A DNA stretch of 64,000 nt from Verrucomicrobiaceae bacterium. Lineage in GTDB: Bacteria > Pseudomonadota > Gammaproteobacteria > Pseudomonadales > CAMLJR01. The stretch spans positions 186,001 to 250,000 of the forward strand of contig JAQGNY010000005.1 in assembly GCA_028293825.1 (NCBI GenBank). The letters are read 5' to 3'. The notes below the pieces were generated by a model. It saw only the letters and a program-made list of their open reading frames with translations. It was not told where the DNA came from and did no database searches. Below, piece after piece: positions 1-64,000 of this stretch; the stretch's first letter is position 1, and each line of letters begins with the position of its first letter. Both the position numbers and the translations under genes were made by a program.

Positions 1-99
1 ACGCACATCCGCCCAATGCGCGGTGGCATCGGAAACCGGAATTGATCCAGCGGCTAAGCCGATCAATAAAAATGCAGTGGCAAAAATAAATGTTCTCAT
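1..99 (-). CDS. N-terminus of a secreted protein, cut by window start
   Basis: An open frame starts with ATG at 99 and runs off the left edge after 33 codons. It begins MRTFIFATAFLLIGLAAGS, which has a charged start and a hydrophobic stretch, so it looks like a signal peptide; the next residues are IPVSDATAHWADVR. The visible part is too short to assign a family. It is transcribed away from the palindrome at 274-315. The ribosome binding site is weak. What the mature protein does cannot be said from this window. Confidence 0.55.
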   Translation of the reverse strand, partial: MRTFIFATAFLLIGLAAGSIPVSDATAHWADVR

Positions 100-273
100 C
101 GACTGGCTCGGTGAGCTCGCAGTCCGTGCGAAAAATAAATTCAAAATGTGAAAAACGATTTGCTGACACCGCCGCGTGGCGCGATGCCATTTCGGCGAAG
201 AGTCGACAATATTGACTCAGCAGTAAATGGAGTGGCAGATTTCATGCCATGGCGTGATTGCAGGCGCCGGCGT

Positions 274-315
274 ACGGTTTTATCGCGCAGTTTGTAAATT
301 GAGCGATAAAACCGT
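274..315. repeat. 42-base near-perfect palindrome
   Basis: Arms ACGGTTTTATCGC (274-286) and GCGATAAAACCGT (303-315) are perfectly complementary over 13 bp. The 16 bases between them are themselves almost self-complementary, so the whole 42-mer is a palindrome with three mismatched pairs. It lies between the leftward gene ending at 459 and the leftward gene starting at 99. No T-tract follows on the leftward strand, so a simple intrinsic terminator is not obvious. A dispersed hairpin repeat or a protein binding site is possible. Confidence 0.6.
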
Positions 316-458
316 CGGCTTTTTGCCAAAAAGGAAGGGCTTTCATTTACCTCGCCGCATGGGTTTTCGAAGGCTGCGGTGTGAGGCGTGTCACGTTTGT
401 GTGCGTGTTGGTTGATTTTGCACCAGTGCAATTCACGCTCAGCTGGTTCGATTAATGA

Positions 459-1109
459 TCACGCATGGTTTATTTCACTCGATTGCGCGCTGCTGGCTGC
501 AGCCAGCGCGAGCGCGTGCTTGCGAATGTCTGCCGGCCATTTCGCCAAACTTGTTTGAAACGTATCGATATCGCCAGCGAATAGCGCGCGCGTTGTGTCT
601 TCGAACGCGGGCTGATTACCTGCAATTGCCGTCATAAATTTATACGCTGCTTCACGCGCCTGGCGAATACGATCGTCTTCTTTGCTCGCACGCAGGGCGT
701 GCTCGACCAATTTGCGCAACGCCACCGAAGCGCCGCCGGTTTGCGCGGCTAGCCAATCCCAGTGCCGCGGTAACAGCGTGACTTCACGCGCGGTGACGCC
801 GAGCTTGGGGCGACCGGCAGTGCGCGGCGCCTCGGCAATTTCTGCTTCCTCTTCTGAATCGGCGGCACTGGTGTGCGGATAAGTAATTGCCAGACGCTTT
901 AACACGGTAGTTAGCGAGCCGCGCAGATCCAGTTCGATCGGTTGGCTGCTGGTGGCATCGAAAATCAAAATGCTCTGTCGATTATCGGTATCGACAAATG
1001 TTTTTACCTTGGTTGTGACGTCGCGTGCGGGACCAGAGGCGATACGTTTGTTACCGGCAAAGGCGATCCAAGTCGGTTGAGAAGTTATTGTCATCGAATT
1101 AACTGCCAT
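459..1109 (-). CDS. DUF2239 family protein
   Basis: A 216-residue cytoplasmic protein matching the uncharacterised DUF2239 family (COG3644) as I recall it. It has an N-terminal WIAFAGNKRIASG segment, a central GRPKLGVTAREVTLLPRHWDWL block that is characteristic of the family, an alanine-rich helical middle, and a C-terminal KWPADIRKHALALA stretch. No catalytic motif is recognisable. The open frame extends 25 codons further upstream, but those codons lie within and upstream of a near-consensus promoter at 1125-1154, so the start must be ATG 1109 or ATG 1094; neither has a strong Shine-Dalgarno sequence. Function is unknown. The two palindromes in its promoter suggest control by a dimeric repressor. 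Confidence 0.75.
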   Translation of the reverse strand: MAVNSMTITSQPTWIAFAGNKRIASGPARDVTTKVKTFVDTDNRQSILIFDATSSQPIELDLRGSLTTVLKRLAITYPHTSAADSEEEAEIAEAPRTAGRPKLGVTAREVTLLPRHWDWLAAQTGGASVALRKLVEHALRASKEDDRIRQAREAAYKFMTAIAGNQPAFEDTTRALFAGDIDTFQTSLAKWPADIRKHALALAAASSAQSSEINHA

Positions 1110-1124
1110 TGAAAGTAAGCTGAA

Positions 1125-1170
1125 ATTATACCCGGGTAAAATATGGTCAGTCAATATTACCCGGGTAATA
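1125..1170 (-). promoter_or_regulatory. Sigma-70 promoter with two palindromic operators
   Basis: On the minus strand a TTGACT -35 box (1154-1149) and a perfect TATAAT -10 box (1130-1125) are separated by 18 bases. A 16-base perfect palindrome TATTACCCGGGTAATA (1155-1170) abuts the -35 box on its upstream side. A second CCCGGG-centred palindrome, TACCCGGGTA (1129-1138), overlaps the -10 box and the spacer. The two centres are 29 bp apart. The layout fits repression of the DUF2239 gene by a dimeric regulator; which regulator is not visible here. Confidence 0.75.
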
Positions 1171-1269
1171 ATTATCGAGGTCATCGGGCAGCCTTCAGCC
1201 CCGGTTCAGCATGAACTCTATTAACTCGCGCCACTCTTATCTCGTACTGCTCGCCCTGGGACATTTTCC

Positions 1270-3191
1270 ATGAGTCATTCAATTACGCGCGTGCTGGGCT
1301 TTATCGGCATTTTTATTTTTGCAGTGCCGGTATTTGCCGATCCGCCGGCGCGCGTCGGTCGCATCAGTTATATCGAAGGCAAGGCGTCGTTTAGCGCGGG
1401 GCATGCGAGCGCCGAAAATGCCGATGACGATGCGAATCGAGACGATGCCGATCAAGCCGGCGCTAATCAAGAAAGCGCCAATCGAGACAATGTCGATAGA
1501 GACAGTACCGATAGAGGCAGTGCCAATCAAAGCGGCGCAGCGGATGACGATCAATGGAGCGATGCGACGCTGAATTATCCGATAACCACCGGCGATAGTT
1601 TGTGGACCGAGCCGAACGCGCGACTTGAATTGCAAATCGGTTCGGCGGAAGTACGCATGGATCATTCGACCGAATTCAATGTCGTGCAACTCGACGATGA
1701 CGCGACGCAATTGCGCGTCGATCAGGGCGTGATAAATGTGCATTTACATGCGGTGCCGACCGGCGGTATTTCGGTAATAACCCCGCAGGGCCGAATCGAT
1801 TTAGTGAAACCCGGCAGCTACCACATTGACGCCGGCTATCCGCCTGCCGATGAGGTGACCGATAACAACGCCGGCCAAAATAATTCCTCCGCAAATAACG
1901 ACGATTTACAAAACTCAAAAGTAAGAATCACCACGCTCGAAGGCGAGGCGCAAATTAACGAAGCACGCGCTCATTTGGTGATATTGCCGGGCGAAGGCGC
2001 GGTCATCGGCGGCGATCCGGTGAATTACACCTTGATCGAAGATAACGCGACGCCGTTCGACGATTGGGCGCTGGCGCGCGAACATCGCGAAAGTGCCGCT
2101 GAGTCGACCCGTTATGTATCGCCGGAAACGACCGGTTACGAAGATCTCGATCGCAACGGCCAGTGGGTGCGCGATAGCGATAACGGCACGGTGTGGTATC
2201 CGGCGGCGGTCGCGGTGGATTGGGCGCCGTATCGTTACGGCCATTGGGCGTATGTCGGCCCGTGGGGCTGGACCTGGATCGACGACGCCTCCTGGGGCTT
2301 TGCGCCGTTTCATTACGGCCGCTGGGTGCGCGTGCACGAGCGTTGGGGATGGTGCCCGGGTGCAATTGCGCCGCGCCCCGTTTATGCGCCGGCATTGGTG
2401 GCTTTCGTCGGCGGCGTGCACGGCAGCGTGTCGATCGGTATCGGCGCAACGCGCGGCCCGGTCGGATTCCATTGGGACCGCGCGAACCGTTTCATCCCTA
2501 TTACAGGGCGAGCCCGAATTACATCCGCAACGTCAACATTACGCACGTCGATAAAACGGTCATCAATAACATCACCGTCCATTCGATTCAGCCGGGGCAT
2601 TTTGCCAATCAACATGCCGCGACAGTGGTATCGGCGGAAACCTTCACGCATGCGCGACCGGTTCGCGGTGCGGTAATTTCCGTGCCGGAGGGACAATTAG
2701 CACAGGCGCATACCTTGCCTGCGTTAAATCATTTGCCGCCTGCGCGCAGCTTTAACGCCAGCGCATCACAGCCCGGATTTAATGCGCCACATCCGCGCGA
2801 CGAACAACCTTTTTCGCGTGACGAGCCGCGTGCTTATGAACAACCGCGTGCTGCCGCTTCATCTCCCTCACCGCGAGCGTTCGACCAGTCGCGCTCGGTG
2901 CCATCGAACATGCAGTCGCGTCCTAACCCTGGCAATAACCCCGCAGAATTTCCCCACCCACGTCCGCCGGTGAATGCGCAGCGGATGCCGACTGAATCGG
3001 AACGCCCGCGCCCGATTGCGCGCCCGCCCGAACATCGGCCTGCGGATATGCAGCGCGCGGCACCGCCGCCGCATCCGGTGCAAAACTCGCAAATTAAACC
3101 GTCGCCGCAAGGTTGGCAGCGCGTGCCGGTGCAGCAAGGACGTGGCGCGGTGCATGAACAAGCGCATGCGCGCGAGCATCATCACGAGTGA
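1270..3191 (+). pseudogene. FecR/DUF6600-type envelope protein gene, broken by one frameshift
   Basis: The first frame (1270-2676) encodes a signal peptide ending VPVFA, a FecR-like beta domain (residues about 95-180, with LRVDQGVINVHL), and a DUF6600-type region rich in Trp, Tyr and Gly (GHWAYVGPWGWTWIDDASWG, then HYGRWV and RPVYAPALVAFVGG). At about 2466-2470 homology continues in the next frame as PLGPREPFHPYYRASPNYIRN and then a Pro/Arg/Gln-rich tail ending at 3191. One missing base near GGATTCC explains the break. Residues 51-90 are an acidic tract with five-residue periodicity. The role is probably in the periplasm or on the cell surface, but is unproven. The break may be real decay or a sequencing error. 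Confidence 0.75.
1420..1539 (+). repeat. Degenerate 15-base repeats coding an acidic five-residue tract
   Basis: Within the FecR-like gene, eight consecutive units of about 15 bases encode blocks such as NRDDA, DQAGA, NQESA, NRDNV, DRDST, DRGSA and NQSGA. The spacing of Asp/Asn and Arg/Gln is regular. The pattern recalls pentapeptide repeats but lacks their central Leu/Phe. It sits between the signal peptide region and the FecR-like domain and is probably a flexible linker. Confidence 0.6.
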
Positions 3192-3812
3192 ATATCTGAA
3201 CAGTTTCGTGCAGTCAGTATTAAATCTGATTGGCGTGTATGGGCGTGTGCGAATTGCGGCGCAAAAATCGTTAAACAGGATTGCGCCGCGCATTGAATAA
3301 TTAGCTGCTCGAAAACTTAATCATCGATTTTAATTTCGCGCGAAATCATTCGTAGCGCGCAAGTCCAAAACCTTACATTCAGCTGACAAAAAATCGCGCT
3401 CCCTTCTCCGAAGTAATAATTAACCGCACCGATTTAAATCCCGTCGTAAATATTCGACTCGATCGTTATTGACCGAGCGGTTGCTATGAATTTAATAATC
3501 GCGCGAAAAATCCAATAACGTTAAATTGCGCGAGCGTTATGACGTCGATAAATTCGGTGCGATCTTCGCTCGGCATACAATTCGCATGACGCCGCAGGGT
3601 GTTAAAGCACGAAGCGTTTAGAAAATCAGGCGATAAGATATTGGGATGAGGGCGCAGATGAGAGCACAGACCAGAGTGCGCGCTGAAATTTGCGTTATAG
3701 TCGCGCGAAATTTGCGACAACGAACATTTACAACAACAATGCCGCCCGGCCGATATTACGTCGATAACTCGACACTTCATTCCACCCCCATTTTTTGGAG
3801 TAGGAGACCGCA
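3192..3812. other. Intergenic stretch, no gene recognised
   Basis: About 620 bases between the FecR-like gene and potF. A minus-strand open frame covers part of it (3484-3813), but its Cys-, His- and Asn-rich translation resembles no family, and the potF ribosome site sits on the opposite strand in the same bases. A perfect TTTCGCGCGAAA palindrome lies at about 3333-3344. A good ribosome binding site (GGAGTAGGAG) precedes potF. I could not fix a promoter with confidence. Confidence 0.5.
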
Positions 3813-4919
3813 ATGAAAAAATTCTGGACCTCTTTAATCGCCGTCGCTGCGGCGCTGAGTGGCACCATCGGGAGCGCGCACGCGGAGGAGGAAAAAGTCC
3901 TCAATGTCTACAACTGGTCGGATTACATCGCCGAAGATACGTTGCAGAAATTCACCAAAGAAACCGGCATCAAAGTCGTCTACGACGTGTTCGACAGCAA
4001 CGACACGCTCGAAGCTAAATTGCTGGCGGGCAACACCGGTTACGACGTGGTGGTGCCATCGCTGAATTTCCTCGGCCGCCAGATTCAGGCCGGCGTGTTT
4101 ATGCCGCTCGATAAATCCAAATTGCCGAACAGTAAAAATCTCGATCCGCAATTGATGGCGCGCATCGCGACCAATGATCCGGATAACGCGCACGCGGTGC
4201 CGTATTTAAAGGGCACCACCGGCATTGGCTTCAATGTTAAAAAAGTGAAAGAGATTCTCGGCCCGAACGTGCCGCTCGATAGTTGGGACCTGATTTTAAA
4301 ACCGGAGAATATCGCCAAGCTGAGCAAGTGCGGCGTGTCGATGCTGGATGCGCCGGCGGAAGTTATTCCCACCGTGCTCAATTACCTCGGCGAAAAGCCC
4401 AATGGTTTCGACCCGGCATTAATTCAGGGCAAGGCGCAAGAGTTGTTGATGAAGCTGCGCCCATCGGTGCGCTACTTTCACTCCTCGCAATATATAAACG
4501 ATTTGGCCAACGGCGATATTTGCGTGGCATTGGGTTGGGCCGGCGATGTGTTGCAGGCGAAGCGTCGCGCCGAGGAAGCGAAGAACGGTGTTGAGATTGC
4601 GTACATCATTCCGAAAGAAGGCGCGGGTATTTTCTTCGATATGCTGGCGATTCCGAAAGATGCCAAGCATCCGCAAAACGCACTCAAGTTCCTCAACTTT
4701 TTGATGCGGCCGGATGTCATCGCCGATATCTCCAATTTCGTTTCGTACGCGAATGCAGTGCCGGCGTCGAAACCGTTATTGGATAAGAAAATCCTCAATA
4801 ATCCGGGCGTGTATCCGTCGCCGGAAGTCCAAGCGCATCTGTTTACCTTTGCCGTGGTGCCGCCGAAAATCGATCGAATTTACACGCGGGTCTGGACCAC
4901 AGTCAAAACAGGCAAATAA
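3813..4919 (+). CDS. potF: Putrescine-type ABC transporter substrate-binding protein
   Basis: A 368-residue periplasmic binding protein of the PotD/PotF/SpuD class that captures polyamines for the transporter encoded downstream. The N-terminal signal peptide ends near GSAHA. The mature protein opens with VLNVYNWSDYI, the hallmark start of this family, followed by FTKETGIKVVYDVFDSND and the hinge region GYDVVVPS. Trp and Asp residues typical of the polyamine pocket are present (GWAGDV). Length is normal for PotF. It is the first gene of potFGHI and has a strong ribosome site (GGAGTAGGAG). A terminator-like hairpin follows it, which would give more binding protein than permease, as is common. 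Putrescine is the likeliest ligand because the operon has the PotFGHI form; spermidine cannot be excluded. Confidence 0.93.
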   Translation: MKKFWTSLIAVAAALSGTIGSAHAEEEKVLNVYNWSDYIAEDTLQKFTKETGIKVVYDVFDSNDTLEAKLLAGNTGYDVVVPSLNFLGRQIQAGVFMPLDKSKLPNSKNLDPQLMARIATNDPDNAHAVPYLKGTTGIGFNVKKVKEILGPNVPLDSWDLILKPENIAKLSKCGVSMLDAPAEVIPTVLNYLGEKPNGFDPALIQGKAQELLMKLRPSVRYFHSSQYINDLANGDICVALGWAGDVLQAKRRAEEAKNGVEIAYIIPKEGAGIFFDMLAIPKDAKHPQNALKFLNFLMRPDVIADISNFVSYANAVPASKPLLDKKILNNPGVYPSPEVQAHLFTFAVVPPKIDRIYTRVWTTVKTGK

Positions 4920-4935
4920 AATAGCCGCCTTCTGG

Positions 4936-4963
4936 AAAGGGGTGCTCCGGCGCCCCTTTTTTG
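4936..4963 (+). terminator. Hairpin with T-tract between potF and potG
   Basis: AAGGGGTGC (4937-4945) pairs with GCGCCCCTT, with one G-T pair, and a run of T follows immediately. It lies 17 bases after the potF stop. Partial termination here would raise potF expression above the rest of the operon. Confidence 0.75.
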
Positions 4964-5155
4964 TTTCAAGTAAATCAGCGTATTTGTCGCCAGTAAGCGC
5001 TCGCATTAGTACGCTTATGGCAGCGTGTTGAAAATTTGCCGGCGGCGATCAGCAAGGCGCTGAGCTAATCTTGGTTTTCAGCCTGTCGGGAATTACGCGA
5101 TGTTGTTGGTTGCGAGCTACTGTGCACACTAAACGAATGGAGAGATAAACGGACA

Positions 5156-6286
5156 ATGACCGCTGCCAAGGCTGCTGCGCCGAGCCCCGTATTGCCGACG
5201 GATAACTACGTCACCATCAACAACATCAGCAAAACGTTCGACGGCTTTCGCGCCGTGCATGACGTGAGCTTCAGTATTCGCAAAGGCGAAATCTTCGCGT
5301 TGCTCGGTGCATCTGGCTGCGGCAAATCAACCTTGTTACGCATGCTGGCCGGCTTCGAAGCCCCGACCGCCGGCACTATTTTGCTCGACGGACTCGATCT
5401 CAACGGGCTGCCGCCGTACCGGCGCCCGATCAACATGATGTTTCAATCCTATGCGTTGTTCCCGCATATGACGGTCGAGCAAAACATTGCGTACGGCCTG
5501 AAGCAGGACAAATTGCCGAAGCACGAAATCAACGACCGCGTGCAGGAAATGCTGAAGCTGGTGCGGATGGAGACTTACGCCAAACGCAAACCGCATCAGC
5601 TTTCCGGCGGCCAGCAGCAGCGCGTCGCGCTCGCGCGCAGTTTGTCGAAAGGCCCAAAATTATTACTGCTCGACGAGCCAATGGGCGCACTCGATAAAAA
5701 ATTGCGCACGCAAATGCAGCTGGAAGTGGTGCGCATCATCGAGCGCCTCGGTGTCACCTGCGTGATGGTGACGCACGATCAGGAAGAGGCGATGACGATG
5801 GCTCATCGCATCGCCATTATGGAAGCGGGGCAGATCAGTCAGATCGGTACGCCGGCTGAAATCTACGAGCAACCGAATTGCCGTTACACCGCGAGCTTTA
5901 TCGGCTCGGTGAATTTATTCGAAGGCACGCTCGACGAAGATCAAATCGATCACTGCACGATAAAAACCGCCGACCTCGACGTGCCGATTTATGTCGGTCA
6001 CGGTGTCACCGGCATGACTGGAATGCCGTGCGCATTCGCGGTTCGTCCCGAGAAAGTATCGATGAGTAAAACCCGCCCCGAGCAGATGCACAATCACGTG
6101 GCCGGCATCATTCAAGACATCGCTTATTTGGGCAGCGAATCGGTTTATCACGTGCGCTTGCAGAGCGGCAAAATGGTGCAGGTCGAACTCGTCAATGCCG
6201 TGCGTTGGGGCAGTGAACGCTTTGCGGCGGACGACGCCGTGTGGATTTATTGGGAAGACGAAAGCGGCGTGGTGCTCACTGCATGA
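5156..6286 (+). CDS. potG: Polyamine ABC transporter ATP-binding protein
   Basis: A 376-residue ATPase that powers polyamine import from the cytoplasmic face. Walker A is GASGCGKST (residues about 50-58), the Q-loop region is NMMFQSYALFPHM, the signature is LSGGQQQR, Walker B is LLLLDEP and the H-loop is VTHDQEEAMT. The C-terminal third (about 270-376) is a TOBE-type regulatory domain containing FAVRPEKV. Length and N-terminal extension match PotG. The start follows GGAGAG at a normal distance. Its stop overlaps the start of potH (ATGA), showing tight coupling. Confidence 0.95.
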   Translation: MTAAKAAAPSPVLPTDNYVTINNISKTFDGFRAVHDVSFSIRKGEIFALLGASGCGKSTLLRMLAGFEAPTAGTILLDGLDLNGLPPYRRPINMMFQSYALFPHMTVEQNIAYGLKQDKLPKHEINDRVQEMLKLVRMETYAKRKPHQLSGGQQQRVALARSLSKGPKLLLLDEPMGALDKKLRTQMQLEVVRIIERLGVTCVMVTHDQEEAMTMAHRIAIMEAGQISQIGTPAEIYEQPNCRYTASFIGSVNLFEGTLDEDQIDHCTIKTADLDVPIYVGHGVTGMTGMPCAFAVRPEKVSMSKTRPEQMHNHVAGIIQDIAYLGSESVYHVRLQSGKMVQVELVNAVRWGSERFAADDAVWIYWEDESGVVLTA

Positions 6287-7203
6287 AGTCGCTGTTTAAT
6301 TCACTGCGCGCGTCGTCGTCTTTCAAAGGCATGCACTGGCTGGTTACCGGTTTTCCGTACGTATGGTTGCTGCTGTTTTTTGTGGTGCCATTTCTGATTG
6401 TACTGAAAATCAGTTTTGCGGAAGCGGCCATCGCGATGCCGCCGTTCACCGATATTCTCAGCTACGCCGAGCAGAAGCTGACGATCAATCTCAATTTCGG
6501 CAACTACGCGTATCTGTTCGAAGATGCGCTGTATGTCGATGCCTATCTCGGCTCGCTGAAATTCGCGGCGGTGTCGACGCTGCTGTGTTTGCTGCTCGGC
6601 TATCCGATCGCTTACACCATCGCGCGTTTGCAACCTGCAGTGCGCAATGTGTTGTTGATGTTGGTGGTGCTGCCGTCGTGGACGTCGCTGCTGATTCGCG
6701 TGTACGCGTGGGTCGGGATTCTCAAGGACAACGGCTTCATCAATAATTTTTTAATGTGGCTCGGCGTTATCGATCAACCGCTGCAAATCATGTACACGCC
6801 GGTGTCGGTGTATATCGGCATCGTATACGCGTATCTGCCATTCATGGTGTTGCCGCTATACAGCAATTTGGTGAAACACGATGTGCGCCTGCTGGAAGCG
6901 GCGAGCGATCTCGGCGCGAAACCGTGGATGACTTTTCTTACTGTGACCTTGCCGTTGTCGCGCGCCGGAATTATCGCCGGTGCGATGTTGGTATTTATTC
7001 CCGCCGTCGGCGAATTTGTTATCCCGGAATTACTCGGCGGCCCGAGCGTATTAATGATCGGCAAAATATTGTGGCAGGAGTTTTTTAATAATCGCGATTG
7101 GCCGGTGGCATCGGCAGTGGCGATGGTGATGCTGGCGATTCTCACCGTGCCGATTGTTTTGTTTCACCACTATCAGGCGCGCGATTTGGAGGGGCGGCGA
7201 TGA
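6283..7203 (+). CDS. potH: Polyamine ABC transporter permease 1
   Basis: A 306-residue inner-membrane permease with about six hydrophobic segments; the first is PYVWLLLFFVVPFLIVLKISF. The conserved permease loop EAASDLGAKPWMTFLTVTLPL, which docks on the ATPase, is at about residue 205. The start chosen is the ATG that overlaps the potG stop; the longer open frame upstream lies inside potG. The gene overlaps potI by four bases in the same way. It forms the membrane channel with PotI. Confidence 0.93.
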   Translation: MKSLFNSLRASSSFKGMHWLVTGFPYVWLLLFFVVPFLIVLKISFAEAAIAMPPFTDILSYAEQKLTINLNFGNYAYLFEDALYVDAYLGSLKFAAVSTLLCLLLGYPIAYTIARLQPAVRNVLLMLVVLPSWTSLLIRVYAWVGILKDNGFINNFLMWLGVIDQPLQIMYTPVSVYIGIVYAYLPFMVLPLYSNLVKHDVRLLEAASDLGAKPWMTFLTVTLPLSRAGIIAGAMLVFIPAVGEFVIPELLGGPSVLMIGKILWQEFFNNRDWPVASAVAMVMLAILTVPIVLFHHYQARDLEGRR

Positions 7204-8045
7204 ACAACGGTCCCGCTCGTATTTCCAAATTTTCGTACGCGGCGTTAATTGTCGGTTTTATTTTTTTATACGCGCCGATGCTCAGTCTGGTTATCTACTC
7301 GTTTAACGAGTCGCGTCTGGTAACGGTATGGGCGGGCTTTTCGACAAAATGGTACGGCGAATTATTTAACGATCAACAAATTATGCAGGCCGCGTGGCGC
7401 AGTTTGCAGCTCGCCGCATTTACCGCAACGGCGTCGACTATTCTCGGCACGCTATCGGCAATTGTGATTGTGCGTTTCAAACGCTTTCGCGGCCGCACGG
7501 CATTTACCGCAATGATCACCGCGCCGTTAGTAATGCCTGAAGTCATCACCGGTTTATCGTTGCTGTTGTTATTTGTGTCGCTCGGGCAGTGGATTGGTTG
7601 GCCCGAAGGTCGCGGTATGCACACGATCTGGATTGCGCATGTCACGTTCACTGTCGCCTTCGTCAACGTAGTGATTTCATCGCGCTTGCAAGAGATGGAT
7701 ATTTCGCTCGAAGAAGCGGCAATGGACCTCGGCGCCAATCGCGTGAAAACTTTTTTCACGATTACCTTGCCGATAATTTCACCGGCGTTGATTTCCGGTT
7801 GGTTACTCGCCTTCACATTGTCGCTGGACGATTTAGTCGTCGCCAGTTTTGTGTCGGGACCGTCCTCGACCACATTGCCGATGGTGGTGTTTTCCAGCGT
7901 ACGCTTGGGTCTCAGCCCAAAAATCAATGCGCTCGCGACGATTCTAATTAGTCTGGTATCGATTGCTGCGTTTATCGGCTGGTGGTTGATGTGGCGAAAA
8001 GAGCGGCAGCGTTTGCGTGATATCCAAGATATTACTTCCATCTAA
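7200..8045 (+). CDS. potI: Polyamine ABC transporter permease 2
   Basis: A 281-residue permease partner of PotH. It shows the PotI-type start FSYAALIVGFIFLYAPMLSLVIYSFN and the coupling loop EEAAMDLGANRVKTFFTITLPL. Near the C-terminus LDDLVVASFVSGP is typical of PotC/PotI. The start at 7200 overlaps the potH stop and follows GAGGGGCGGCG; the open frame to its left lies within potH. It is the last gene of the operon, followed by a strong hairpin. Confidence 0.93.
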   Translation: MNNGPARISKFSYAALIVGFIFLYAPMLSLVIYSFNESRLVTVWAGFSTKWYGELFNDQQIMQAAWRSLQLAAFTATASTILGTLSAIVIVRFKRFRGRTAFTAMITAPLVMPEVITGLSLLLLFVSLGQWIGWPEGRGMHTIWIAHVTFTVAFVNVVISSRLQEMDISLEEAAMDLGANRVKTFFTITLPIISPALISGWLLAFTLSLDDLVVASFVSGPSSTTLPMVVFSSVRLGLSPKINALATILISLVSIAAFIGWWLMWRKERQRLRDIQDITSI

Positions 8046-8054
8046 AAATTTATT

Positions 8055-8096
8055 TGTATTAAGGCGCCGCAATTATTTTTGCGGCGCCTTAATACA
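8055..8096. terminator. Strong bidirectional terminator hairpin
   Basis: An 18-bp perfect stem (8055-8072 with 8079-8096) around a six-base loop; the GC-rich core is AAGGCGCCGCAA. It sits between potI and the convergent SDR gene, so it probably ends the pot operon and may also stop transcription from the right. Confidence 0.75.
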
Positions 8097-8217
8097 GCAA
8101 TTAAAACTCGATTCGCCCATCGCATTAAAACGACCGCGCTCATCGGTTTAATTCAAAGTCCATTTTCTAGCGTATAAAAATGAGTGCGATGTGATTGCCG
8201 GCATTAATGCTATTTAA

Positions 8218-9036
8218 TTAAATCGCCGATCGGGTCTGCCCACCATCGATGCGAAAATTGGCGCCCGTGATGAAATCGGCATCGGCTGCAGCCAAGAACG
8301 CGACAGCTCGGCCAATATCTTTCGGACATCCCAATCGATCAACGGTGAGATGCATATCCTCCTTGATAAACCGCCGCTCCCAATCGGCGAATTCGCCGGG
8401 CCAACCGCGTTCGGACGCCAACAGAATAATCCAGCCGCGCTGGCCTTCGGTGAGAATCGGCCCCGGCGTCACGGTGTTAACGGTAACGCCGGTAGACGCT
8501 AATGCGCGTGCTAGCGTCATGGTCATTGCGTTGAGCGCGGCCTTGGCGACTGAATAATCCGGCGGCACTTCATCACCGGGTTGGATGCCGGCGGAGCTCG
8601 AAATATTAATGACACGGCCCCAATGGCGATTGCACATTGCCGGTACCAGCAAATCACACAGACGCTGCGCGCTAATCACATTTTTATAAAAAGTTTTTTC
8701 CCAATCGATGGTAGGTACTTCCAACCACTTGCGCAGCACGCCATCGGTATTGGACGGATTGCCAACATTGTTGACCAGAATTTCCACCGGTTGAATGGCA
8801 CTCGCGCTGGCCGCTAGTGCATCGATACCGGCGTTATTTTCAACATCGCCGACGATGAAGCGAACGTTTAAATTTTCCGCCTTTAATTCGCGCTCAGTGC
8901 GCGCGCCGTCTTCGGTATTTCGACCACAAAAAGTAACACTGACACCTTCGGCAGCAAGCGCGCGCACAATGCCAACACCGATGCCCTTGCTGCCACCTGT
9001 TACCAGGGCATGACGCCCTTGCAAACCTAAGTTCAT
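8218..9036 (-). CDS. SDR family NAD(P)-dependent oxidoreductase
   Basis: A 272-residue classical short-chain dehydrogenase/reductase. It has the cofactor motif TGGSKGIG (about residues 13-20), the NNVG structural motif (about 89-92), the catalytic Ser in NISSSAG and the catalytic pair in YSVAK. After the active site comes VTVNTVTPGPI, and the C-terminus ends ITGANFRIDGGQ, as is usual. The substrate cannot be read from the sequence. It is a single gene, separated by about 160 bases from the hydrolase gene to its right. Confidence 0.85.
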   Translation of the reverse strand: MNLGLQGRHALVTGGSKGIGVGIVRALAAEGVSVTFCGRNTEDGARTERELKAENLNVRFIVGDVENNAGIDALAASASAIQPVEILVNNVGNPSNTDGVLRKWLEVPTIDWEKTFYKNVISAQRLCDLLVPAMCNRHWGRVINISSSAGIQPGDEVPPDYSVAKAALNAMTMTLARALASTGVTVNTVTPGPILTEGQRGWIILLASERGWPGEFADWERRFIKEDMHLTVDRLGCPKDIGRAVAFLAAADADFITGANFRIDGGQTRSAI

Positions 9037-9196
9037 CGCACTTTCCTCTTATTATTTCGGTTAGTTTAAATGTCTTGGATGACTCGGCACTTTATCGAGA
9101 AGTGCTCAAAGCCGCGATAATAAACAACGCCCCCGCGTGCGGCGCTGCAAATATAAAAGCGAATTTAACCTTGCCGTGAATACATTCTTTGCGCGC

Positions 9197-10108
9197 TCAA
9201 CGCAGGAAATCCACGATGACGGAAACGGTCGCCGCAGGTTGTTCTTCCATCAGCCAATGACCGGCGCCGGGAATGACCGCGCCCTTCACATTGGTTGCGG
9301 CGGCCTGTGCCACAGTGGCCATCATCGGTCCAAAAGATTTTTCCCCGCCGATGGCCAACACCGGCATTGGCAAAGGCCCTTTGCTTAGAAATACTTTGTT
9401 GTCGATGGCGTCCTGATCGAACGCGTGAAACTGTTCGAACCCCGAATGCATGGCGCCGGGAAGCGCATAAAATTTCGCGTAATGCTGCCGCGAGGCTTCG
9501 TCGAAGTTTTTCGGGTCCGCAGAAAACTCATTCCAGAAGCGATCAAGGTAAATGCGCTCGCGTCCTTTCACGAGTCGCTCCATATCCGGCCCACCGAAAC
9601 GAAAATGCCAAAGCAATGGGCTTTTTAATATTTCATCCCAAGGGCCGACGCCGGGTAACGGCGCATCCATTAAAACAAGTTTGCTTACCCGATTCGGCTC
9701 TTCAGCGGTGAAGGCGTACGCGACCATATTGCCGATATCATGCGCGACCACAGCAACCTTGCCGACCTTGAGCGCATCTAACACCGCGGCAATGTCGCGC
9801 GCCTCGGTCTTTTTGTCATAGCCCGTCGCCGGGTGATCCGACAGACCCATACCGCGCAGATCCGGTACGATCACCGTGTGATCGCCGACCAGTTTGGCGG
9901 CTAACGGTTCCCACATATCGCCGGTCTCGCCATAGCCATGCAGCAGCACGACCGCCGGCCCGTGACCACCCACTCTGACATAGATATTCGCACCGTTAGT
10001 GCTGACAGTTTGCGTCTTGAAGCTGGCCGGAAAAGGTTTGACGTCTGCCATTGCAGGTGTGGCTAGAAGCGAAGCGCTCAACGCTAATGAAGTGAATATC
10101 GACCGCAT
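9197..10108 (-). CDS. Secreted alpha/beta hydrolase, epoxide-hydrolase-like
   Basis: A 303-residue alpha/beta-fold hydrolase with a signal peptide (MRSIFTSLALSASLLATPAMA). The oxyanion-hole HGYGE, the strand motif VIVPDLRGMGLSD, a nucleophile elbow AHDIGN with Asp as nucleophile, and the catalytic His in GAGHWLMEE are all present. An Asp nucleophile points to the epoxide hydrolase or dehalogenase branch rather than esterases. The start at 10108 is preferred over the longer frame because AAGGAA lies just upstream and the protein then begins directly with the signal peptide. The natural substrate is unknown. Confidence 0.8.
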   Translation of the reverse strand: MRSIFTSLALSASLLATPAMADVKPFPASFKTQTVSTNGANIYVRVGGHGPAVVLLHGYGETGDMWEPLAAKLVGDHTVIVPDLRGMGLSDHPATGYDKKTEARDIAAVLDALKVGKVAVVAHDIGNMVAYAFTAEEPNRVSKLVLMDAPLPGVGPWDEILKSPLLWHFRFGGPDMERLVKGRERIYLDRFWNEFSADPKNFDEASRQHYAKFYALPGAMHSGFEQFHAFDQDAIDNKVFLSKGPLPMPVLAIGGEKSFGPMMATVAQAAATNVKGAVIPGAGHWLMEEQPAATVSVIVDFLR

Positions 10109-10548
10109 GGCTGAATTCCTTTTTTGGGGGTGGGGAGTTATCGGCTTGGAATGAGCAGTTTGCATCAGATTATTGGTGTAATGAATATCACATCGCGTGT
10201 TCGATTGAACGTTTAAAAATCATCGTGCCGACGATTGGATATTAACTGACGAAAACTAAAATCATTGCCTCGCCCGCAAAAACTTTATCGCGCGGCGTCT
10301 TATAGTATCCGGTTTGATGATGGTGACATCCCGCCGATAACGTTGAATTCGCTAGATGTTAAAGCTCCCGCATTTTTGGGCGTTTCAACCCACGAATATC
10401 GTAAGAGTCGGCGATGCCATGAATTACTGAAGGGAACACAAAAAAATTATTGTGTTATGAGTGATATTTAGTAAGCGTCGGCCATACGGAAATATTCAGA
10501 ACGGCGAATTATCTTTGTTGAATACAATACTGTTACAAGCGAGAACAA
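10109..10548. other. Intergenic stretch, no supported gene
   Basis: About 440 bases between the hydrolase start and the terminator of the DUF4189 gene. A 68-residue plus-strand frame (10265-10471) has no recognisable family and no convincing ribosome site, so I do not call it. The left part presumably holds the promoter of the leftward hydrolase gene, but no clear promoter boxes stand out. Confidence 0.5.
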
Positions 10549-10575
10549 CGATGCCTTGAGCAGAACAAGGCATCG
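10549..10575 (-). terminator. Hairpin terminator after the DUF4189 gene
   Basis: CGATGCCTTG (10549-10558) pairs perfectly with CAAGGCATCG (10566-10575) around a seven-base loop. Going leftward it is followed by TTGTTCTC, a weak T-rich tail, and it lies ten bases past the stop of the DUF4189 gene. Confidence 0.65.
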
Positions 10576-10584
10576 CTGCGTAAA

Positions 10585-10947
10585 TTATTGCGCGTTACAA
10601 CCCCAGACTCTTACTACACACTGCGATCCGCCATTACCGCTGCAATATTGAAGCGCGGCATTTTGTGCTTGGCCGCCATTCAATCCGGTTCCCCATCCAT
10701 AGACAGTGCTGCCTTGCGATTGATCTGCCGCGTAAGCGGCACAGCCATTTGAAAATACTTCGACAACGCTGCACCCGCTGCCGCATTGACTTAAAGCCAC
10801 TTGTTGAGCCGCGCCCATGGAGGGTTGGTTGTAGGAAAATCCGTATTGATTACCTTGATTGCCGTCAATGGCAAGCGCGCCATTGGCGAATACATTATTC
10901 GCGCACAACAATGCGCTGACAAATACGAGCGAAACTTTTCTAAGCAT
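10585..10947 (-). CDS. DUF4189 domain secreted protein
   Basis: A 120-residue protein with a signal peptide (MLRKVSLVFVSALLCANNVFA) followed by one DUF4189-like domain. The domain shows the alternating pattern of this family: a start resembling GALAIDGNQGNQYGFSYN, then AAQQVALSQC, then the second half with AQNAALQYCS and CVVRVWGC. Six cysteines in the mature part suggest disulfides in the periplasm or outside the cell. The start at 10947 has GGAG upstream; the longer frame adds 21 residues in front of the signal peptide and is less likely. Function is not known. It is a single-gene unit with its own terminator. Confidence 0.8.
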   Translation of the reverse strand: MLRKVSLVFVSALLCANNVFANGALAIDGNQGNQYGFSYNQPSMGAAQQVALSQCGSGCSVVEVFSNGCAAYAADQSQGSTVYGWGTGLNGGQAQNAALQYCSGNGGSQCVVRVWGCNAQ

Positions 10948-11237
10948 GTACAACTCCGTGGCATTTTTAATTTTTGTAACTTGAGCAATACACGATAGAT
11001 CAAAATTCACGGTACTGAAGTTTTTGGGTAATTAATTTCTAAGGCACCGCTATTAAAAATTTCCCCCTTAATGCTTAGGCTCGAAAAATAAAAGCTCCGT
11101 AGCAATCGATTTCAGAGTGGCCCTCATTAAATTCGTCTATTGGACAAGACGGTAAATAAGGGCAGGGGGAGGAAGTTTTTTGGATGCGCGGCCCATAAGT
11201 TAAAGCATGTTGGCCACGCTAAAATTTTTTTCGGTAC

Positions 11238-11768
11238 TTAATCATCTGCTAATTGTTGGTCGGGAAATAATGATTCGTTAAAGCCAAATTTGGTCATGTC
11301 GCGAATGCGCATTGGATACAAAATGCCATCGAGATAATCGCATTCGTGCTGCACCACGCGCGCATGAAAATCTTCGGCGATGCGTTCGATAGGATTTCCT
11401 TTGATATCGAAACCGGTATATTTCAGTTGACGAAATCGAGGCACCAATCCGCGCAACCCGGGCACCGATAAGCAACCCTCCCAGCCATCCTCTTGCGCAG
11501 CGCTTAACGGCGTTAAGATCGGATTGATTAAAATTGTTTGCGGCACTGGCGCTGCATTGGGATAGCGGGGATTCGAATCGAAACCAAAAACAACCACACG
11601 CAAGTCAACGCCAATTTGCGGTGCGGCTAAGCCAACGCCATTGGTGGCGCGCATGGTGTCGAACATGTCGGCAATGAGCTGATGCAACTCGTCGGTATCG
11701 AAGTGTTCGACGTCCTTCGCAACGCGCAATAAACGCGGGTCACCCATTCGCAAAATATTGTGAATCAT
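11238..11768 (-). CDS. def: Peptide deformylase homologue with an altered metal ligand
   Basis: A 176-residue member of the peptide deformylase family, which removes the formyl group from new proteins. Motif 1 is [10 protein letters not shown] (residues 44-53), motif 2 is EGCLS with metal ligand Cys99, and motif 3 is QHECDY (140-145). In active enzymes motif 3 reads QHExDH and the second His is a metal ligand; here it is Tyr145 (codon TAT at 11336-11334). The catalytic Glu142 and first His141 are intact. The overall form resembles the second deformylase copy of pseudomonads, and it is not next to fmt, so a standard copy probably exists elsewhere. It may be weakly active, bind metal differently, or have another role. 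Confidence 0.85.
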
Positions 11769-12331
11769 ATTGTCTCCACAAATTGACGTCTTAAAATTCT
11801 TTAAAGCGCGCGCCTGCGCGTTACTGATCGCGCTCCGAAATCACAATTTTTCGTACAATTATTTATCGGTAGACGGTAGTCAATCCTACCAAATTTCGCG
11901 ACGAAATCTGGAATGAGCCGTTGAGATCGGGCCAGCAGGGGCCAGCGACCGATACGGTGGCTGGGCCTTCAATTGAGGCGAAGGTTCGTGTCGCCCGGAG
12001 ATGCGTACTGGCGGCATGGCCCGCAATTCAAGCTGCAAGGTTGTAGTGATATTCGCAGTGGCCACATTCCCCTTCTCAGAAGTACCCCCTCCCACTTCAA
12101 AGCGAGAAAATCCTCGCTCGGAGCTCCGAAGTCCTCCCAAAAAGCTCCGGCATCCTAGTAAAAAGCCCCGATGGCGGAGCTCAAGGATGGGTCGTACCCC
12201 TAAAAAGAGAGGAGTTCCTCGTTCGGAGGGAGGATTTCCTCACTTCGAGGTAGGTCATCGGAGCAAGAAGGGAGGGCGCCGGAGCAAAAAGGCTCGGCAT
12301 CCTTGTTTCGAGGTGGGTGCGACTTGTATCA
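11769..12331. other. Gene-free stretch with short degenerate repeats and a tRNA-end-like sequence
   Basis: About 560 bases before the first integrase relic. From about 12050 to 12320 the sequence is built of recurring short motifs such as AAAAAGCTCCGGCATCC, AAAAAGGCTCGGCATCC and TCCTCGCTCGGAG / TCCTCGTTCGGAG, which makes all frames Lys/Arg/Pro-rich. At 11956-11970 the bases GGTGGCTGGGCCTTC resemble the end of the tRNA gene at 19627 apart from one extra base. Open frames here look like repeat translations, not genes. Confidence 0.55.
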
Positions 12332-12680
12332 GTGAGTATTGTTAAAAGAAATGGAGAAAGGAATTCCTATATCCAGTTCAACTTCAACGGCAAGACCTGT
12401 ATCAAGTCATCAAAAACCACCAACCGCATAGCGGCTGAGAAAATGGAGCGCGATTGGAAAGCAGAAATTCATGCACAACAGGAATTAGGTGAACGACAAC
12501 GCTTTACATTGAAAGATGCGTTGGAGAATTACGTAAATAATAAAATCGATACCAAGGCATATGGTTACGCAAAACAAAATACCAATATCCTTAACCAAAT
12601 TTCCTACCGATTTATACGTTGACGAAATTCGTGATTGGCACCTGACGCAATTCAAATCTCAGCGTGAGCAGGAGAATAGG
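12332..12680 (+). pseudogene. Tyrosine integrase, N-terminal relic (left copy)
   Basis: From a GTG at 12332 the frame reads MSIVKRNGERNSYIQFNFNG, then a helical stretch with AEKMERDWKAEIHAQQE and TLKDALENYV. This is the arm-binding and core-binding region of a phage-type tyrosine recombinase. A two-base loss near 12600 ends the frame; the homology goes on in another frame as DEIRDWHLTQFKSQREQEN to about 12680 and then stops. The catalytic domain is absent. A second copy at 18825 is roughly 90 percent identical over about 270 bases by eye. Confidence 0.75.
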
Positions 12681-12895
12681 CATTGAGAGAGTCCATACAT
12701 ATTGATGGATTTCTTACTTTCAACGAAGTTATAAAGCTGCGCCAGCGCAAGAGCCGGTGTTTGTGTTAATTTTTAACTCACCTAGGCCATCATTAACTGC
12801 TCAAAAAGATTCAATGTCTTCGCGTTCATCTCGCGGTATTCAATATGGTCTGCTGCCAGATTTTCGGCCATTCCTGAACCCAACAACACATATGG

Positions 12896-13714
12896 TCAAA
12901 ATCTTCGAATCTTCGAATCTTCGAATCTTCGAATCTCCGGACGTGGGGGATCAAATGCATTAACGAAACTCTCTACCACGATAGGTGGCACAACATCATC
13001 TTTGAGCCCGACAAGATGTATTTGCGGCAACATTTTTAACTGCGCCACAAAGTCGATGGGATTTAACGATTTAGAAAGCGGTAAAAATCGATGAATTGAG
13101 GCCCAGGTTGTTGTGTCCAAATTACCCGCTACCGTAATAAGCTGACTAACGTCATCCCGCTGTGCGGCAACTAATGCGGCTATTGCACCCCCGCCAGAAT
13201 AACCTACCAATACGATTTGCTTTGAGTTGAAGCGGTGTTTAAGCACACTCACCGCGTTATTCATCGCATGCACGACGCGAGCAGAAAAACGTTCATCGGT
13301 CCATATCGCTTTCGAGCAATCATGAGCATTTTGATTTGAAACGTATTGGCAGGGTCTCGCCAAATAAGCCGATACGCCATTAGGCTGCGCGAGGGCCAAT
13401 TGCAAAGCCAGGAAATGTGTCGGTGTCGGATCCGTCGAAGGTATATCGCTTGCAATCCACGCCAGCCCGTCCCCCTCTATGTATATCGATAAAACACTGG
13501 TTTGCGAATAGGGCGGCGCAAAAGTCATTACATCAAAGTCCGCACCTTCAATTATGTTGGCCTGCCACTGCCGCTCATTGGCGGTGTTTTTCGCTCGCTC
13601 AAATCTCTCAGCTGGTGTCGGCATTGAGCGACAGGCAGCGAGCGTTAATAAAAACAATGCAATGAAAATACGAATCAGCCTAAAACCTTGAGCACGCAAG
13701 CGAATAAATTCCAT
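12896..13714 (-). CDS. Alpha/beta-fold hydrolase lipoprotein
   Basis: A 272-residue protein starting MEFIRLRAQGFRLIRI, with a hydrophobic signal segment and lipobox LTLAAC, so probably a lipoprotein anchored at Cys near residue 27. The body shows SIYIEGDGLAW (strand and oxyanion region), an HFLALQLA helix, the nucleophile elbow VGYSGGGA and a later GLKDDVVPP segment that could hold the acid residue. Close homologues are annotated only as alpha/beta hydrolases as far as I can tell. The start at 13714 is preferred to 13741 because it leads straight into the signal segment. The last residues are encoded by an eight-base tandem repeat, so the natural C-terminus may vary. It sits inside the probable island. 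Confidence 0.7.
   Translation of the reverse strand: MEFIRLRAQGFRLIRIFIALFLLTLAACRSMPTPAERFERAKNTANERQWQANIIEGADFDVMTFAPPYSQTSVLSIYIEGDGLAWIASDIPSTDPTPTHFLALQLALAQPNGVSAYLARPCQYVSNQNAHDCSKAIWTDERFSARVVHAMNNAVSVLKHRFNSKQIVLVGYSGGGAIAALVAAQRDDVSQLITVAGNLDTTTWASIHRFLPLSKSLNPIDFVAQLKMLPQIHLVGLKDDVVPPIVVESFVNAFDPPRPEIRRFEDSKIRRF
12901..12932. repeat. Eight-base tandem repeat, four copies
   Basis: Four perfect copies of ATCTTCGA run from 12901 to 12932, with a near copy (ATCTCCGG) next. The repeat encodes the last residues of the leftward lipoprotein hydrolase gene. Because the unit is not a multiple of three, slippage would change the reading frame and the C-terminus of that protein. Confidence 0.85.
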
Positions 13715-13877
13715 AGGCGACACGGACGCTGTGATTCGCATAAAACATACGGCCTATTGATGGCACACGACTTTAAGCGTGTGGCCGAGGAATATCGATA
13801 GTATTAATGCTCCGTAAGCGGATTGCATTATTATCTCGCCCCACTCCCTACATCAGCCTCGTTGGAAATTACGAATC

Positions 13878-13902
13878 AAAAAAAGGGCTGCATAAGCAAC
13901 CC
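13878..13902 (-). terminator. Terminator after the autotransporter gene
   Basis: On the minus strand GGGTTGC pairs with GCAGCCC around a TTAT loop (13902-13885), with one G-T pair, followed directly by seven T. It lies 22 bases beyond the autotransporter stop and would end the sulfotransferase-autotransporter operon. Confidence 0.85.
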
Positions 13903-13923
13903 CATATACCATCTGCTCGCGCT

Positions 13924-16900
13924 TTAGAACGGCATGCGTAATCGCGCGGAAAACGTTTGGTTAAAAAATCCGGAATCACGCCCTTCCACGTCATAGCGCA
14001 CAGAGAGCTCTATACCCGTCGCTGTAGTGGAAACGATACCTAAGCCCGCGCGCTCAATCACCGGCGACGCATCAAGACCGTTCGTCACGAATGCAGAACC
14101 GCCGCCGACAAAAGCCGAGGTCGATTGCGAATTCTGATTAATGAAGTCATACGCAAGTGCAATGTTGCCCACCAATTTAATTGCGTCGGTTAGCTCGTGC
14201 GTAATCTTCACGTCGACAGAGGCTAGCAGCTCCTCATAGCGGGATGAGTCCACTTTGAGGCTCAATGATTCAGCCCCTTTTTCGGTATAACTTTCCGCAT
14301 CCACCCGTGTGTAATCTAATCGGGTTGAAGGTGTGATGGTCGTTTTACCGGACAGATTATAAAATCGGCCAATACCGATACTTGCATGCGCGGCCCAACT
14401 GCCGTAATCAGATTTCGCGGTGCGACTCAAACCGCCGAAATTAATGCGGCGCTCCCCATCATTGGCGTTGTAACCAACATCGAGTTGATAGTTGATATCG
14501 GTAACCGGATCAAGATTGTAACTACCATAAGTGACGAGTTGGTACGTATCAATATCGACCTCTTGATGCGTTTCGCCATTGTTGGAAACGTTACTATTGG
14601 CATAGGTGAATGCCGCGCCCACACGCATGCGATCGTTCGCCACTCCATCCACGCCCACAGCGAAACCATTCGTGCGCGAATCGAAACCGGTGACTCCATC
14701 GCGATCATCTTGTTGAGCACGCGAAACGAACGGTTTTACCCAAACCTGATCATTGCCGATGAATTCCTCGCCCGAGGAAAGTCCTCGGTTGCTCTCGATA
14801 CGCGCTTGAATAATACGGTTCATGCTGTGCAGCGCATTGTTGGTCGCCATAGTCCCTGCGCCTGTCAACACCGGCAGCGTTTGCCGCGCGGCATCGGAAA
14901 CCTCCTTAGCTGTCGATAAGCTGCCTAATGCCGTGATGACCGTGCGCACATCGGCATTGGTGCTGCCGCCGACAACAAAGTTATCGAGCACGTGCGCTGC
15001 TCCGGCACTTGGAGAATTGTTGTTCTCGATCACCGCCATTAGCACCGAGTTATTTCCAACAATCGGGGTTGGCGTAGGTGTCGGCACTGGAGTGGGTGTC
15101 GGTGTCGGTACTGGCGTCGGAACTGGAGTAGGTGTCGGCGTCGGCACTGGTGTCGGAACCGGAGCGGGTGCAGGTGTCGGCACTGGTGTCGGAACCGGAG
15201 TGGGTGCCGGTGTCGGCACTGGCGTCGGATCCGGAGTGGGTGCAGGTGTCGGTACTGGCGTCGGAGCCGGAGTGGGTGCAGGTGTCGGCACTGGCGTCGG
15301 AACCGGAGTGGGTGTTGGTGTCGGTACTGGCGTCGGAACTGGAGTGGGTGCCGGGGTCGGCACTGGCGTCGGAACCGGAGTGGGTGCCGGTGTCGGTACT
15401 GGCGTCGGAGCCGGAGTAGGTGTCGGCGTCGGAACCGGTGTCGGTGTTGGTGTTTGGGCCGCAACAATGACTAAATCGACCACTTTCGGATCGCGCGAGG
15501 TATCGGCGGTAAAGTTGAAGAGATAACTATTATCTGTGACGTTAATCGTGCCATTCGTCAACGTGCCGCCGGCTGTGATTACGTCGCTCACTCGCGCATT
15601 GTTGGCAAGTGTAGGGGAGCCGATGACATTGACATCAATGCCCGTACCATCCGAAAGAGTGACGTTTCCGGAAACATTGAGTTTGCCGTAATTCGACGTC
15701 GCATCTGCGAGCGACATTCGGAAGACACCTCCCGCCGTTTGCGTATAGTTTCCTGTAACGGTCAAAAGTCCGGCCGGCGACGATCCCGAACCGATCGATA
15801 ACACGCCGTCATTTGTCAGGTCGCCAATGAGGCTGGCATTGCCGCTGTTGAACTCAGCGCCGCTGCTAATGGAAGTACTACCCGTCAGCGCTGCGCTATC
15901 CGCAAGTGCCAAGATTCCAGTCGATACCGTCCATAGGTTACCGGTCGTACCGCCGGTTCCGGTGAGTGTCCACGTGCTGGTGTCTTCTTTGCTGTAGCGC
16001 GTAAAACCTCGGTACTGAGCTGAGGAGCCAATCTGGGCGAGTGAGAAGGAACCGTCGACGCTGCCACCCAAGCTGAGAGTGTCTCCGCCACCCGAGCTGC
16101 CACTCGAGCTCGCCACGTTGCCGGTGATGACCGAGCCCGACTGGATGACGAGTTGATTGCCCCCACCTGAAAGGCTTATGGCATTGGTATAGGCGCCCGT
16201 GCCTTGGCTGGCGCGACCCGCCGTGATGGTTCCCGAATTCAGGATGGTCGAGCCACCCGTGGCATTGATTGCTGCGCCGCCTGTTCCTGCGGCCCGTTGG
16301 TGAGCGTGCCCGAGCCGCCATTGCCGCCGTTACCGCCGGTAATCGTTCCGGTATTCGTCAGTGAAATGGCAGAGCCGGTCAGCGTGCTGCCGCCGAGGCC
16401 GCCGGCACCACCGGTGCGACCCGAACCGCCGTTGCCACCGTTGCTGCCTGTCAAAGTGCCCGCGTTGGTCAGGGTGATCGCCGAGCCGCTGACGGCTGCA
16501 GCACCTGCTCCGCCTGCGCCACCCGTATTCGAGCTGGCACCGGCTGTGCCATTGCCCCCGTTGCCGCCGGCAATGGTGCCGCCCAGGATGTTCGAGAGGG
16601 TGAGCGTCGTGCCGGTGAGCCCGACCCCGCCCGCGCCACCCGCACCGCCGACCGCACCACCACCGGCCGAGCCGCCAGTGCCGCCTGCGCCGCCCTTGAC
16701 GCTGCCGCCATTCGTGACCGACGAGCCCGTGCCACTGGCAATGGCGTCCCCGCCCGCACCGCCGGTGCCGCCGGATCTGCTGGTGCCGGCGTTCCCACTG
16801 TAGCCATTGCTGCCGGAATAAACGCCACCGCCGGCCCCCCCATTGCCGGCCGTGCCGCCTACGCCACCCACGCCACCCGCCCCGCCGAGGATCTGGCCGG

Positions 16901-17852
16901 GCGAGTTGTTGATGACCGTAAGGCCGGAGCCCGACGTGCCCGCTCCCCCCGCGCCGCCCGTGCCCGCAATGCCGCCGCTGCCACCGTCTCCGCCTGTGCC
17001 GCCTTGTGCGCTGCCGTAGCCACCGCGCGATCCAGCCCTGCCAGTAGTCCCATTGCCACCCGCGCCGCCCGTGCCGCCGCGAACGAGACCGCTATTGGTC
17101 AGAAAAAAACCTGTGCCGGTGACAGCCGTACTCCCTGCGCCGCCAAATCCGCCATTCCCGCCTGTGCCACCACGCGCGCCGGTCACCCCGGTGCCGACGC
17201 GATAACCGGGGGTGTAGAAGCCGTTGCTCACGAGGCCTGCAAGCCCGGAATTACCACCGTTGCCGCCAGCGCCGCCGGCCCCACCGAAAATCGAGCCCGC
17301 AGTCACCATGTGGAAAGCTGTGCCAGAGAGCCCCGCCCCGCCGGCGCTACCGTTGGAGCCAGCCCCGCCGTTGCCGCCATTGCCACCGATGCCGGCCGGT
17401 GTGTTGTAGCCGCTGCCGCCATTGGCACCATTGCCACCGGCTCTGCCGATACCGCCGACCCCGCCTGCAACCGTGCCGCCGCTCGACACCGTGTCATTGT
17501 TGGCGCTGCTCATCCCAGCGACAGCGGTGGCACCACCCGTGCCAGAGGCGGCGCCCGCGCCATTGGTACCCGAAGTGCCATCGGGCGACCCCGAGGTTCC
17601 GTTCGATCCGGGTGTGCCGTTCGTGCCGATCGTGCCCGAAGTGCCCGCACTGCCTGTCGAACCAGCCAAGTTTGCCGCAATGCTCTGCTCGCCAGATAGC
17701 GCCAAGAAGGCCGTCAATATCGCACTGGCCAAACTCTTCATGGGCACGCCGCCAACTGTAGCGGCGCCTTGCGATAAATGACTTCTGGCAATTTCCGGAG
17801 CAACAGCCCACTCGCCAGACTTATTCTTCACTAATCGATAAATTCTGTTCAT
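13924..17852 (-). pseudogene. Glycine-rich autotransporter gene with one frameshift
   Basis: The gene starts MNRIYRLVKNKSGEWAVAPE, an extended signal peptide region typical of type V autotransporters, followed by a signal helix. The passenger is extremely Gly/Asn-rich, with many GGAGGxGG blocks, then a more ordinary beta-rich part ([16 protein letters not shown]), a long Pro-Thr linker, and a C-terminal beta-barrel domain (from VWVKPFVS) ending in Phe (LRMPF). The frame from 17852 stops at 16239; near 16290-16296, in a GGGCC run, homology passes to the frame ending at 13924, so one base is missing. Restored, it would be about 1309 residues. Its role is probably surface display or adhesion. 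It lies 32 bases after the sulfotransferase gene in the same direction. The frameshift may be real or a sequencing error. Confidence 0.8.
15060..15460 (-). repeat. Pro-Thr linker tandem repeats in the autotransporter
   Basis: About eleven units of roughly 36 bases, each coding a 12-residue block such as [12 protein letters not shown], make a linker of about 125 residues between the passenger and the barrel. Units differ at a few positions (Ala, Val, Thr, one Asp). The unit length is a multiple of three, so copy-number change would alter linker length without breaking the frame. Confidence 0.8.
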
Positions 17853-17884
17853 TTATTTCTTCCCAGCAAACACCAACGACAGGT

Positions 17885-18697
17885 TCAAATAATTCTGACG
17901 TTGTGCGGGTTAAATTCCGGATTTTTCCAAAAGGCATCGCTCGCAAATCTGTTGAAAATATCGGGCGGCAGGATCGAGGTCCGATGGTTCGGTGCGACGC
18001 GTTGCCTCACCGCGTGCAGGCCGGGTATTCCCGCTTTGCGATCAAATTCTTCCGCGTCGAACTCAACATTCTCGGAGTCATGTTTAAACGCCGGCTCATG
18101 AATGAAGTCATAAATAGCATTCAACACGGTCTGCGGCTCAGACGTCAGCGTCTCGTACTGCACGAGCATTAGATGCTCGGCATGCTCGCTGTAAAATGCT
18201 TCTTTGAGGGCGTTGTAGGCATAGCCCAACATGCCGCCGGGGCTGGCCACGGTCTCAGCACGGGAATACACCGTCCCGCCGCCTTGATAATTAAAAATGG
18301 AGGACGGTGTCATGTTGTTCTTGCGAATCAACCTCTCGATGCTATCGACGACCCAGCTCGTATCACGTACGCAGGCAATGATTTTCGAACCGGGGAAAAT
18401 CGTCTGTAGTAACGGCATGCGCGCACACCAGGCGCGGTTGGTATCGAAGACAATGTCGGGACAGGCCTCACCGTAGTAGCTATCGAAAATTCCACGAAAT
18501 ATCCGTTGCCGATGCTCGTCTTTGATAAAAGACGAGAACTCGTTGTTATCCGCCATGTGGTCGACCAATGTGCCGATTATCCCGCCGACGGGACCGCTCA
18601 TGCTGGCGAACACATCTGGATTTTGCCGCAACAATGCAGCCAGCAAGGTAGAGCCAGCGCGGGGTAGGCCGGATATGAAATGAAAACGCCGATTAAT
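17885..18697 (-). CDS. Sulfotransferase, apparently with an ATT start
   Basis: A 270-residue sulfotransferase-family protein that would move sulfate from PAPS to an acceptor. The 5'-phosphosulfate loop is GLPRAGSTLL, right at the N-terminus as usual; the 3'-phosphate region is ACVRDTSWVVDS. Further matches are HLMLVQYETLTSEPQTVL and the C-terminal IPGLHAVRQRV. The family-typical start would be Met-Asn-Arg-Arg-Phe-His-Phe-Ile-Ser-Gly, but the first codon here is ATT (18697-18695), with AAGGAG seven bases upstream. The only in-frame ATG upstream lies in the integrase relic. The gene may use ATT or may have lost its start. The autotransporter follows 32 bases on, so the acceptor could be a surface glycan or that protein; this is inference. 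Confidence 0.75.
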   Translation of the reverse strand: MNRRFHFISGLPRAGSTLLAALLRQNPDVFASMSGPVGGIIGTLVDHMADNNEFSSFIKDEHRQRIFRGIFDSYYGEACPDIVFDTNRAWCARMPLLQTIFPGSKIIACVRDTSWVVDSIERLIRKNNMTPSSIFNYQGGGTVYSRAETVASPGGMLGYAYNALKEAFYSEHAEHLMLVQYETLTSEPQTVLNAIYDFIHEPAFKHDSENVEFDAEEFDRKAGIPGLHAVRQRVAPNHRTSILPPDIFNRFASDAFWKNPEFNPHNVRII

Positions 18698-18824
18698 TTC
18701 GAAGCTCCTTGAGATAGGAATGCAGGGTAGCTTCGAGAATAGCACCGAACCTTGAAATGAGCCGGCAGATGGGCGAACCAGACCTTGAGATACTTTAGAA
18801 CGCAGCAGTGTTGATAACCGCCTA

Positions 18825-19490
18825 AAACAACCAGCCGCAAAATGGCTGAGAAGATGGAGCGTGATTGGAAAGCAGAAATTCATGCGCAACAGGAATTAGG
18901 TGAGCGACAACGCATTACATTGAAAGATGCATTGGAGAATTACGTAAACAGTAAAATCGATACCAAGGGATATGGTTACGAAAAACAAAACACCAATATC
19001 CTTAACCAAAACTCCCTACCAATTTATTCATCGATGAAATTCGCGATTGGCACCTGACGCGATTTAAATCTCAGCGTGAACAAGAAAATATCGGTGCTCA
19101 GACGATCAAGCACAACTTTCAAGCGATACGAAATGCGTGGACGTGGTGTAAGGACAATGGCTATTTGGTTAAGCCACTTGAATATCCCAAGATGAAATTA
19201 CCGAAACATCGATTTGCGCTACTTACTTGTTGGATGAAGAAAAGTGATTGCTGGATGCGCTGGACCCAAAGCTCGAATTTAAATATCGACCAAAATACGA
19301 AGATCGTCCTGATGAAGAAAATAGACATCGCCAGGATAATTACGATTTGGTCGTTTGTTGTTGGATACCCGATTTTAATTGCCTTGCGAGAATTCGTACG
19401 GTGGTGAAGCCGCAGAAATTGTGCGGGTCTCAAACCACACAAACTCCACGCTAGTCGGCAGTTCAATGAGTTCCAAAAGCGTGGACTAGA
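18825..19490 (+). pseudogene. Tyrosine integrase relic (right copy)
   Basis: Starts within the sequence shared with 12408-12680 (AEKMERDWKAEIHAQQE, ALENYVNSKIDTKGYGYEKQ), is frameshifted near 19010, and continues as DEIRDWHLTRFKSQREQENI, then IKHNFQAIRNAWTWCKDNGY and YPKMKLPKHR. After another shift it reads LLDALDPKLEFKYRPKYEDR and breaks up by about 19490. The start codon region and a recognisable catalytic Arg-His-Arg-Tyr set are missing. It lies about 140 bases from the 3' end of the tRNA gene, the normal place for an island integrase. Confidence 0.75.
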
Positions 19491-19626
19491 AGATAATTGT
19501 GGTACCAGTGGTATTAGTAAGTAACTGCTAGGCGGAAGTGCTGCGTAAATTGCGGCGATAACAATAATTAAATTGAAGCGTTGGTGTAACGATTTTTAAA
19601 ATCGGTTGTTCCAAGCTGTGAAGAGG

Positions 19627-19703
19627 TGGTGGGCCTTCCCGGACTTGAACCGGGGACCTGCCGATTATGAGTCGGATGCTCTAACCAACTGAGCTAAAGG
19701 CCC
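19627..19703 (-). tRNA. tRNA with CAU anticodon, probably isoleucine-2
   Basis: A 77-base tRNA with encoded CCA. The acceptor stem GGGCCTT pairs with AAGGCCC, the D-stem is GCTC/GAGC, the anticodon loop is CTCATAA and the T-arm is CCCGG TTCAAGT CCGGG. The outer pair of the anticodon stem is mismatched. The CAU anticodon fits elongator Met or Ile2. C4-G69 and C5-G68, the pairs used by TilS to pick Ile2, are present, whereas elongator Met of E. coli has U4-A69 and A5-U68. I favour Ile2, whose C34 is changed to lysidine. Its 3' end faces the decayed island. Confidence 0.88.
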
Positions 19704-19756
19704 TTCTGTTGCAGAAACTGTTTGCGTGGATTCAATACTAACAACGCTTAAAAACA

Positions 19757-19784
19757 AACGCGGCGCATTATAGAGCGCCGCGTT
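19757..19784 (-). terminator. rpoD terminator
   Basis: AACGCGGCGC (19757-19766) pairs perfectly with GCGCCGCGTT (19775-19784). Read leftward, TGTTTTT follows. It lies between the rpoD stop and the tRNA gene. Confidence 0.8.
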
Positions 19785-19821
19785 GTTGGTGCAAAGTTAC
19801 TATGTTCTTTTCACTCTTTGT

Positions 19822-21657
<1,836 letters not shown>

Positions 21658-21771
21658 GCTGATGGGTTCCCGCGGCAAGGAGTTAAAAATATAGCCGGCC
21701 ATTATAGCGCAACCTGGAATTGGCCGACTAGCTAAGTGGGGTTCGTGAGGCCTTTTTCCAATCCCTGAAGG

Positions 21772-23586
21772 TCAATGTTTGCTGTCTTTTTGTGATAATA
21801 GTTGCCGAATTTGCTGTTTTTCCTGCGCATTCAGATCGCTGCCCTTCCTTAGCAACGAATCCAACTGCATTTCAATATGACTCGATTCGAGGTGTTTCAA
21901 CGTGTCTGTGAGCTCGCTTTCGACACCTTCCTCGGCGGCGAGGTTCAGCTGTTCGACGTTTTCGAGCAATAAACTCACCTGATTAAATGCTTCCTCCACG
22001 CGATGCCGCCAAGGCTCGTCGTACCAATGGCCGAGTAAAACGTTGGTATTTGCTTCCGGGCGCTTGTGCAACAAGTCGAGAAGATCGCGCAATAGCGTGG
22101 CAGTTTCGCCGCTTAAATGATTGAACTGGTTCGACGGCGGCGCGTGTTGCGCCAGTCGCGGATGCAATAGCAGTAGCCCGATTGCGTGCAGAATCGGGTG
22201 CAGATGGATTTCATTCCTCGGCGGCAGCGGGCGGCGTTGCAGCGGTTTTACATTGGGCTTTGGCGAAGGTTTTGCTGGCGCGGCGGGTTTTAGCAGCGCG
22301 TCCAATCGTTCATTGCTTAAGCCTGTACGTTGGGCGAGTGCATTTAGCATCAGCTGCTGAAACACACCACTCGGCAACTTGCCGATCATCGGCGCCGCCA
22401 GTTTGCTCAGGCGTGCGCGGCCTTCAAGGCTATTTAAATCGATACCTTCGCCGGCGCTGTCGAATAGATAGTCGGCGAGCGGCTGGGCGCCATCGAGCAA
22501 CCTCTCAAAGGTTTCCGTGCCGCGCGCGCGCACCAGCGTGTCGGGATCTTCGCCTTCGGGCAGAAACAAGAAGCGCGCCTGACGGCCGTCTTCCATAACC
22601 GGCAATGCCGATTCGAGCGCACGTTTCGCCGCTTGGCGCCCGGCTTTATCGCCATCGAAGCAGAAGATAACTTCGGAGCAGTGCCGGAAAACCTTCTGCA
22701 AGTGCTCGGTGCTGGTTGCAGTGCCGAGCGTGGCCACGGCGTAACGAATGCCGTATTGAGCCAGTGCGACGACATCCATATAGCCTTCGACGACGACTAA
22801 CCGTTGCAGGTGCCGCAGCGCTTTGCGGGCTTGGTACAGGCCATATAATTCGCGGCCTTTGTGAAAAATTGGCGTTTCCGGCGAGTTGAGATATTTGGGC
22901 TTTTCATCGGAGAGGACGCGCCCGCCGAAGGCGATGACGCGGCCGCGGCTGTCGATAATCGGAAACATAATGCGGTCGCGGAAGCGGTCGTAGGTCTTGT
23001 TGTCCTCTTCCTTCACCACCAGCATGCCGGCTTCGAGTAGGAGTGCGCGCTCGCTGTCGTCTTTGCCGAGTGCCTGCAATAAGTTATCCCAACCCGGTGG
23101 CGCGTAACCGATGCCGAAGTCGCGCGCGATAGCGCCGGTTAAGCCGCGATCCTTCAGGTAATCCACTGCGCGCTTGGCTTGCGGGTGGCGCCGCAAGTGT
23201 TCGCGATAGAGGCGAGCGGCTGCATCCAGCGTTTGGTATAGATCGCGTTGCCGTTTTTGCTGCTGTGGTGCTTGTTCGGATTGAGCTTCGCGCGGGACTT
23301 CAAGGCCGGCCAGTGTCGCGACTGTTTCGACGGCCTGCGGGAAATCGACGCGGTCGAAATCCATAACGAAGCCGATCGCGTTGCCGCCGGCACCGCAGCC
23401 GAAGCAATAAAAAAACTGCTTATCGGGGCTGACGCTGAAAGAAGGCGTTTTTTCCTCGTGAAACGGGCAGCGCGCGGAATAATTGCGACCACTTTTTTTC
23501 AGCGGCAGGCGGCGATCGATAACCTCGACAATGTCGACCCGTTCCAGCAGGTCATCGATGAATGCTTGCGGAATGCGACCGGCCAT
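21772..23586 (-). CDS. dnaG: DNA primase
   Basis: A 604-residue primase that makes RNA primers at the replication fork. The N-terminal zinc-binding domain shows CPFHEEKTPSF and FYCFGCG; the core has the Toprim motifs VVEGYMDVVAL and FCFDGDKAGRQAAKRAL; the C-terminal part is the helicase-binding domain that contacts DnaB. Length is close to that of E. coli DnaG (581). It lies between yqeY and rpoD on the same strand. Confidence 0.96.
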   Translation of the reverse strand: MAGRIPQAFIDDLLERVDIVEVIDRRLPLKKSGRNYSARCPFHEEKTPSFSVSPDKQFFYCFGCGAGGNAIGFVMDFDRVDFPQAVETVATLAGLEVPREAQSEQAPQQQKRQRDLYQTLDAAARLYREHLRRHPQAKRAVDYLKDRGLTGAIARDFGIGYAPPGWDNLLQALGKDDSERALLLEAGMLVVKEEDNKTYDRFRDRIMFPIIDSRGRVIAFGGRVLSDEKPKYLNSPETPIFHKGRELYGLYQARKALRHLQRLVVVEGYMDVVALAQYGIRYAVATLGTATSTEHLQKVFRHCSEVIFCFDGDKAGRQAAKRALESALPVMEDGRQARFLFLPEGEDPDTLVRARGTETFERLLDGAQPLADYLFDSAGEGIDLNSLEGRARLSKLAAPMIGKLPSGVFQQLMLNALAQRTGLSNERLDALLKPAAPAKPSPKPNVKPLQRRPLPPRNEIHLHPILHAIGLLLLHPRLAQHAPPSNQFNHLSGETATLLRDLLDLLHKRPEANTNVLLGHWYDEPWRHRVEEAFNQVSLLLENVEQLNLAAEEGVESELTDTLKHLESSHIEMQLDSLLRKGSDLNAQEKQQIRQLLSQKDSKH

Positions 23587-23667
23587 AGCTGCGCAGTGAG
23601 TTCAGGTAGAGGAAAGGGCTAACTTTACAATGGGCGCCGCAAATCGCCTATCGCGAGCGGCGTTTTA

Positions 23668-24120
23668 CTAGCCGAGACGCGCTTTTATCAATTTACTGAC
23701 GGCTGCCATATCGACACGGCCCTGAGCGGCGGGTTTGACCAGCGCCATAACCTTGCCCATATCGGTGGGGCCGGTGGCGCCAACTGCGGCAATCGATTGG
23801 TCGATCAATGCAGTAATTTCCGCTTCGCTCAGCTGTTGCGGCAGGAATTCTTCGACAACGGTTAGCTCGAACGCTTCTTTATCGGCGAGATCGTTGCGAC
23901 CGGCGCCGCGAAATTGGCTTATGGAGTCGCGCCGTTGTTTAGCTATTTTGTCGAGAATAACGAGCACGCGCGCGTCATCCAAGTCGATACGTTCGTCGAC
24001 TTCGATGCGCTTTATATCGGCTAAAACCATTCTGATGGCGCTCAAGCGTTCTTTTGCTTGCGCGCGCATGGCCGATTTCATTGCCTCGGTGAGGCGTATT
24101 TTTAATGCTGAATCGGCCAT
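23668..24120 (-). CDS. yqeY: GatB/YqeY domain protein
   Basis: A 150-residue protein of the YqeY family, related to the tRNA-binding tail domain of the amidotransferase subunit GatB. Visible landmarks are LTEAMKSAMRAQAKERLSAI near the start, EFLPQQLSEAEI in the middle and GKVMALVKPAAQGRVDMAAV near the end, as is usual for the family. It lies between rpsU and dnaG, as in Pseudomonas. The role in vivo is not established. Confidence 0.92.
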   Translation of the reverse strand: MADSALKIRLTEAMKSAMRAQAKERLSAIRMVLADIKRIEVDERIDLDDARVLVILDKIAKQRRDSISQFRGAGRNDLADKEAFELTVVEEFLPQQLSEAEITALIDQSIAAVGATGPTDMGKVMALVKPAAQGRVDMAAVSKLIKARLG

Positions 24121-24151
24121 TGCGGGTGTCCTCGGTAGAGGAGTCCTTCGA

Positions 24152-24367
24152 TTAGAACGGACGTTGCAGTTTTTTGGCTTCGCGCTGCAGTTTTTTCAGG
24201 TGGCGTTTTACGGCTGAAGCCGCTTCGCGCTTGCGGATCGTGGTGGGCTTTTCGTAGAACTCGCGGCTGCGAATTTCAGCGAGAACGCCGGCTTTTTCGC
24301 AGGAGCGCTTGAAGCGGCGCAGGGCCACGTCGAACGGTTCGTTATCTTTCAGTTTTACTGATGGCAT
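24152..24367 (-). CDS. rpsU: 30S ribosomal protein bS21
   Basis: A 71-residue basic protein of the small ribosomal subunit that helps initiation. It starts [20 protein letters not shown] and contains [20 protein letters not shown], both diagnostic of bS21. It is divergent from tsaD with about 180 bases between, the classic arrangement ahead of dnaG-rpoD. Confidence 0.97.
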
Positions 24368-24543
24368 CTTTACCTATCCACAGGTTGTATCGATCAATAC
24401 GGGAGGAACGGTCTATCCCTTTGGAGATAGCCCCATTCGAGGCCGCGCATTCTAAACCGCGAATCGCCGAATTGCAAAGCCCGCCGCTGGCGGCCGCGAT
24501 GCCGAGCCGATATCATGCGTTCCCCCAAGCGGCAATGACCCCC

Positions 24544-25572
24544 ATGCGCGTACTAGGCATCGAAACCTCCTGCGACGAAACTGGCGTGGCAATCTTCGAC
24601 AGCGAGCGCGGTTTGCTGGCCGATTCGCTATTCAGCCAGATCGCCTTACACCGCGAATACGGCGGCGTCGTGCCCGAGCTGGCGTCACGCGATCACGTGC
24701 GTAAATGCCTGCCATTACTGCGCGAAGTATTTGCCAGCGCTGGCCTGCAGCCCGGCGACATCGACGGAGTGGCGTTTACCGCAGGCCCTGGCTTGATCGG
24801 CGCGCTGATGGTGGGTGCGTGCATCGGCCGCAGCGTTGCGTACGCCTGGGGTGTGCCTGCGCTCGGCGTACATCATATGGAGGCGCATTTATTGGCGCCG
24901 ATGTTGGAGGCCGAACCTCCCGCATTGCCGTTTGTAGCGTTATTGGTTTCCGGCGGACATACACAGCTAGTGCGCGTCGATGGTATCGGTCGCTATACCT
25001 TGCTGGGCGAGTCGCTCGACGATGCCGCCGGTGAAGCCTTCGACAAATGCGCGAAAATGCTCGGTCTTCCTTATCCCGGCGGCCCGGAGCTGTCTGCACT
25101 GGCTGAATCCGGTCACGCGCGCTTCGATTTACCGCGGCCGATGGTCAATCGCCCCGGTCTCGATTTTAGTTTTTCCGGATTGAAAACCGCCGTATTAACC
25201 GTTGTACGCGAGCAGAGCGCTACGAGCGGGCAGCTCGATCTCGCGACCCGCGCTGATATCGCCGCCTCGTTTCAGCTGGCTGTCGTCGAGACGCTGACGA
25301 TTAAATCCCTGCGCGCATTGCAGCAAACCGGCCTGAAAACGCTAGTGCTTGCCGGCGGTGTCAGCGCTAATCGTTTATTGCGAGAGCGGCTCGAACGCGA
25401 GCTTGTCGCCATCGGCGCCCGCGTGTTTTACGCGCGTCCAAAGTTCTGTACCGATAACGGCGCGATGATCGCGTACGCAGGGTGCCAGCGTCTTCTCGCC
25501 GGTCAGCATGATGCGTTGGCGATTCATGTGCGCGCACGTTGGCCGCTAACTGACCTGCCTGCGTTGGGATAA
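24544..25572 (+). CDS. tsaD: tRNA N6-threonylcarbamoyltransferase catalytic subunit
   Basis: A 342-residue enzyme that transfers the threonylcarbamoyl group to A37 of tRNAs reading ANN codons. It begins [19 protein letters not shown], has the metal-binding HHMEAH motif at about residues 111-116, [10 protein letters not shown], and the C-terminal [12 protein letters not shown]. The start chosen is the ATG giving the standard N-terminus; the 61 extra codons upstream lie in the rpsU-tsaD gap. folB follows after three bases, so tsaD-folB-folK form one unit. Confidence 0.96.
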
Positions 25573-25575
25573 GCC

Positions 25576-25935
25576 ATGGATATCGTATTTATTCGTGAGC
25601 TGTGCATCGAGACCATCATCGGCATTTACGCGTGGGAGCGTAAGGTGCGTCAGTGCGTGGTGCTGGATCTCGAGATGGCGACCGATATTCAAGCCGCAGC
25701 AAACAGCGGCGCGATTGCCGACACGCTCGACTATCACGCGATTTCTACGCGCCTCGATGCCTATGTTAGAGAGCAGCAGTTTGAATTGTTGGAAACGTTG
25801 GCCGAGCGCTGCGCCGAATTAATTCGGCGCGAATTTGCCGTGACCTGGCTGCGCCTGCGCGTGGCGAAGCCGACGGCAATTGCCAGTGCACAGGCTGTTG
25901 GCGTTGTGATCGAACGCGGAGTAAAGCCGACATGA
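25576..25935 (+). CDS. folB: Dihydroneopterin aldolase
   Basis: A 119-residue folate-pathway enzyme that converts dihydroneopterin to 6-hydroxymethyl-dihydropterin and glycolaldehyde. It starts MDIVFIRELCIETIIGIYAWER, typical of FolB, with DTLDYHAIS in the centre and the catalytic Lys in RVAKPTAI near the end. Its stop overlaps the folK start by four bases, so the next enzyme of the pathway is translationally coupled. Confidence 0.94.
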   Translation: MDIVFIRELCIETIIGIYAWERKVRQCVVLDLEMATDIQAAANSGAIADTLDYHAISTRLDAYVREQQFELLETLAERCAELIRREFAVTWLRLRVAKPTAIASAQAVGVVIERGVKPT

Positions 25936-26453
25936 CGCGCGTTTATATCGGCATTGGCAGCAACATCGAGCGCGAGCTGCATATCGTGGCGGCACTTGAT
26001 CGTCTCGACGCAGTCTTCAGTGATTTGTTGATCTCGCCCGTTTATGAAAGCGAAGCGATCGGTTTTGCCGGCGCCCCTTTTTTAAATTTAGTCGTGGGCT
26101 TCGATACGTTGTTATCGGTGGCCGAGCTGTTGTCCCTGCTACGTCGCGTTGAGAGCGACAACGGCAATGAGGGCAATCAGCCGAAATTTAGCGCGCGCTC
26201 GCTGGATTTGGATTTACTGCTTTACGGAAATTATTGTGGTGTCATTCACGACATCGTTCTGCCGCGTGCCGATATCACCGATTACGCGTATGCGTTGTGG
26301 CCGCTGACCGATATTGCCGGCGAAGAATTGCATCCGCGATTGCGAAAAACCTATCGCGAGCTGCGCGAGCAATTTGGCGATGCGCAAAAACTCTGGCCGG
26401 TCGCTTTTCATTGGCGCAATAACGATCTTTCCGCTGTACAACGCGCCAGCTAG
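25932..26453 (+). CDS. folK: 6-hydroxymethyl-dihydropterin pyrophosphokinase
   Basis: A 173-residue HPPK that pyrophosphorylates the FolB product on the way to folate. Diagnostic segments are VYIGIGSNIERE at the start, SPVYESEAIG in the first third and RSLDLDLLLYG with the magnesium-binding Asp pair. Following it are VLPRADITDYAYALWPLTDI, close to the family consensus, where RxxxRxFVL is more usual. It converges on cca, with only 12 bases between the stops. Confidence 0.92.
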   Translation: MTRVYIGIGSNIERELHIVAALDRLDAVFSDLLISPVYESEAIGFAGAPFLNLVVGFDTLLSVAELLSLLRRVESDNGNEGNQPKFSARSLDLDLLLYGNYCGVIHDIVLPRADITDYAYALWPLTDIAGEELHPRLRKTYRELREQFGDAQKLWPVAFHWRNNDLSAVQRAS

Positions 26454-26465
26454 TCCTTCTTGTTT

Positions 26466-27551
26466 TTATCCATTCCAATGTATTTGAATGGCGGTTAGGC
26501 GCTCATGTTGCAATTGTTCGCCTAATGCTTTGCCGCTAAATCCCCGCTGCACTAAAGGCTCTGCCGTCACCGCCACCGCTGCGACAAGGGCGGCTTGTAA
26601 GCGCAAAATTTGTCGTGTGGGAATTAATAGCGCCGCACAACTTTTCAATAATAATTCGAAGCGCTCGGGCCTGCGCAACGCATCAGTTTTTTGAAGAACA
26701 TTCATTGCAGTGATCGGATCGCTGCAAACTGAAATCGTCGCCGCCTGCTCGATGCATAGCAGCGCGAGCTCGCGAAAATCATTAGGCGCTTTAATTCGCT
26801 CGCAGAAGTTCAATAATGTTTTTTTATCGAGCGTAGCACACAGCACAGCAAATCGAATCGCTAACGAATCCATTTGCTGAGCGCAGCGAGCAAGGTCCAT
26901 TAAGCTCTGCGAATTTTTATCCAGCTCGGGACACAGCCGTAACAGCGCGCCGCAATCTTGCAGCGCTTGAAAATAAATATGGGGATCGCGCTCGCCCAAT
27001 GCGCGTTCGGTTTCTTTCCAGACGCGCTCCGCAACGAGAAATTCCATTTCGCCGGCATCGACAATATTGCGCATCAGCGCGAGTGTTTCCGGCGCTATAC
27101 GAAATTCCAAATGATGGTAGCGCGCGGCAAATCGAGCGACGCGCAACACGCGCAGCGGATCTTCCGCGAATGCAGGCGCCACATGGCGCAATAAACGCTC
27201 GGTAATATCGCGCTGTCCGCCATAAGGGTCGACCAAATTGCCGTCGTTATCCTGTGCGATGGCATTGATGGTGAGATCGCGTCGCGATAGATCCTGCTCG
27301 AGCGTGACGTCGGGGCTGCTTTGAAAAGTAAAGCCATGGTAGCCGCGACCGCTTTTGCGTTCGATGCGCGCAAGTGCATATTCTTCGTTAGTTTTTGGGT
27401 GTAGAAAAACCGGAAAATCGCGTCCGACCGGCTTAAATCCAGCGCTCAACATTTCTTCGGGTGTGCTGCCAACCACGACCCAGTCACGTTCGTGAAATGG
27501 ATAGCCGAGTAATTTGTCGCGAACGGCGCCGCCGACCAGATAGCACTGCAT
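26466..27551 (-). CDS. cca: CCA-adding tRNA nucleotidyltransferase
   Basis: A 361-residue class II enzyme that builds or repairs the 3' CCA of tRNAs. The nucleotidyltransferase head has LVGGAVRDKLLG, ERDWVVVG and RRDLTINAIA, followed by the neck motif EDPLRVLRVARFAARY. It stops before any HD domain; E. coli Cca has 412 residues with HD, so this is the short form also found in pseudomonads. The region after residue 200 is helical and poorly conserved. Confidence 0.93.
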   Translation of the reverse strand: MQCYLVGGAVRDKLLGYPFHERDWVVVGSTPEEMLSAGFKPVGRDFPVFLHPKTNEEYALARIERKSGRGYHGFTFQSSPDVTLEQDLSRRDLTINAIAQDNDGNLVDPYGGQRDITERLLRHVAPAFAEDPLRVLRVARFAARYHHLEFRIAPETLALMRNIVDAGEMEFLVAERVWKETERALGERDPHIYFQALQDCGALLRLCPELDKNSQSLMDLARCAQQMDSLAIRFAVLCATLDKKTLLNFCERIKAPNDFRELALLCIEQAATISVCSDPITAMNVLQKTDALRRPERFELLLKSCAALLIPTRQILRLQAALVAAVAVTAEPLVQRGFSGKALGEQLQHERLTAIQIHWNG

Positions 27552-27604
27552 AATTATTTCGCGTAATTCGCGCTGAAAAATGCCAGCGCCTGTTTCAGAA
27601 AGAG

Positions 27605-27630
27605 CTCAATACATCAATGGATGTATTGAG
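27605..27630 (-). terminator. Hairpin after spoVR
   Basis: CTCAATACATC (27605-27615) pairs perfectly with GATGTATTGAG (27620-27630) around a four-base loop. It lies between the end of spoVR and the start of cca, both leftward. It has few GC pairs and a weak T tail (CTCTTTCTG), so termination strength is uncertain. Confidence 0.55.
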
Positions 27631-27694
27631 TGGCCATTTATTTTTCGACGTAGTTAATTGCGGTGAAATTATAACGAGTCGGTGTGGCTTGCAG

Positions 27695-29206
27695 CTAGGC
27701 GGATTCTTCGCTGCGCTCGGGGCAGCGAAATGTCGCGGTGACTTGGCCATCCTGCAGCGATTTCATGTGCACATCGAAACCCCACAACTGATGCAAGTGT
27801 TTCAGCACTTCTTCCGTATTCGCATCGAGCGGACGTCGATTGTGTTGCGTGTGCTGCAAATACATGGCGCGATCACCGCGCATATCGATGTCGACAATCT
27901 GAATATTCGGCTCGCGATTGCCAAGGTTATATTGCCCTGCCAATTGCTCGCGCACCAAGCGATAACCTTGATCGTCGTGGATCGCCTCGATTTCAATTTC
28001 ATTATTTAAATCGTCGTCGAGCACACAAAATAATTTGAGATCGCGAATAACTTTGGGCGACAAATATTGCAGGATAAAACTTTCATCCTTGAAATTGCGC
28101 ATCGCAAAATGCAAAGTATCGATCCAGTCTGCACCGGCAATATCAGGAAACCAGCGGTAATCTTCTTCGGTCGGGTTTTCGCAGATACGGCGAATATCGG
28201 TCATCATCGCAAAGCCAAGCGCGTACGGATTCATGCCGCTGTAGTACGGACTGTCGAATGCGGGCTGAAATATCACGCTGGTATGCGATTGCAAAAACTC
28301 CAGTATGAAACCATCGGTAACTTTGCCGCGCGCGTAAAGCTCGTTGAGTAACGTGTAGTGCCAAAACGTCGCCCAGCCTTCGTTCATTACCTGGGTTTGA
28401 CGTTGCGGATAAAAATACTGCGCGATTTTTCGCACGATGCGAATAATCTCGCGCTGCCACGGCTCAAGCAGCGGGGCTTTCTTTTCTAAAAAATACAGTA
28501 AATTTTCTTGCGGCTCTTCAAGAAACGGTTTTTGTTTGTCGCGTTTGCCGGCATTTTTCCCCAGCGGAATTGTACGCCACAGATCGTTAATTTGTTGTTG
28601 CAGATATTCTTCGCGCTCCTCTTGCCGGCGTTGTTCTTCTTCGGCGGAAATTGGATAAGGGCGCTTGTAGCGATCGACACCGTAATTCATCAACGCATGG
28701 CAGGAGTCGAGAATACTTTCGACAGCATCGATACCGTGTTTTTCTTCGCACTTGGATATGTAATTACGCGCGAACAACATGTAATCGATAATCGAATCCG
28801 CTTCGGTCCAAGTGCGGAATAAGTAATTACCTTTAAAAAAAGAATTGTGTCCATAACAGGCGTGCGCGATAACCAGCGCCTGCATCGTCATCGTATTTTC
28901 TTCCATTAAATACGCGATGCAAGGATTCGAGTTGATAACAATTTCATACGCGAGCCCCATCTGGCCGCGGTTGTAATTGTTCTCAGTGCCAAGGAAATGT
29001 TTGCCGAACGACCAGTGCCGATAATAAACCGGCATACCGGAGGCGGCATATGCATCCATCATCTGCTCGGAGCTGATGATTTCTATTTGGTTGGGATAAG
29101 TATCTAATTTGAATTCTTCGGCGAGCTGCCGAATTTCGCGATCGTATTCTTCAATCAGATCGAAGGTCCATTCCGAACCTTCCGAAATAAATTTCTTTTC
29201 ACTCAT
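27695..29206 (-). CDS. ycgB: SpoVR family protein
   Basis: A 503-residue SpoVR/YcgB protein, named after a Bacillus spore-cortex gene but common in non-sporing bacteria. Recognisable parts are EWTFDLIEEYDREI at the start, MPVYYRHWSFGKHF, the AYEIVINSNPCIAYLMEENT block, HACYGHNSFFKGNY and the later NEGWATFWHY. The His/Glu pattern suggests a metal site, but the reaction is not known. It is the last gene of the prkA-yeaH-ycgB cluster, 29 bases after yeaH. In enterobacteria this set is linked to stationary-phase and nitrogen-stress survival. Confidence 0.95.
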   Translation of the reverse strand: MSEKKFISEGSEWTFDLIEEYDREIRQLAEEFKLDTYPNQIEIISSEQMMDAYAASGMPVYYRHWSFGKHFLGTENNYNRGQMGLAYEIVINSNPCIAYLMEENTMTMQALVIAHACYGHNSFFKGNYLFRTWTEADSIIDYMLFARNYISKCEEKHGIDAVESILDSCHALMNYGVDRYKRPYPISAEEEQRRQEEREEYLQQQINDLWRTIPLGKNAGKRDKQKPFLEEPQENLLYFLEKKAPLLEPWQREIIRIVRKIAQYFYPQRQTQVMNEGWATFWHYTLLNELYARGKVTDGFILEFLQSHTSVIFQPAFDSPYYSGMNPYALGFAMMTDIRRICENPTEEDYRWFPDIAGADWIDTLHFAMRNFKDESFILQYLSPKVIRDLKLFCVLDDDLNNEIEIEAIHDDQGYRLVREQLAGQYNLGNREPNIQIVDIDMRGDRAMYLQHTQHNRRPLDANTEEVLKHLHQLWGFDVHMKSLQDGQVTATFRCPERSEESA

Positions 29207-29235
29207 GCAATGCTGCCTCTCACGCAGTCCGGTTT

Positions 29236-30513
29236 CTATGCGGTTCGCTTTTGAAACAACTCACGAAACACCGGGTAGATATCTTTCAAATCGATAATCT
29301 GCTGCATTGCAAATGTCTCCGGAAATTGTCCTTCAACCTGTTCGTATTCGCTCCATAGGGCTTGATGCTCGCGCGGTGTGATTTCGACATACGAGTAATG
29401 TTGTAAAAACGGCATAATTTCTTTGGTCAGCAATTCGTAGCATACGCTCGAATCGTCGTTCCAATTATCGCCATCCGAGGCCTGTGCGCCGTAAATATTC
29501 CACTCGGAAGTGGGATAGCGATCCGCGATAATTTCTTTCATCAAACGCAGTGCGCTGGAAACAATGGTGCCGCCGGTTTCTCGCGAATAAAAAAACTCTT
29601 CTTCATCGACTTCTTTCGCGCTGGTGTGATGGCGAATAAAAACCACCTCGGTATGATCGTAAGAGCGCTTCAAAAATAGATACAACAAAATGAAGAATCG
29701 TTTAGCGATATCTTTGGTTGCTTGATTCATTGAGCCCGATACGTCCATCACGCAAAACATGACAGCTTTCGATGAGGGTTGCGGGTCTTTAATGCTGAGA
29801 TTGTATTTAATATCGAATTCATCGATAAACGGCAGCTTGTCGATTTTACGTTTCAACAACGTAATTTCATCTTCGATTTCAGTGATGCGTTTTTCATTGC
29901 GCAGAAGAAGTTCGACGGCTTGGAGCAGCAGTAATTCTTGTTCAAGTTCGCGAATACGTTTGCGCTTGGGCCCGCCCAGTGCAATGCGGCGTGCATTGGC
30001 GGCACGTAATGAGCGCACGATATTAATTTGATTGGGTGTGCCGGTACTGCTGAAACCGCCGCGCTTGTAACGAAATACATCGCTACCGGCGAGTTGGCGT
30101 TTAACTAAGTTGGGCAGTTCCAAATCCTCGAACATAAATTCGAGAAATTCTTCCTGCGTGATTTGGAATGCAAATTCATCGACGCCTTCGCCGGAATTGC
30201 TGGCGCGTCCGTCACCACTGCCGCCAGCCCCACCGCCGCCACGCCGTTGGACTTTGTCGCCGGATACAAACTCTTTGTTGCCGGGATGCACGATGGTACG
30301 TTTGCCGCCTGTGCCATGGCCTAATACCGGTTCGCTTACATCGCGACTGGGAATGGTGATGCGCTCACCTTGTTCGATATCGGTGATCGAGCGTTTTCCG
30401 ACCGCTTCGGAAACGGCTTTTTGAATATGCTTTTTGTAGCGACGTAAAAAGCGCTGGCGATTAACAGCACTTTTGTTCTTGCCGTTCAAGCGCCGATCAA
30501 TCAGATGACTCAC
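29236..30513 (-). CDS. yeaH: DUF444 / YeaH protein with von Willebrand A domain
   Basis: A 425-residue protein starting at GTG ([20 protein letters not shown], the YeaH N-terminus). The central part has a Gly/Arg-rich stretch ([14 protein letters not shown]) and a coiled segment ([20 protein letters not shown]). The C-terminal half is a VWA-like domain with a MIDAS motif [10 protein letters not shown], then a second segment with [13 protein letters not shown]. It probably acts as a metal-dependent adaptor between PrkA and SpoVR, but this is inferred from conserved gene neighbourhood. Confidence 0.94.
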
Positions 30514-30643
30514 TCTGTGTCCTCCACCCCGCGATTAACGGCTGAAATCATGGCGCTGTTCACGTCGTAACCTCAACCGTTATCGAGTACAACTATTGTC
30601 GCGATACAACTTGCGTTGTAACTGGGGTTCGCTGTGTTAGGGT

Positions 30644-32566
30644 TCACTGCGATTTGCGTACGCGCAAATACCATTCGGACAGCAGCCTTACTTGTTTCTC
30701 TGTATAGCCGCGATCGACCATGCGGCTGACGAAATCGTTGTGCTTCTTCTGATCCTCGTTCGAAGCCTTCGCGTTGAAAGAAATAACCGGCAGTAAATCC
30801 TCGGTATTTGCGAACATTTTCTTCTCGATTACCGCGCGTAGTTTTTCATAGCTGCGCCAATCGGGATTTTTGCCATTGTTGTTCGCACGTGCTCGCAACA
30901 TAAAATTAACGATTTCGTGACGAAAGTCTTTTGGATTGCTAATCCCTGCCGGTTTCTCGATTTTTTCGAGATCTTCATTTAACGATCCACGATCGAGAAT
31001 CTCCCCGGTTTCAGGATCGCGATATTCCTGATCCTGAATCCAGAAGTCTGCGTATGTCACATACCGATCGAAAATATTTTGGCCGTACTCAGAATAAGAT
31101 TCGAGGTACGCGGTTTGAATTTCTTTGCCGATAAATTCGATGTAATGCGGCGCCAAATATTCTTTGATGAACCGCAAATATTTTTCGGTAATTTCTTGCG
31201 AATATTGCTCCTGCTCAATTTGCTGCTCGAGCACGTAGAGCAAGTGCACCGGGTTCGCTGCAATTTCCGTCGAGTCGAAGTTAAAGACTTTGGACAGAAT
31301 TTTAAAAGCAAAGCGTGTGGACAAACCGTCCATACCTTCGTTAACGCCGGCGCTATCGCGATACTCCTGAATACTTTTCGCTTTAGGGTCGGTGTCTTTT
31401 AAATTCTCACCGTCGTATACGCGCATTTTCGAATAAATATTCGAGTTCTCTGGCTCTTTCAGGCGCGATAACGAAATAAATTGCGCGAGTATTTTCAGTG
31501 TGTCGGGTGCGCAAGGCGCTTTCGATAGCGAGCTGTTAATAAGCAGCTTGTTATAAATTTTAATCTCTTCATTAACGCGCACGCAGTACGGAACTTTTAC
31601 GATGTAAACGCGATCGAGAAAAGCTTCGTTGTTTTTGTTGTTTTTAAAGGTTTGCCACTCGGATTCATTCGAGTGAGCAAGAATGGTTCCTTCGAACGGA
31701 ATCGCACCCATGCCTTCAGTACCGTTGTAATTCCCTTCCTGCGTCGCCGTTAATAATGGATGCAGCACCTTGATCGGTGCTTTAAACATTTCAACGAATT
31801 CCATAATGCCTTGGTTGGCGCGGCACAGACCGCCCGAAAACGCGTAAGCATCCGGATCGTTTTGAGGGAATTCTTCGAGTTTGCGAATATCGACTTTACC
31901 GACCAGCGCGGAAATGTCTTGGTTGTTTTCGTCGCCCGGCTCGGTCTTACTCACTGCGATTTGATCGAGTCGCGACGGGAATAATTTCACGACCCGAAAT
32001 TGACTGATATCGCCTTTGTATTCGTGCAGGCGTTTTACCGCCCATGGCGACATGATGGTTTTAATGTAACGCCGAGGAATGCCGTAATCCTCTTCGAGAA
32101 TTTGGCCGTCTTCGTCAGGATCGAATAAACCGAGCGGTGATTCGAATAATGGCGAATCTTTCAGGCAATAAATTGGTTGCAGCTCAATTAATGCTTTTAA
32201 ACGTTCGGCAAGTGATGACTTACCGCCGCCGACTGGGCCGAGCAGATAGAGAATTTGTTTTTTCTCTTCGAGGCCCTGAGCGGCATGGCGAAAATACGAA
32301 ACGATTTGTTCGATCGCTTCTTCCATGCCGTAAAACTCATCGAACGCTTTGTAACGGCGAATGACTTTATTTTGGAAAATACGGCTCAGGCGTGAATCGC
32401 GCGATGTATCCACCATTTCCGGCTCGCCGATAGCTAGCAGTAACCGCTCGGCCGAGCTCGCATAAACAGAACGATCTTTTTTACACAACTCCAAATACTC
32501 TTGCAGTGTGTATTGCTCCTCCTGTGCGGCTTCGTAGCGGTCACGGAAATGATTAAAAATGCTCAT
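30644..32566 (-). CDS. prkA: PrkA-type AAA/serine protein kinase
   Basis: A 640-residue PrkA (YeaG) protein. The AAA+ part holds Walker A GPVGGGKSSLAER (about residues 111-123) after EEAIEQIVSYFRHAAQGLEE, and EGTILAHSNESEWQTF further on; the C-terminal third is the PrkA-type kinase domain. Known PrkA proteins show serine kinase activity, and at least one is also described as an ATPase-linked protease. Length and every block match E. coli YeaG. It is the first gene of the three-gene module, with 130 bases to yeaH and a 330-base upstream region for control. Confidence 0.95.
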   Translation of the reverse strand: MSIFNHFRDRYEAAQEEQYTLQEYLELCKKDRSVYASSAERLLLAIGEPEMVDTSRDSRLSRIFQNKVIRRYKAFDEFYGMEEAIEQIVSYFRHAAQGLEEKKQILYLLGPVGGGKSSLAERLKALIELQPIYCLKDSPLFESPLGLFDPDEDGQILEEDYGIPRRYIKTIMSPWAVKRLHEYKGDISQFRVVKLFPSRLDQIAVSKTEPGDENNQDISALVGKVDIRKLEEFPQNDPDAYAFSGGLCRANQGIMEFVEMFKAPIKVLHPLLTATQEGNYNGTEGMGAIPFEGTILAHSNESEWQTFKNNKNNEAFLDRVYIVKVPYCVRVNEEIKIYNKLLINSSLSKAPCAPDTLKILAQFISLSRLKEPENSNIYSKMRVYDGENLKDTDPKAKSIQEYRDSAGVNEGMDGLSTRFAFKILSKVFNFDSTEIAANPVHLLYVLEQQIEQEQYSQEITEKYLRFIKEYLAPHYIEFIGKEIQTAYLESYSEYGQNIFDRYVTYADFWIQDQEYRDPETGEILDRGSLNEDLEKIEKPAGISNPKDFRHEIVNFMLRARANNNGKNPDWRSYEKLRAVIEKKMFANTEDLLPVISFNAKASNEDQKKHNDFVSRMVDRGYTEKQVRLLSEWYLRVRKSQ

Positions 32567-32900
32567 GAACGTACCTCTTGCGTCGGCTTAACTGGAACTG
32601 GAATTCGGCGGTGTGCTCTCAATGCTAAGAATAGGATGCAAAGTAACTAAGAGCCATAGCATTGATAAATTAGACCGAGAAAATACTAAAAATTTTGTCG
32701 CTTAAAAATTAATAACTTCGTTTGCATCATCGCCCTTTGTTTTAGGCAGCGCAATGTTTTGATTAATAGAAATAAGAGTGTTGTCGCCGTTACGCCGGAA
32801 AAATAAGTGCGGGTATTAATAAATTAATGTGGCGAATTGCTATGCCAAATGAGGGCTCTATTCTTCTATCTATAGAAGCAAATAGTTTAAGCGAGGAGGA
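32567..32900. other. AT-rich region upstream of prkA
   Basis: About 330 bases between the prkA start and the apaH stop; both neighbours are leftward. It is richer in A and T than the flanking genes and presumably carries the prkA promoter. I looked for a sigma-54 -24/-12 pair and found none with correct spacing. A short inverted repeat, CTTCTAT-CT-ATAGAAG (32863-32878), lies just past the apaH stop and may form a weak terminator. Confidence 0.45.
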
Positions 32901-33707
32901 TTAACAATCGCAGTGTGTGAGTGCTTGAGTTTCGAGATTTAATAAAGTGAGTCTCTGGCCCCATACACAACCGGTGTCTAACGCAAATACGTCAGCGCGA
33001 TCTGCGCGGCCAAGTAAGCTTGCCCAATGGCCAAAAATAAGATTGTTCGATGCGCTATTTCGAGATGGCACCATAAACCAAGGCATAAATCCGGGCGGCG
33101 CGGTTTCGGCGCCTAATTTGTTTTTGAGATCGAGTTCGCCGCGTTCCGTGCAGAAGCGCAGGCGCGTGAAATAATTCGTGATAACGCGCCAACGTTCGAT
33201 ACCTTGCAGATTTTCATTCCAGCAATTGGGCTCATCGCCGTACATTCCATGCAGGAATTCGATTAATTGTGCGCTCTGCAATACCGCGCTGATCTCATCC
33301 GACAATTGCTGCGCGCGCAATAAATCCCATTGCGGGGCCAATCCAGCGTGAACCATAGCGTAATCGTGGGAAGGGTCGCGATAAAATAAAGGCTGCCGCG
33401 TTAACCAGGTTAATAATTCGTTGCGATCAGGCGCGTCGAGAATCGGTTGTATCGTATCGCCGCGTTTAACTTTGCGAATGCCATGCGCGACCGCGAGCAA
33501 ATGCAGATCGTGATTGCCGAGAACGACGCGTACGCTGGCACCCAAATCCTTAAAGAAGCGAAGACATTCGAGCGATTGCGGGCCGCGATTAACCATATCG
33601 CCGACCGTCCACAACTGATCATGAACCGGATCGAACTTCACTTTTTCCAGTAGGCATTGCAGCGGTTGCAAGCAGCCTTGAACGTCACCTACTGCGTAGC
33701 GAGTCAT
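32901..33707 (-). CDS. apaH: Symmetrical Ap4A hydrolase
   Basis: A 268-residue metallophosphoesterase that splits diadenosine tetraphosphate into two ADP. All phosphoesterase motifs are present: GDVQGC at the N-terminus, GDMVNRGP, VLGNHD, and MVHAGLAPQW. C-terminal DTGCVWGQRLT matches the family. It is the last gene of the lptD-surA-pdxA-rsmA-apaG-apaH string, nine bases after apaG. Confidence 0.95.
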   Translation of the reverse strand: MTRYAVGDVQGCLQPLQCLLEKVKFDPVHDQLWTVGDMVNRGPQSLECLRFFKDLGASVRVVLGNHDLHLLAVAHGIRKVKRGDTIQPILDAPDRNELLTWLTRQPLFYRDPSHDYAMVHAGLAPQWDLLRAQQLSDEISAVLQSAQLIEFLHGMYGDEPNCWNENLQGIERWRVITNYFTRLRFCTERGELDLKNKLGAETAPPGFMPWFMVPSRNSASNNLIFGHWASLLGRADRADVFALDTGCVWGQRLTLLNLETQALTHCDC

Positions 33708-33715
33708 GGCTTCGC

Positions 33716-34093
33716 TTAGTGGAGGGCGCCGGGCTGGGCCAGCGAGAAGACGGCGATCGGTGCATTAAAGCCCTGGCCGGATGCGCTCATCATCGAGTAA
33801 CTGCCCTCCATGGTGCCGACTGCGGTTTCGAGCATGGCGCCGCTGGTGTAGCGGTAGTTTTCGCCTGGGGCGATGAGTGGTTGCTCGCCAACGACACCTT
33901 CACCACGGACTTCTTGCACGCGGTTGTTGGCGTCCGTGATGCGCCAATGGCGTGACAGCAGCCGCACTGGTTCGGCGCTTTCGTTGGAAATCGTAATTGT
34001 GTATGAGAATACAAAGCGGTTTTCGGCGGGCGCCGATTGGTCCGCCAAGTAGCGTGTTGCTACATCGATTTTTATCTCGCTGCCATCGGTCAT
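33716..34093 (-). CDS. apaG: ApaG protein
   Basis: A 125-residue single-domain protein of the ApaG/DUF525 family with a fibronectin-like beta fold. The landmarks are FVFSYTITISNESAEPVRLLSRHW and EVRGEGVVGEQPLIAPGENYRYTSG. The start at 34093 overlaps the rsmA stop by one base; the longer frame lies inside rsmA. The biochemical role is not settled; homologues are tied to ApaH by gene order. Confidence 0.94.
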   Translation of the reverse strand: MTDGSEIKIDVATRYLADQSAPAENRFVFSYTITISNESAEPVRLLSRHWRITDANNRVQEVRGEGVVGEQPLIAPGENYRYTSGAMLETAVGTMEGSYSMMSASGQGFNAPIAVFSLAQPGALH

Positions 34094-34881
34094 CAATCTG
34101 CTTCTTGCTCGTTCAAACAATCGGCCAGCGCGACAAACGCACCGAGCGATAGTGTTTCCGGCCGTGCGCCGGGATCGATGCCCAATGCGGAAATTTGCTC
34201 CACATTCAGCAGTGTTTGTATCGCATTGCGCAATGTTTTACGGCGTTGATTGAATGCGGTCCGCACCATGTTCTGCAATGCCGTAAACGAGCGCGCCGGA
34301 TGCGGCAGTTGCTGATGCGGGGTCAATCGTACCACGGCAGATTGGACCTTGGGCTGCGGTGAAAATGACTCCGGAGGTACTTCGAATAAGGGTTCGATCC
34401 GGCAGAAGTACTGCGTCATGATGCTGAGGCGGCCGTAGTCGCGATTGCCCGGTCCGGCCGCGAGTCGCTCGACAACCTCTTTCTGCAGCATGAAATGCAT
34501 GTCGACGATAGCGTCGCTTTGCTTGAGCAAGTGGAAAATCAGCGGCGTCGAAATGTTGTAGGGGAGGTTGCCGACAACGCGCATTTTTTCCGGCGAAATC
34601 GTATGCAAATCCACATCCAGCGCATCGCCCTGTTGCAAGTGGAAGCGCGGATTGGCGCCGAACTGGGTCTGCAGCATCTGCACCAGATCGCGGTCCAACT
34701 CAACTGCGCGCAACGTGCATTCGGTTTCCAAAATTGTTGCCGTCAGTGCGCCCTGGCCGGGGCCGATTTCGAGTAACACGTCGGTGGCGCGCGGGCGTAT
34801 TGCCGAAACGATACGTTGAATGATGCGTTGATCGTGCAGGAAGTTTTGGCCGAAGCGCTTGCGCGCGCGATGTTCGGTCAC
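34093..34881 (-). CDS. rsmA: 16S rRNA (adenine-1518/1519-N6) dimethyltransferase
   Basis: A 262-residue enzyme (KsgA) that dimethylates two adjacent adenines near the 3' end of 16S rRNA late in small-subunit assembly. The N-terminus [11 protein letters not shown], the SAM motif [11 protein letters not shown] and the catalytic NLPYNIS are all present. It starts with GTG overlapping the pdxA stop (GTGA). Confidence 0.96.
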
Positions 34882-35918
34882 TGCGTTGATTCCATAGTAT
34901 TCGTTACCTGTTGACGATTTTGCACCAGCGTAATCGCCAGGTTTAGAGCCTGTTGCAGACTGCCGCCATCGGCGCGGCCAGTGCCGGCGAGATCGAGTGC
35001 GGTGCCGTGATCGACCGATGTGCGAATGACCGGCAACCCCAGCGTGATATTCACCGCGCGGCCAAAGCCCTGATACTTCAGCACCGGTAAGCCCTGGTCG
35101 TGGTACATCGCGAGCACCGCATCGGCCTGTTCCAAGTGCTTAGGAGTGAATGCGGTATCGGCGGGCAGCGGTCCGATCAGTGTCATGCCCTCACTGCGCA
35201 AGGCCTGCAGGCAGGGTTCGATCACGTCGATTTCCTCGCGCCCGAGATGGCCGCTTTCGCCGGCGTGAGGGTTCAGGCCCAGCACTAAAATCCGCGGTTG
35301 TGGCAGGCCGAATTTTTCGCGCAGGTCGCGATGAAGAATACGCAGAACCGCTTCGAGACTGGAGCGGGTAATGTTTCTTGCGACGTCGGCCAGCGGCAGA
35401 TGCGTGGTGGCGAGCGCGACGCGTAAATTATCGGTCGCCAACATCATCACCACTTTCGGCGTATGCGTGCGCTCGGCAAAGAATTCGGTATGGCCGCTGA
35501 AGGCGACGCCGGCATCATTGATGATGCCTTTATGCACTGGCGCGGTAACTATCGCGTCGAATTCGCCGACCACGCAGCCATCCAACGCGCGCTCCAAGGT
35601 ATGCACCACGTAAGGCGCATTTCCCACGTCGAGCTGACCGGCGATCACTGGACGAGCTAATTTAATTGGCGCCACCAGCAGTTGACCGGCCGCGCTGGAT
35701 CGCGGCGTCAGTTCGGGATGCCAGTCGATAAGATGTAGCGGAAGTTGCAGTTGCTGCGCGCGCTGGCGCAGCAAGTCGGGGTCGGCAATGGCAATCAGTT
35801 GCGCGGAGTGCGGCAGTTGCGCCAATGCAACGAGCAGATCGGCGCCAATACCCGCCGGCTCGCCTGCGGTGAGGGCGATGCGGGGAATGGATTGCGCCGT
35901 CGTGCTCGCTGCATTCAT
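34878..35918 (-). CDS. pdxA: 4-hydroxythreonine-4-phosphate dehydrogenase
   Basis: A 346-residue enzyme of vitamin B6 synthesis that oxidises 4-phosphohydroxy-threonine with NAD. Diagnostic segments are [49 protein letters not shown] and [16 protein letters not shown] place the start at ATG 35918, which overlaps the surA stop by one base; a TTG three bases upstream is also in frame. The surA-pdxA-rsmA order is conserved in gammaproteobacteria. Confidence 0.95.
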
Positions 35919-37234
35919 CAAATTTTCTTGATATCGACAAAGGCTTCGTCGCGGATGCGGCGCAGCCAGGCGTCGAGTTCGTCCTGGTATTTTTTCTCGT
36001 GCAGATAATTGCGCGCCATCGTGTGCCGCATCTCATCGGTCACATCCTGCGTGCGACGGTCTTCGACCTTCACGATATGCCAGCCGTAGCGGCTGTGGAA
36101 TGGCTCGCTGATGGCCCCTTTCGGGGTGTTATCCATCGCTGTTTGGAACGTGCCGACTAATTGGCCCGGATTGGTCCAGCCCAACTCGCCGCCTTCCATC
36201 GCCGAGCCGATGTCTTCGGAATATTGTTTCGCCAGAGCGTCGAAATCGGCGCCGGCAAGAATCCGTTGGCGCAACTCAGCGGCCAGTTGCTGGCACTGAG
36301 CTTCGGTACGGATGGCCGATGGCTTCAGCAGAATGTGGCGCGCTTTGGTTTGTTGAATGATTTCGCCCTTGCCGCGCACTTCCACCACTTTCACGATGTG
36401 GTAGCCGCTGGGGCTGCGCAGTGGCTCGGCCACTTCGCCCGATTTGAGCGTGGGCACTAGGTCGACAAGCAAGCTCGGAAGGTTGTCGCTGGTGCGCCAC
36501 CCGAGATCGCTGTTTTGCACTTTAACCGGACCGGCCGTAGTCATGACGCGATTGAAGTCTTCCCCTTCGCGAGCGCGGGTATCCAGCTGCATGGCGAATT
36601 GTTTGACTTGCTCGGGATCGGTTTTATCGGTGATCGGAATCAGCGCATGCAGTACGTGATATTGCGGGGCGATGCGCGCCTGGCCTTCGGCAGAGGCAAG
36701 AAAATTCTCAACTTCCTGATCGGTGATTTGCACGCGCTCGGACACGCTACCCTGCTGCACGCGCTGAATGAGCAACTCACGACGCAGCTGTTCGCGCGCT
36801 TGTGCGTACGAAGTGCCGTCCTGGGTCATGACCTGCGAAAACTGCTCGAGCGTCATGTTGTTTTGCTGCGCGATGCGGTCGAGCGCTTCATTTAACTCGG
36901 TGTCCGACACGCGTACGCCGACCCGATTGGCAATTTGCAGCTGCAGGCTTTCCAGTACCAATTGATCGAAGATCTGACGCCGAAATTGATCCAGTGGCGG
37001 TAGTTCGCGCTTACTCCGCGCTGCGTTTTCCTGCGCGCGCGATACCGCTGCCTGCAGCTCGCTGCCGAGAATTACGTCCTCGTCGACTATCGCAATGACG
37101 CGGTCGAGCGATTGTTGCTGTGAGGAATTGTCGTCGCCAGCCGGTGCTTTGGGCGCGGTTTGCGCCGCCAGTGTCAGCGGCAGCAGAGCGCAGCTCAACA
37201 AAGCAGTGCGTCGAAGTGTGTTAATAACGGTCAC
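35918..37234 (-). CDS. surA: Periplasmic peptidyl-prolyl isomerase SurA
   Basis: A 438-residue periplasmic chaperone that escorts outer-membrane proteins, including LptD, to the BAM complex. A signal peptide ([20 protein letters not shown]) is followed by the N-terminal chaperone domain ([11 protein letters not shown]), two parvulin-type PPIase domains (about residues 170-270 and 280-380) and the C-terminal helix. The start is GTG at 37234, preceded by GGGGGT and inside the end of lptD (14-base overlap); the longer frame runs back into lptD. Confidence 0.94.
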
Positions 37235-39905
37235 GATACCCCCAGATACTTTCTTCAAGCAGCTTGTTGACCTTGCGGCCCAAACCACCCAAACCTTTCA
37301 GTTGAAATTCGACCAGAATAGTTTGGTCGCGTTGCGGGATTGGCTGCCCGATCGTATTTAATTCTTCGCCGAACAGGGCGCGCTGATAAACCAAGCGCGT
37401 TACCCAGCAGCAATCTTCGTATTCGATACCGACCATATCTTCGAGCGTTGTGTGCAGGTCGAGATCGTAGTTAACCCGGGCAAGGAAGCGCCAGTGTGCG
37501 TTGAGCGGAATCGCCGCCGACGCGTCGGCTTGGCGCAAGCCATTAGCAAGCGTAGACACCGTGGTATCGGATTGGTTGTAACGATAACCGAGGTTGTAGA
37601 TACCGCTGTTCGAGGCGTCGTAGTGCACGTAAAAGTTGCCCTGTTCGACGCGGTTGTTACTTTGATCCCACAGCACATTGCTGTTGGCCCAAAACGATTC
37701 TGTTGGCTGCAATGTAAGCTGGCCGGCAATTGCAGATTTCGCCTGCTTGTCGGTCGACTCGACTGTCGATGCGTCGACTTTGCGGCTGCCAAAATAAAAA
37801 ATTTGGCCGACGCTGGCATGGCCCAATTCGCGGCCGGACGCATCTTCAATCAGGCGTGAGGTAACGCCGCTGGCGAGCTGATTGAAATCTTCGAGTCGAT
37901 CGTGACCGACCAGGCGTCGTGGCTGAAACAGCTGTTGATAATCGAAGGTCAGCGGGCTGGTATCGAACAGCGGTTGATCGATCTGTTTTTGGTACGGGCT
38001 ATATAGATAGTAGAGGCGCGGTTCAAGCGTCTGCTGGAAAGCGTTTTCGCCAAAGTTAACGTTGCGCTCAAAAAATAATCCCGAATCCAGAATGGCTTCC
38101 GGTACTGCGGTCTGCGGGTGATTTTCCCCCGGCTGTGCGTCCGGTCGATCCAGGTTATAGCCGACATAGCGCATGCGTACTTCCGGGTTAAAGAAGCTGG
38201 CGCTCCAGCGCATCGGAAAGCTGATACCGGGCTCGACATACAAGCGATCGCCGGTAATCCACGGGCCGCCCGGATCGAGCGCGGAGTTGGCGTCGTTGTG
38301 CGCAAAGCGAGTCATCTCGGTGGTAATGCTGTAATCGAGCTTGAAGTTCTCGCCGCTGGCGCTGCGGCCAAACGTGAACTGCGGCATCTTTTTATAGGGC
38401 TCGGCGACTAGCTCATCGATAATTTGATATTGCTGGACTTGCAGCGACGCAAACCAATTCACGTAATTCATGTTGATCGAAGCGGATTCGTTCAACGAGG
38501 TTTGACGCTTGATGTTTAAGCTGTTGATGCTGAAATCGTGAAAATAGTTGTTATCGCTGACGCGGCTATAGTCGATGTTGGTCGAAAAATAGCTGTTTAA
38601 ATTACCGCTTTCCTGCGCTCCAAAAAACCAGCGGTCGTCGCCGGTTTTATTGTCGCCCTGCAAATCGGCGCCACTGAGCAGCCAGTTGCTGGAGCGGCCC
38701 AAGTAGCGGCCTTCTGCTTCTACCATCGTGCCGCGATCGGTGATCTGGCGCGGTGTCAGCGTCGCATCGTAATTGGGCGCCAAATTGAAATAGTAGGGCA
38801 GCGCGGCATCGATGCCGGACGAGCTGCTGCCGATCATCGGCCATAGAAAACCGCTTTGGCGGCGATCGTCGATTGGGAAATTCATGTACGGCGAATAAAA
38901 CACCGGCACGTCTTTAACGCGGATCACGGTGTTGGTCGCTTCGCCGCGGCCGGTGTCCTGATTCAGCCGAATATGTTTGGCCGACAGGCGCCAGTCTTCG
39001 GCATCGGGCGGGCAACTGGTGTAAGTGGCGCCGTCCAGCTCGATAACATCTTCTTTGCGCCGGGTCAGCTTATCCGCAGTCACGCGCATACCGGTTTGAT
39101 AATCGAGCAGACGCGCGTCGGCGACGTGGCCGAAACTGTTGGTGGTCGTCATGTCGGCGTTGCTGCCGCTGATCTTCGTATGCGGCTGTTGCAGAACGAC
39201 GTTGCCGTACAGATTGACTTCGTTGGTGCTGCGCTTCATATCGGCGCGATCGGCGGACAGCTTGGTGTTGCCCTGCGTGACTACCGCGCCACCGTCCATT
39301 TTTACGAAATCGCCTTCCAGCTCGGAGTGCGCTGCAGTGGCGTGAGCGGGTAAGTTCTTTGGCGATTTATCGGCGTCTTCCCAATCGCGCATCGGCTCCG
39401 AATAATAGCCTTCGCAAGCGCCATTCGGTTTGCAGCAGGCGCCGGGTGCATTGCTGCGCACCCAATCCCAATCGTTGTTTGCAGGCGCGGTGGTCGCGAC
39501 CGGTGTTGCAGCAGGAGTCGATGACGGCGCTGCAATCGGCTTGATCGGATCGAGCGGTGGCTCGATTGGTGCACTCGCAGCTGATGGCAGTGGCGCACCA
39601 ACCGATGCCGGCGGCGCAGCTTTATTAACGACTGGCGCGGCTTTATTAATAGCGGGAGAAACTGGTGCTGCAGCTGGCGGTGTTGCCGGAGCAGGCGGCG
39701 GTGCAACTGGAGCCGGTGTTGGCGCAGCGGAAGCGGGCGCCGCTGGCGTTACCGATTTTGGATTGCAGGCCCAGCCGCCATTGGGGGCTGGCTGACAGGC
39801 CCAACCCTGCTCGGCATGCGCAGCCTGAATCGACCACGGCAGCAACAAAAGGCTGGCCGAGAAAATAAGTGTCGGCCGCGACGAATTAGTCAAATGCTGG
39901 CTCAC
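37221..39905 (-). CDS. lptD: LPS-assembly outer-membrane protein LptD
   Basis: An 894-residue outer-membrane protein that inserts LPS into the outer leaflet with LptE. It has a signal peptide, then a paired GWACQP/GWACNP motif, a Pro/Ala-rich linker of about 90 residues, an LptA-like beta-jellyroll (VTQGNTKLSADRADMKRSTNEVNLYGNVVLQQP) and a large beta-barrel with the conserved YEDCCW pair near the C-terminus. N-terminal cysteines and the CC pair are those expected to form the disulfides between domains. It starts with GTG. The Ala/Pro linker is longer than in E. coli. It is divergent from amgK. Confidence 0.95.
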   Translation of the reverse strand: MSQHLTNSSRPTLIFSASLLLLPWSIQAAHAEQGWACQPAPNGGWACNPKSVTPAAPASAAPTPAPVAPPPAPATPPAAAPVSPAINKAAPVVNKAAPPASVGAPLPSAASAPIEPPLDPIKPIAAPSSTPAATPVATTAPANNDWDWVRSNAPGACCKPNGACEGYYSEPMRDWEDADKSPKNLPAHATAAHSELEGDFVKMDGGAVVTQGNTKLSADRADMKRSTNEVNLYGNVVLQQPHTKISGSNADMTTTNSFGHVADARLLDYQTGMRVTADKLTRRKEDVIELDGATYTSCPPDAEDWRLSAKHIRLNQDTGRGEATNTVIRVKDVPVFYSPYMNFPIDDRRQSGFLWPMIGSSSSGIDAALPYYFNLAPNYDATLTPRQITDRGTMVEAEGRYLGRSSNWLLSGADLQGDNKTGDDRWFFGAQESGNLNSYFSTNIDYSRVSDNNYFHDFSINSLNIKRQTSLNESASINMNYVNWFASLQVQQYQIIDELVAEPYKKMPQFTFGRSASGENFKLDYSITTEMTRFAHNDANSALDPGGPWITGDRLYVEPGISFPMRWSASFFNPEVRMRYVGYNLDRPDAQPGENHPQTAVPEAILDSGLFFERNVNFGENAFQQTLEPRLYYLYSPYQKQIDQPLFDTSPLTFDYQQLFQPRRLVGHDRLEDFNQLASGVTSRLIEDASGRELGHASVGQIFYFGSRKVDASTVESTDKQAKSAIAGQLTLQPTESFWANSNVLWDQSNNRVEQGNFYVHYDASNSGIYNLGYRYNQSDTTVSTLANGLRQADASAAIPLNAHWRFLARVNYDLDLHTTLEDMVGIEYEDCCWVTRLVYQRALFGEELNTIGQPIPQRDQTILVEFQLKGLGGLGRKVNKLLEESIWGYRDRY

Positions 39906-40044
39906 GAAATTCTTCTAATTGGAAAAGGCGGTCAAACACGGCGTACAGTGCCGGTTTTGCCTGAGTTTTAGCGAGCGTGGATAATAAAGCATTCACTGCG
40001 CGATGGCTAAACTTGTTGTCCGCACCCTGCCGAGCCGAATGTTT

Positions 40045-41010
40045 ATGTCTGATTTTCAGCGCTGGATTGCCGCCGTTTTAAACGCCGCTGCCGATTCTTT
40101 CGAGTTGCAACCGGCTTCCGCCGACGCCAGTTTCCGCAGCTACTATCGCGTGCTGATCGATGGCCGCAGTCTTGTCGCGATGGATGCCAGCGCCGAGCGC
40201 GCCAGTTGCACACCGTTCGTGAATATCGCGCGGCTGCTCGCCGGCGGCGAGGTGAATGTGCCGGCCATCATTGCCGAAAACCTCGACGCCGGTTGGCTAC
40301 TGCTCAGCGATCTCGGCTGCCAAACTTATCTCGACGTATTAAATACAGACAATGCCGACGAATTATTCGACGCCGCGATCGGCGCATTAATCGCGCAGCA
40401 GCACATTGCCGCGCCACCCACTTTTCCGCAATACGATGCGGCATTGCTGCGGCGCGAACTCGAATTATTTCCAGAGTGGTATTTGCAGCGCCATTTGGGC
40501 TTAACGATCGACGCTGCGTTGCGTGTGCAGCTCGATACTATTTTCGATACGTTGATTGGGCAGGTGTTGAAGCAATCGCGCGTGCTGGTGCACCGCGATT
40601 TTATGCCGCGCAATTTAATGCTCAGCGAGCCATTGCCCGGTGTGCTCGACTTTCAGGACGCCGTCGTCGGCCCGATCAGTTACGACGCGATTTGTTTGTT
40701 TAAAGATGCATTTATCAGCTGGCCGGAAGCGCGCGTTGAGCGCTGGTTAAAAAATTATTGGCAGCGGGCGCGCGAAGCGCAGTTGCCGGTGCCGAATTCA
40801 TTCGCCGATTTTTATGCCGATTGCGATTACATGGGCGCGCAGCGGCATTTGAAAGTCATCGGTATTTTCGCGCGTATTTGTCATCGCGACGGCAAGCCTA
40901 AATATGTCGGCGACGTGCCGCGCTTTTTTAATTATTTGCACGGCGTGTGCGAGCGTCGACCGGAATTATCTGCGCTGGCCGCTTTGCTCGAAAAAATTTC
41001 CGCATTATGA
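40045..41010 (+). CDS. amgK: N-acetylmuramate/N-acetylglucosamine kinase
   Basis: A 321-residue aminoglycoside-phosphotransferase-fold kinase that phosphorylates MurNAc and GlcNAc at the anomeric carbon during peptidoglycan recycling. It shows SADASFRSYYR, VHRDFMPRNLM with the catalytic Asp, and LDFQDAVVGPISYD for metal binding. The start at 40045 (MSDFQRWI) fits the family; an ATG at 40003 would add 14 residues and cannot be ruled out, since neither has a strong ribosome site. The stop overlaps murU (ATGA), the next enzyme of the pathway. Confidence 0.92.
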   Translation: MSDFQRWIAAVLNAAADSFELQPASADASFRSYYRVLIDGRSLVAMDASAERASCTPFVNIARLLAGGEVNVPAIIAENLDAGWLLLSDLGCQTYLDVLNTDNADELFDAAIGALIAQQHIAAPPTFPQYDAALLRRELELFPEWYLQRHLGLTIDAALRVQLDTIFDTLIGQVLKQSRVLVHRDFMPRNLMLSEPLPGVLDFQDAVVGPISYDAICLFKDAFISWPEARVERWLKNYWQRAREAQLPVPNSFADFYADCDYMGAQRHLKVIGIFARICHRDGKPKYVGDVPRFFNYLHGVCERRPELSALAALLEKISAL

Positions 41011-41678
41011 AAGCGATGATTCTCGCCGCTGGTCTCGGCACGCGCATGCGTCCGCTGACAGACCACATACCGAAGCCGATGTTACTGGTTGCTGGCAAGC
41101 CGCTGATCGAGCATCACGTACAGCGTTTGGTAAAAGCCGGTGTTACTAACATCGTCATTAATCACTATTATCTCGGCGAACAAATCGAAAATTATCTCGG
41201 CGATGGCGAGCGCTTTAATTGCCATATTCAATACTCGCGTGAAGAGCAAGTGCTCGATACCGGCGGCGGTATTTTTCGCGCGCTACCATTGTTGGGTACT
41301 GATCCGTTTATCGTCATTAATAGTGATGCCTGGACCGATTATCCGCTGCAGAATTTATTCGATAAATTATCCGGCCATGCGTATTTGGTGTTGACGGATA
41401 ATCCGCCGCAAGCGACCGGTGAAAATATTTTTTTGCAAAAAGACAGCACGCTAAATATGAGCGGCAACGGCACGCGCTTAACGTGGACCGGTATTCGTGT
41501 ACTGCATCCGGCTATTTTCGACGGCTGCATCGACGGTGCATTTCCGTTCGTACCGCTGTTAAAGCAAGCGATGGCTGCAGGTTTAGTGAGTGGCGAATAT
41601 TACGGCGGCCAATGGCTCGATGTCGGCACGCCGGAGCGCTTGCTCGAAGCGAATCATTTTGCCATTTCCAATCGATAA
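41007..41678 (+). CDS. murU: N-acetylmuramate alpha-1-phosphate uridylyltransferase
   Basis: A 223-residue nucleotidyltransferase that makes UDP-MurNAc from MurNAc-1-phosphate, bypassing early peptidoglycan synthesis and so bypassing fosfomycin's target. The N-terminus MILAAGLGTRMRPLT...PKPML is the sugar-nucleotidyltransferase signature; INSDAWTDYP holds the metal-binding Asp. The start overlaps the amgK stop. Confidence 0.92.
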   Translation: MKAMILAAGLGTRMRPLTDHIPKPMLLVAGKPLIEHHVQRLVKAGVTNIVINHYYLGEQIENYLGDGERFNCHIQYSREEQVLDTGGGIFRALPLLGTDPFIVINSDAWTDYPLQNLFDKLSGHAYLVLTDNPPQATGENIFLQKDSTLNMSGNGTRLTWTGIRVLHPAIFDGCIDGAFPFVPLLKQAMAAGLVSGEYYGGQWLDVGTPERLLEANHFAISNR

Positions 41679-41698
41679 AATTTCAGCGCGGGAGCTTT

Positions 41699-42535
41699 AT
41701 GATTTTTAGCAAATATCAAGCGCTGGGAAATTCTTATCTGGTACTGCCCGTCGACCGTCTCGGTATGCCGCCGTCGGAAAGTGAAATTTCGCGATTGTGC
41801 GACAGGTATTTCGGCGTCGGCAGCGATGGCGTGTTACTCGGGCCGTTGCCCTCCGCTGTGGCCACGTACAAATTGCGCATCTTTAATCCCGATGGCAGCG
41901 AAGCAGAAAAAAGCGGCAATGGCTTGCGCATTTTTTGCAGATATTTATGGGATCAAGGTTTAGTTGGCGATCAGTTGTTTTCAATCGAGACGCTAGGCGG
42001 CGTGGTCGCCGCACAGGTACTCGATAGTGGTCTTCGCGTTCAAATTGAAATGGGTAACGTCAGTTTTTTAAGTACAGATATTCCGATAACCGGAACGTTG
42101 CGCGAAGTGATTAACGAAACCATTGCAGTCGATGGCGCCGAATTTCAATTTTGCGGCGCTACGGTGGGAAATCCTCATTGCGTAATTCCAGTGGCGCAAG
42201 CGTCTGAGGAGATGGCGCGTCGTTATGGGCCGCTGCTCGAATGCCATTCGCTATTTCCCAATCGCACTAATGTTCAGTTCCTGCAAATTATCGATCGCAA
42301 TAATATTCGGATTGAAATTTGGGAACGCGGTGCCGGCTATACCTACGCATCGGGCAGCAGTAGTTGCGCAGCGGCGGCGGTTGCTTATCGATTGGGGTTG
42401 TGCGATCAACATATTGCAGTGCATATGCGCGGTGGAATTATCCATATCGCGCTTGATAAATTATTCAATGCCGCGATGACCGGCCCCGTGATTAAAGTGT
42501 GCGATGGTGCAGTTGTGCCGGAATGTTTCAGCTAA
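41699..42535 (+). CDS. DapF-like protein lacking both catalytic cysteines
   Basis: A 278-residue member of the diaminopimelate epimerase fold. It keeps GNSYLV at the N-terminus, FGVGSDG, FNPDGSEAEKSGNG, VGNPHC, FPNRTNV and ERGAG. In epimerases two cysteines act as base and acid, in motifs CGNG and CGSG. Here the first is Ser72 (AGC, 41912-41914) and the second Ser218 (TCG, 42350-42352). A Cys-based racemisation is therefore unlikely. I have a recollection of other database proteins with the same double Ser form annotated dapF, but cannot verify it. It follows murU by 20 bases with its own GGGAGC ribosome site. A normal dapF probably lies elsewhere. Function not assigned. Confidence 0.85.
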   Translation: MIFSKYQALGNSYLVLPVDRLGMPPSESEISRLCDRYFGVGSDGVLLGPLPSAVATYKLRIFNPDGSEAEKSGNGLRIFCRYLWDQGLVGDQLFSIETLGGVVAAQVLDSGLRVQIEMGNVSFLSTDIPITGTLREVINETIAVDGAEFQFCGATVGNPHCVIPVAQASEEMARRYGPLLECHSLFPNRTNVQFLQIIDRNNIRIEIWERGAGYTYASGSSSCAAAAVAYRLGLCDQHIAVHMRGGIIHIALDKLFNAAMTGPVIKVCDGAVVPECFS

Positions 42536-42590
42536 TGGATCCGCATGCTTCCAATTGCGCCGTCTAAATATATTAAGTAATTAAAATAAA

Positions 42591-43448
42591 ATGACCCGCT
42601 CGCGAATTATTATTTTTACCTGTTTGGCGATGTTGGCTTTTGCCAGCAACTCGCTGCTGTGTCGGCTTGCGCTAAAACATACTGCTATCGATGCCGCCAG
42701 TTTCACCGCCATCCGATTGGTGTCCGGTGCGGCCACGCTATTTATTCTGGCGCGCTTGCGAAACAACAATGCGCTCGGTCGCGGCAATTGGTGGTCTGCG
42801 TTGTCATTATTTATTTATGCGGCTGGATTTTCTTTTGCCTACGTGAACTTGCCTGCGGCGACCGGTGCGTTGCTTTTATTCGGTTCCGTGCAAGCCACCA
42901 TGATCGGTCATGGTCTTTATGTTGGCGAACGCTTTTCACGCTTGCAGATAATCGGTCTCGCATTGGCGTGTTGCGGGTTAATCAGTTTGTTGTTGCCGGG
43001 GTTGTCGGCGCCACCGTTGCGCGGATCGTTGCTAATGCTGAGTGCTGGATTAGCGTGGGGCATTTATTCGTTGCGCGGGAAAAAATCGGGCGATCCGATA
43101 CAGGTTAATGCGGGCAATTTTTTGCGCGCCGTACCCATCGCCATCGTGTTGAGTTTATTGACGCTATCAACGGCTTCCTTCGATATGGCGGGAATTGGTT
43201 TTGCGATTGTTTCTGGCGCAATTGCTTCCGGTATCGGCTATGCGGTTTGGTACGCGGCGTTACCTGCATTAAAGGCTACGCATGCAGCGATTGTGCAGTT
43301 GAGCGTTCCAATTATTGCGGCGGGCGGCGGCGTTATTTTTTTAAGCGAGCCCATGACAATGCGTTTGGTGCTGGCGTCAGTGGCGGTACTGGGCGGAATA
43401 GCGCTGATTATTACCGCAAAGACAAGTGCTACGAAAGGCGCTCACTGA
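42591..43448 (+). CDS. EamA/DMT family transporter
   Basis: A 285-residue inner-membrane protein with about ten hydrophobic helices arranged as two EamA repeats (residues about 1-130 and 145-280). Landmarks are AFASNSLLCRLAL near the start, AATGALLLFGSVQATM at the end of the first repeat, and GYAVWYAALPALKATHAAIVQLSVPI in the second. The substrate is unknown; members export amino acids, metabolites or drugs. It starts 55 bases after the dapF-like gene in the same direction. Confidence 0.85.
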   Translation: MTRSRIIIFTCLAMLAFASNSLLCRLALKHTAIDAASFTAIRLVSGAATLFILARLRNNNALGRGNWWSALSLFIYAAGFSFAYVNLPAATGALLLFGSVQATMIGHGLYVGERFSRLQIIGLALACCGLISLLLPGLSAPPLRGSLLMLSAGLAWGIYSLRGKKSGDPIQVNAGNFLRAVPIAIVLSLLTLSTASFDMAGIGFAIVSGAIASGIGYAVWYAALPALKATHAAIVQLSVPIIAAGGGVIFLSEPMTMRLVLASVAVLGGIALIITAKTSATKGAH

Positions 43449-43582
43449 AACTGCGCAATGAACAATAAGCGTTAAAAATTCGGTGAATAAAATAAAAATA
43501 AATTTTCAGAAGGCGCCTCTAAAAATAGAGGATAAATACGACGATCTAATTTATAGAAAACTGGTGGCGACTCGTTGAGGTT

Positions 43583-44539
43583 TTATTTTTCATCTTTATC
43601 GGAGCCATTTTGTTGCAGCCACGCTCGTATTCTTTTCACCATTAAGCTGTGTTGCGCATCGCTGGTTAAATTAATCGGCGGCAATTCGACTTGTCGGTAA
43701 CTGCGGTTGCGTTGATGCAATACCGCGCGGCGGCGCGCTTCGGCTTCGGCTTTTGTCTGCGGTTCGCTGTCTAAAATAATGTCGAGCGCCGGCGCTTCGG
43801 TGGTCGGCAATATTTTCGGTAAATCGTTTTCGATGCCGGTTAATTTATTTAACGGCATCACCATCACCAAGCCTTTTATCGGATCGAGCTTGCCCGAATT
43901 CGCGGTCGCATAAACACGCAGAAATTCCGCGCTGCGTATCGCGCCACTGCCAAAACCAATCACGATGACATTCTTCGCCCGCCGGTCGGAAAAATATTTC
44001 AACGCGGCGGCGATGCGTGCTTGCACGCGTGGTTCGGTGCCAGCTGCGGGCGCGGCGGGTGTAGTTGGTGCTGCTGTCGTGGCCGGTGGCGATGCAGCGG
44101 GTGGTGGTGTTGCGGCGGTGCCGTTCGCATTGGTCGGTTGCGCTGCAATATCGGGCGCGGGTAATTCGATGCTCAATGTATCCCAACCGCGCAGCGGTAA
44201 ATCGTCGCTCAGCGCGGCGGCGGTAAATGGCCACGCCGGATTTTGCGCGGAGTCGTGCAGAATAATTACCGCACCGCGCGGTTGACCGGAAAGATCGGAA
44301 ATGTGCCGCGCGAGAAATTTTTCGCCGTTGGCATCGAGCGTCATTATTTGTTCGGGCGGAATGCGGTCGGTGTAAACACTATTGCGATCGCCAACGCTGC
44401 CGGTATGTTGCGGCGCTGGCGCCGCTCCTGCAGCGGGCGTTGTCGCTGCCGGTGTTGCGGCAGGCGCGGGCGCTTGTTGCGCGAGCGCGCTGCCGATTAA
44501 ACCAATGGCGATAATTGCCGCAGCAAAAAACTTTTTCAT
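43583..44539 (-). CDS. DUF3530 family secreted protein
   Basis: A 318-residue protein with a signal peptide (MKKFFAAAIIAIGLIGSALA) and the DUF3530 alpha/beta-hydrolase-like core: GAVIILHDSAQNP, LPLRGWDTLSIELP, and IVIGFGSGAIRSAEFLR. In place of the GxSxG serine is GFGSG, so the usual nucleophile is missing and it may not be a hydrolase. Between the two core halves is a Pro/Ala/Thr linker of about 35 residues, and another lies just after the signal peptide. Function is unknown. It is convergent with the EamA gene and divergent from rpe. Confidence 0.8.
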   Translation of the reverse strand: MKKFFAAAIIAIGLIGSALAQQAPAPAATPAATTPAAGAAPAPQHTGSVGDRNSVYTDRIPPEQIMTLDANGEKFLARHISDLSGQPRGAVIILHDSAQNPAWPFTAAALSDDLPLRGWDTLSIELPAPDIAAQPTNANGTAATPPPAASPPATTAAPTTPAAPAAGTEPRVQARIAAALKYFSDRRAKNVIVIGFGSGAIRSAEFLRVYATANSGKLDPIKGLVMVMPLNKLTGIENDLPKILPTTEAPALDIILDSEPQTKAEAEARRRAVLHQRNRSYRQVELPPINLTSDAQHSLMVKRIRAWLQQNGSDKDEK

Positions 44540-44645
44540 TGCCTGTCCAATTTTTGATATGCGCTTGGCGAAGGGGAGAGGATATCGCCGCTTTGCCGTA
44601 TCGCTTTAGAATAGCGGCTTTTATCGTCGACCCCACAGGTGTGTC

Positions 44646-45314
44646 ATGACTGATTATTGGATCGCGCCCTCGATTCTTTCCGCCGATTTCGCGCGTCTCG
44701 GTGCTGAGGTGGACAGCGTGCTTGCCGCTGGCGCCGATATTATTCACTTCGATGTGATGGACAATCACTACGTGCCGAATCTGACCATCGGCCCGATGGT
44801 GTGCACGGCGCTGCGCAAATACGGCGTCACCGCGCCGATCGATGTGCATTTAATGGTGAGTCCGGTCGATCAGCTGATCGGTGATTTTGCCGAAGCGGGC
44901 GCGTCCTACATTTCATTTCATCCCGGTGCATCGACGCATGTCGATCGCTCGCTGCAATTAATTCGCGATGCCGGCTGCAAAAGCGGCCTGGTATTGAATC
45001 CGCATGTCGGCCTGGAGCCACTGCATTACGTGTTGGATAAAGTCGACATGATTTTATTGATGTCGGTGAATCCCGGTTTTGGCGGCCAGAAATTTATTCC
45101 ATCGACCATCGAAAAAATTCGCCAGGTGCGTGAGTTGATCGATGCGAGCGGCCGCAACATTCGGCTGGAAGTCGACGGCGGAATTTCCGCGAAAAATATT
45201 CGCGAAATCGCCGCTGCCGGTGCCGATACCTTCGTGGCCGGTTCGGCGATTTTCAATTCGCCGGATCACAAGGCAGCGATTGATTCGATGCGCGCGGAAC
45301 TCGCTGCCGTATGA
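44646..45314 (+). CDS. rpe: Ribulose-phosphate 3-epimerase
   Basis: A 222-residue TIM-barrel enzyme of the pentose phosphate pathway. It begins [19 protein letters not shown], contains [17 protein letters not shown] with metal-binding His and Asp, VDHLM-type motif IDVHLMV, and [11 protein letters not shown] and [11 protein letters not shown] near the end. It overlaps gph by four bases, and the rpe-gph-trpE order is that of other gammaproteobacteria. Confidence 0.96.
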
Positions 45315-45988
45315 AATTGAAAAGTCTGTGTGGCGGCGAGTTACCAAGTGCGCTGTTATTCGATCTCGACGGTACCTTGCTCGATAGCGCGCCCGATCTT
45401 GCCACCGCAGTCGATCGTATGTTGCTCGACTTGCAGTTCGCGCCGGCCGGTATCGAGCGCGTGCGAAAATGGGTCGGCGATGGCGCACGGCAATTGGTGA
45501 GTGAAGCATTGCAATTCGCGCAGGCCGAGATCAGCGATAGGGCTGTCGATGCAGCGCTGGAAATTTATCAGATGCATTACGCCGTTTGCTGTACCGAGCG
45601 CAGCGAACTATTCGCCGCCGTGGTGCCAACGTTGCAATGGTTTCACACCCGTGGCATCCCAATGGCCTGCGTCACCAATAAAGGCGCACGTTTTACCGAG
45701 TCGCTGATCGCGCATTTTCAGTTGCATGAGTTTCTAACAGTGATTGTCAGCGGCGATACATTGCCGCAGCGCAAACCCAATCCGCAACCGTTGTTATTTG
45801 CTTGCGAGCAGTTGCAGGCTGAGCCGCGCCGCGCGTTGATGATTGGCGATTCGCGCAACGATGTGCTCGCCGCGCGTGCGGCCAAGATGCCGGTAGTGTG
45901 CGTCGACTACGGCTACAACCACGGTCGTTCGATTGCGCTGGAGCAGCCCGATTTAATTATCGCGTCGCTGCTCGATTTGACCGTTTAG
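45311..45988 (+). CDS. gph: Phosphoglycolate phosphatase
   Basis: A 225-residue HAD-superfamily hydrolase that removes phosphate from 2-phosphoglycolate. Motif I is [13 protein letters not shown] with the nucleophile Asp, motif II is CVTNKG, and motifs III/IV are KPNPQPLL and [15 protein letters not shown]. It starts inside the rpe stop (ATGA). Confidence 0.93.
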
Positions 45989-45998
45989 AATTTTTGCT

Positions 45999-46026
45999 TT
46001 GCCCGCTCGGGGCGCTCCAGTACAAT
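45999..46026 (+). promoter_or_regulatory. Candidate promoter for trpL-trpE
   Basis: TTGCCC (45999-46004) and TACAAT (46021-46026) are separated by 16 bases. The spacing fits a sigma-70 promoter, and the predicted start near 46033 lies 26 bases before the leader ORF. The -35 box is a weak match. Confidence 0.5.
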
Positions 46027-46058
46027 CCGCATTCCCTCCTTACGTCCTGGAGCAAACG

Positions 46059-46127
46059 GTGAGCGCAAACGCTCCGATAAAACAGATCGCACTGCATGTG
46101 CGCGAGGTAACCCGCTGGCGATGGTAA
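46059..46127 (+). CDS. trpL: Putative trp leader peptide
   Basis: A 22-codon ORF starting with GTG, with GGAG six bases upstream. It ends VTRWRW and stop, so two Trp codons sit just before the stop (46116-46118 and 46122-46124). Its stop lies 56 bases before trpE. Short ORFs with clustered Trp codons ahead of trp genes normally sense tryptophan by ribosome stalling. I see no clear GC-rich hairpin with a T-run after it. The GGCGAT at its Trp codons (46117-46122) can pair with ATCGCC directly before the trpE start (46178-46183), so control could act on translation. No homologous leader has been compared. Confidence 0.6.
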   Translation: MSANAPIKQIALHVREVTRWRW

Positions 46128-46183
46128 TTCGCGCCTGAGTTGTTTCGATTTCTGTTTAACCGTTTTTCTTCGAGGATATCGCC

Positions 46184-47674
46184 ATGGATTCCCGACGCTT
46201 TGCCGAATTGGCAGCGCAAAATTTCAATCGCATTCCCGTATTTCGCGATGTGTTCGCGGATTTAGACACGCCTTTAAGCGCCTATTTAAAGCTCGCGCGC
46301 GGCCCGTATTCGTATTTGTTCGAGTCGGTGCACGGCGGCGAAAAGTGGGGTCGTTATTCGATCATCGGTCTGCCGGCGCATACGTTGCTGAAAGTATTCG
46401 GCCGCGACGTACGGATGTATCTCGACGGCGAAGTGATCGAGCAGCACACCGAGCAGGATCCGCTCGCCTTCGTCGAAGCCTTTCAGCAGCGCTATCGCGT
46501 CGCGCCGGTCGATGGTCTGCCGGTTTTTTCCGGCGGCTTGGTTGGCTATTTCGGCTACGACACCGTGCGCTATGTCGAAAAGCGTTTGGAGAAGTCGTGT
46601 CCGCCCGACGCGCTCGGTACACCCGATATTTTGTTGATGGTGTCCGAAGATGTGCTGGTGTTCGACAACCTGGCCGGCACGCTGAAATTAATTACCCATG
46701 CCGATCCATCTCAGCCTGACGCTTTAGTGTCCGCCGAAGCGCGTCTCGATGTGCTTGAACAGCGGCTGCGCGCATCGGCACCGCAGCTGCCAACGTTATT
46801 GCCGCAACCAGGCGAGTTGCACGAAAGCGCATTCGAATCGTCTTTCGGCGAGCAACAATTTTGCGCGGCGGTTGAAAGCATCAAGGAATACACGCTGTCT
46901 GGCGATGTCATGCAGGTGGTGCCGTCGCAGCGTTTGTCGATAGGTTTTTCGGCCGAGCCGCTGAATCTGTATCGCGCGTTGAGGCATTTGAATCCATCGC
47001 CGTATATGTACTTCCTCGATCTCGATGATTTTCAAATTGTCGGCTCCAGCCCAGAAATTCTGGCGCGCTCCGAGGGCGGCGAAATCACCGTGCGGCCGTT
47101 GGCCGGCACGCGTCGACGCGGCCATACCGAAGCCGAAGACAAGGCGCTGGAGGTCGAGCTGCTCGCCGATCCGAAAGAGGTCGCCGAACATTTAATGCTG
47201 ATTGACTTGGGCCGCAATGATGTCGGTCGCGTGTCGCAGGTCGGATCAGTGGTGGTTACCGATCAGATGGCGATCGAGCGCTACGCCTATGTCATGCACA
47301 TCGTGTCGAACGTCACTGGCAAACTAAAACCGGAGTTATCGGCGATGGACGTGCTGCGCGCGACGTTGCCGGCGGGCACGTTGTCCGGTGCGCCGAAAGT
47401 GCGAGCGATGGAAATTATCGATGAGCTGGAGCCGGTAAAGCGCGGCGTCTACGGTGGCGCGGTCGGTTATCTCGGCTGGCACGGCAACATGGACACCGCG
47501 ATTGCGATTCGCACCGCGGTGATCAAGGACCAGCGTCTGTATGTACAGGCGGGCGCAGGCATTGTGGCGGACTCGGTGCCGCGTCTGGAGTGGGAAGAAA
47601 CCATGAATAAGGCGCGCGCGATTTTTCGCGCGGCTTCGATGGTTCAATCCAACTCTAACTCGACGCAGAAATGA
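46184..47674 (+). CDS. trpE: Anthranilate synthase component I
   Basis: A 496-residue enzyme that turns chorismate and ammonia into anthranilate, with TrpG supplying ammonia. The N-terminal part contains [23 protein letters not shown], where the LLES-type Trp feedback site lies. The C-terminal chorismate-binding core has [41 protein letters not shown] and [20 protein letters not shown]. Length is typical. The ribosome site is GAGGATATCGCC. Regulation by tryptophan is likely through both feedback and the leader ORF upstream. Confidence 0.96.
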
Positions 47675-47684
47675 GGACACCGCC

Positions 47685-48263
47685 ATGCTGCTGATGATCG
47701 ATAACTACGATTCGTTTACCTACAACATCGTGCAATACCTTGGCGAATTAAAAGCCGAGGTAAAAGTCGTGCGCAATGATGAAATCAGCGTCGACGACAT
47801 CGCCGCGCTGGCGCCGGAAAAAATTGTGATATCGCCCGGCCCATGCACGCCGAGCGAGGCCGGTATTTCGATGGCAACGATTGAGCGCTACGCCGGCAAA
47901 ATTCCGATTCTCGGCGTCTGCCTCGGCCATCAAAGTATCGGCCAGGTGTTCGGCGGCAATGTCATTCGGGCACGTCAGGTCATGCACGGCAAGGTGTCGA
48001 AGATTTATCACAATGGCACCAGCGTATTTCGCGGCTTACCGAGTCCATTAGAAGCGACGCGTTATCACTCGCTGATTATCGAAAAAGAAACCTTGCCGGA
48101 TTGTTTGGAAATCACCGCGTGGACGCAGCACGCGGACGGCTCTGTCGACGAAATCATGGGCGTGCGCCATAAAACGCTCGCGATCGAGGGCGTGCAGTTT
48201 CATCCCGAGTCGATCCTGACGCAGTTCGGCCACGACATGCTGCGCAATTTTTTGCAGGGTTAA
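47685..48263 (+). CDS. trpG: Anthranilate synthase component II
   Basis: A 192-residue class I glutamine amidotransferase that delivers ammonia to TrpE. The oxyanion strand ISPGPCTP, the nucleophile elbow [10 protein letters not shown] with the catalytic Cys, and the His-Glu part [11 protein letters not shown] are all present. It lies 10 bases after trpE. The protein may also serve para-aminobenzoate synthesis, as in other bacteria with a single copy. Confidence 0.95.
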
Positions 48264-48338
48264 GAACTGTGGGTAGCGACGCTTTGATGCCGCGGACCGT
48301 CAGTTCGCGCGGTGAAATTCGCCAAGCTGGAGAGCACA

Positions 48339-49376
48339 ATGGATATTAAAGAGGCAATCGCCCGCGCCGCTCAGCATCTCGATTTGAAGACGGCGGAGAT
48401 GCAGGACGTCATGCGCGCCGTGATGACCGGCGAAGCGACCGCCGCGCAAATCGGCGCGTGGCTGGTGGCGCTGCGCATGAAAAGTGAAAGCCTCGATGAA
48501 ATCGAAGGCGCCGCGTTAGTGATGCGCGAATTGGCGACACCTGTCGATGTCAGCGGCTTACCGTATCTGGTCGATATCGTCGGCACCGGCGGTGATGGTG
48601 CCAATCTATTTAATGTTTCCACGGCCGCGACCTTCGTCGCGGCGGCGGCCGGCGCGCATGTGGCAAAGCATGGCAATCGCGCGGTGTCGTCGAAAAGCGG
48701 TAGTGCTGACTTGCTCGAAACTGCCGGTGTGCAGCTTGATCTGAGCGCTATACAGGTGGCGCGCTGCATCCGCGAAGTCGGCGTCGGCTTCATGTTCGCG
48801 GTCAATCATCACGCCGCGATGAAGCATGCGATCGGCCCGCGTCGCGAACTTGGGCTGCGCACGATCTTCAATATTCTCGGTCCATTAACTAACCCGGCGT
48901 TGGTGAAGCGGCAGGTGGTTGGTGTTTTCAGCGCCGAGTTGTGTCGGCCGCTGGCCGAGGTGCTGCTGCGCTTAGGTAGCGAGCACGCGCTGGTGGTGCA
49001 TGCGCGCGATGGGCTCGACGAAGTGAGTCTGGCGGCGCCGACACATGTTGCCGAGCTGAAGCATGGCGCGATCCAGGAGTATGATGTGCAGCCGGAAGAT
49101 TTCGGCATTCGCAGTCAGAGCTTGATTGGGTTGTCGGTACCGGATACGCAGAGCTCGCTGGCTTTGATCAATGCGGCGTTTGCGCGGCAGCTCGACGAGA
49201 CCAGCGCCAAGGCGGCTGACATAATCGCGTTGAACGCCGGCGCCGCGCTGTATGTCGCGGGCGTAGCCACAGACTGGAAGTGCGGTGTGGCATTGGCGGA
49301 AGATGAAATTCACGGTGGACGCGCCGGCGAGAAGCTTGCAGAGCTGGCCGTGTTCACGCAGGGGTTGAGGCTATGA
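48339..49376 (+). CDS. trpD: Anthranilate phosphoribosyltransferase
   Basis: A 345-residue enzyme that couples anthranilate to PRPP in tryptophan synthesis. The PRPP-binding loop is [17 protein letters not shown], followed by [17 protein letters not shown], and [25 protein letters not shown], all family hallmarks. The start at 48339 has GGAG six bases upstream; the longer frame adds nine residues without support. Its stop overlaps trpC. Confidence 0.95.
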
Positions 49377-50176
49377 CGGATACAGCAACGCCGACGGTTC
49401 TAAAGAAAATTATTGCGCGCAAGATCGAAGAAGTCGCCGAACGGCGCCTACGCGTGCCATTTTCCGAGCAGGAAAAACGCGCGAGTGCGCAGCCGCATGC
49501 ACGCGAATTTGTCGAAGCGGTTGCCGCGCTGGTCGATAAATCGCAGCCGGCGGTCATTGCCGAGGTTAAAAAGGCGTCGCCGAGCAAAGGCGTGATTCGC
49601 GCTAATTTCGATCCCACGGCAATAGCGAAAAGTTACGAAGAAGCCGGCGCAGTTTGTTTGTCGGTGCTGACCGATATCGATTTCTTTCAGGGTAGCGATG
49701 CGTATTTGCAAGCCGCGCGCGCCGCCTGCTCATTGCCGATCCTGCGCAAGGATTTCACCATCGATCCGTACCAGGTGGTCGAAGCGCGCGCGTTGGGTGC
49801 GGATTGCATTTTGTTGATCGCGGCGGCGCTGTCGGACGATCAGCTCGATGAACTCAGCGATGTGGCGCTGCAATGGGGGCTCGATGTTCTCGTTGAAGTA
49901 CACAATCGCGACGAGTTGGAGCGCGCGATTCCACTCGGCAATCGCTTGCTCGGTATTAATAATCGCGATTTACACACCTTTGAAACTACGCTGCAAACCA
50001 CTATCGAGCTGCTCGATGATTTACCCGACGATATGATCGTGGTCAGCGAAAGTGGCATTCACTCGCGAGATGATGTGGCGCTGCTGCGCCAATACGGCGT
50101 TAATTCATTTTTAGTGGGCGAGGCATTCATGCGTGTGCCCGATCCTGGCAAAGAGTTGCGGCGCTTGTTTTTCTAA
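49373..50176 (+). CDS. trpC: Indole-3-glycerol phosphate synthase
   Basis: A 267-residue TIM barrel that closes the indole ring in tryptophan synthesis. The N-terminal helix [16 protein letters not shown], the strand [11 protein letters not shown] with catalytic Lys, [25 protein letters not shown] and [10 protein letters not shown] are diagnostic. It is the single-function TrpC form without the PRAI (TrpF) fusion seen in enterobacteria, as in Pseudomonas. Confidence 0.95.
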
Positions 50177-50200
50177 ATACAGTCGGATAGTTGCAGAAAA

Positions 50201-50228
50201 TAAAAAGGCGCTCTAAGCGCCTTTTTTA
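50201..50228. terminator. Bidirectional terminator between trpC and the CRP-type gene
   Basis: AAAAAGGCGC (50202-50211) pairs with GCGCCTTTTT (50217-50226) around a TCTAA loop. Both sides carry runs of A or T, so it can stop transcription from trpC and from the convergent regulator gene. Confidence 0.9.
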
Positions 50229-50255
50229 TTGCGAACTATTTTCTCGGACGCGGTA

Positions 50256-50891
50256 TCAGCGGGTACCGAATACCACCATCGTTTTTCCTTTGACGTTGAC
50301 CAAGCCTTGCTCTTCCAACGTTTTCAATACGCGGCCGACCATTTCACGCGAACAGCCGACGATGCGTCCAATTTCCTGTCGCGTAATTTTAATTTGCATG
50401 CCGTCGGGATGCGTCATGGCGTCCGGTTGTTTGCACAGCTCGAGCAACGTGCGCGCGACGCGACCGGTGACGTCGAGAAATGCGAGATCGCCGACCTTGC
50501 GTGTCGTCAGTCGCAACCGGCGCGCAAGTTGATTGCTGATCGCAAATAAAATGTCGGGATGACGTTCGCTTAATTCGCGAAATTTCGCGTAGGAAATTTC
50601 TGCCACTTCACACTCGGTTTTCGCGCGAACCCATGCGCTGCGTGAATCTTCCGGATCGAATAAACCCATTTCGCCAAAAAAATCGCCGTCGTTCAAATAC
50701 GCGACAATCATTTCGCGGCCGTCGTCATCTTCGATCAGAACCGTGACCGAACCTTTGATGATGTAGTACAGCGAGTCGCTGGCGTCGCCTGCGTAAATTA
50801 CAGTGCTTTTCGCAGGGTAACGCCGACGATGGCAATGGCTGAGGAACTCTTCGATATTCTTGATAGTAGGTTTCAGCGAGACAGTGACCAA
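50256..50891 (-). CDS. vfr: CRP-family transcription regulator, Vfr-like
   Basis: A 211-residue cAMP-binding activator. The beta-roll cAMP pocket shows FFGEMGLF and [18 protein letters not shown], including the Arg and Ser that bind cAMP. The C-helix and the helix-turn-helix [19 protein letters not shown]...[29 protein letters not shown] are nearly identical to Pseudomonas Vfr. It starts at TTG (50891) with GGGG upstream, and no better ATG is in frame. The trpC-vfr-osmC-coq7 order is also that of Pseudomonas, where speD lies between osmC and coq7. Confidence 0.93.
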
Positions 50892-51023
50892 GGCCTAACC
50901 CCTTTGCGCTTTACAATGAATGTCAATGATAGTCGGGCCGCCGCAGATTGCCAGAAGTGAGGGGAGGGCCAAGGCCCATATGATAAGCTGTTCATGTTTT
51001 GAGGATGTTGATGGACTTGGCGA

Positions 51024-51446
51024 ATGATGAAAGCTTCAGTGAAATGGATCGGTGGTTCAGCGTTTGTCGGCGAGGGCGGTAGCGGTCACGCCATCGTGAT
51101 GGACGGCCCCGCCGATCATGGCGGCCGCAACATCGGGATGCGTCCGATGGAAATGTTATTGCTCGGTGTCGGCGGTTGTTCCTCGGTCGATGTCATCGGA
51201 ATTTTGCAGAAAGCGCGGCAGGATATTAACGACTGCGTTGTTCATATCGAAGCGGAGCGCGCCGACGCGGTGCCGTCGGTATTTACGAAAATTCATTTGC
51301 GGTTTGTCGTGACCGGCAGCCAATTAAAAGAATCGCACGTCAAACGCGCGGTGGAATTGTCCGCTGAAAAATATTGCTCGGCATCGATCATGCTCGGCAA
51401 GGCCGGCGTTGAAATTTCTCACAGCTATGAAATCGCCGAGCGCTGA
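51024..51446 (+). CDS. OsmC family protein
   Basis: A 140-residue OsmC/Ohr superfamily protein, in the YhfA branch. It begins MKASVKWIGGSAFVGEG and has MRPMEMLLLGVGGCSSVDV with the first redox-type Cys, then AEKYCSASIML with the second. In the superfamily these cysteines reduce organic peroxides, but the YhfA branch has no proven substrate. It sits divergently from the CRP-type gene and three bases before the VOC protein. Confidence 0.9.
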   Translation: MMKASVKWIGGSAFVGEGGSGHAIVMDGPADHGGRNIGMRPMEMLLLGVGGCSSVDVIGILQKARQDINDCVVHIEAERADAVPSVFTKIHLRFVVTGSQLKESHVKRAVELSAEKYCSASIMLGKAGVEISHSYEIAER

Positions 51447-51449
51447 ATA

Positions 51450-51866
51450 ATGAACGGCACGCGTCCCGCGCCTACCGCCGGTATACGTCACGTCGCATTG
51501 TTCTCCGCGCACTTCGATGAGTCCGTTTATTTTTATACCGAGTTAATGGGTATGCACGTCGAGTGGCATCCCGATGCGGACAATATTTATTTAAGCTCGG
51601 GCAATGACAACTTGGCGCTGCATCGTTTTCTAGGCGGCGTGCGCCAACCGGAGCAACAACGTCTCGACCATATTGGTTTTATTGTCGACAGCGCCGATGA
51701 GGTCGACGCGTGGCATGCGTTTTTAGCCGCAAATGACGTGCGTATGAAAAGCGTGCCGAAAACCCATCGCGACGGCGCGCGCAGTTTTTATTGTCTCGAT
51801 CCCGACGACACTGCACTGCAAATCATTCACCACCCGCCGATCAGCGGCTTGCGGTTCTCGCGCTAA
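51450..51866 (+). CDS. VOC/glyoxalase family protein
   Basis: A 138-residue vicinal-oxygen-chelate protein. It has IRHVALFSAHFDESVYFYTELMG, a GxxHV-like entry into the fold, LDHIGFIVDSADEVDAWHAFL as the second half, and SFYCLDPDDTALQIIHHP at the end. Metal ligands (His, Glu/Gln) are in place, so it could bind a divalent metal. The reaction is unknown. It lies three bases after the OsmC gene and is probably co-transcribed. Confidence 0.82.
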   Translation: MNGTRPAPTAGIRHVALFSAHFDESVYFYTELMGMHVEWHPDADNIYLSSGNDNLALHRFLGGVRQPEQQRLDHIGFIVDSADEVDAWHAFLAANDVRMKSVPKTHRDGARSFYCLDPDDTALQIIHHPPISGLRFSR

Positions 51867-51897
51867 AAATTATTTTCGTCGATTAAATTTGGCGGAC

Positions 51898-52542
51898 TTA
51901 AATTCTATAAGTGGTCGCGGTCATCGCTTTGGAAGCCTGCTTCATCGCGCGTTTGATCCAGCGCGGAAAGCGCGTGCCGCCAGCTTCCAGCGCCACTGTG
52001 CCGTGCTTCTCTTCATCGTCGAGCATCTGTGTCAGCACCGCGCGATTGGCCTGATCCTGGATCGGCAATTGATCCAGATGTTCGCGCAAATGGCGACATA
52101 CTTGCTCTTCAGTCGCCGCCACAAAGCCCAAACTGATTTTATCGCCGAGTAAACCGGCCGCCGCGCCCAAGGCTAACGAGGCGCCATAGAACAGCGGATT
52201 GAGCACGCTCGGCCGGCTGTCGAGCGCTTTCAACTGCTGCTCGCACCACGCCAGATGATCGACCTCTTCCTGCGCGGCTTGGCTCATGGCCGCGCGAACT
52301 TTGCCGAGCTTGGCGGTCAACGCCTGACCCTGATAAAGCGCCTGCGCGCAAATTTCGCCGGTGTGATTGATGCGCATCAGCCCGGCGGTGTGGTGGCGCT
52401 CTTTCGCATCCAGATCTGCTTCGAGTTCCGATTTGGCCGGATTGGCGCGCTGGGCGCGGGCGGTGCCGGGGACTAACGTGTGCAAGGCCTGATCGAATTG
52501 AATCAGCGCGCGGTCGAATGCGGACAAATGACGAGATGACAT
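51898..52542 (-). CDS. coq7: 2-octaprenyl-3-methyl-6-methoxy-1,4-benzoquinol hydroxylase
   Basis: A 214-residue ubiquinone-synthesis hydroxylase of the Coq7 (CAT5) diiron type, the alternative to UbiF found in pseudomonads. Metal-binding segments are [32 protein letters not shown] and MLDDEEKHG, together supplying the Glu and His ligands. A short hydrophobic stretch ([21 protein letters not shown]) may touch the membrane. It is convergent with the VOC gene. Confidence 0.94.
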
Positions 52543-52620
52543 AATGGATTTCCTCAGCGGCGCTTCAGCAGTGGACGAGCATACCCCAAGTTCGTTCGAG
52601 CGCCATTTTATGGCGCTGCG

Positions 52621-55389
52621 TTAAGCGGCGGTAACTGGAGCGACTGGAATGATCTTGCCGGTCCAGCGCTCCAGTAAATTGCGCAAATCCTGCAGATTGA
52701 CCGGCTTCACCAGATGGGCGTCCATCACTGGCTGCCGCGCTCGCTCGCCCAACTCTTCGACGGTATTGGCCGTCAACGCGATGATCGGCATCGGCGTCAG
52801 CCCGCGATTTTCATAGCTCTCGCGAATGCGCCGGCTCGCTTCCCAGCCGTCCATCACCGGCATATCGCAGTCCATAAGCACGATATCGAACACATCGCGC
52901 TGACACGCCTCAACCGCTTCCTGACCGTTTTCAACGCCGCTGAACTCGACGCCGAGTTTGGTCAGCATCGACGCCAGCACTTTTGCATTGATGACGTTGT
53001 CTTCGGCGAACAGGCAGCGAATTGGTTGTTCACGCGTACGCGAGTTGGCGCGCACCGGCTGCGCGCGGTGTTTGAATTCTTCGGCCAGGGTGATTTTCAG
53101 GCTGTTGTGATTGATCGGCTTTAACAGAATATGGCGCACGCCGAGCTGGAGCATGGTGGGGTCGTCCAGCTCTGGGTGGCTCGACAATAAAATCAGCAGC
53201 GGCATCGCCGGAATTTCCGCGCGCACGCGCTCGATCCAATCGCTCTGCTGCAGCTCCGGCATATCGGCGTCGGCTAGCACCGCGTCGATTGGCTGCGCCA
53301 GCGTAACCTGATTGCGCAGCCGCGCGAGGCCCTCGCTGGCGCTGGTCGCGATATGCACGACCATGCCCCAATGGCCGGCTTGGCGACGCAGCACTTCGCA
53401 GAAGGTCGCGCTATCGTCGATTACCAACAATTGTTTGCCGAGCAGAACCGAGTCGTGCTCGGAGTTTTGCCGGCTGCGGCTGACTTCCGGCAGCGGGAGG
53501 TCGAACAACATTTGCTGCTGACCGTCGTTGAATTCGCGCAATGTCAGTCGGCCGCCGAGTAGTTCGATCAACTGCCGCGCAATTGCCAACCGCATATTGG
53601 CCGAGCCCGGCGGATTGATGCGCTGATCTATTTCACTTGGCACACTGCGCGCGCCGCCGGCATGGGTTTGAATGCCGAATTGCAGCCAGTTCGGGCGCGG
53701 CAACGGCTGAATACGAATGACAATTTCGCCGTGTTCGCGCTGACTGATTGCCTGATGCAGTAATTGCAGCACGATCTGGCGTACGCGGGTCGGATCTCCG
53801 CTGACATAGGCCGGCAGCGCGGGGGCTGGATCGCTGATCAATTCAAGATGATGCGCACGCGCCAGACTGCGAAAACCGTCCACACATTCGGTCACCAATG
53901 CCTGCGGATCGAATGCGGTTTGCGGCAGCGCGCCGGATGCACTCTGCAACTGGCTGATATCGCTCATCTCATTGACGAGATTCAGCAGCTCGTTGCCGGC
54001 GCGGCGGATGGTGGTTAAGTGATCGAGCTGCGCCGCCGACAGCGGTGTGTCTTGCAGCATATCGAGCATGCCGATCACGCCGCTGACCGGTGTACGAATC
54101 CGATGGCCGACTTCCGCGAGCACTTCAGTGCGGGCGCGGCCTTCGGCGGCGAGCCCGGTGATTTCGCGTTCGTCGCGCGCGCGGGCGCGATCACTGTGAA
54201 AACTGCGCGTCAGCAGCAGGCATAGCATGCCGAGTGTTTCGGCCAGGATGGTGATCGGCATCAAACTCAACAATAGCGCTTTGGCATCGCCGCCGGCGCG
54301 CCACGCCAATATCGTGCTCAGCAATAGCAGCACCATGATCGAGCGCACTAACGCATAGCCGAGCAATTGCCGCCGGTGCGTCGCCAGAAAATTATTTAGT
54401 GCGATGGCGATGGTGGAAATCACCGTGAGCAGCGAAATCAGCAGTACCAGCGAGGCGGCAGTGACGCGTGGCAGCGCGATCAAAACTGGCATTGCGATCA
54501 GATTCATCGCCAGCAACGCCCACAGCCAGTAGCGCGCGTACGAGCGCACCGTCGCTGGTCGCTCCACAATCGGTAGCCGCTGCGCGAGGCGCACGCTACT
54601 TAAACCCGCCAGCAAAATCATCTGCGACGTGGGATGCAGAAAGCTCCAGCTGCGCGCGAACTCGAAAAACCCCGGGCTGATATCGGTGTTGAAGTACATC
54701 AGAAATAATTGAAACATGGTGCTGTGCAACGCCAGCCACACGTAAATGGTTTCGCGGCGCAGCAGCGCGACAATGACGGCGAACAACGCCAGCATCGCCA
54801 AGCCGCCCTGGCGCAAACCGCCAATCCACGATGCATCGCGCAGCGCCGTCAGCATGTGATCGATGCTGGACAGCTCAATCTGCGCCATTTGCAGACCGCC
54901 CGGGCCAACCCGCAGATAAAACAACTGCTGCGATTGCGCCGGAATAATCAATTGGAATTTGGGCGCGGTTAATTGCGGCAGCTCGCGCAGTGTGGCGCCG
55001 GAGAAAATACTGATTTTGCCCGGCTGCTGCATACGAAAGTTCAGCGCCAGCGTGCGCGCGTCGTGCGAGGCATTGCTGATACCGAAGCGCAGCCAATAGG
55101 CGCTGCTGATTTGCGTGTGCTGAAACTCGTCTGGCCGGGCCGGCTTGAACGAGTTGACCAGCGGCTCCTGCACGATATCGGCAATGGCTATCTCGCCGCT
55201 GGGGTCGGCGAGCAAATCGACGTTGGCGGCGAGATCCACGCTATCGAAATCGGCATCGACGGTAATCACGGATGCCGCGAATAACGGCTGACACAAACAT
55301 AACCACAGGCCGATCAGCGTCGCCCCGCGCAGCCATCGTGTGCCGCTTAATTTAAAGCTGTCTTGCAATCCACGCCGACAGAGCGCCAT
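52621..55389 (-). CDS. retS: RetS-like hybrid sensor kinase with degenerate ATP site
   Basis: A 922-residue membrane sensor. It has a signal-like N-terminus, a periplasmic 7TMR-DISMED2-type domain (about 45-175), seven membrane segments (about 190-395), a HisKA domain with His429 (EVGHRIRTP), an ATPase-like region (about 525-632) and two receiver domains (Asp707 in LADADMP; Asp840 in LMDCDMP). The ATPase N-box lacks its Asn (HQAISQ), and the DxGxG and GxGLGL motifs are missing. Domain order and position next to purD match RetS of Pseudomonas, which controls the GacS pathway rather than acting as an ordinary kinase. The name is by analogy. It starts three bases after the purD stop. Confidence 0.85.
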   Translation of the reverse strand: MALCRRGLQDSFKLSGTRWLRGATLIGLWLCLCQPLFAASVITVDADFDSVDLAANVDLLADPSGEIAIADIVQEPLVNSFKPARPDEFQHTQISSAYWLRFGISNASHDARTLALNFRMQQPGKISIFSGATLRELPQLTAPKFQLIIPAQSQQLFYLRVGPGGLQMAQIELSSIDHMLTALRDASWIGGLRQGGLAMLALFAVIVALLRRETIYVWLALHSTMFQLFLMYFNTDISPGFFEFARSWSFLHPTSQMILLAGLSSVRLAQRLPIVERPATVRSYARYWLWALLAMNLIAMPVLIALPRVTAASLVLLISLLTVISTIAIALNNFLATHRRQLLGYALVRSIMVLLLLSTILAWRAGGDAKALLLSLMPITILAETLGMLCLLLTRSFHSDRARARDEREITGLAAEGRARTEVLAEVGHRIRTPVSGVIGMLDMLQDTPLSAAQLDHLTTIRRAGNELLNLVNEMSDISQLQSASGALPQTAFDPQALVTECVDGFRSLARAHHLELISDPAPALPAYVSGDPTRVRQIVLQLLHQAISQREHGEIVIRIQPLPRPNWLQFGIQTHAGGARSVPSEIDQRINPPGSANMRLAIARQLIELLGGRLTLREFNDGQQQMLFDLPLPEVSRSRQNSEHDSVLLGKQLLVIDDSATFCEVLRRQAGHWGMVVHIATSASEGLARLRNQVTLAQPIDAVLADADMPELQQSDWIERVRAEIPAMPLLILLSSHPELDDPTMLQLGVRHILLKPINHNSLKITLAEEFKHRAQPVRANSRTREQPIRCLFAEDNVINAKVLASMLTKLGVEFSGVENGQEAVEACQRDVFDIVLMDCDMPVMDGWEASRRIRESYENRGLTPMPIIALTANTVEELGERARQPVMDAHLVKPVNLQDLRNLLERWTGKIIPVAPVTAA

Positions 55390-55392
55390 GTT

Positions 55393-56673
55393 TCATTCCC
55401 TTGCGATGGCGCGATAACCAATATCGCGCCGTGAAAAACCACCTTGCCATTTGATTTGATCGAGCTGCCGATACGCATTTTGCTGCGCCTCGGCAACACT
55501 GGAGCCCAGCGCCGTCACGCACAATACCCGACCGCCGCTGGTAACGACTTCGTTATTCAGCAGTTGGGTGCCGGCGTGGAATACTTTGACGTCGGTAGTT
55601 TCGGCGCTCGGCAAGCCACTGATGACATCGCCTTTGCGATAGTCGCCGGGGTAACCGCCGGCTGCGATAACAACGCCCAGCGCCGGCCGCGCATCCCATT
55701 CGGCGCTGACTTGGTCGAGCCGACGATCGAGCGCGGCGTCGACGAGTTCGGTCAAGTCCGAACGCAGGCGCAGCATGATTGGCTGCGTCTCCGGGTCGCC
55801 GAAGCGGCAGTTGTATTCGATCACTTTCGGATTGCCGGCAGCGTCGATCATCAGTCCCGCGTATAAAAAGCCGGTGTACGAATTGCCCTCGGCGGCCATG
55901 CCGCGCACGGTCGGGTAAATCACTTCCCGCATCACGCGGTCGTGCACCGCTTGCGTGACGACCGGCGCCGGCGAGTACGCGCCCATGCCGCCGGTGTTGG
56001 GACCGGTGTCGCCGTCGCCGACGCGTTTATGGTCCTGGCTGGTCGCCATTGGCAACACGTGCTCGCCGTCGACCATCACGATAAAGCTGGCTTCTTCGCC
56101 GCCGAGAAATTCCTCGACCACGACGCGACAACCCGCCGCGCCAAACGCATTGCCCGACAACATATCGCGCACGGCAGCTTCGGCATCAGTCACAGTTTCG
56201 GCGACGATGACGCCTTTGCCGGCAGCGAGGCCATCGGCTTTAACGACAATCGGTGCGCCGTTTTTACGGATGTAGGCGAGCGCCGGTTCGATCTCGGTGA
56301 AGTTTTCGTAGTTGGCGGTGGGAATGTTGTGGCGCGCGAGAAAATCCTTGGTGAAGGCTTTCGAGCCTTCGAGTTGCGCAGCGCCTTGGCGCGGACCGAA
56401 GCAACGCAAGCCCTGCTGCTCGAAGGCATCGACCACGCCGGCTACCAGCGGTGCTTCCGGTCCGACGATGGTCAAGCCGACATCGTTGTTTTTTACGAAC
56501 GCGATCAGCGCAGCGAAATCGAGCGGATCGATCGCGATATTTTCGACTTTATGTTCGCGCGCGGTGCCGGCATTGCCTGGTGCGACAAACACTTTTTCGA
56601 TGCGCGCGGCTTGGGCTATTTTCCACGCCAGTGCGTGTTCGCGTCCGCCGCCACCGATGATCAATACATTCAT
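55393..56673 (-). CDS. purD: Phosphoribosylamine-glycine ligase
   Basis: A 426-residue ATP-grasp enzyme of purine synthesis that joins phosphoribosylamine and glycine. It begins MNVLIIGGGGREHALAWK, has IVGPEAPLVAGVVD, KADGLAAGKGVIVAE, EEFLGGEEASF, and the PNTGGMGAYSPAPVV and EYNCRFGDPETQ motifs of the ATP-grasp core. It is the middle of the purH-lipoprotein-purD-kinase string. Confidence 0.95.
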   Translation of the reverse strand: MNVLIIGGGGREHALAWKIAQAARIEKVFVAPGNAGTAREHKVENIAIDPLDFAALIAFVKNNDVGLTIVGPEAPLVAGVVDAFEQQGLRCFGPRQGAAQLEGSKAFTKDFLARHNIPTANYENFTEIEPALAYIRKNGAPIVVKADGLAAGKGVIVAETVTDAEAAVRDMLSGNAFGAAGCRVVVEEFLGGEEASFIVMVDGEHVLPMATSQDHKRVGDGDTGPNTGGMGAYSPAPVVTQAVHDRVMREVIYPTVRGMAAEGNSYTGFLYAGLMIDAAGNPKVIEYNCRFGDPETQPIMLRLRSDLTELVDAALDRRLDQVSAEWDARPALGVVIAAGGYPGDYRKGDVISGLPSAETTDVKVFHAGTQLLNNEVVTSGGRVLCVTALGSSVAEAQQNAYRQLDQIKWQGGFSRRDIGYRAIARE

Positions 56674-56701
56674 GCAGCACTACCTAATTAAAAATAACGA
56701 A

Positions 56702-56905
56702 TTAATTCTTGCTGGGCTCTTCGCGCTGCTGCCGGTATTTATCGTAGGGCTGATGCGCATTATCGAGGCAGCGCGCGCGTTCGCCGCCGTCGATTATTTT
56801 CTGGCACTTTTCGTCGCGCGCGCCCTGCATCGAGTTATACAGTTGTTCGTGACTGCAGCCGCCGAGCAGCATGACGGCTAACAAAATAGCGCAATGAGTT
56901 CGCAT
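56702..56905 (-). CDS. Small lipoprotein
   Basis: A 67-residue protein with a lipoprotein signal: MRTHCAILLAVMLLGGCS, lipobox LGGC. The mature part (HEQLYNSMQGARDEKCQKII) is charged and contains two more Cys and an ARCLDNAH stretch. It lies between purH and purD on the same strand. Small lipoproteins of this form are common beside purine genes in pseudomonads as far as I recall, but no function is known. Confidence 0.7.
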   Translation of the reverse strand: MRTHCAILLAVMLLGGCSHEQLYNSMQGARDEKCQKIIDGGERARCLDNAHQPYDKYRQQREEPSKN

Positions 56906-56945
56906 AATTTCATCCCTGCGTGCGTTAAAAATCAGTGTCGCTTTC

Positions 56946-58553
56946 TCAGTGACGAAAGTGACGCATCCCGGTCAGCACCATCGCCATGCCGTGCTCGTCC
57001 GCCGCCGCAATGACTTCGTCATCGCGAATCGAACCGCCCGGTTGAATCACACAGCTGATGCCGTTTTTCGCCGCATTATCGATACCGTCGCGAAACGGAA
57101 AAAATGCATCCGACGCCATTACTGCGCCTTTTACTTCTAGCTGCGCGTGTTCGGCTTTAATCGCGGCGATGCGCGCGGAATTAACGCGGCTCATTTGCCC
57201 TGCGCCAACACCGATGGTGCGACCGTCTTTGCCGTAAACAATCGCATTCGATTTAACAAATTTCGCGACTTTCCACGTGAACAGCAAATCGCGAATTTCG
57301 CTGTCGGTCGGTTGGCGTTTGGTGACGATTTTCAAATCGCTCGCAGTGATCACACCGAGATCGCGATCCTGCACCAGCAAGCCGCCATTGACGCGCTTGA
57401 AATCCCACGCGGGTTGCGGCGCCGTCTCTTTGTTGCTGAGAAAGGTTCCGCAAATTAATAACCGCACATTTTTCTTTTCCGCGATGATTTCGCTGACGCC
57501 GGACGCAACGCTCGGCGCGATAATCACTTCGACGAATTGGCGATCGACAATGGCTTTTGCGGTGTCGACATCGAGCTCGCGGTTGAACGCGATAATGCCG
57601 CCGAATGCCGATTCGGTGTCGGTCGCAAAAGCTAAGTCGTACGCGGCGCCAATTGTTTTCGCCACGGCAACGCCGCACGGATTGGCGTGTTTAACGATGA
57701 CGCAGGCCGGCTCGTCGAATTGTTTCACGCATTCGAGCGCGGCATCGGTGTCGGCGATGTTGTTGTACGACAGCTCTTTGCCCTGCAATTGCTTCGCGGT
57801 GGCAATGCTGGTTTCGGCGACATTTTTTTCCATGCCTCTTTTTTCTATGTAAAAGGCAGAGCGTTGATGCGGGTTTTCGCCGTAACGCATGTCCTGCGCT
57901 TTCACTAAATTCAAATTGAATGTGCGCGGGAACGGATCGTTGCCGCCGGGAACGAGACGGCCGAAATAATTGGCGATGGCACCGTCGTACGCGGCGGTAT
58001 GCTCGTACGCTTTGATCGCTAAATCGAAACGCGTTTTATACGTGGTCGCGCCGTTGTTGGCTTTTAATTCAGCCAGAATCGCGCCGTAGTCCGCCGCGTT
58101 AACGACGATATTTACGAAGGCGTGATTTTTTGCGGCGGCGCGCACCATGGTCGGTCCGCCGATATCGATATTTTCAATCGCGTCTTCGAGCGAGCAATCC
58201 GGTTTCGCCACGGTTTGCTCGAACGGATACAGATTCACCACGACCATGTCGATCGGTTTGATGTCGTGCTGCGCCATCACCGCATCGTCCTGACCGCGCC
58301 GGCCGAGAATGCCGCCGTGAATTTTCGGATGCAGCGTTTTTACGCGACCGTCCATCATCTCGGGGAAGCCCGTGTGATCGGATACTTCGGTCACTGCGAC
58401 GCCGCTGTCTTTCAGCAGTTTGTAGGTGCCGCCGGTGGAGAGAAGTTCGATGCCGAACGCGCTCAGGCTTTTGGCGAAATCAACGATGCCGGATTTGTCC
58501 GATACGCTGATCAGTGCGCGTTTGACGGGAATAAGATCGGTGTGGGTGCTCAT
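56946..58553 (-). CDS. purH: Bifunctional AICAR transformylase/IMP cyclohydrolase
   Basis: A 535-residue enzyme for the last two steps to IMP. The N-terminal MGS-like cyclohydrolase domain (residues 1-200) starts [20 protein letters not shown] and has [12 protein letters not shown] and [17 protein letters not shown]. The C-terminal AICAR transformylase domain contains [32 protein letters not shown] and [10 protein letters not shown]. Length matches the family. Confidence 0.96.
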
Positions 58554-58607
58554 AAATTTCTCGACCGATAAAAATTAAACAGGGCAAATATCGAATGGGC
58601 AAAAATA

Positions 58608-58635
58608 ATTAAGGGGTGAATGCTCACCCCTTAAT
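58608..58635 (-). terminator. Terminator after fis
   Basis: ATTAAGGGGTGA (58608-58619) pairs perfectly with TCACCCCTTAAT (58624-58635), loop ATGC. Read leftward, TTATTTTTGCCC follows. It separates the dusB-fis operon from purH. Confidence 0.85.
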
Positions 58636-58650
58636 GCGTGCGTTAGATGC

Positions 58651-58977
58651 TTACAGCAAATCGTATTGCTTGAGTTTTTTGCGCAGCGTGCCGCGATTCA
58701 GGCCGAGCATAACGGCAGCCTTGGTTTGGTTGTTGCGGGTGTAACGCAATACTTCTTCCAGCAACGGCGCTTCGACTTCGGACAGCACCATGTTGTAAAC
58801 GTCGGTCACTTCCTGGCCGTCGAGGTGTTTGAAGTAATTGCTCAATGCGATCGCTACGCTGTCGCGCAGCGTTTGCGCTTGCGAAACCGGCGCATGCGTC
58901 AAATGTTGTTTTTGCAGATCGGCGCTGCTCAGGGTGCCGTTCGGCACTTCGTTAATAAAGCGTTCGCTGTTGTTCAT
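58651..58977 (-). CDS. fis: Fis nucleoid and regulatory protein
   Basis: A 108-residue DNA-binding protein that bends DNA and controls growth-phase genes. The C-terminal helix-turn-helix [29 protein letters not shown] is essentially the Fis consensus, preceded by LEEVLRYTR. The N-terminal 50 residues are less conserved and include [20 protein letters not shown], the dimerisation part. Its ATG overlaps the dusB stop, the usual dusB-fis operon. Confidence 0.94.
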
Positions 58978-59963
58978 GCTGCTTGTTCCTCATCTGTCGT
59001 CAATCTCGCAAACCATTGGTTCAGAACGCGATGTTGTTCGGCGGCGGTTTCCAGCTGGTTGAACTGGCGCTGAAATACCGCTGCCTCAGGCTGGTGTGCG
59101 AGATACCAACCCACGTGTTTGCGCGCAATACGCGCGCCCATCGGCTCTCCGTAAAATTCGTGCAACTGTTGCAGGTGATCGCGCATGACCTGTTGCTGCA
59201 GCTGCTGGCTTGGCGCTGCAGCGTAGGTTCCGTGCTGTAAGTAGTGCGCAATCTGGGTACATAGCCACGGCTGTCCCTGCGCGGCGCGTCCGATCATCAC
59301 GCCATCGGCGCGGGTGTGATCGAGCACGGCGCGTGCCTTTTCCGGCGAATCGATATCGCCATTGGCCAATACCGGAATGCTGATCGCCGCTTTCACTGCT
59401 GCGATCGTGTCGTACTCGACGTCGCCTTCGAAGCGGCAGGCGCGGGTGCGTCCATGTACGGCGAGTAACTGTGCGCCGCTTTGTTCCGCAATCCGCGCGA
59501 TGCGCACTGCATTGCGCTCCTCGGGCGACCAGCCGGTACGTATTTTGAGAGTGACCGGCACTGATACTGCTTTAACCACCGCTTCCAAAATTGCCGCGAC
59601 TAATTTTTCATCGCGCAATAAGGCGGATCCAGCCGCGCGCTTGCATACCTTCTTCGCCGGGCAACCCATGTTGATATCGATAATTTGAGCGCCATGATCG
59701 ACGTTCAAACGCGCGGCTTCAGCCATCTGCTGTGGATCGCTGCCGGCGATCTGGACCGAAATCGGCGCCGTTTCGTCGCAATGATCCATGCGCAACCGCG
59801 ATTTGCGGCTGTGCCAGAGACTGGAATCGCTAGTCAACATTTCGGAAACTGCCAGCCCCGCGCCAAATCGGCGACACAGTTCGCGAAACGGGCGATCAGT
59901 GACACCAGCCATCGGCGCCAATACCACGGGACTACTTAATACGTAGTGGCCAATCGTAATCAT
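58974..59963 (-). CDS. dusB: tRNA-dihydrouridine synthase B
   Basis: A 329-residue flavin enzyme that reduces U17-type uridines in the D-loop of tRNA. It shows [55 protein letters not shown] with the catalytic Cys, and [14 protein letters not shown] and [11 protein letters not shown]. The start at 59963 (MITIGHYVL) is the standard one; the longer frame adds 32 unrelated residues. It is the first gene of the dusB-fis operon. Confidence 0.94.
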
Positions 59964-60084
59964 TGGGCTTACCGAAGGAGCGGGGAACGGCGAAAAAGAG
60001 GGCGCTATGATACCTGCTGAGAGTTTTCGATTAAAGGCTTTCGCGCAGCTTTTAACCAAATTTACGCAGTAAAACTGCTGGTTT

Positions 60085-61419
60085 TTATGGCGCGGTTGTG
60101 GGTACGACGGTGAGTAAATAGTTCACCGCGCGCGGCCCCGGATCGAGTAATTCGAGGGCGATATGCACCGGCTGCTGCACCGGCATCAGGTGCGAGCCTT
60201 TGAGCTCGCCACTCAGGTATTCGGCGGGGCTGAACTGCCTGCTAGCGACCGGGGCGCCATTCAGATCAGTAAATTGCAGTTGCAGTTGTGGATAAACCTG
60301 CGGGAAGTCGGCCTGATTGGTGATGATGGCATCGACCGCTAGAGCGCCGCGTTGGGTTGGGTGACTGCGCACGATCAAGCTATTAGTGCGAATCTGCGCT
60401 ATGTCGGATTGCGGCGGCAGCACGCAGTTGAAAACCTCGCAGCCGCGCGTCAGCCACGGCCGCAGTTCGCCGCGCGACAATGTAGTGAAATTGAAATACA
60501 CGTATTGACCGATCGCGAGCGCGACCATCGCGGCTAAACCAATGCCCCACAACACCTTCGGCCAGCGCGGTTCATTGACGAATTGATGCAGACGAATCGG
60601 TTCTTGCTCGATACCTTCAAGGCTAAACAGCGGCCGCGGTGGTGCGTTAATCGGGCGGTCGGTATGCAGCGACTGCAGCGCAATTTCTTCCGTGTGCAGG
60701 TCCAGATCGAATGCGGGTGCGCGCACGGCGGGCTTGTCCGTGTCGATATCGAGAAATTCGTCCGACAGCTCGGCCGCATCGGCAGTCTCCGCTGTCTCTT
60801 CGACTTCCGGTACCTCGCTCAGGATATCGCCGTATTCTTCGAAGATATCCGAGCGCGCCGGCGCGTTAATCACGCTGGCGATTTTCTCTTCGTCGTCTTC
60901 CAGTAATTTGCGCGCCCACTCCTGCTCGTCAGCCTGTTCCTTGGCGTCTTCATGGCTGTCGCGTTTTTTGTTGAAAGAGTCGTTACCGAAGTTGCTGCCG
61001 GAGTCGTCACGGGCATCGCTGAAGCTGTGGTCGCTGTCCTGCTCCCAACTGTTCAAGTCGAGGAAGGTTTCGGAAAAGGAATCTTGCCCGGAGTCGTCGA
61101 TTGCCTGGAAGTCGTCATCGACGGGATTGAAAATGGTGCCGCCGCTGGCTTTGGCTGGCGCTTCGTCGTCATCGAACAGCGGCGTGTCATCGTCGAACAA
61201 CGCGTCATCGTCGATTTCGATATTTTCAATGTTGCGCTTAGTCAGCGGCGTTTCCGCTTTAACCGGTTCGGGCGGCGCCTCTTCCAGCCAATGTTCGCGC
61301 GCATTGAAAATGTGCAGGCAGGAACCGCAACGCACGGCGCCGGCAGCCACCGCCAAGTGAGCTTCGGTGACGCGAAACGAGGTCCCGCAGCGCGGGCATT
61401 GGGTGACGCGATGGTCCAT
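60085..61419 (-). CDS. DUF3426 zinc-ribbon membrane protein
   Basis: A 444-residue protein with an N-terminal MJ0042-type zinc ribbon (TQCPRCGTSFRV and VRCGSCLHIF, giving two Cys pairs), a long acidic, low-complexity linker rich in Asp, Glu and Ser (about residues 60-260), one membrane helix (LWGIGLAAMVALAIGQYVYF, about 290-310) and a C-terminal DUF3426 domain with GALAVDAIITNQADFPQVYP and SRQFSPAEYLSGE. The gene lies between prmA and dusB, as in pseudomonads. Function is unknown; a membrane-tethered metal-binding adaptor is a guess. Confidence 0.86.
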   Translation of the reverse strand: MDHRVTQCPRCGTSFRVTEAHLAVAAGAVRCGSCLHIFNAREHWLEEAPPEPVKAETPLTKRNIENIEIDDDALFDDDTPLFDDDEAPAKASGGTIFNPVDDDFQAIDDSGQDSFSETFLDLNSWEQDSDHSFSDARDDSGSNFGNDSFNKKRDSHEDAKEQADEQEWARKLLEDDEEKIASVINAPARSDIFEEYGDILSEVPEVEETAETADAAELSDEFLDIDTDKPAVRAPAFDLDLHTEEIALQSLHTDRPINAPPRPLFSLEGIEQEPIRLHQFVNEPRWPKVLWGIGLAAMVALAIGQYVYFNFTTLSRGELRPWLTRGCEVFNCVLPPQSDIAQIRTNSLIVRSHPTQRGALAVDAIITNQADFPQVYPQLQLQFTDLNGAPVASRQFSPAEYLSGELKGSHLMPVQQPVHIALELLDPGPRAVNYLLTVVPTTAP

Positions 61420-61589
61420 GGAGCGGAATCGATCCTGATTAGTGGCTGATTAAGGCCGGCCCTGGATTAACAATCGACTGCTTGCAGTGCAATGAGCCGA
61501 TTCTCGTTTATCTATGCATCACGGCTATTGCTGTGCGTTTACTGCTTTATGTTTTTTCAGCTCAAGCGATTCACGCCCGAGGCCAAATC

Positions 61590-62489
61590 TTAACGCGCTT
61601 TCACGCCATCGATACGCGCCCATTGTTGCGCGGAGTCGGATTCTTGTAGCAAGGTCGGTGCCTGCAAAGTAAAGGCGTCACGATAACAGGCGGCAACGGC
61701 TTCGGCCTGCTCGCTCAAGATTCCCGAAATCGCCAATTTGCCGCCGACGCTGGTTTTCTCGGTAAGCAGCGGCGCCAATGTTTGCAGCGGCCCGGCAAGA
61801 ATATTGGCGACGGTAACAGCGAAGCGCAACTCGCTCGGCAATTGCTCCGGCGTAAAGGTAAGTAAACGCTCGGCGGCGATGCCGTTGCGCTCGGCATTGT
61901 CGCGCGTGGCAATCAATGCTTGCGGGTCGTTATCGACCGCAACGGCGCGCTCGGCGCCCAACAGCAGTGCGGCGATCGCGAGAATGCCCGAGCCGCAGCC
62001 GTAATCGAGAACGTCGCAACCGGCCAAATTCAAACCGTCGAGCCAGGTTAAACACAGGGCCGTGGTCGGATGCGTGCCGGTGCCGAAGGCAAGGCCGGGA
62101 TCGAGCGCCAGTACGATGGCTTCCGGGTCCGGCGCCTGTGCCCAGCTTGGACACACCCACAGCCGTTGGCCGAAACGCATCGGCTGGAAGCTATCCATCC
62201 AGGCGCGTTCCCAGGCTTGATCGGCAACTTGCTCAATCTGCCATTGCGGCAACGTGTCGAATTCGGAGGAGAGCTGCGCGATGACCGCGTCGATATCGGC
62301 GTCCGCATCGTAAAGCGCGACCAAGCGGGTCGCCTGCCACAGCGGACGCTCGCCGACGCCCGGTTCGAGCACCGGCTCATCGGCGTTGTCTTGCAGTGTC
62401 ACCGACAGCGCGCCAAGTTCAAGCAGCGCATCTTCCAACGTCGCCGCCTGCTCGCGATTACTCGCAAAAACCAATTGCTGCCAACTCAA
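61590..62489 (-). CDS. prmA: Ribosomal protein L11 methyltransferase
   Basis: A 299-residue SAM-dependent enzyme that trimethylates uL11. The N-terminal L11-binding part starts SWQQLVFASNREQAATLEDAL, LLELGALSVT. The catalytic part has PGLAFGTGTHPTTALCLTWLD, VLDYGCGSGILAIAALLLGA, VAVDNDPQAL and VANILAGPLQTLAP, all typical. It starts at TTG (62489); the following SWQQL agrees with homologues that begin MPWxQ. It lies 14 bases after accC. Confidence 0.94.
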   Translation of the reverse strand: MSWQQLVFASNREQAATLEDALLELGALSVTLQDNADEPVLEPGVGERPLWQATRLVALYDADADIDAVIAQLSSEFDTLPQWQIEQVADQAWERAWMDSFQPMRFGQRLWVCPSWAQAPDPEAIVLALDPGLAFGTGTHPTTALCLTWLDGLNLAGCDVLDYGCGSGILAIAALLLGAERAVAVDNDPQALIATRDNAERNGIAAERLLTFTPEQLPSELRFAVTVANILAGPLQTLAPLLTEKTSVGGKLAISGILSEQAEAVAACYRDAFTLQAPTLLQESDSAQQWARIDGVKAR

Positions 62490-62503
62490 TGCGCGCGTCT
62501 CGC

Positions 62504-63844
62504 TCAGGCTTTCAGTTTATTTTCGAGGTAGTGAATGTTGACACCGCCTTTGCGGAAACCGGCGTCGCGCACCAAATCGCGTTGCAGGTTCTGGTTGGTG
62601 CGAATGCCTTCGACCACTAACTCATCGAGCGCCTGGCGCATACGGTTCAGCGCCTCTTCACGGGTATCGCCGTAGGTGATGATCTTGGCAATCATCGAGT
62701 CGTAGTTCGGCGGCACCGTGTAGCCACTATATAAGTGCGAATCGACGCGCACGCCCGGTCCGCCCGGCGCGTGGAAATGCGTGACTTTGCCGGGGCAGGG
62801 CACGAAGGTTTTCGGGTCTTCGGCATTGATCCGGCATTCAAAAGAATGACCGTGAATTTTCACGTCCTCTTGTTTGATGGTCAGCTTTTCGCCGGAGGCA
62901 ATACGCAGCTGCTGTTTGATGATGTCGATGCCGGTGACCATTTCGGTGACGGGGTGTTCGACCTGCACGCGCGTGTTCATTTCGATGAAGTAGAAGCGGT
63001 CGTTCTCGTACAAAAACTCGAACGTGCCGGCGCCGCGATAACCGATGCTGACGCAGGCATCCACGCACGATTTAGCGACTTCTGCCCGAATTTTGTCGGG
63101 AATTCCCGGCGCTGGCGCTTCTTCCAGTACTTTTTGGTGGCGCCGTTGCAGCGAGCAATCGCGATCACCGAGCGCAATGGCGTGACCCTGACCGTCGGCG
63201 AGAATTTGAATCTCAACGTGGCGTGGGTTTTCCAGGAATTTTTCCAGGTACACGGTATCGTCGCCGAACGCTGCTTTGGCTTCGGACTGTGTGACGTAAA
63301 CGCCATTGAGCAGCGCCGCTTCGCTGTGGACGACGCGCATACCGCGACCGCCGCCGCCAGCCGCCGCCTTAATAATGACCGGATAGCCGATTTTACGAGC
63401 AACCTTCAGAGTGTGTTCCTGGTCTTCGGTAATCGGGCCGTCGGAACCGGGCACGGTCGGCACACCGGCTTTTTTCATCGCCGCGATGGCCGATACTTTG
63501 TCGCCCATCAGGCGAATCACGTCGGGGGTGGGGCCGATGAAAACAAAACCGCTTTTCTCGACCTGTTCGGCGAAGTCGGCATTTTCGGCCAGAAAGCCAT
63601 AGCCGGGGTGAATCGCCACAGCGTCGGTAACTTCGGCAGCGCTGATAATTGCTGGGCCGTTCAAATAGCTTTTCGGTGACGGTCCCGGGCCAATGCACAC
63701 GGACTCATCGGCGAGACGCACATGCATCAGATCGCGATCGACGGTTGAATGCACAGCGACGGTTTTAATTCCGAGTTCGCGGCACGCGCGCAGAATGCGC
63801 AATGCGATTTCACCTCGGTTGGCGATAACGACTTTTTCGAGCAT
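62504..63844 (-). CDS. accC: Acetyl-CoA carboxylase biotin carboxylase subunit
   Basis: A 446-residue ATP-grasp enzyme that carboxylates biotin on AccB in the first step of fatty acid synthesis. It begins [21 protein letters not shown], contains [29 protein letters not shown] (glycine-rich ATP loop), [14 protein letters not shown] and [15 protein letters not shown]. The start at 63844 gives the standard end; the longer frame adds MGYS. It follows accB closely, the usual accBC pair. Confidence 0.96.
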
Positions 63845-63904
63845 GGAATATCCCAATAATCAGTCAAGAAGCGGCGAGCGAGGCTCCGCCGCTATGCCAG
63901 GAGG

Positions 63905-64000
63905 TCAGACGATCGTGATCAGCGGCTGATCGAATTCGACCGGTTGGCCGTCTTCCACCAGGATGGCTTCAACCACGCCGGTTTTGTCGGCTTCGATCTG
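63905..64000 (-). CDS. accB: Biotin carboxyl carrier protein, C-terminal end only
   Basis: The frame entering from the right edge reads [20 protein letters not shown], then [11 protein letters not shown] and a stop at 63905. This is the last 31 residues of the biotinyl domain of AccB, just past the biotin-binding EAMKM, which lies outside the window. It is 60 bases upstream of accC in the same direction. Confidence 0.93.

Follow-up and report, generated by a model that had tools for sequence, protein, structure and literature searches.

A homolog of diaminopimelate (DAP) epimerase, DapF, in which serine replaces both catalytic cysteines was identified in the window, i.e., the whole stretch of 64,000 nucleotides analyzed here (positions 186001-250000 of contig C21). 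Proteins carrying this pair are referred to below as Ser/Ser, and those carrying the two cysteines as Cys/Cys. Judging from the sequences, Ser/Ser DapF is one clade standing in for DapF and not a single odd gene. Its members are fairly likely to be genuine DAP epimerases using Ser72 and Ser218 in the cysteines' place, of which the genome of the window carries an extra copy. In a wider reading, whose chances seem to us evenly balanced, a thiol-free DAP epimerase would have evolved once, an invariant Lys71 and a remodeled second shell tuning its Ser-Ser pair; it would have replaced the dithiol enzyme in whole lineages and would occur in about ten phyla. The Ser/Ser protein probably still works, though the known chemistry predicts that it barely would. 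Papers given below by PMC number are cited from excerpts of their text.

The gene, its surroundings, and the host genome

The protein carries the motifs EKSGNG (KSGNG at residues 71-75) and YASGSSS (ASGSS at 217-221) and the Pfam domain PF01678, and its score against the NCBIfam model TIGR00652 places it in the DapF family (Table 1). The fold predicted by AlphaFold2 is that of DapF: the best solved matches are DAP epimerases, the closest being an inhibitor-bound cyanobacterial DapF (9mro_A, Z 38.8, rmsd 1.9 over 272 residues). The two catalytic cysteines are replaced by Ser72 and Ser218, as the initial annotation had stated; the reading frame is open and the same residues occur at both positions in all 73 members of the clade. 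The protein is thus a DapF-family homolog that probably acts in a DapF-like manner, and not a canonical DapF.

Table 1. Features of the window, the host genome, and the other loci discussed in the text
Feature	Location	Position	Strand	Remarks
amgK-like sugar kinase	window	40003..41010	+	upstream; NF045759 319.5 bits, below cut-off 550
murU	window	41007..41678	+	NF045761 283.5 bits, cut-off 250
Ser/Ser DapF-family gene	window	41699..42535	+	open frame, 278 aa; TIGR00652 226.9 bits, cut-off 114.65; AlphaFold2 pLDDT 95.6
Lys71	window	41909..41911	+	73/73 Ser/Ser; commonest in 143 Cys/Cys: Met 95, Gln 25
Ser72	window	41912..41914	+	aligns with catalytic Cys73 (H. influenzae numbering); codon AGC; predicted helix 73-85 begins right after
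Ser218	window	42350..42352	+	aligns with catalytic Cys217; codon TCG; predicted helix 219-231 begins right after
Ser221	window	42359..42361	+	73/73 Ser/Ser; Gly in 143/143 Cys/Cys
EamA-family transporter	window	42591..43448	+	PF00892 81.8 bits
Cys/Cys DapF	host contig C21	47-859		same contig as the window
lysA	host contig C21	959-2176		adjoins Cys/Cys DapF
Cys/Cys DapF, partial	host contig C31	4-666		cut by contig start
LL-DAP aminotransferase	L060			directly upstream; NF004937 641.5 bits, cut-off 585
lysA end; LL-DAP aminotransferase in two frames	L069			upstream; downstream, NF004937 220.2 and 404.6 bits
lysA	L071 (genome of L069)			upstream
alr (alanine racemase); amidohydrolase; lysA	L074			upstream; downstream; farther downstream
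leuB and asd	L063			downstream
mpl-like ligase	L050			ends at Ser/Ser gene start; 315.8 bits, below cut-off 388.7
murA	L068			upstream
Aminotransferase, amino-acid adenylation enzyme, MFS exporter	L059 (Pseudomonas orientalis)	743-5938		upstream of Ser/Ser gene
LuxI-type acyl-homoserine-lactone synthase	L056 (uncultured Cellvibrio, MAG)	5369-5968		directly upstream of Ser/Ser gene
Cys/Ser DapF homolog	L109 (P. orientalis)	G076:C20:210191-210970		

Since murU, the Ser/Ser gene, and the eamA gene lie on the same strand, separated by gaps of 20 and 55 bases, the Ser/Ser gene is likely to be co-transcribed with amgK-murU. The second dapF with Cys motifs that the initial annotation had proposed looking for is present beside lysA on the same contig, and its product is 34% identical to the Ser/Ser protein; another Cys/Cys DapF gene is a partial copy at the start of contig C31 (loci L001, L008, and L129). 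The absence of any other dapF, considered earlier, is therefore not the situation in this genome. The partial copy is 61% identical to that on C21, and either is a paralog or belongs to a contaminant contig. The role of the window's own Ser/Ser copy is less certain than that of the clade, since the same genome also holds a Cys/Cys DapF.

Each of 55 other genomes of the host's order, one of them from the same genus, gave one match to the window protein, at 30-38% identity; the 29 matches whose residues were read are Cys/Cys, and the other 26, taken by score, lie at 106.5-153 bits, inside the Cys/Cys range. None of the sampled relatives in the order thus has the Ser/Ser gene, which suggests that the genome of the window acquired it as an extra copy beside its Cys/Cys DapF. 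The GC content of the gene (0.502; GC3 0.502) is lower than that of the window (0.545), which is no proof of transfer, since murU is equally low (0.501; GC3 0.545). A plasmid origin was also considered and rejected: a tblastn search of 72,556 plasmid records matched 114, all at less than 60% identity (37.8% at best), and the best 15 of these 114 were either annotated as dapF or carried no annotation.

A single clade carries both serines

Scanning the genome contigs yielded 38 loci from other genomes, all Ser/Ser and 47-62% identical to the window protein. When these were combined with the window protein, a class survey (see below), the relatives of the order, and extra copies, the resulting 217 distinct homologs comprised 73 Ser/Ser, 143 Cys/Cys, and one Cys/Ser protein, and no Ser/Cys form was found among them. 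The Cys/Ser protein (L109) is a third, very divergent DapF homolog of Pseudomonas orientalis located on a long branch. In a phmmer comparison with the window protein, the 72 other Ser/Ser proteins scored 214.6-388.4 bits versus at most 184.8 bits for the 143 Cys/Cys proteins, leaving a gap between the two groups. In the maximum-likelihood tree of the 217 sequences, in which most Cys/Cys sequences come from the class covered by the survey (101) and from the order of the host, and thus cover part of the diversity of DapF, all 73 Ser/Ser proteins fall on one side of a single branch (SH-aLRT 100). This supports the earlier suggestion that the joint replacement at both positions reflects a distinct subfamily and not decay. 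With 73 Ser/Ser proteins among the 217, chance can be set aside. Decay of the gene was ruled out by the invariance of both serines and by the 38 other loci; a sequencing error at both codons, which had been mentioned as a possible objection, was excluded by the occurrence of the pair in these same loci.

The members of the clade are labeled as belonging to ten phyla (Verrucomicrobiota, Fidelibacterota, Thermodesulfobacteriota, Myxococcota, Bdellovibrionota, Sumerlaeota, Acidobacteriota, Spirochaetota, Bacillota, and Pseudomonadota), although single labels may be wrong since many of the records are metagenome bins. Position 72 is encoded by AGY in 49 members and by TCN in 24, and position 218 by TCN in 63 and by AGY in 10. 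Both serine codon families therefore occur at both positions, serine being held while the codon family switches.

Active-site residues and the chemistry of two serines

In the DapF of H. influenzae, DAP is held by Asn11, Asn64, Asn157, Asn190, Glu208, and Arg209 (PMC8225329), and similar residues are described in the DapF of Anabaena (PMC12039745). All six ligands are invariant in the Ser/Ser clade: Asn63, Asn158, Asn191, Glu209, and Arg210 are kept in 73/73 proteins, and Asn11 in the 72/72 reaching that column. Other positions set the clade apart. Lys71, Ser221, Ile207, Trp208, and Gln193 are fixed (73/73), while Ser222, Ile78, and Tyr214, the last of which replaces Glu, occur in 70-72 of the 73 proteins; all of these residues are rare or absent in the Cys/Cys set.

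The column of Asn158 also differs among the Cys/Cys proteins: it contains Val in 101/101 of those from the surveyed class (survey loci L176-L310) and Asn in 41/42 of the others, as well as in the 34 newly fetched Ser/Ser proteins of the survey. In the DapF of Chlamydia, for which racemization of glutamate is also reported, one residue of the pocket is altered (V145; PMC5885031), and it appears to occupy the position of Asn157, a ligand of the distal carboxylate. Since the Val of the surveyed Cys/Cys proteins appears to match this V145, these may be relaxed enzymes.

In canonical DapF, the proton is transferred between a thiolate and a thiol placed on opposite faces of the substrate. Cofactor-independent racemases pose a model problem, namely how a thiolate can remove an alpha-proton with a pKa of about 29 (PMC12039745). 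Single Cys-to-Ser mutants of the 2,4-diaminobutyrate racemase PddB have less than 0.1% activity, and a similar result is cited for Mt-DapF (PMC8225329); Cys-to-Ser variants are prepared since they impede catalysis and facilitate crystallization. A serine base in the DapF fold nevertheless has a precedent, since the proline racemase family includes natural Ser-Cys epimerases and Ser-Thr dehydratases (PMC4113996). Among the exceptions described in a review is a Cys/Thr aspartate/glutamate racemase (PMC8142540). No natural Ser/Ser DapF was found among the matches listed for the open-access literature, which leaves most subscription papers outside, nor is such a case mentioned in the excerpts of the histidine racemase paper (PMC11602996) or of the above review (PMC8142540).

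The substrate, the activity, and the parts played by Lys71 and by the two serines are inferred here. LL-DAP would be bound in the usual closed cleft, and one alpha-carbon would be inverted by a two-base 1,1-proton transfer in which Ser72 and Ser218 are the two groups. Their hydroxyls might be acidified by two helix N-termini and by neighbors specific to the clade, namely Lys71 and perhaps Tyr214 and Ser221. A possible gain from this arrangement would be resistance to oxidation: the DapF of Corynebacterium is inactivated by a disulfide formed between its two cysteines (PMC5296763).

The serines might not be the proton-transfer groups at all, the base lying elsewhere and being most likely Lys71, in a one-sided or Lys/Ser mechanism leading to epimerization, isomerization, or elimination. 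We hold this to be possible, though doubtful. Lys71 is present in 73/73 members and adjoins Ser72, and a Lys is used by PrpF, which has the same fold; the products of the proline racemase family, in which Ser-Cys gives an epimerase and Ser-Thr a dehydratase (PMC4113996), point in the same direction. However, the two serines share the invariance of Lys71 and are placed at two helix starts in the predicted structure, which speaks against this view.

Distribution of the Ser/Ser protein and demand for meso-DAP

The 38 related loci represent 37 genomes (L069 and L071 come from the same one), in which DapF-family members were searched for with TIGR00652: in 26 the Ser/Ser protein is the sole match, while in 11 it occurs together with a Cys/Cys DapF. 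The survey covered 141 genomes of the class to which G062 belongs (completeness filter 90), 136 of which gave exactly one TIGR00652 match and five none. These 136 reads (30 loci, 105, and G062 from the first set) showed a one-or-other distribution: 35 genomes contain only Ser/Ser, 101 only Cys/Cys, and none both. Taking the two sets together, in which most genomes are drafts and G062 is common to both, 60 distinct genomes have no DapF-family match other than the Ser/Ser protein; these are not 60 independent events because of their shared ancestry. In the 11 other genomes and in that of the window, a DAP epimerase role is not forced, since a Cys/Cys DapF is also there.

Besides DapF and Ddh, we know of no route to meso-DAP. 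The DAP dehydrogenase Ddh (TIGR01921) exceeded the cut-off in 3 of a group of 38 genomes (G058, G062, and G077) and in 3/35 Ser/Ser-only genomes of the class (G062, G116, and G169), with weak matches below the cut-off in ten and two more genomes, respectively. It was thus over the cut-off in 5/60 Ser/Ser-only genomes, leaving 55 without it. In those, either the Ser/Ser protein is therefore the epimerase or some unknown epimerase exists.

DapL, which makes LL-DAP, was found over the cut-off (TIGR03542) in 15 of the 38 genomes, including nine of the 26 Ser/Ser-only ones of the first set. Eight of these nine have no Ddh over the cut-off, and in seven of the eight LysA was matched with E < 1e-70, in some cases below the curated cut-off; in G068, DapL was found and the profile search gave no LysA match. 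LysA was matched in 36 of the 38 genomes (21 over the cut-off). Among the 32 Ser/Ser-only class genomes with no Ddh over the cut-off, all 32 match LysA (TIGR01048), 19 over the cut-off and 13 below it, the match in G163 being weak (1.5e-33). MurE exceeded the cut-off in 27 of these 32 genomes, and in all 27 the top-scoring MurE (second copies in G188 and G207 being left out) carries DNPR, which we take to be the meso-DAP signature of this ligase. No MurE over the cut-off was found in the other five (G205, G191, G163, G149, and G098), which may lack peptidoglycan or may have a divergent MurE. The whole set of an LL-DAP route, LysA, and a meso-DAP MurE in the absence of Ddh is therefore found in part in many sole-copy genomes, but not in all of them.

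Some chemical data are available on Opitutaceae. DAP was detected by GC/MS, with its isomer unspecified and along with ornithine, in Opitutus terrae and three Lacunisphaera strains, in amounts nearly ten times below that reported for E. coli; DL-DAP was not seen by TLC in the three Lacunisphaera strains. DapL and DapF are attributed to one strain in the same study (PMC5303756).

Gene neighborhoods of the Ser/Ser loci

Neighboring genes were clustered over the 38 loci and the window, using about 6 kb on each side (less on short contigs) and 7-8 kb for the window. No neighbor is common to the 39 loci, and no family besides the gene itself occurs in more than five of them; those found in four or five owe their count to L048 and L051-L053, which are Opitutia loci closely related to each other, or to antisense frames. 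Since ORF calling missed the Ser/Ser gene in 6/39 loci (L039, L043, L045, L047, L054, and L064), statements about neighbors are confined to the loci named. The comparison of tree and neighborhoods recommended in the initial annotation thus gave a single clade with no common partner. As regards the link with cell-wall recycling it had put forward, amgK-murU in the window and the mpl-like gene at L050 speak for it and the lack of a shared neighbor against it, so that the link is a weak one.

In some loci, the neighbors are LL-DAP aminotransferase or lysA genes, in an operon-like arrangement (Table 1). Elsewhere, specialized products are possible in view of the neighbors in P. orientalis (L059) and Cellvibrio (L056). 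The aminotransferase at L059 is nearest to LL-DAP aminotransferases, with a score below the cut-off; this locus looks like a small biosynthetic cluster, which might use a DAP-like building block.

Function of the clade

The reading of the clade as a DAP epimerase is based on the sole copy in 60 genomes, few of which have Ddh, on the presence of LysA, MurE, and DapL in part of them, on the DapF fold with its invariant DAP ligands, and on the LL-DAP aminotransferase or lysA neighbors in some loci. The view implied earlier, that two serines speak against DAP epimerase work, is not supported by these data, given 60 other genomes having the Ser/Ser form only and intact DAP ligands. In lineages without a Cys/Cys DapF, the Ser/Ser enzyme would supply meso-DAP for lysine and peptidoglycan; in the genome of the window, the extra copy would act on DAP or a close analog and is probably co-transcribed with amgK-murU. 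Against this reading stand the near loss of PddB activity upon Cys-to-Ser replacement, the coexistence with Cys/Cys DapF, the neighbors at L059 and L056 that hint at specialized products, the low DAP content of Opitutus terrae and three Lacunisphaera strains, with no DL-DAP seen by TLC in the latter (excerpts of PMC5303756), the MurE and LysA gaps in some sole-copy genomes, the draft state of most genomes, and the lack of a common neighbor.

Several of these points would also fit an enzyme that epimerizes or racemizes some other amino acid, the sole-copy genomes making meso-DAP by means of an unknown, unrelated enzyme. We consider this unlikely. The effect of Cys-to-Ser changes in relatives, the Cys/Cys DapF present in 11/37 genomes and in the window's own, the specialized neighbors in P. 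orientalis and Cellvibrio, and clade-specific changes in the active site such as Glu to Tyr at 214 would all be compatible with a different substrate, whereas the invariance of all six residues that hold DAP (among them the ligands of the distal carboxylate), the operon-like LL-DAP aminotransferase and lysA neighbors at some loci, and the one-or-other distribution in the surveyed class speak against it, and it needs a second, unseen enzyme in the 55 genomes with no Ddh over the cut-off. It is highly improbable that the protein is a pseudoenzyme with a regulatory role, limited to the binding of DAP or of a partner (RppH, for instance): both canonical catalytic residues are gone and RppH is bound by the DapF of E. 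coli (structures 6d13 and 6vck, judging by their titles), but 60 genomes have no other family match and serine is conserved at both positions despite codon switching.

If the clade does consist of DAP epimerases, a natural Ser/Ser enzyme would show which surroundings let an alcohol replace a thiolate, and a thiol-free DapF would escape the inactivation by disulfide formation to which DapF is known to be subject. Cysteine-directed DapF inhibitors might spare Ser/Ser bacteria. The standard family model TIGR00652 calls the Ser/Ser proteins DapF over its cut-off and is blind to the Cys-to-Ser change.

Comparison with known systems

The Ser/Ser proteins resemble DapF (TIGR00652, PF01678) in their fold (Z 38.8 to 9mro_A), length, family score, and DAP-binding residues, and differ from it in having Ser in place of both cysteines and Lys71, Ser221, Trp208, Tyr214, Gln193, and Ile78 in place of other residues. 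The O-ureidoserine racemase DcsC (7vdy) shares the fold (Z 37.6, rmsd 1.7) and scores 159.7 bits with the clade profile, below most DapF structures and above the DapF of Corynebacterium and Mycobacterium; DcsC is a Cys enzyme. PddB, another relative of DapF, has a Cys pair at the matching places and lacks the distal-carboxylate ligands (PMC8225329), whereas the Ser/Ser clade retains the equivalents of Asn64, Asn157, Asn190, and Arg209, all four in 73/73 proteins, and has serines at the very positions where Cys-to-Ser changes leave PddB nearly dead. Two enzymes of Agrobacterium vitis, a Ser-Cys 4-hydroxyproline epimerase and a Ser-Thr trans-3-hydroxyproline dehydratase (their structures are probably 4lb0 and 4k7g, assigned by titles only), belong to the same fold group (Z about 26-27) and have a catalytic Ser, but they are 14-17% identical, act on other substrates, and show no Ser-Ser pair in the excerpts of PMC4113996.
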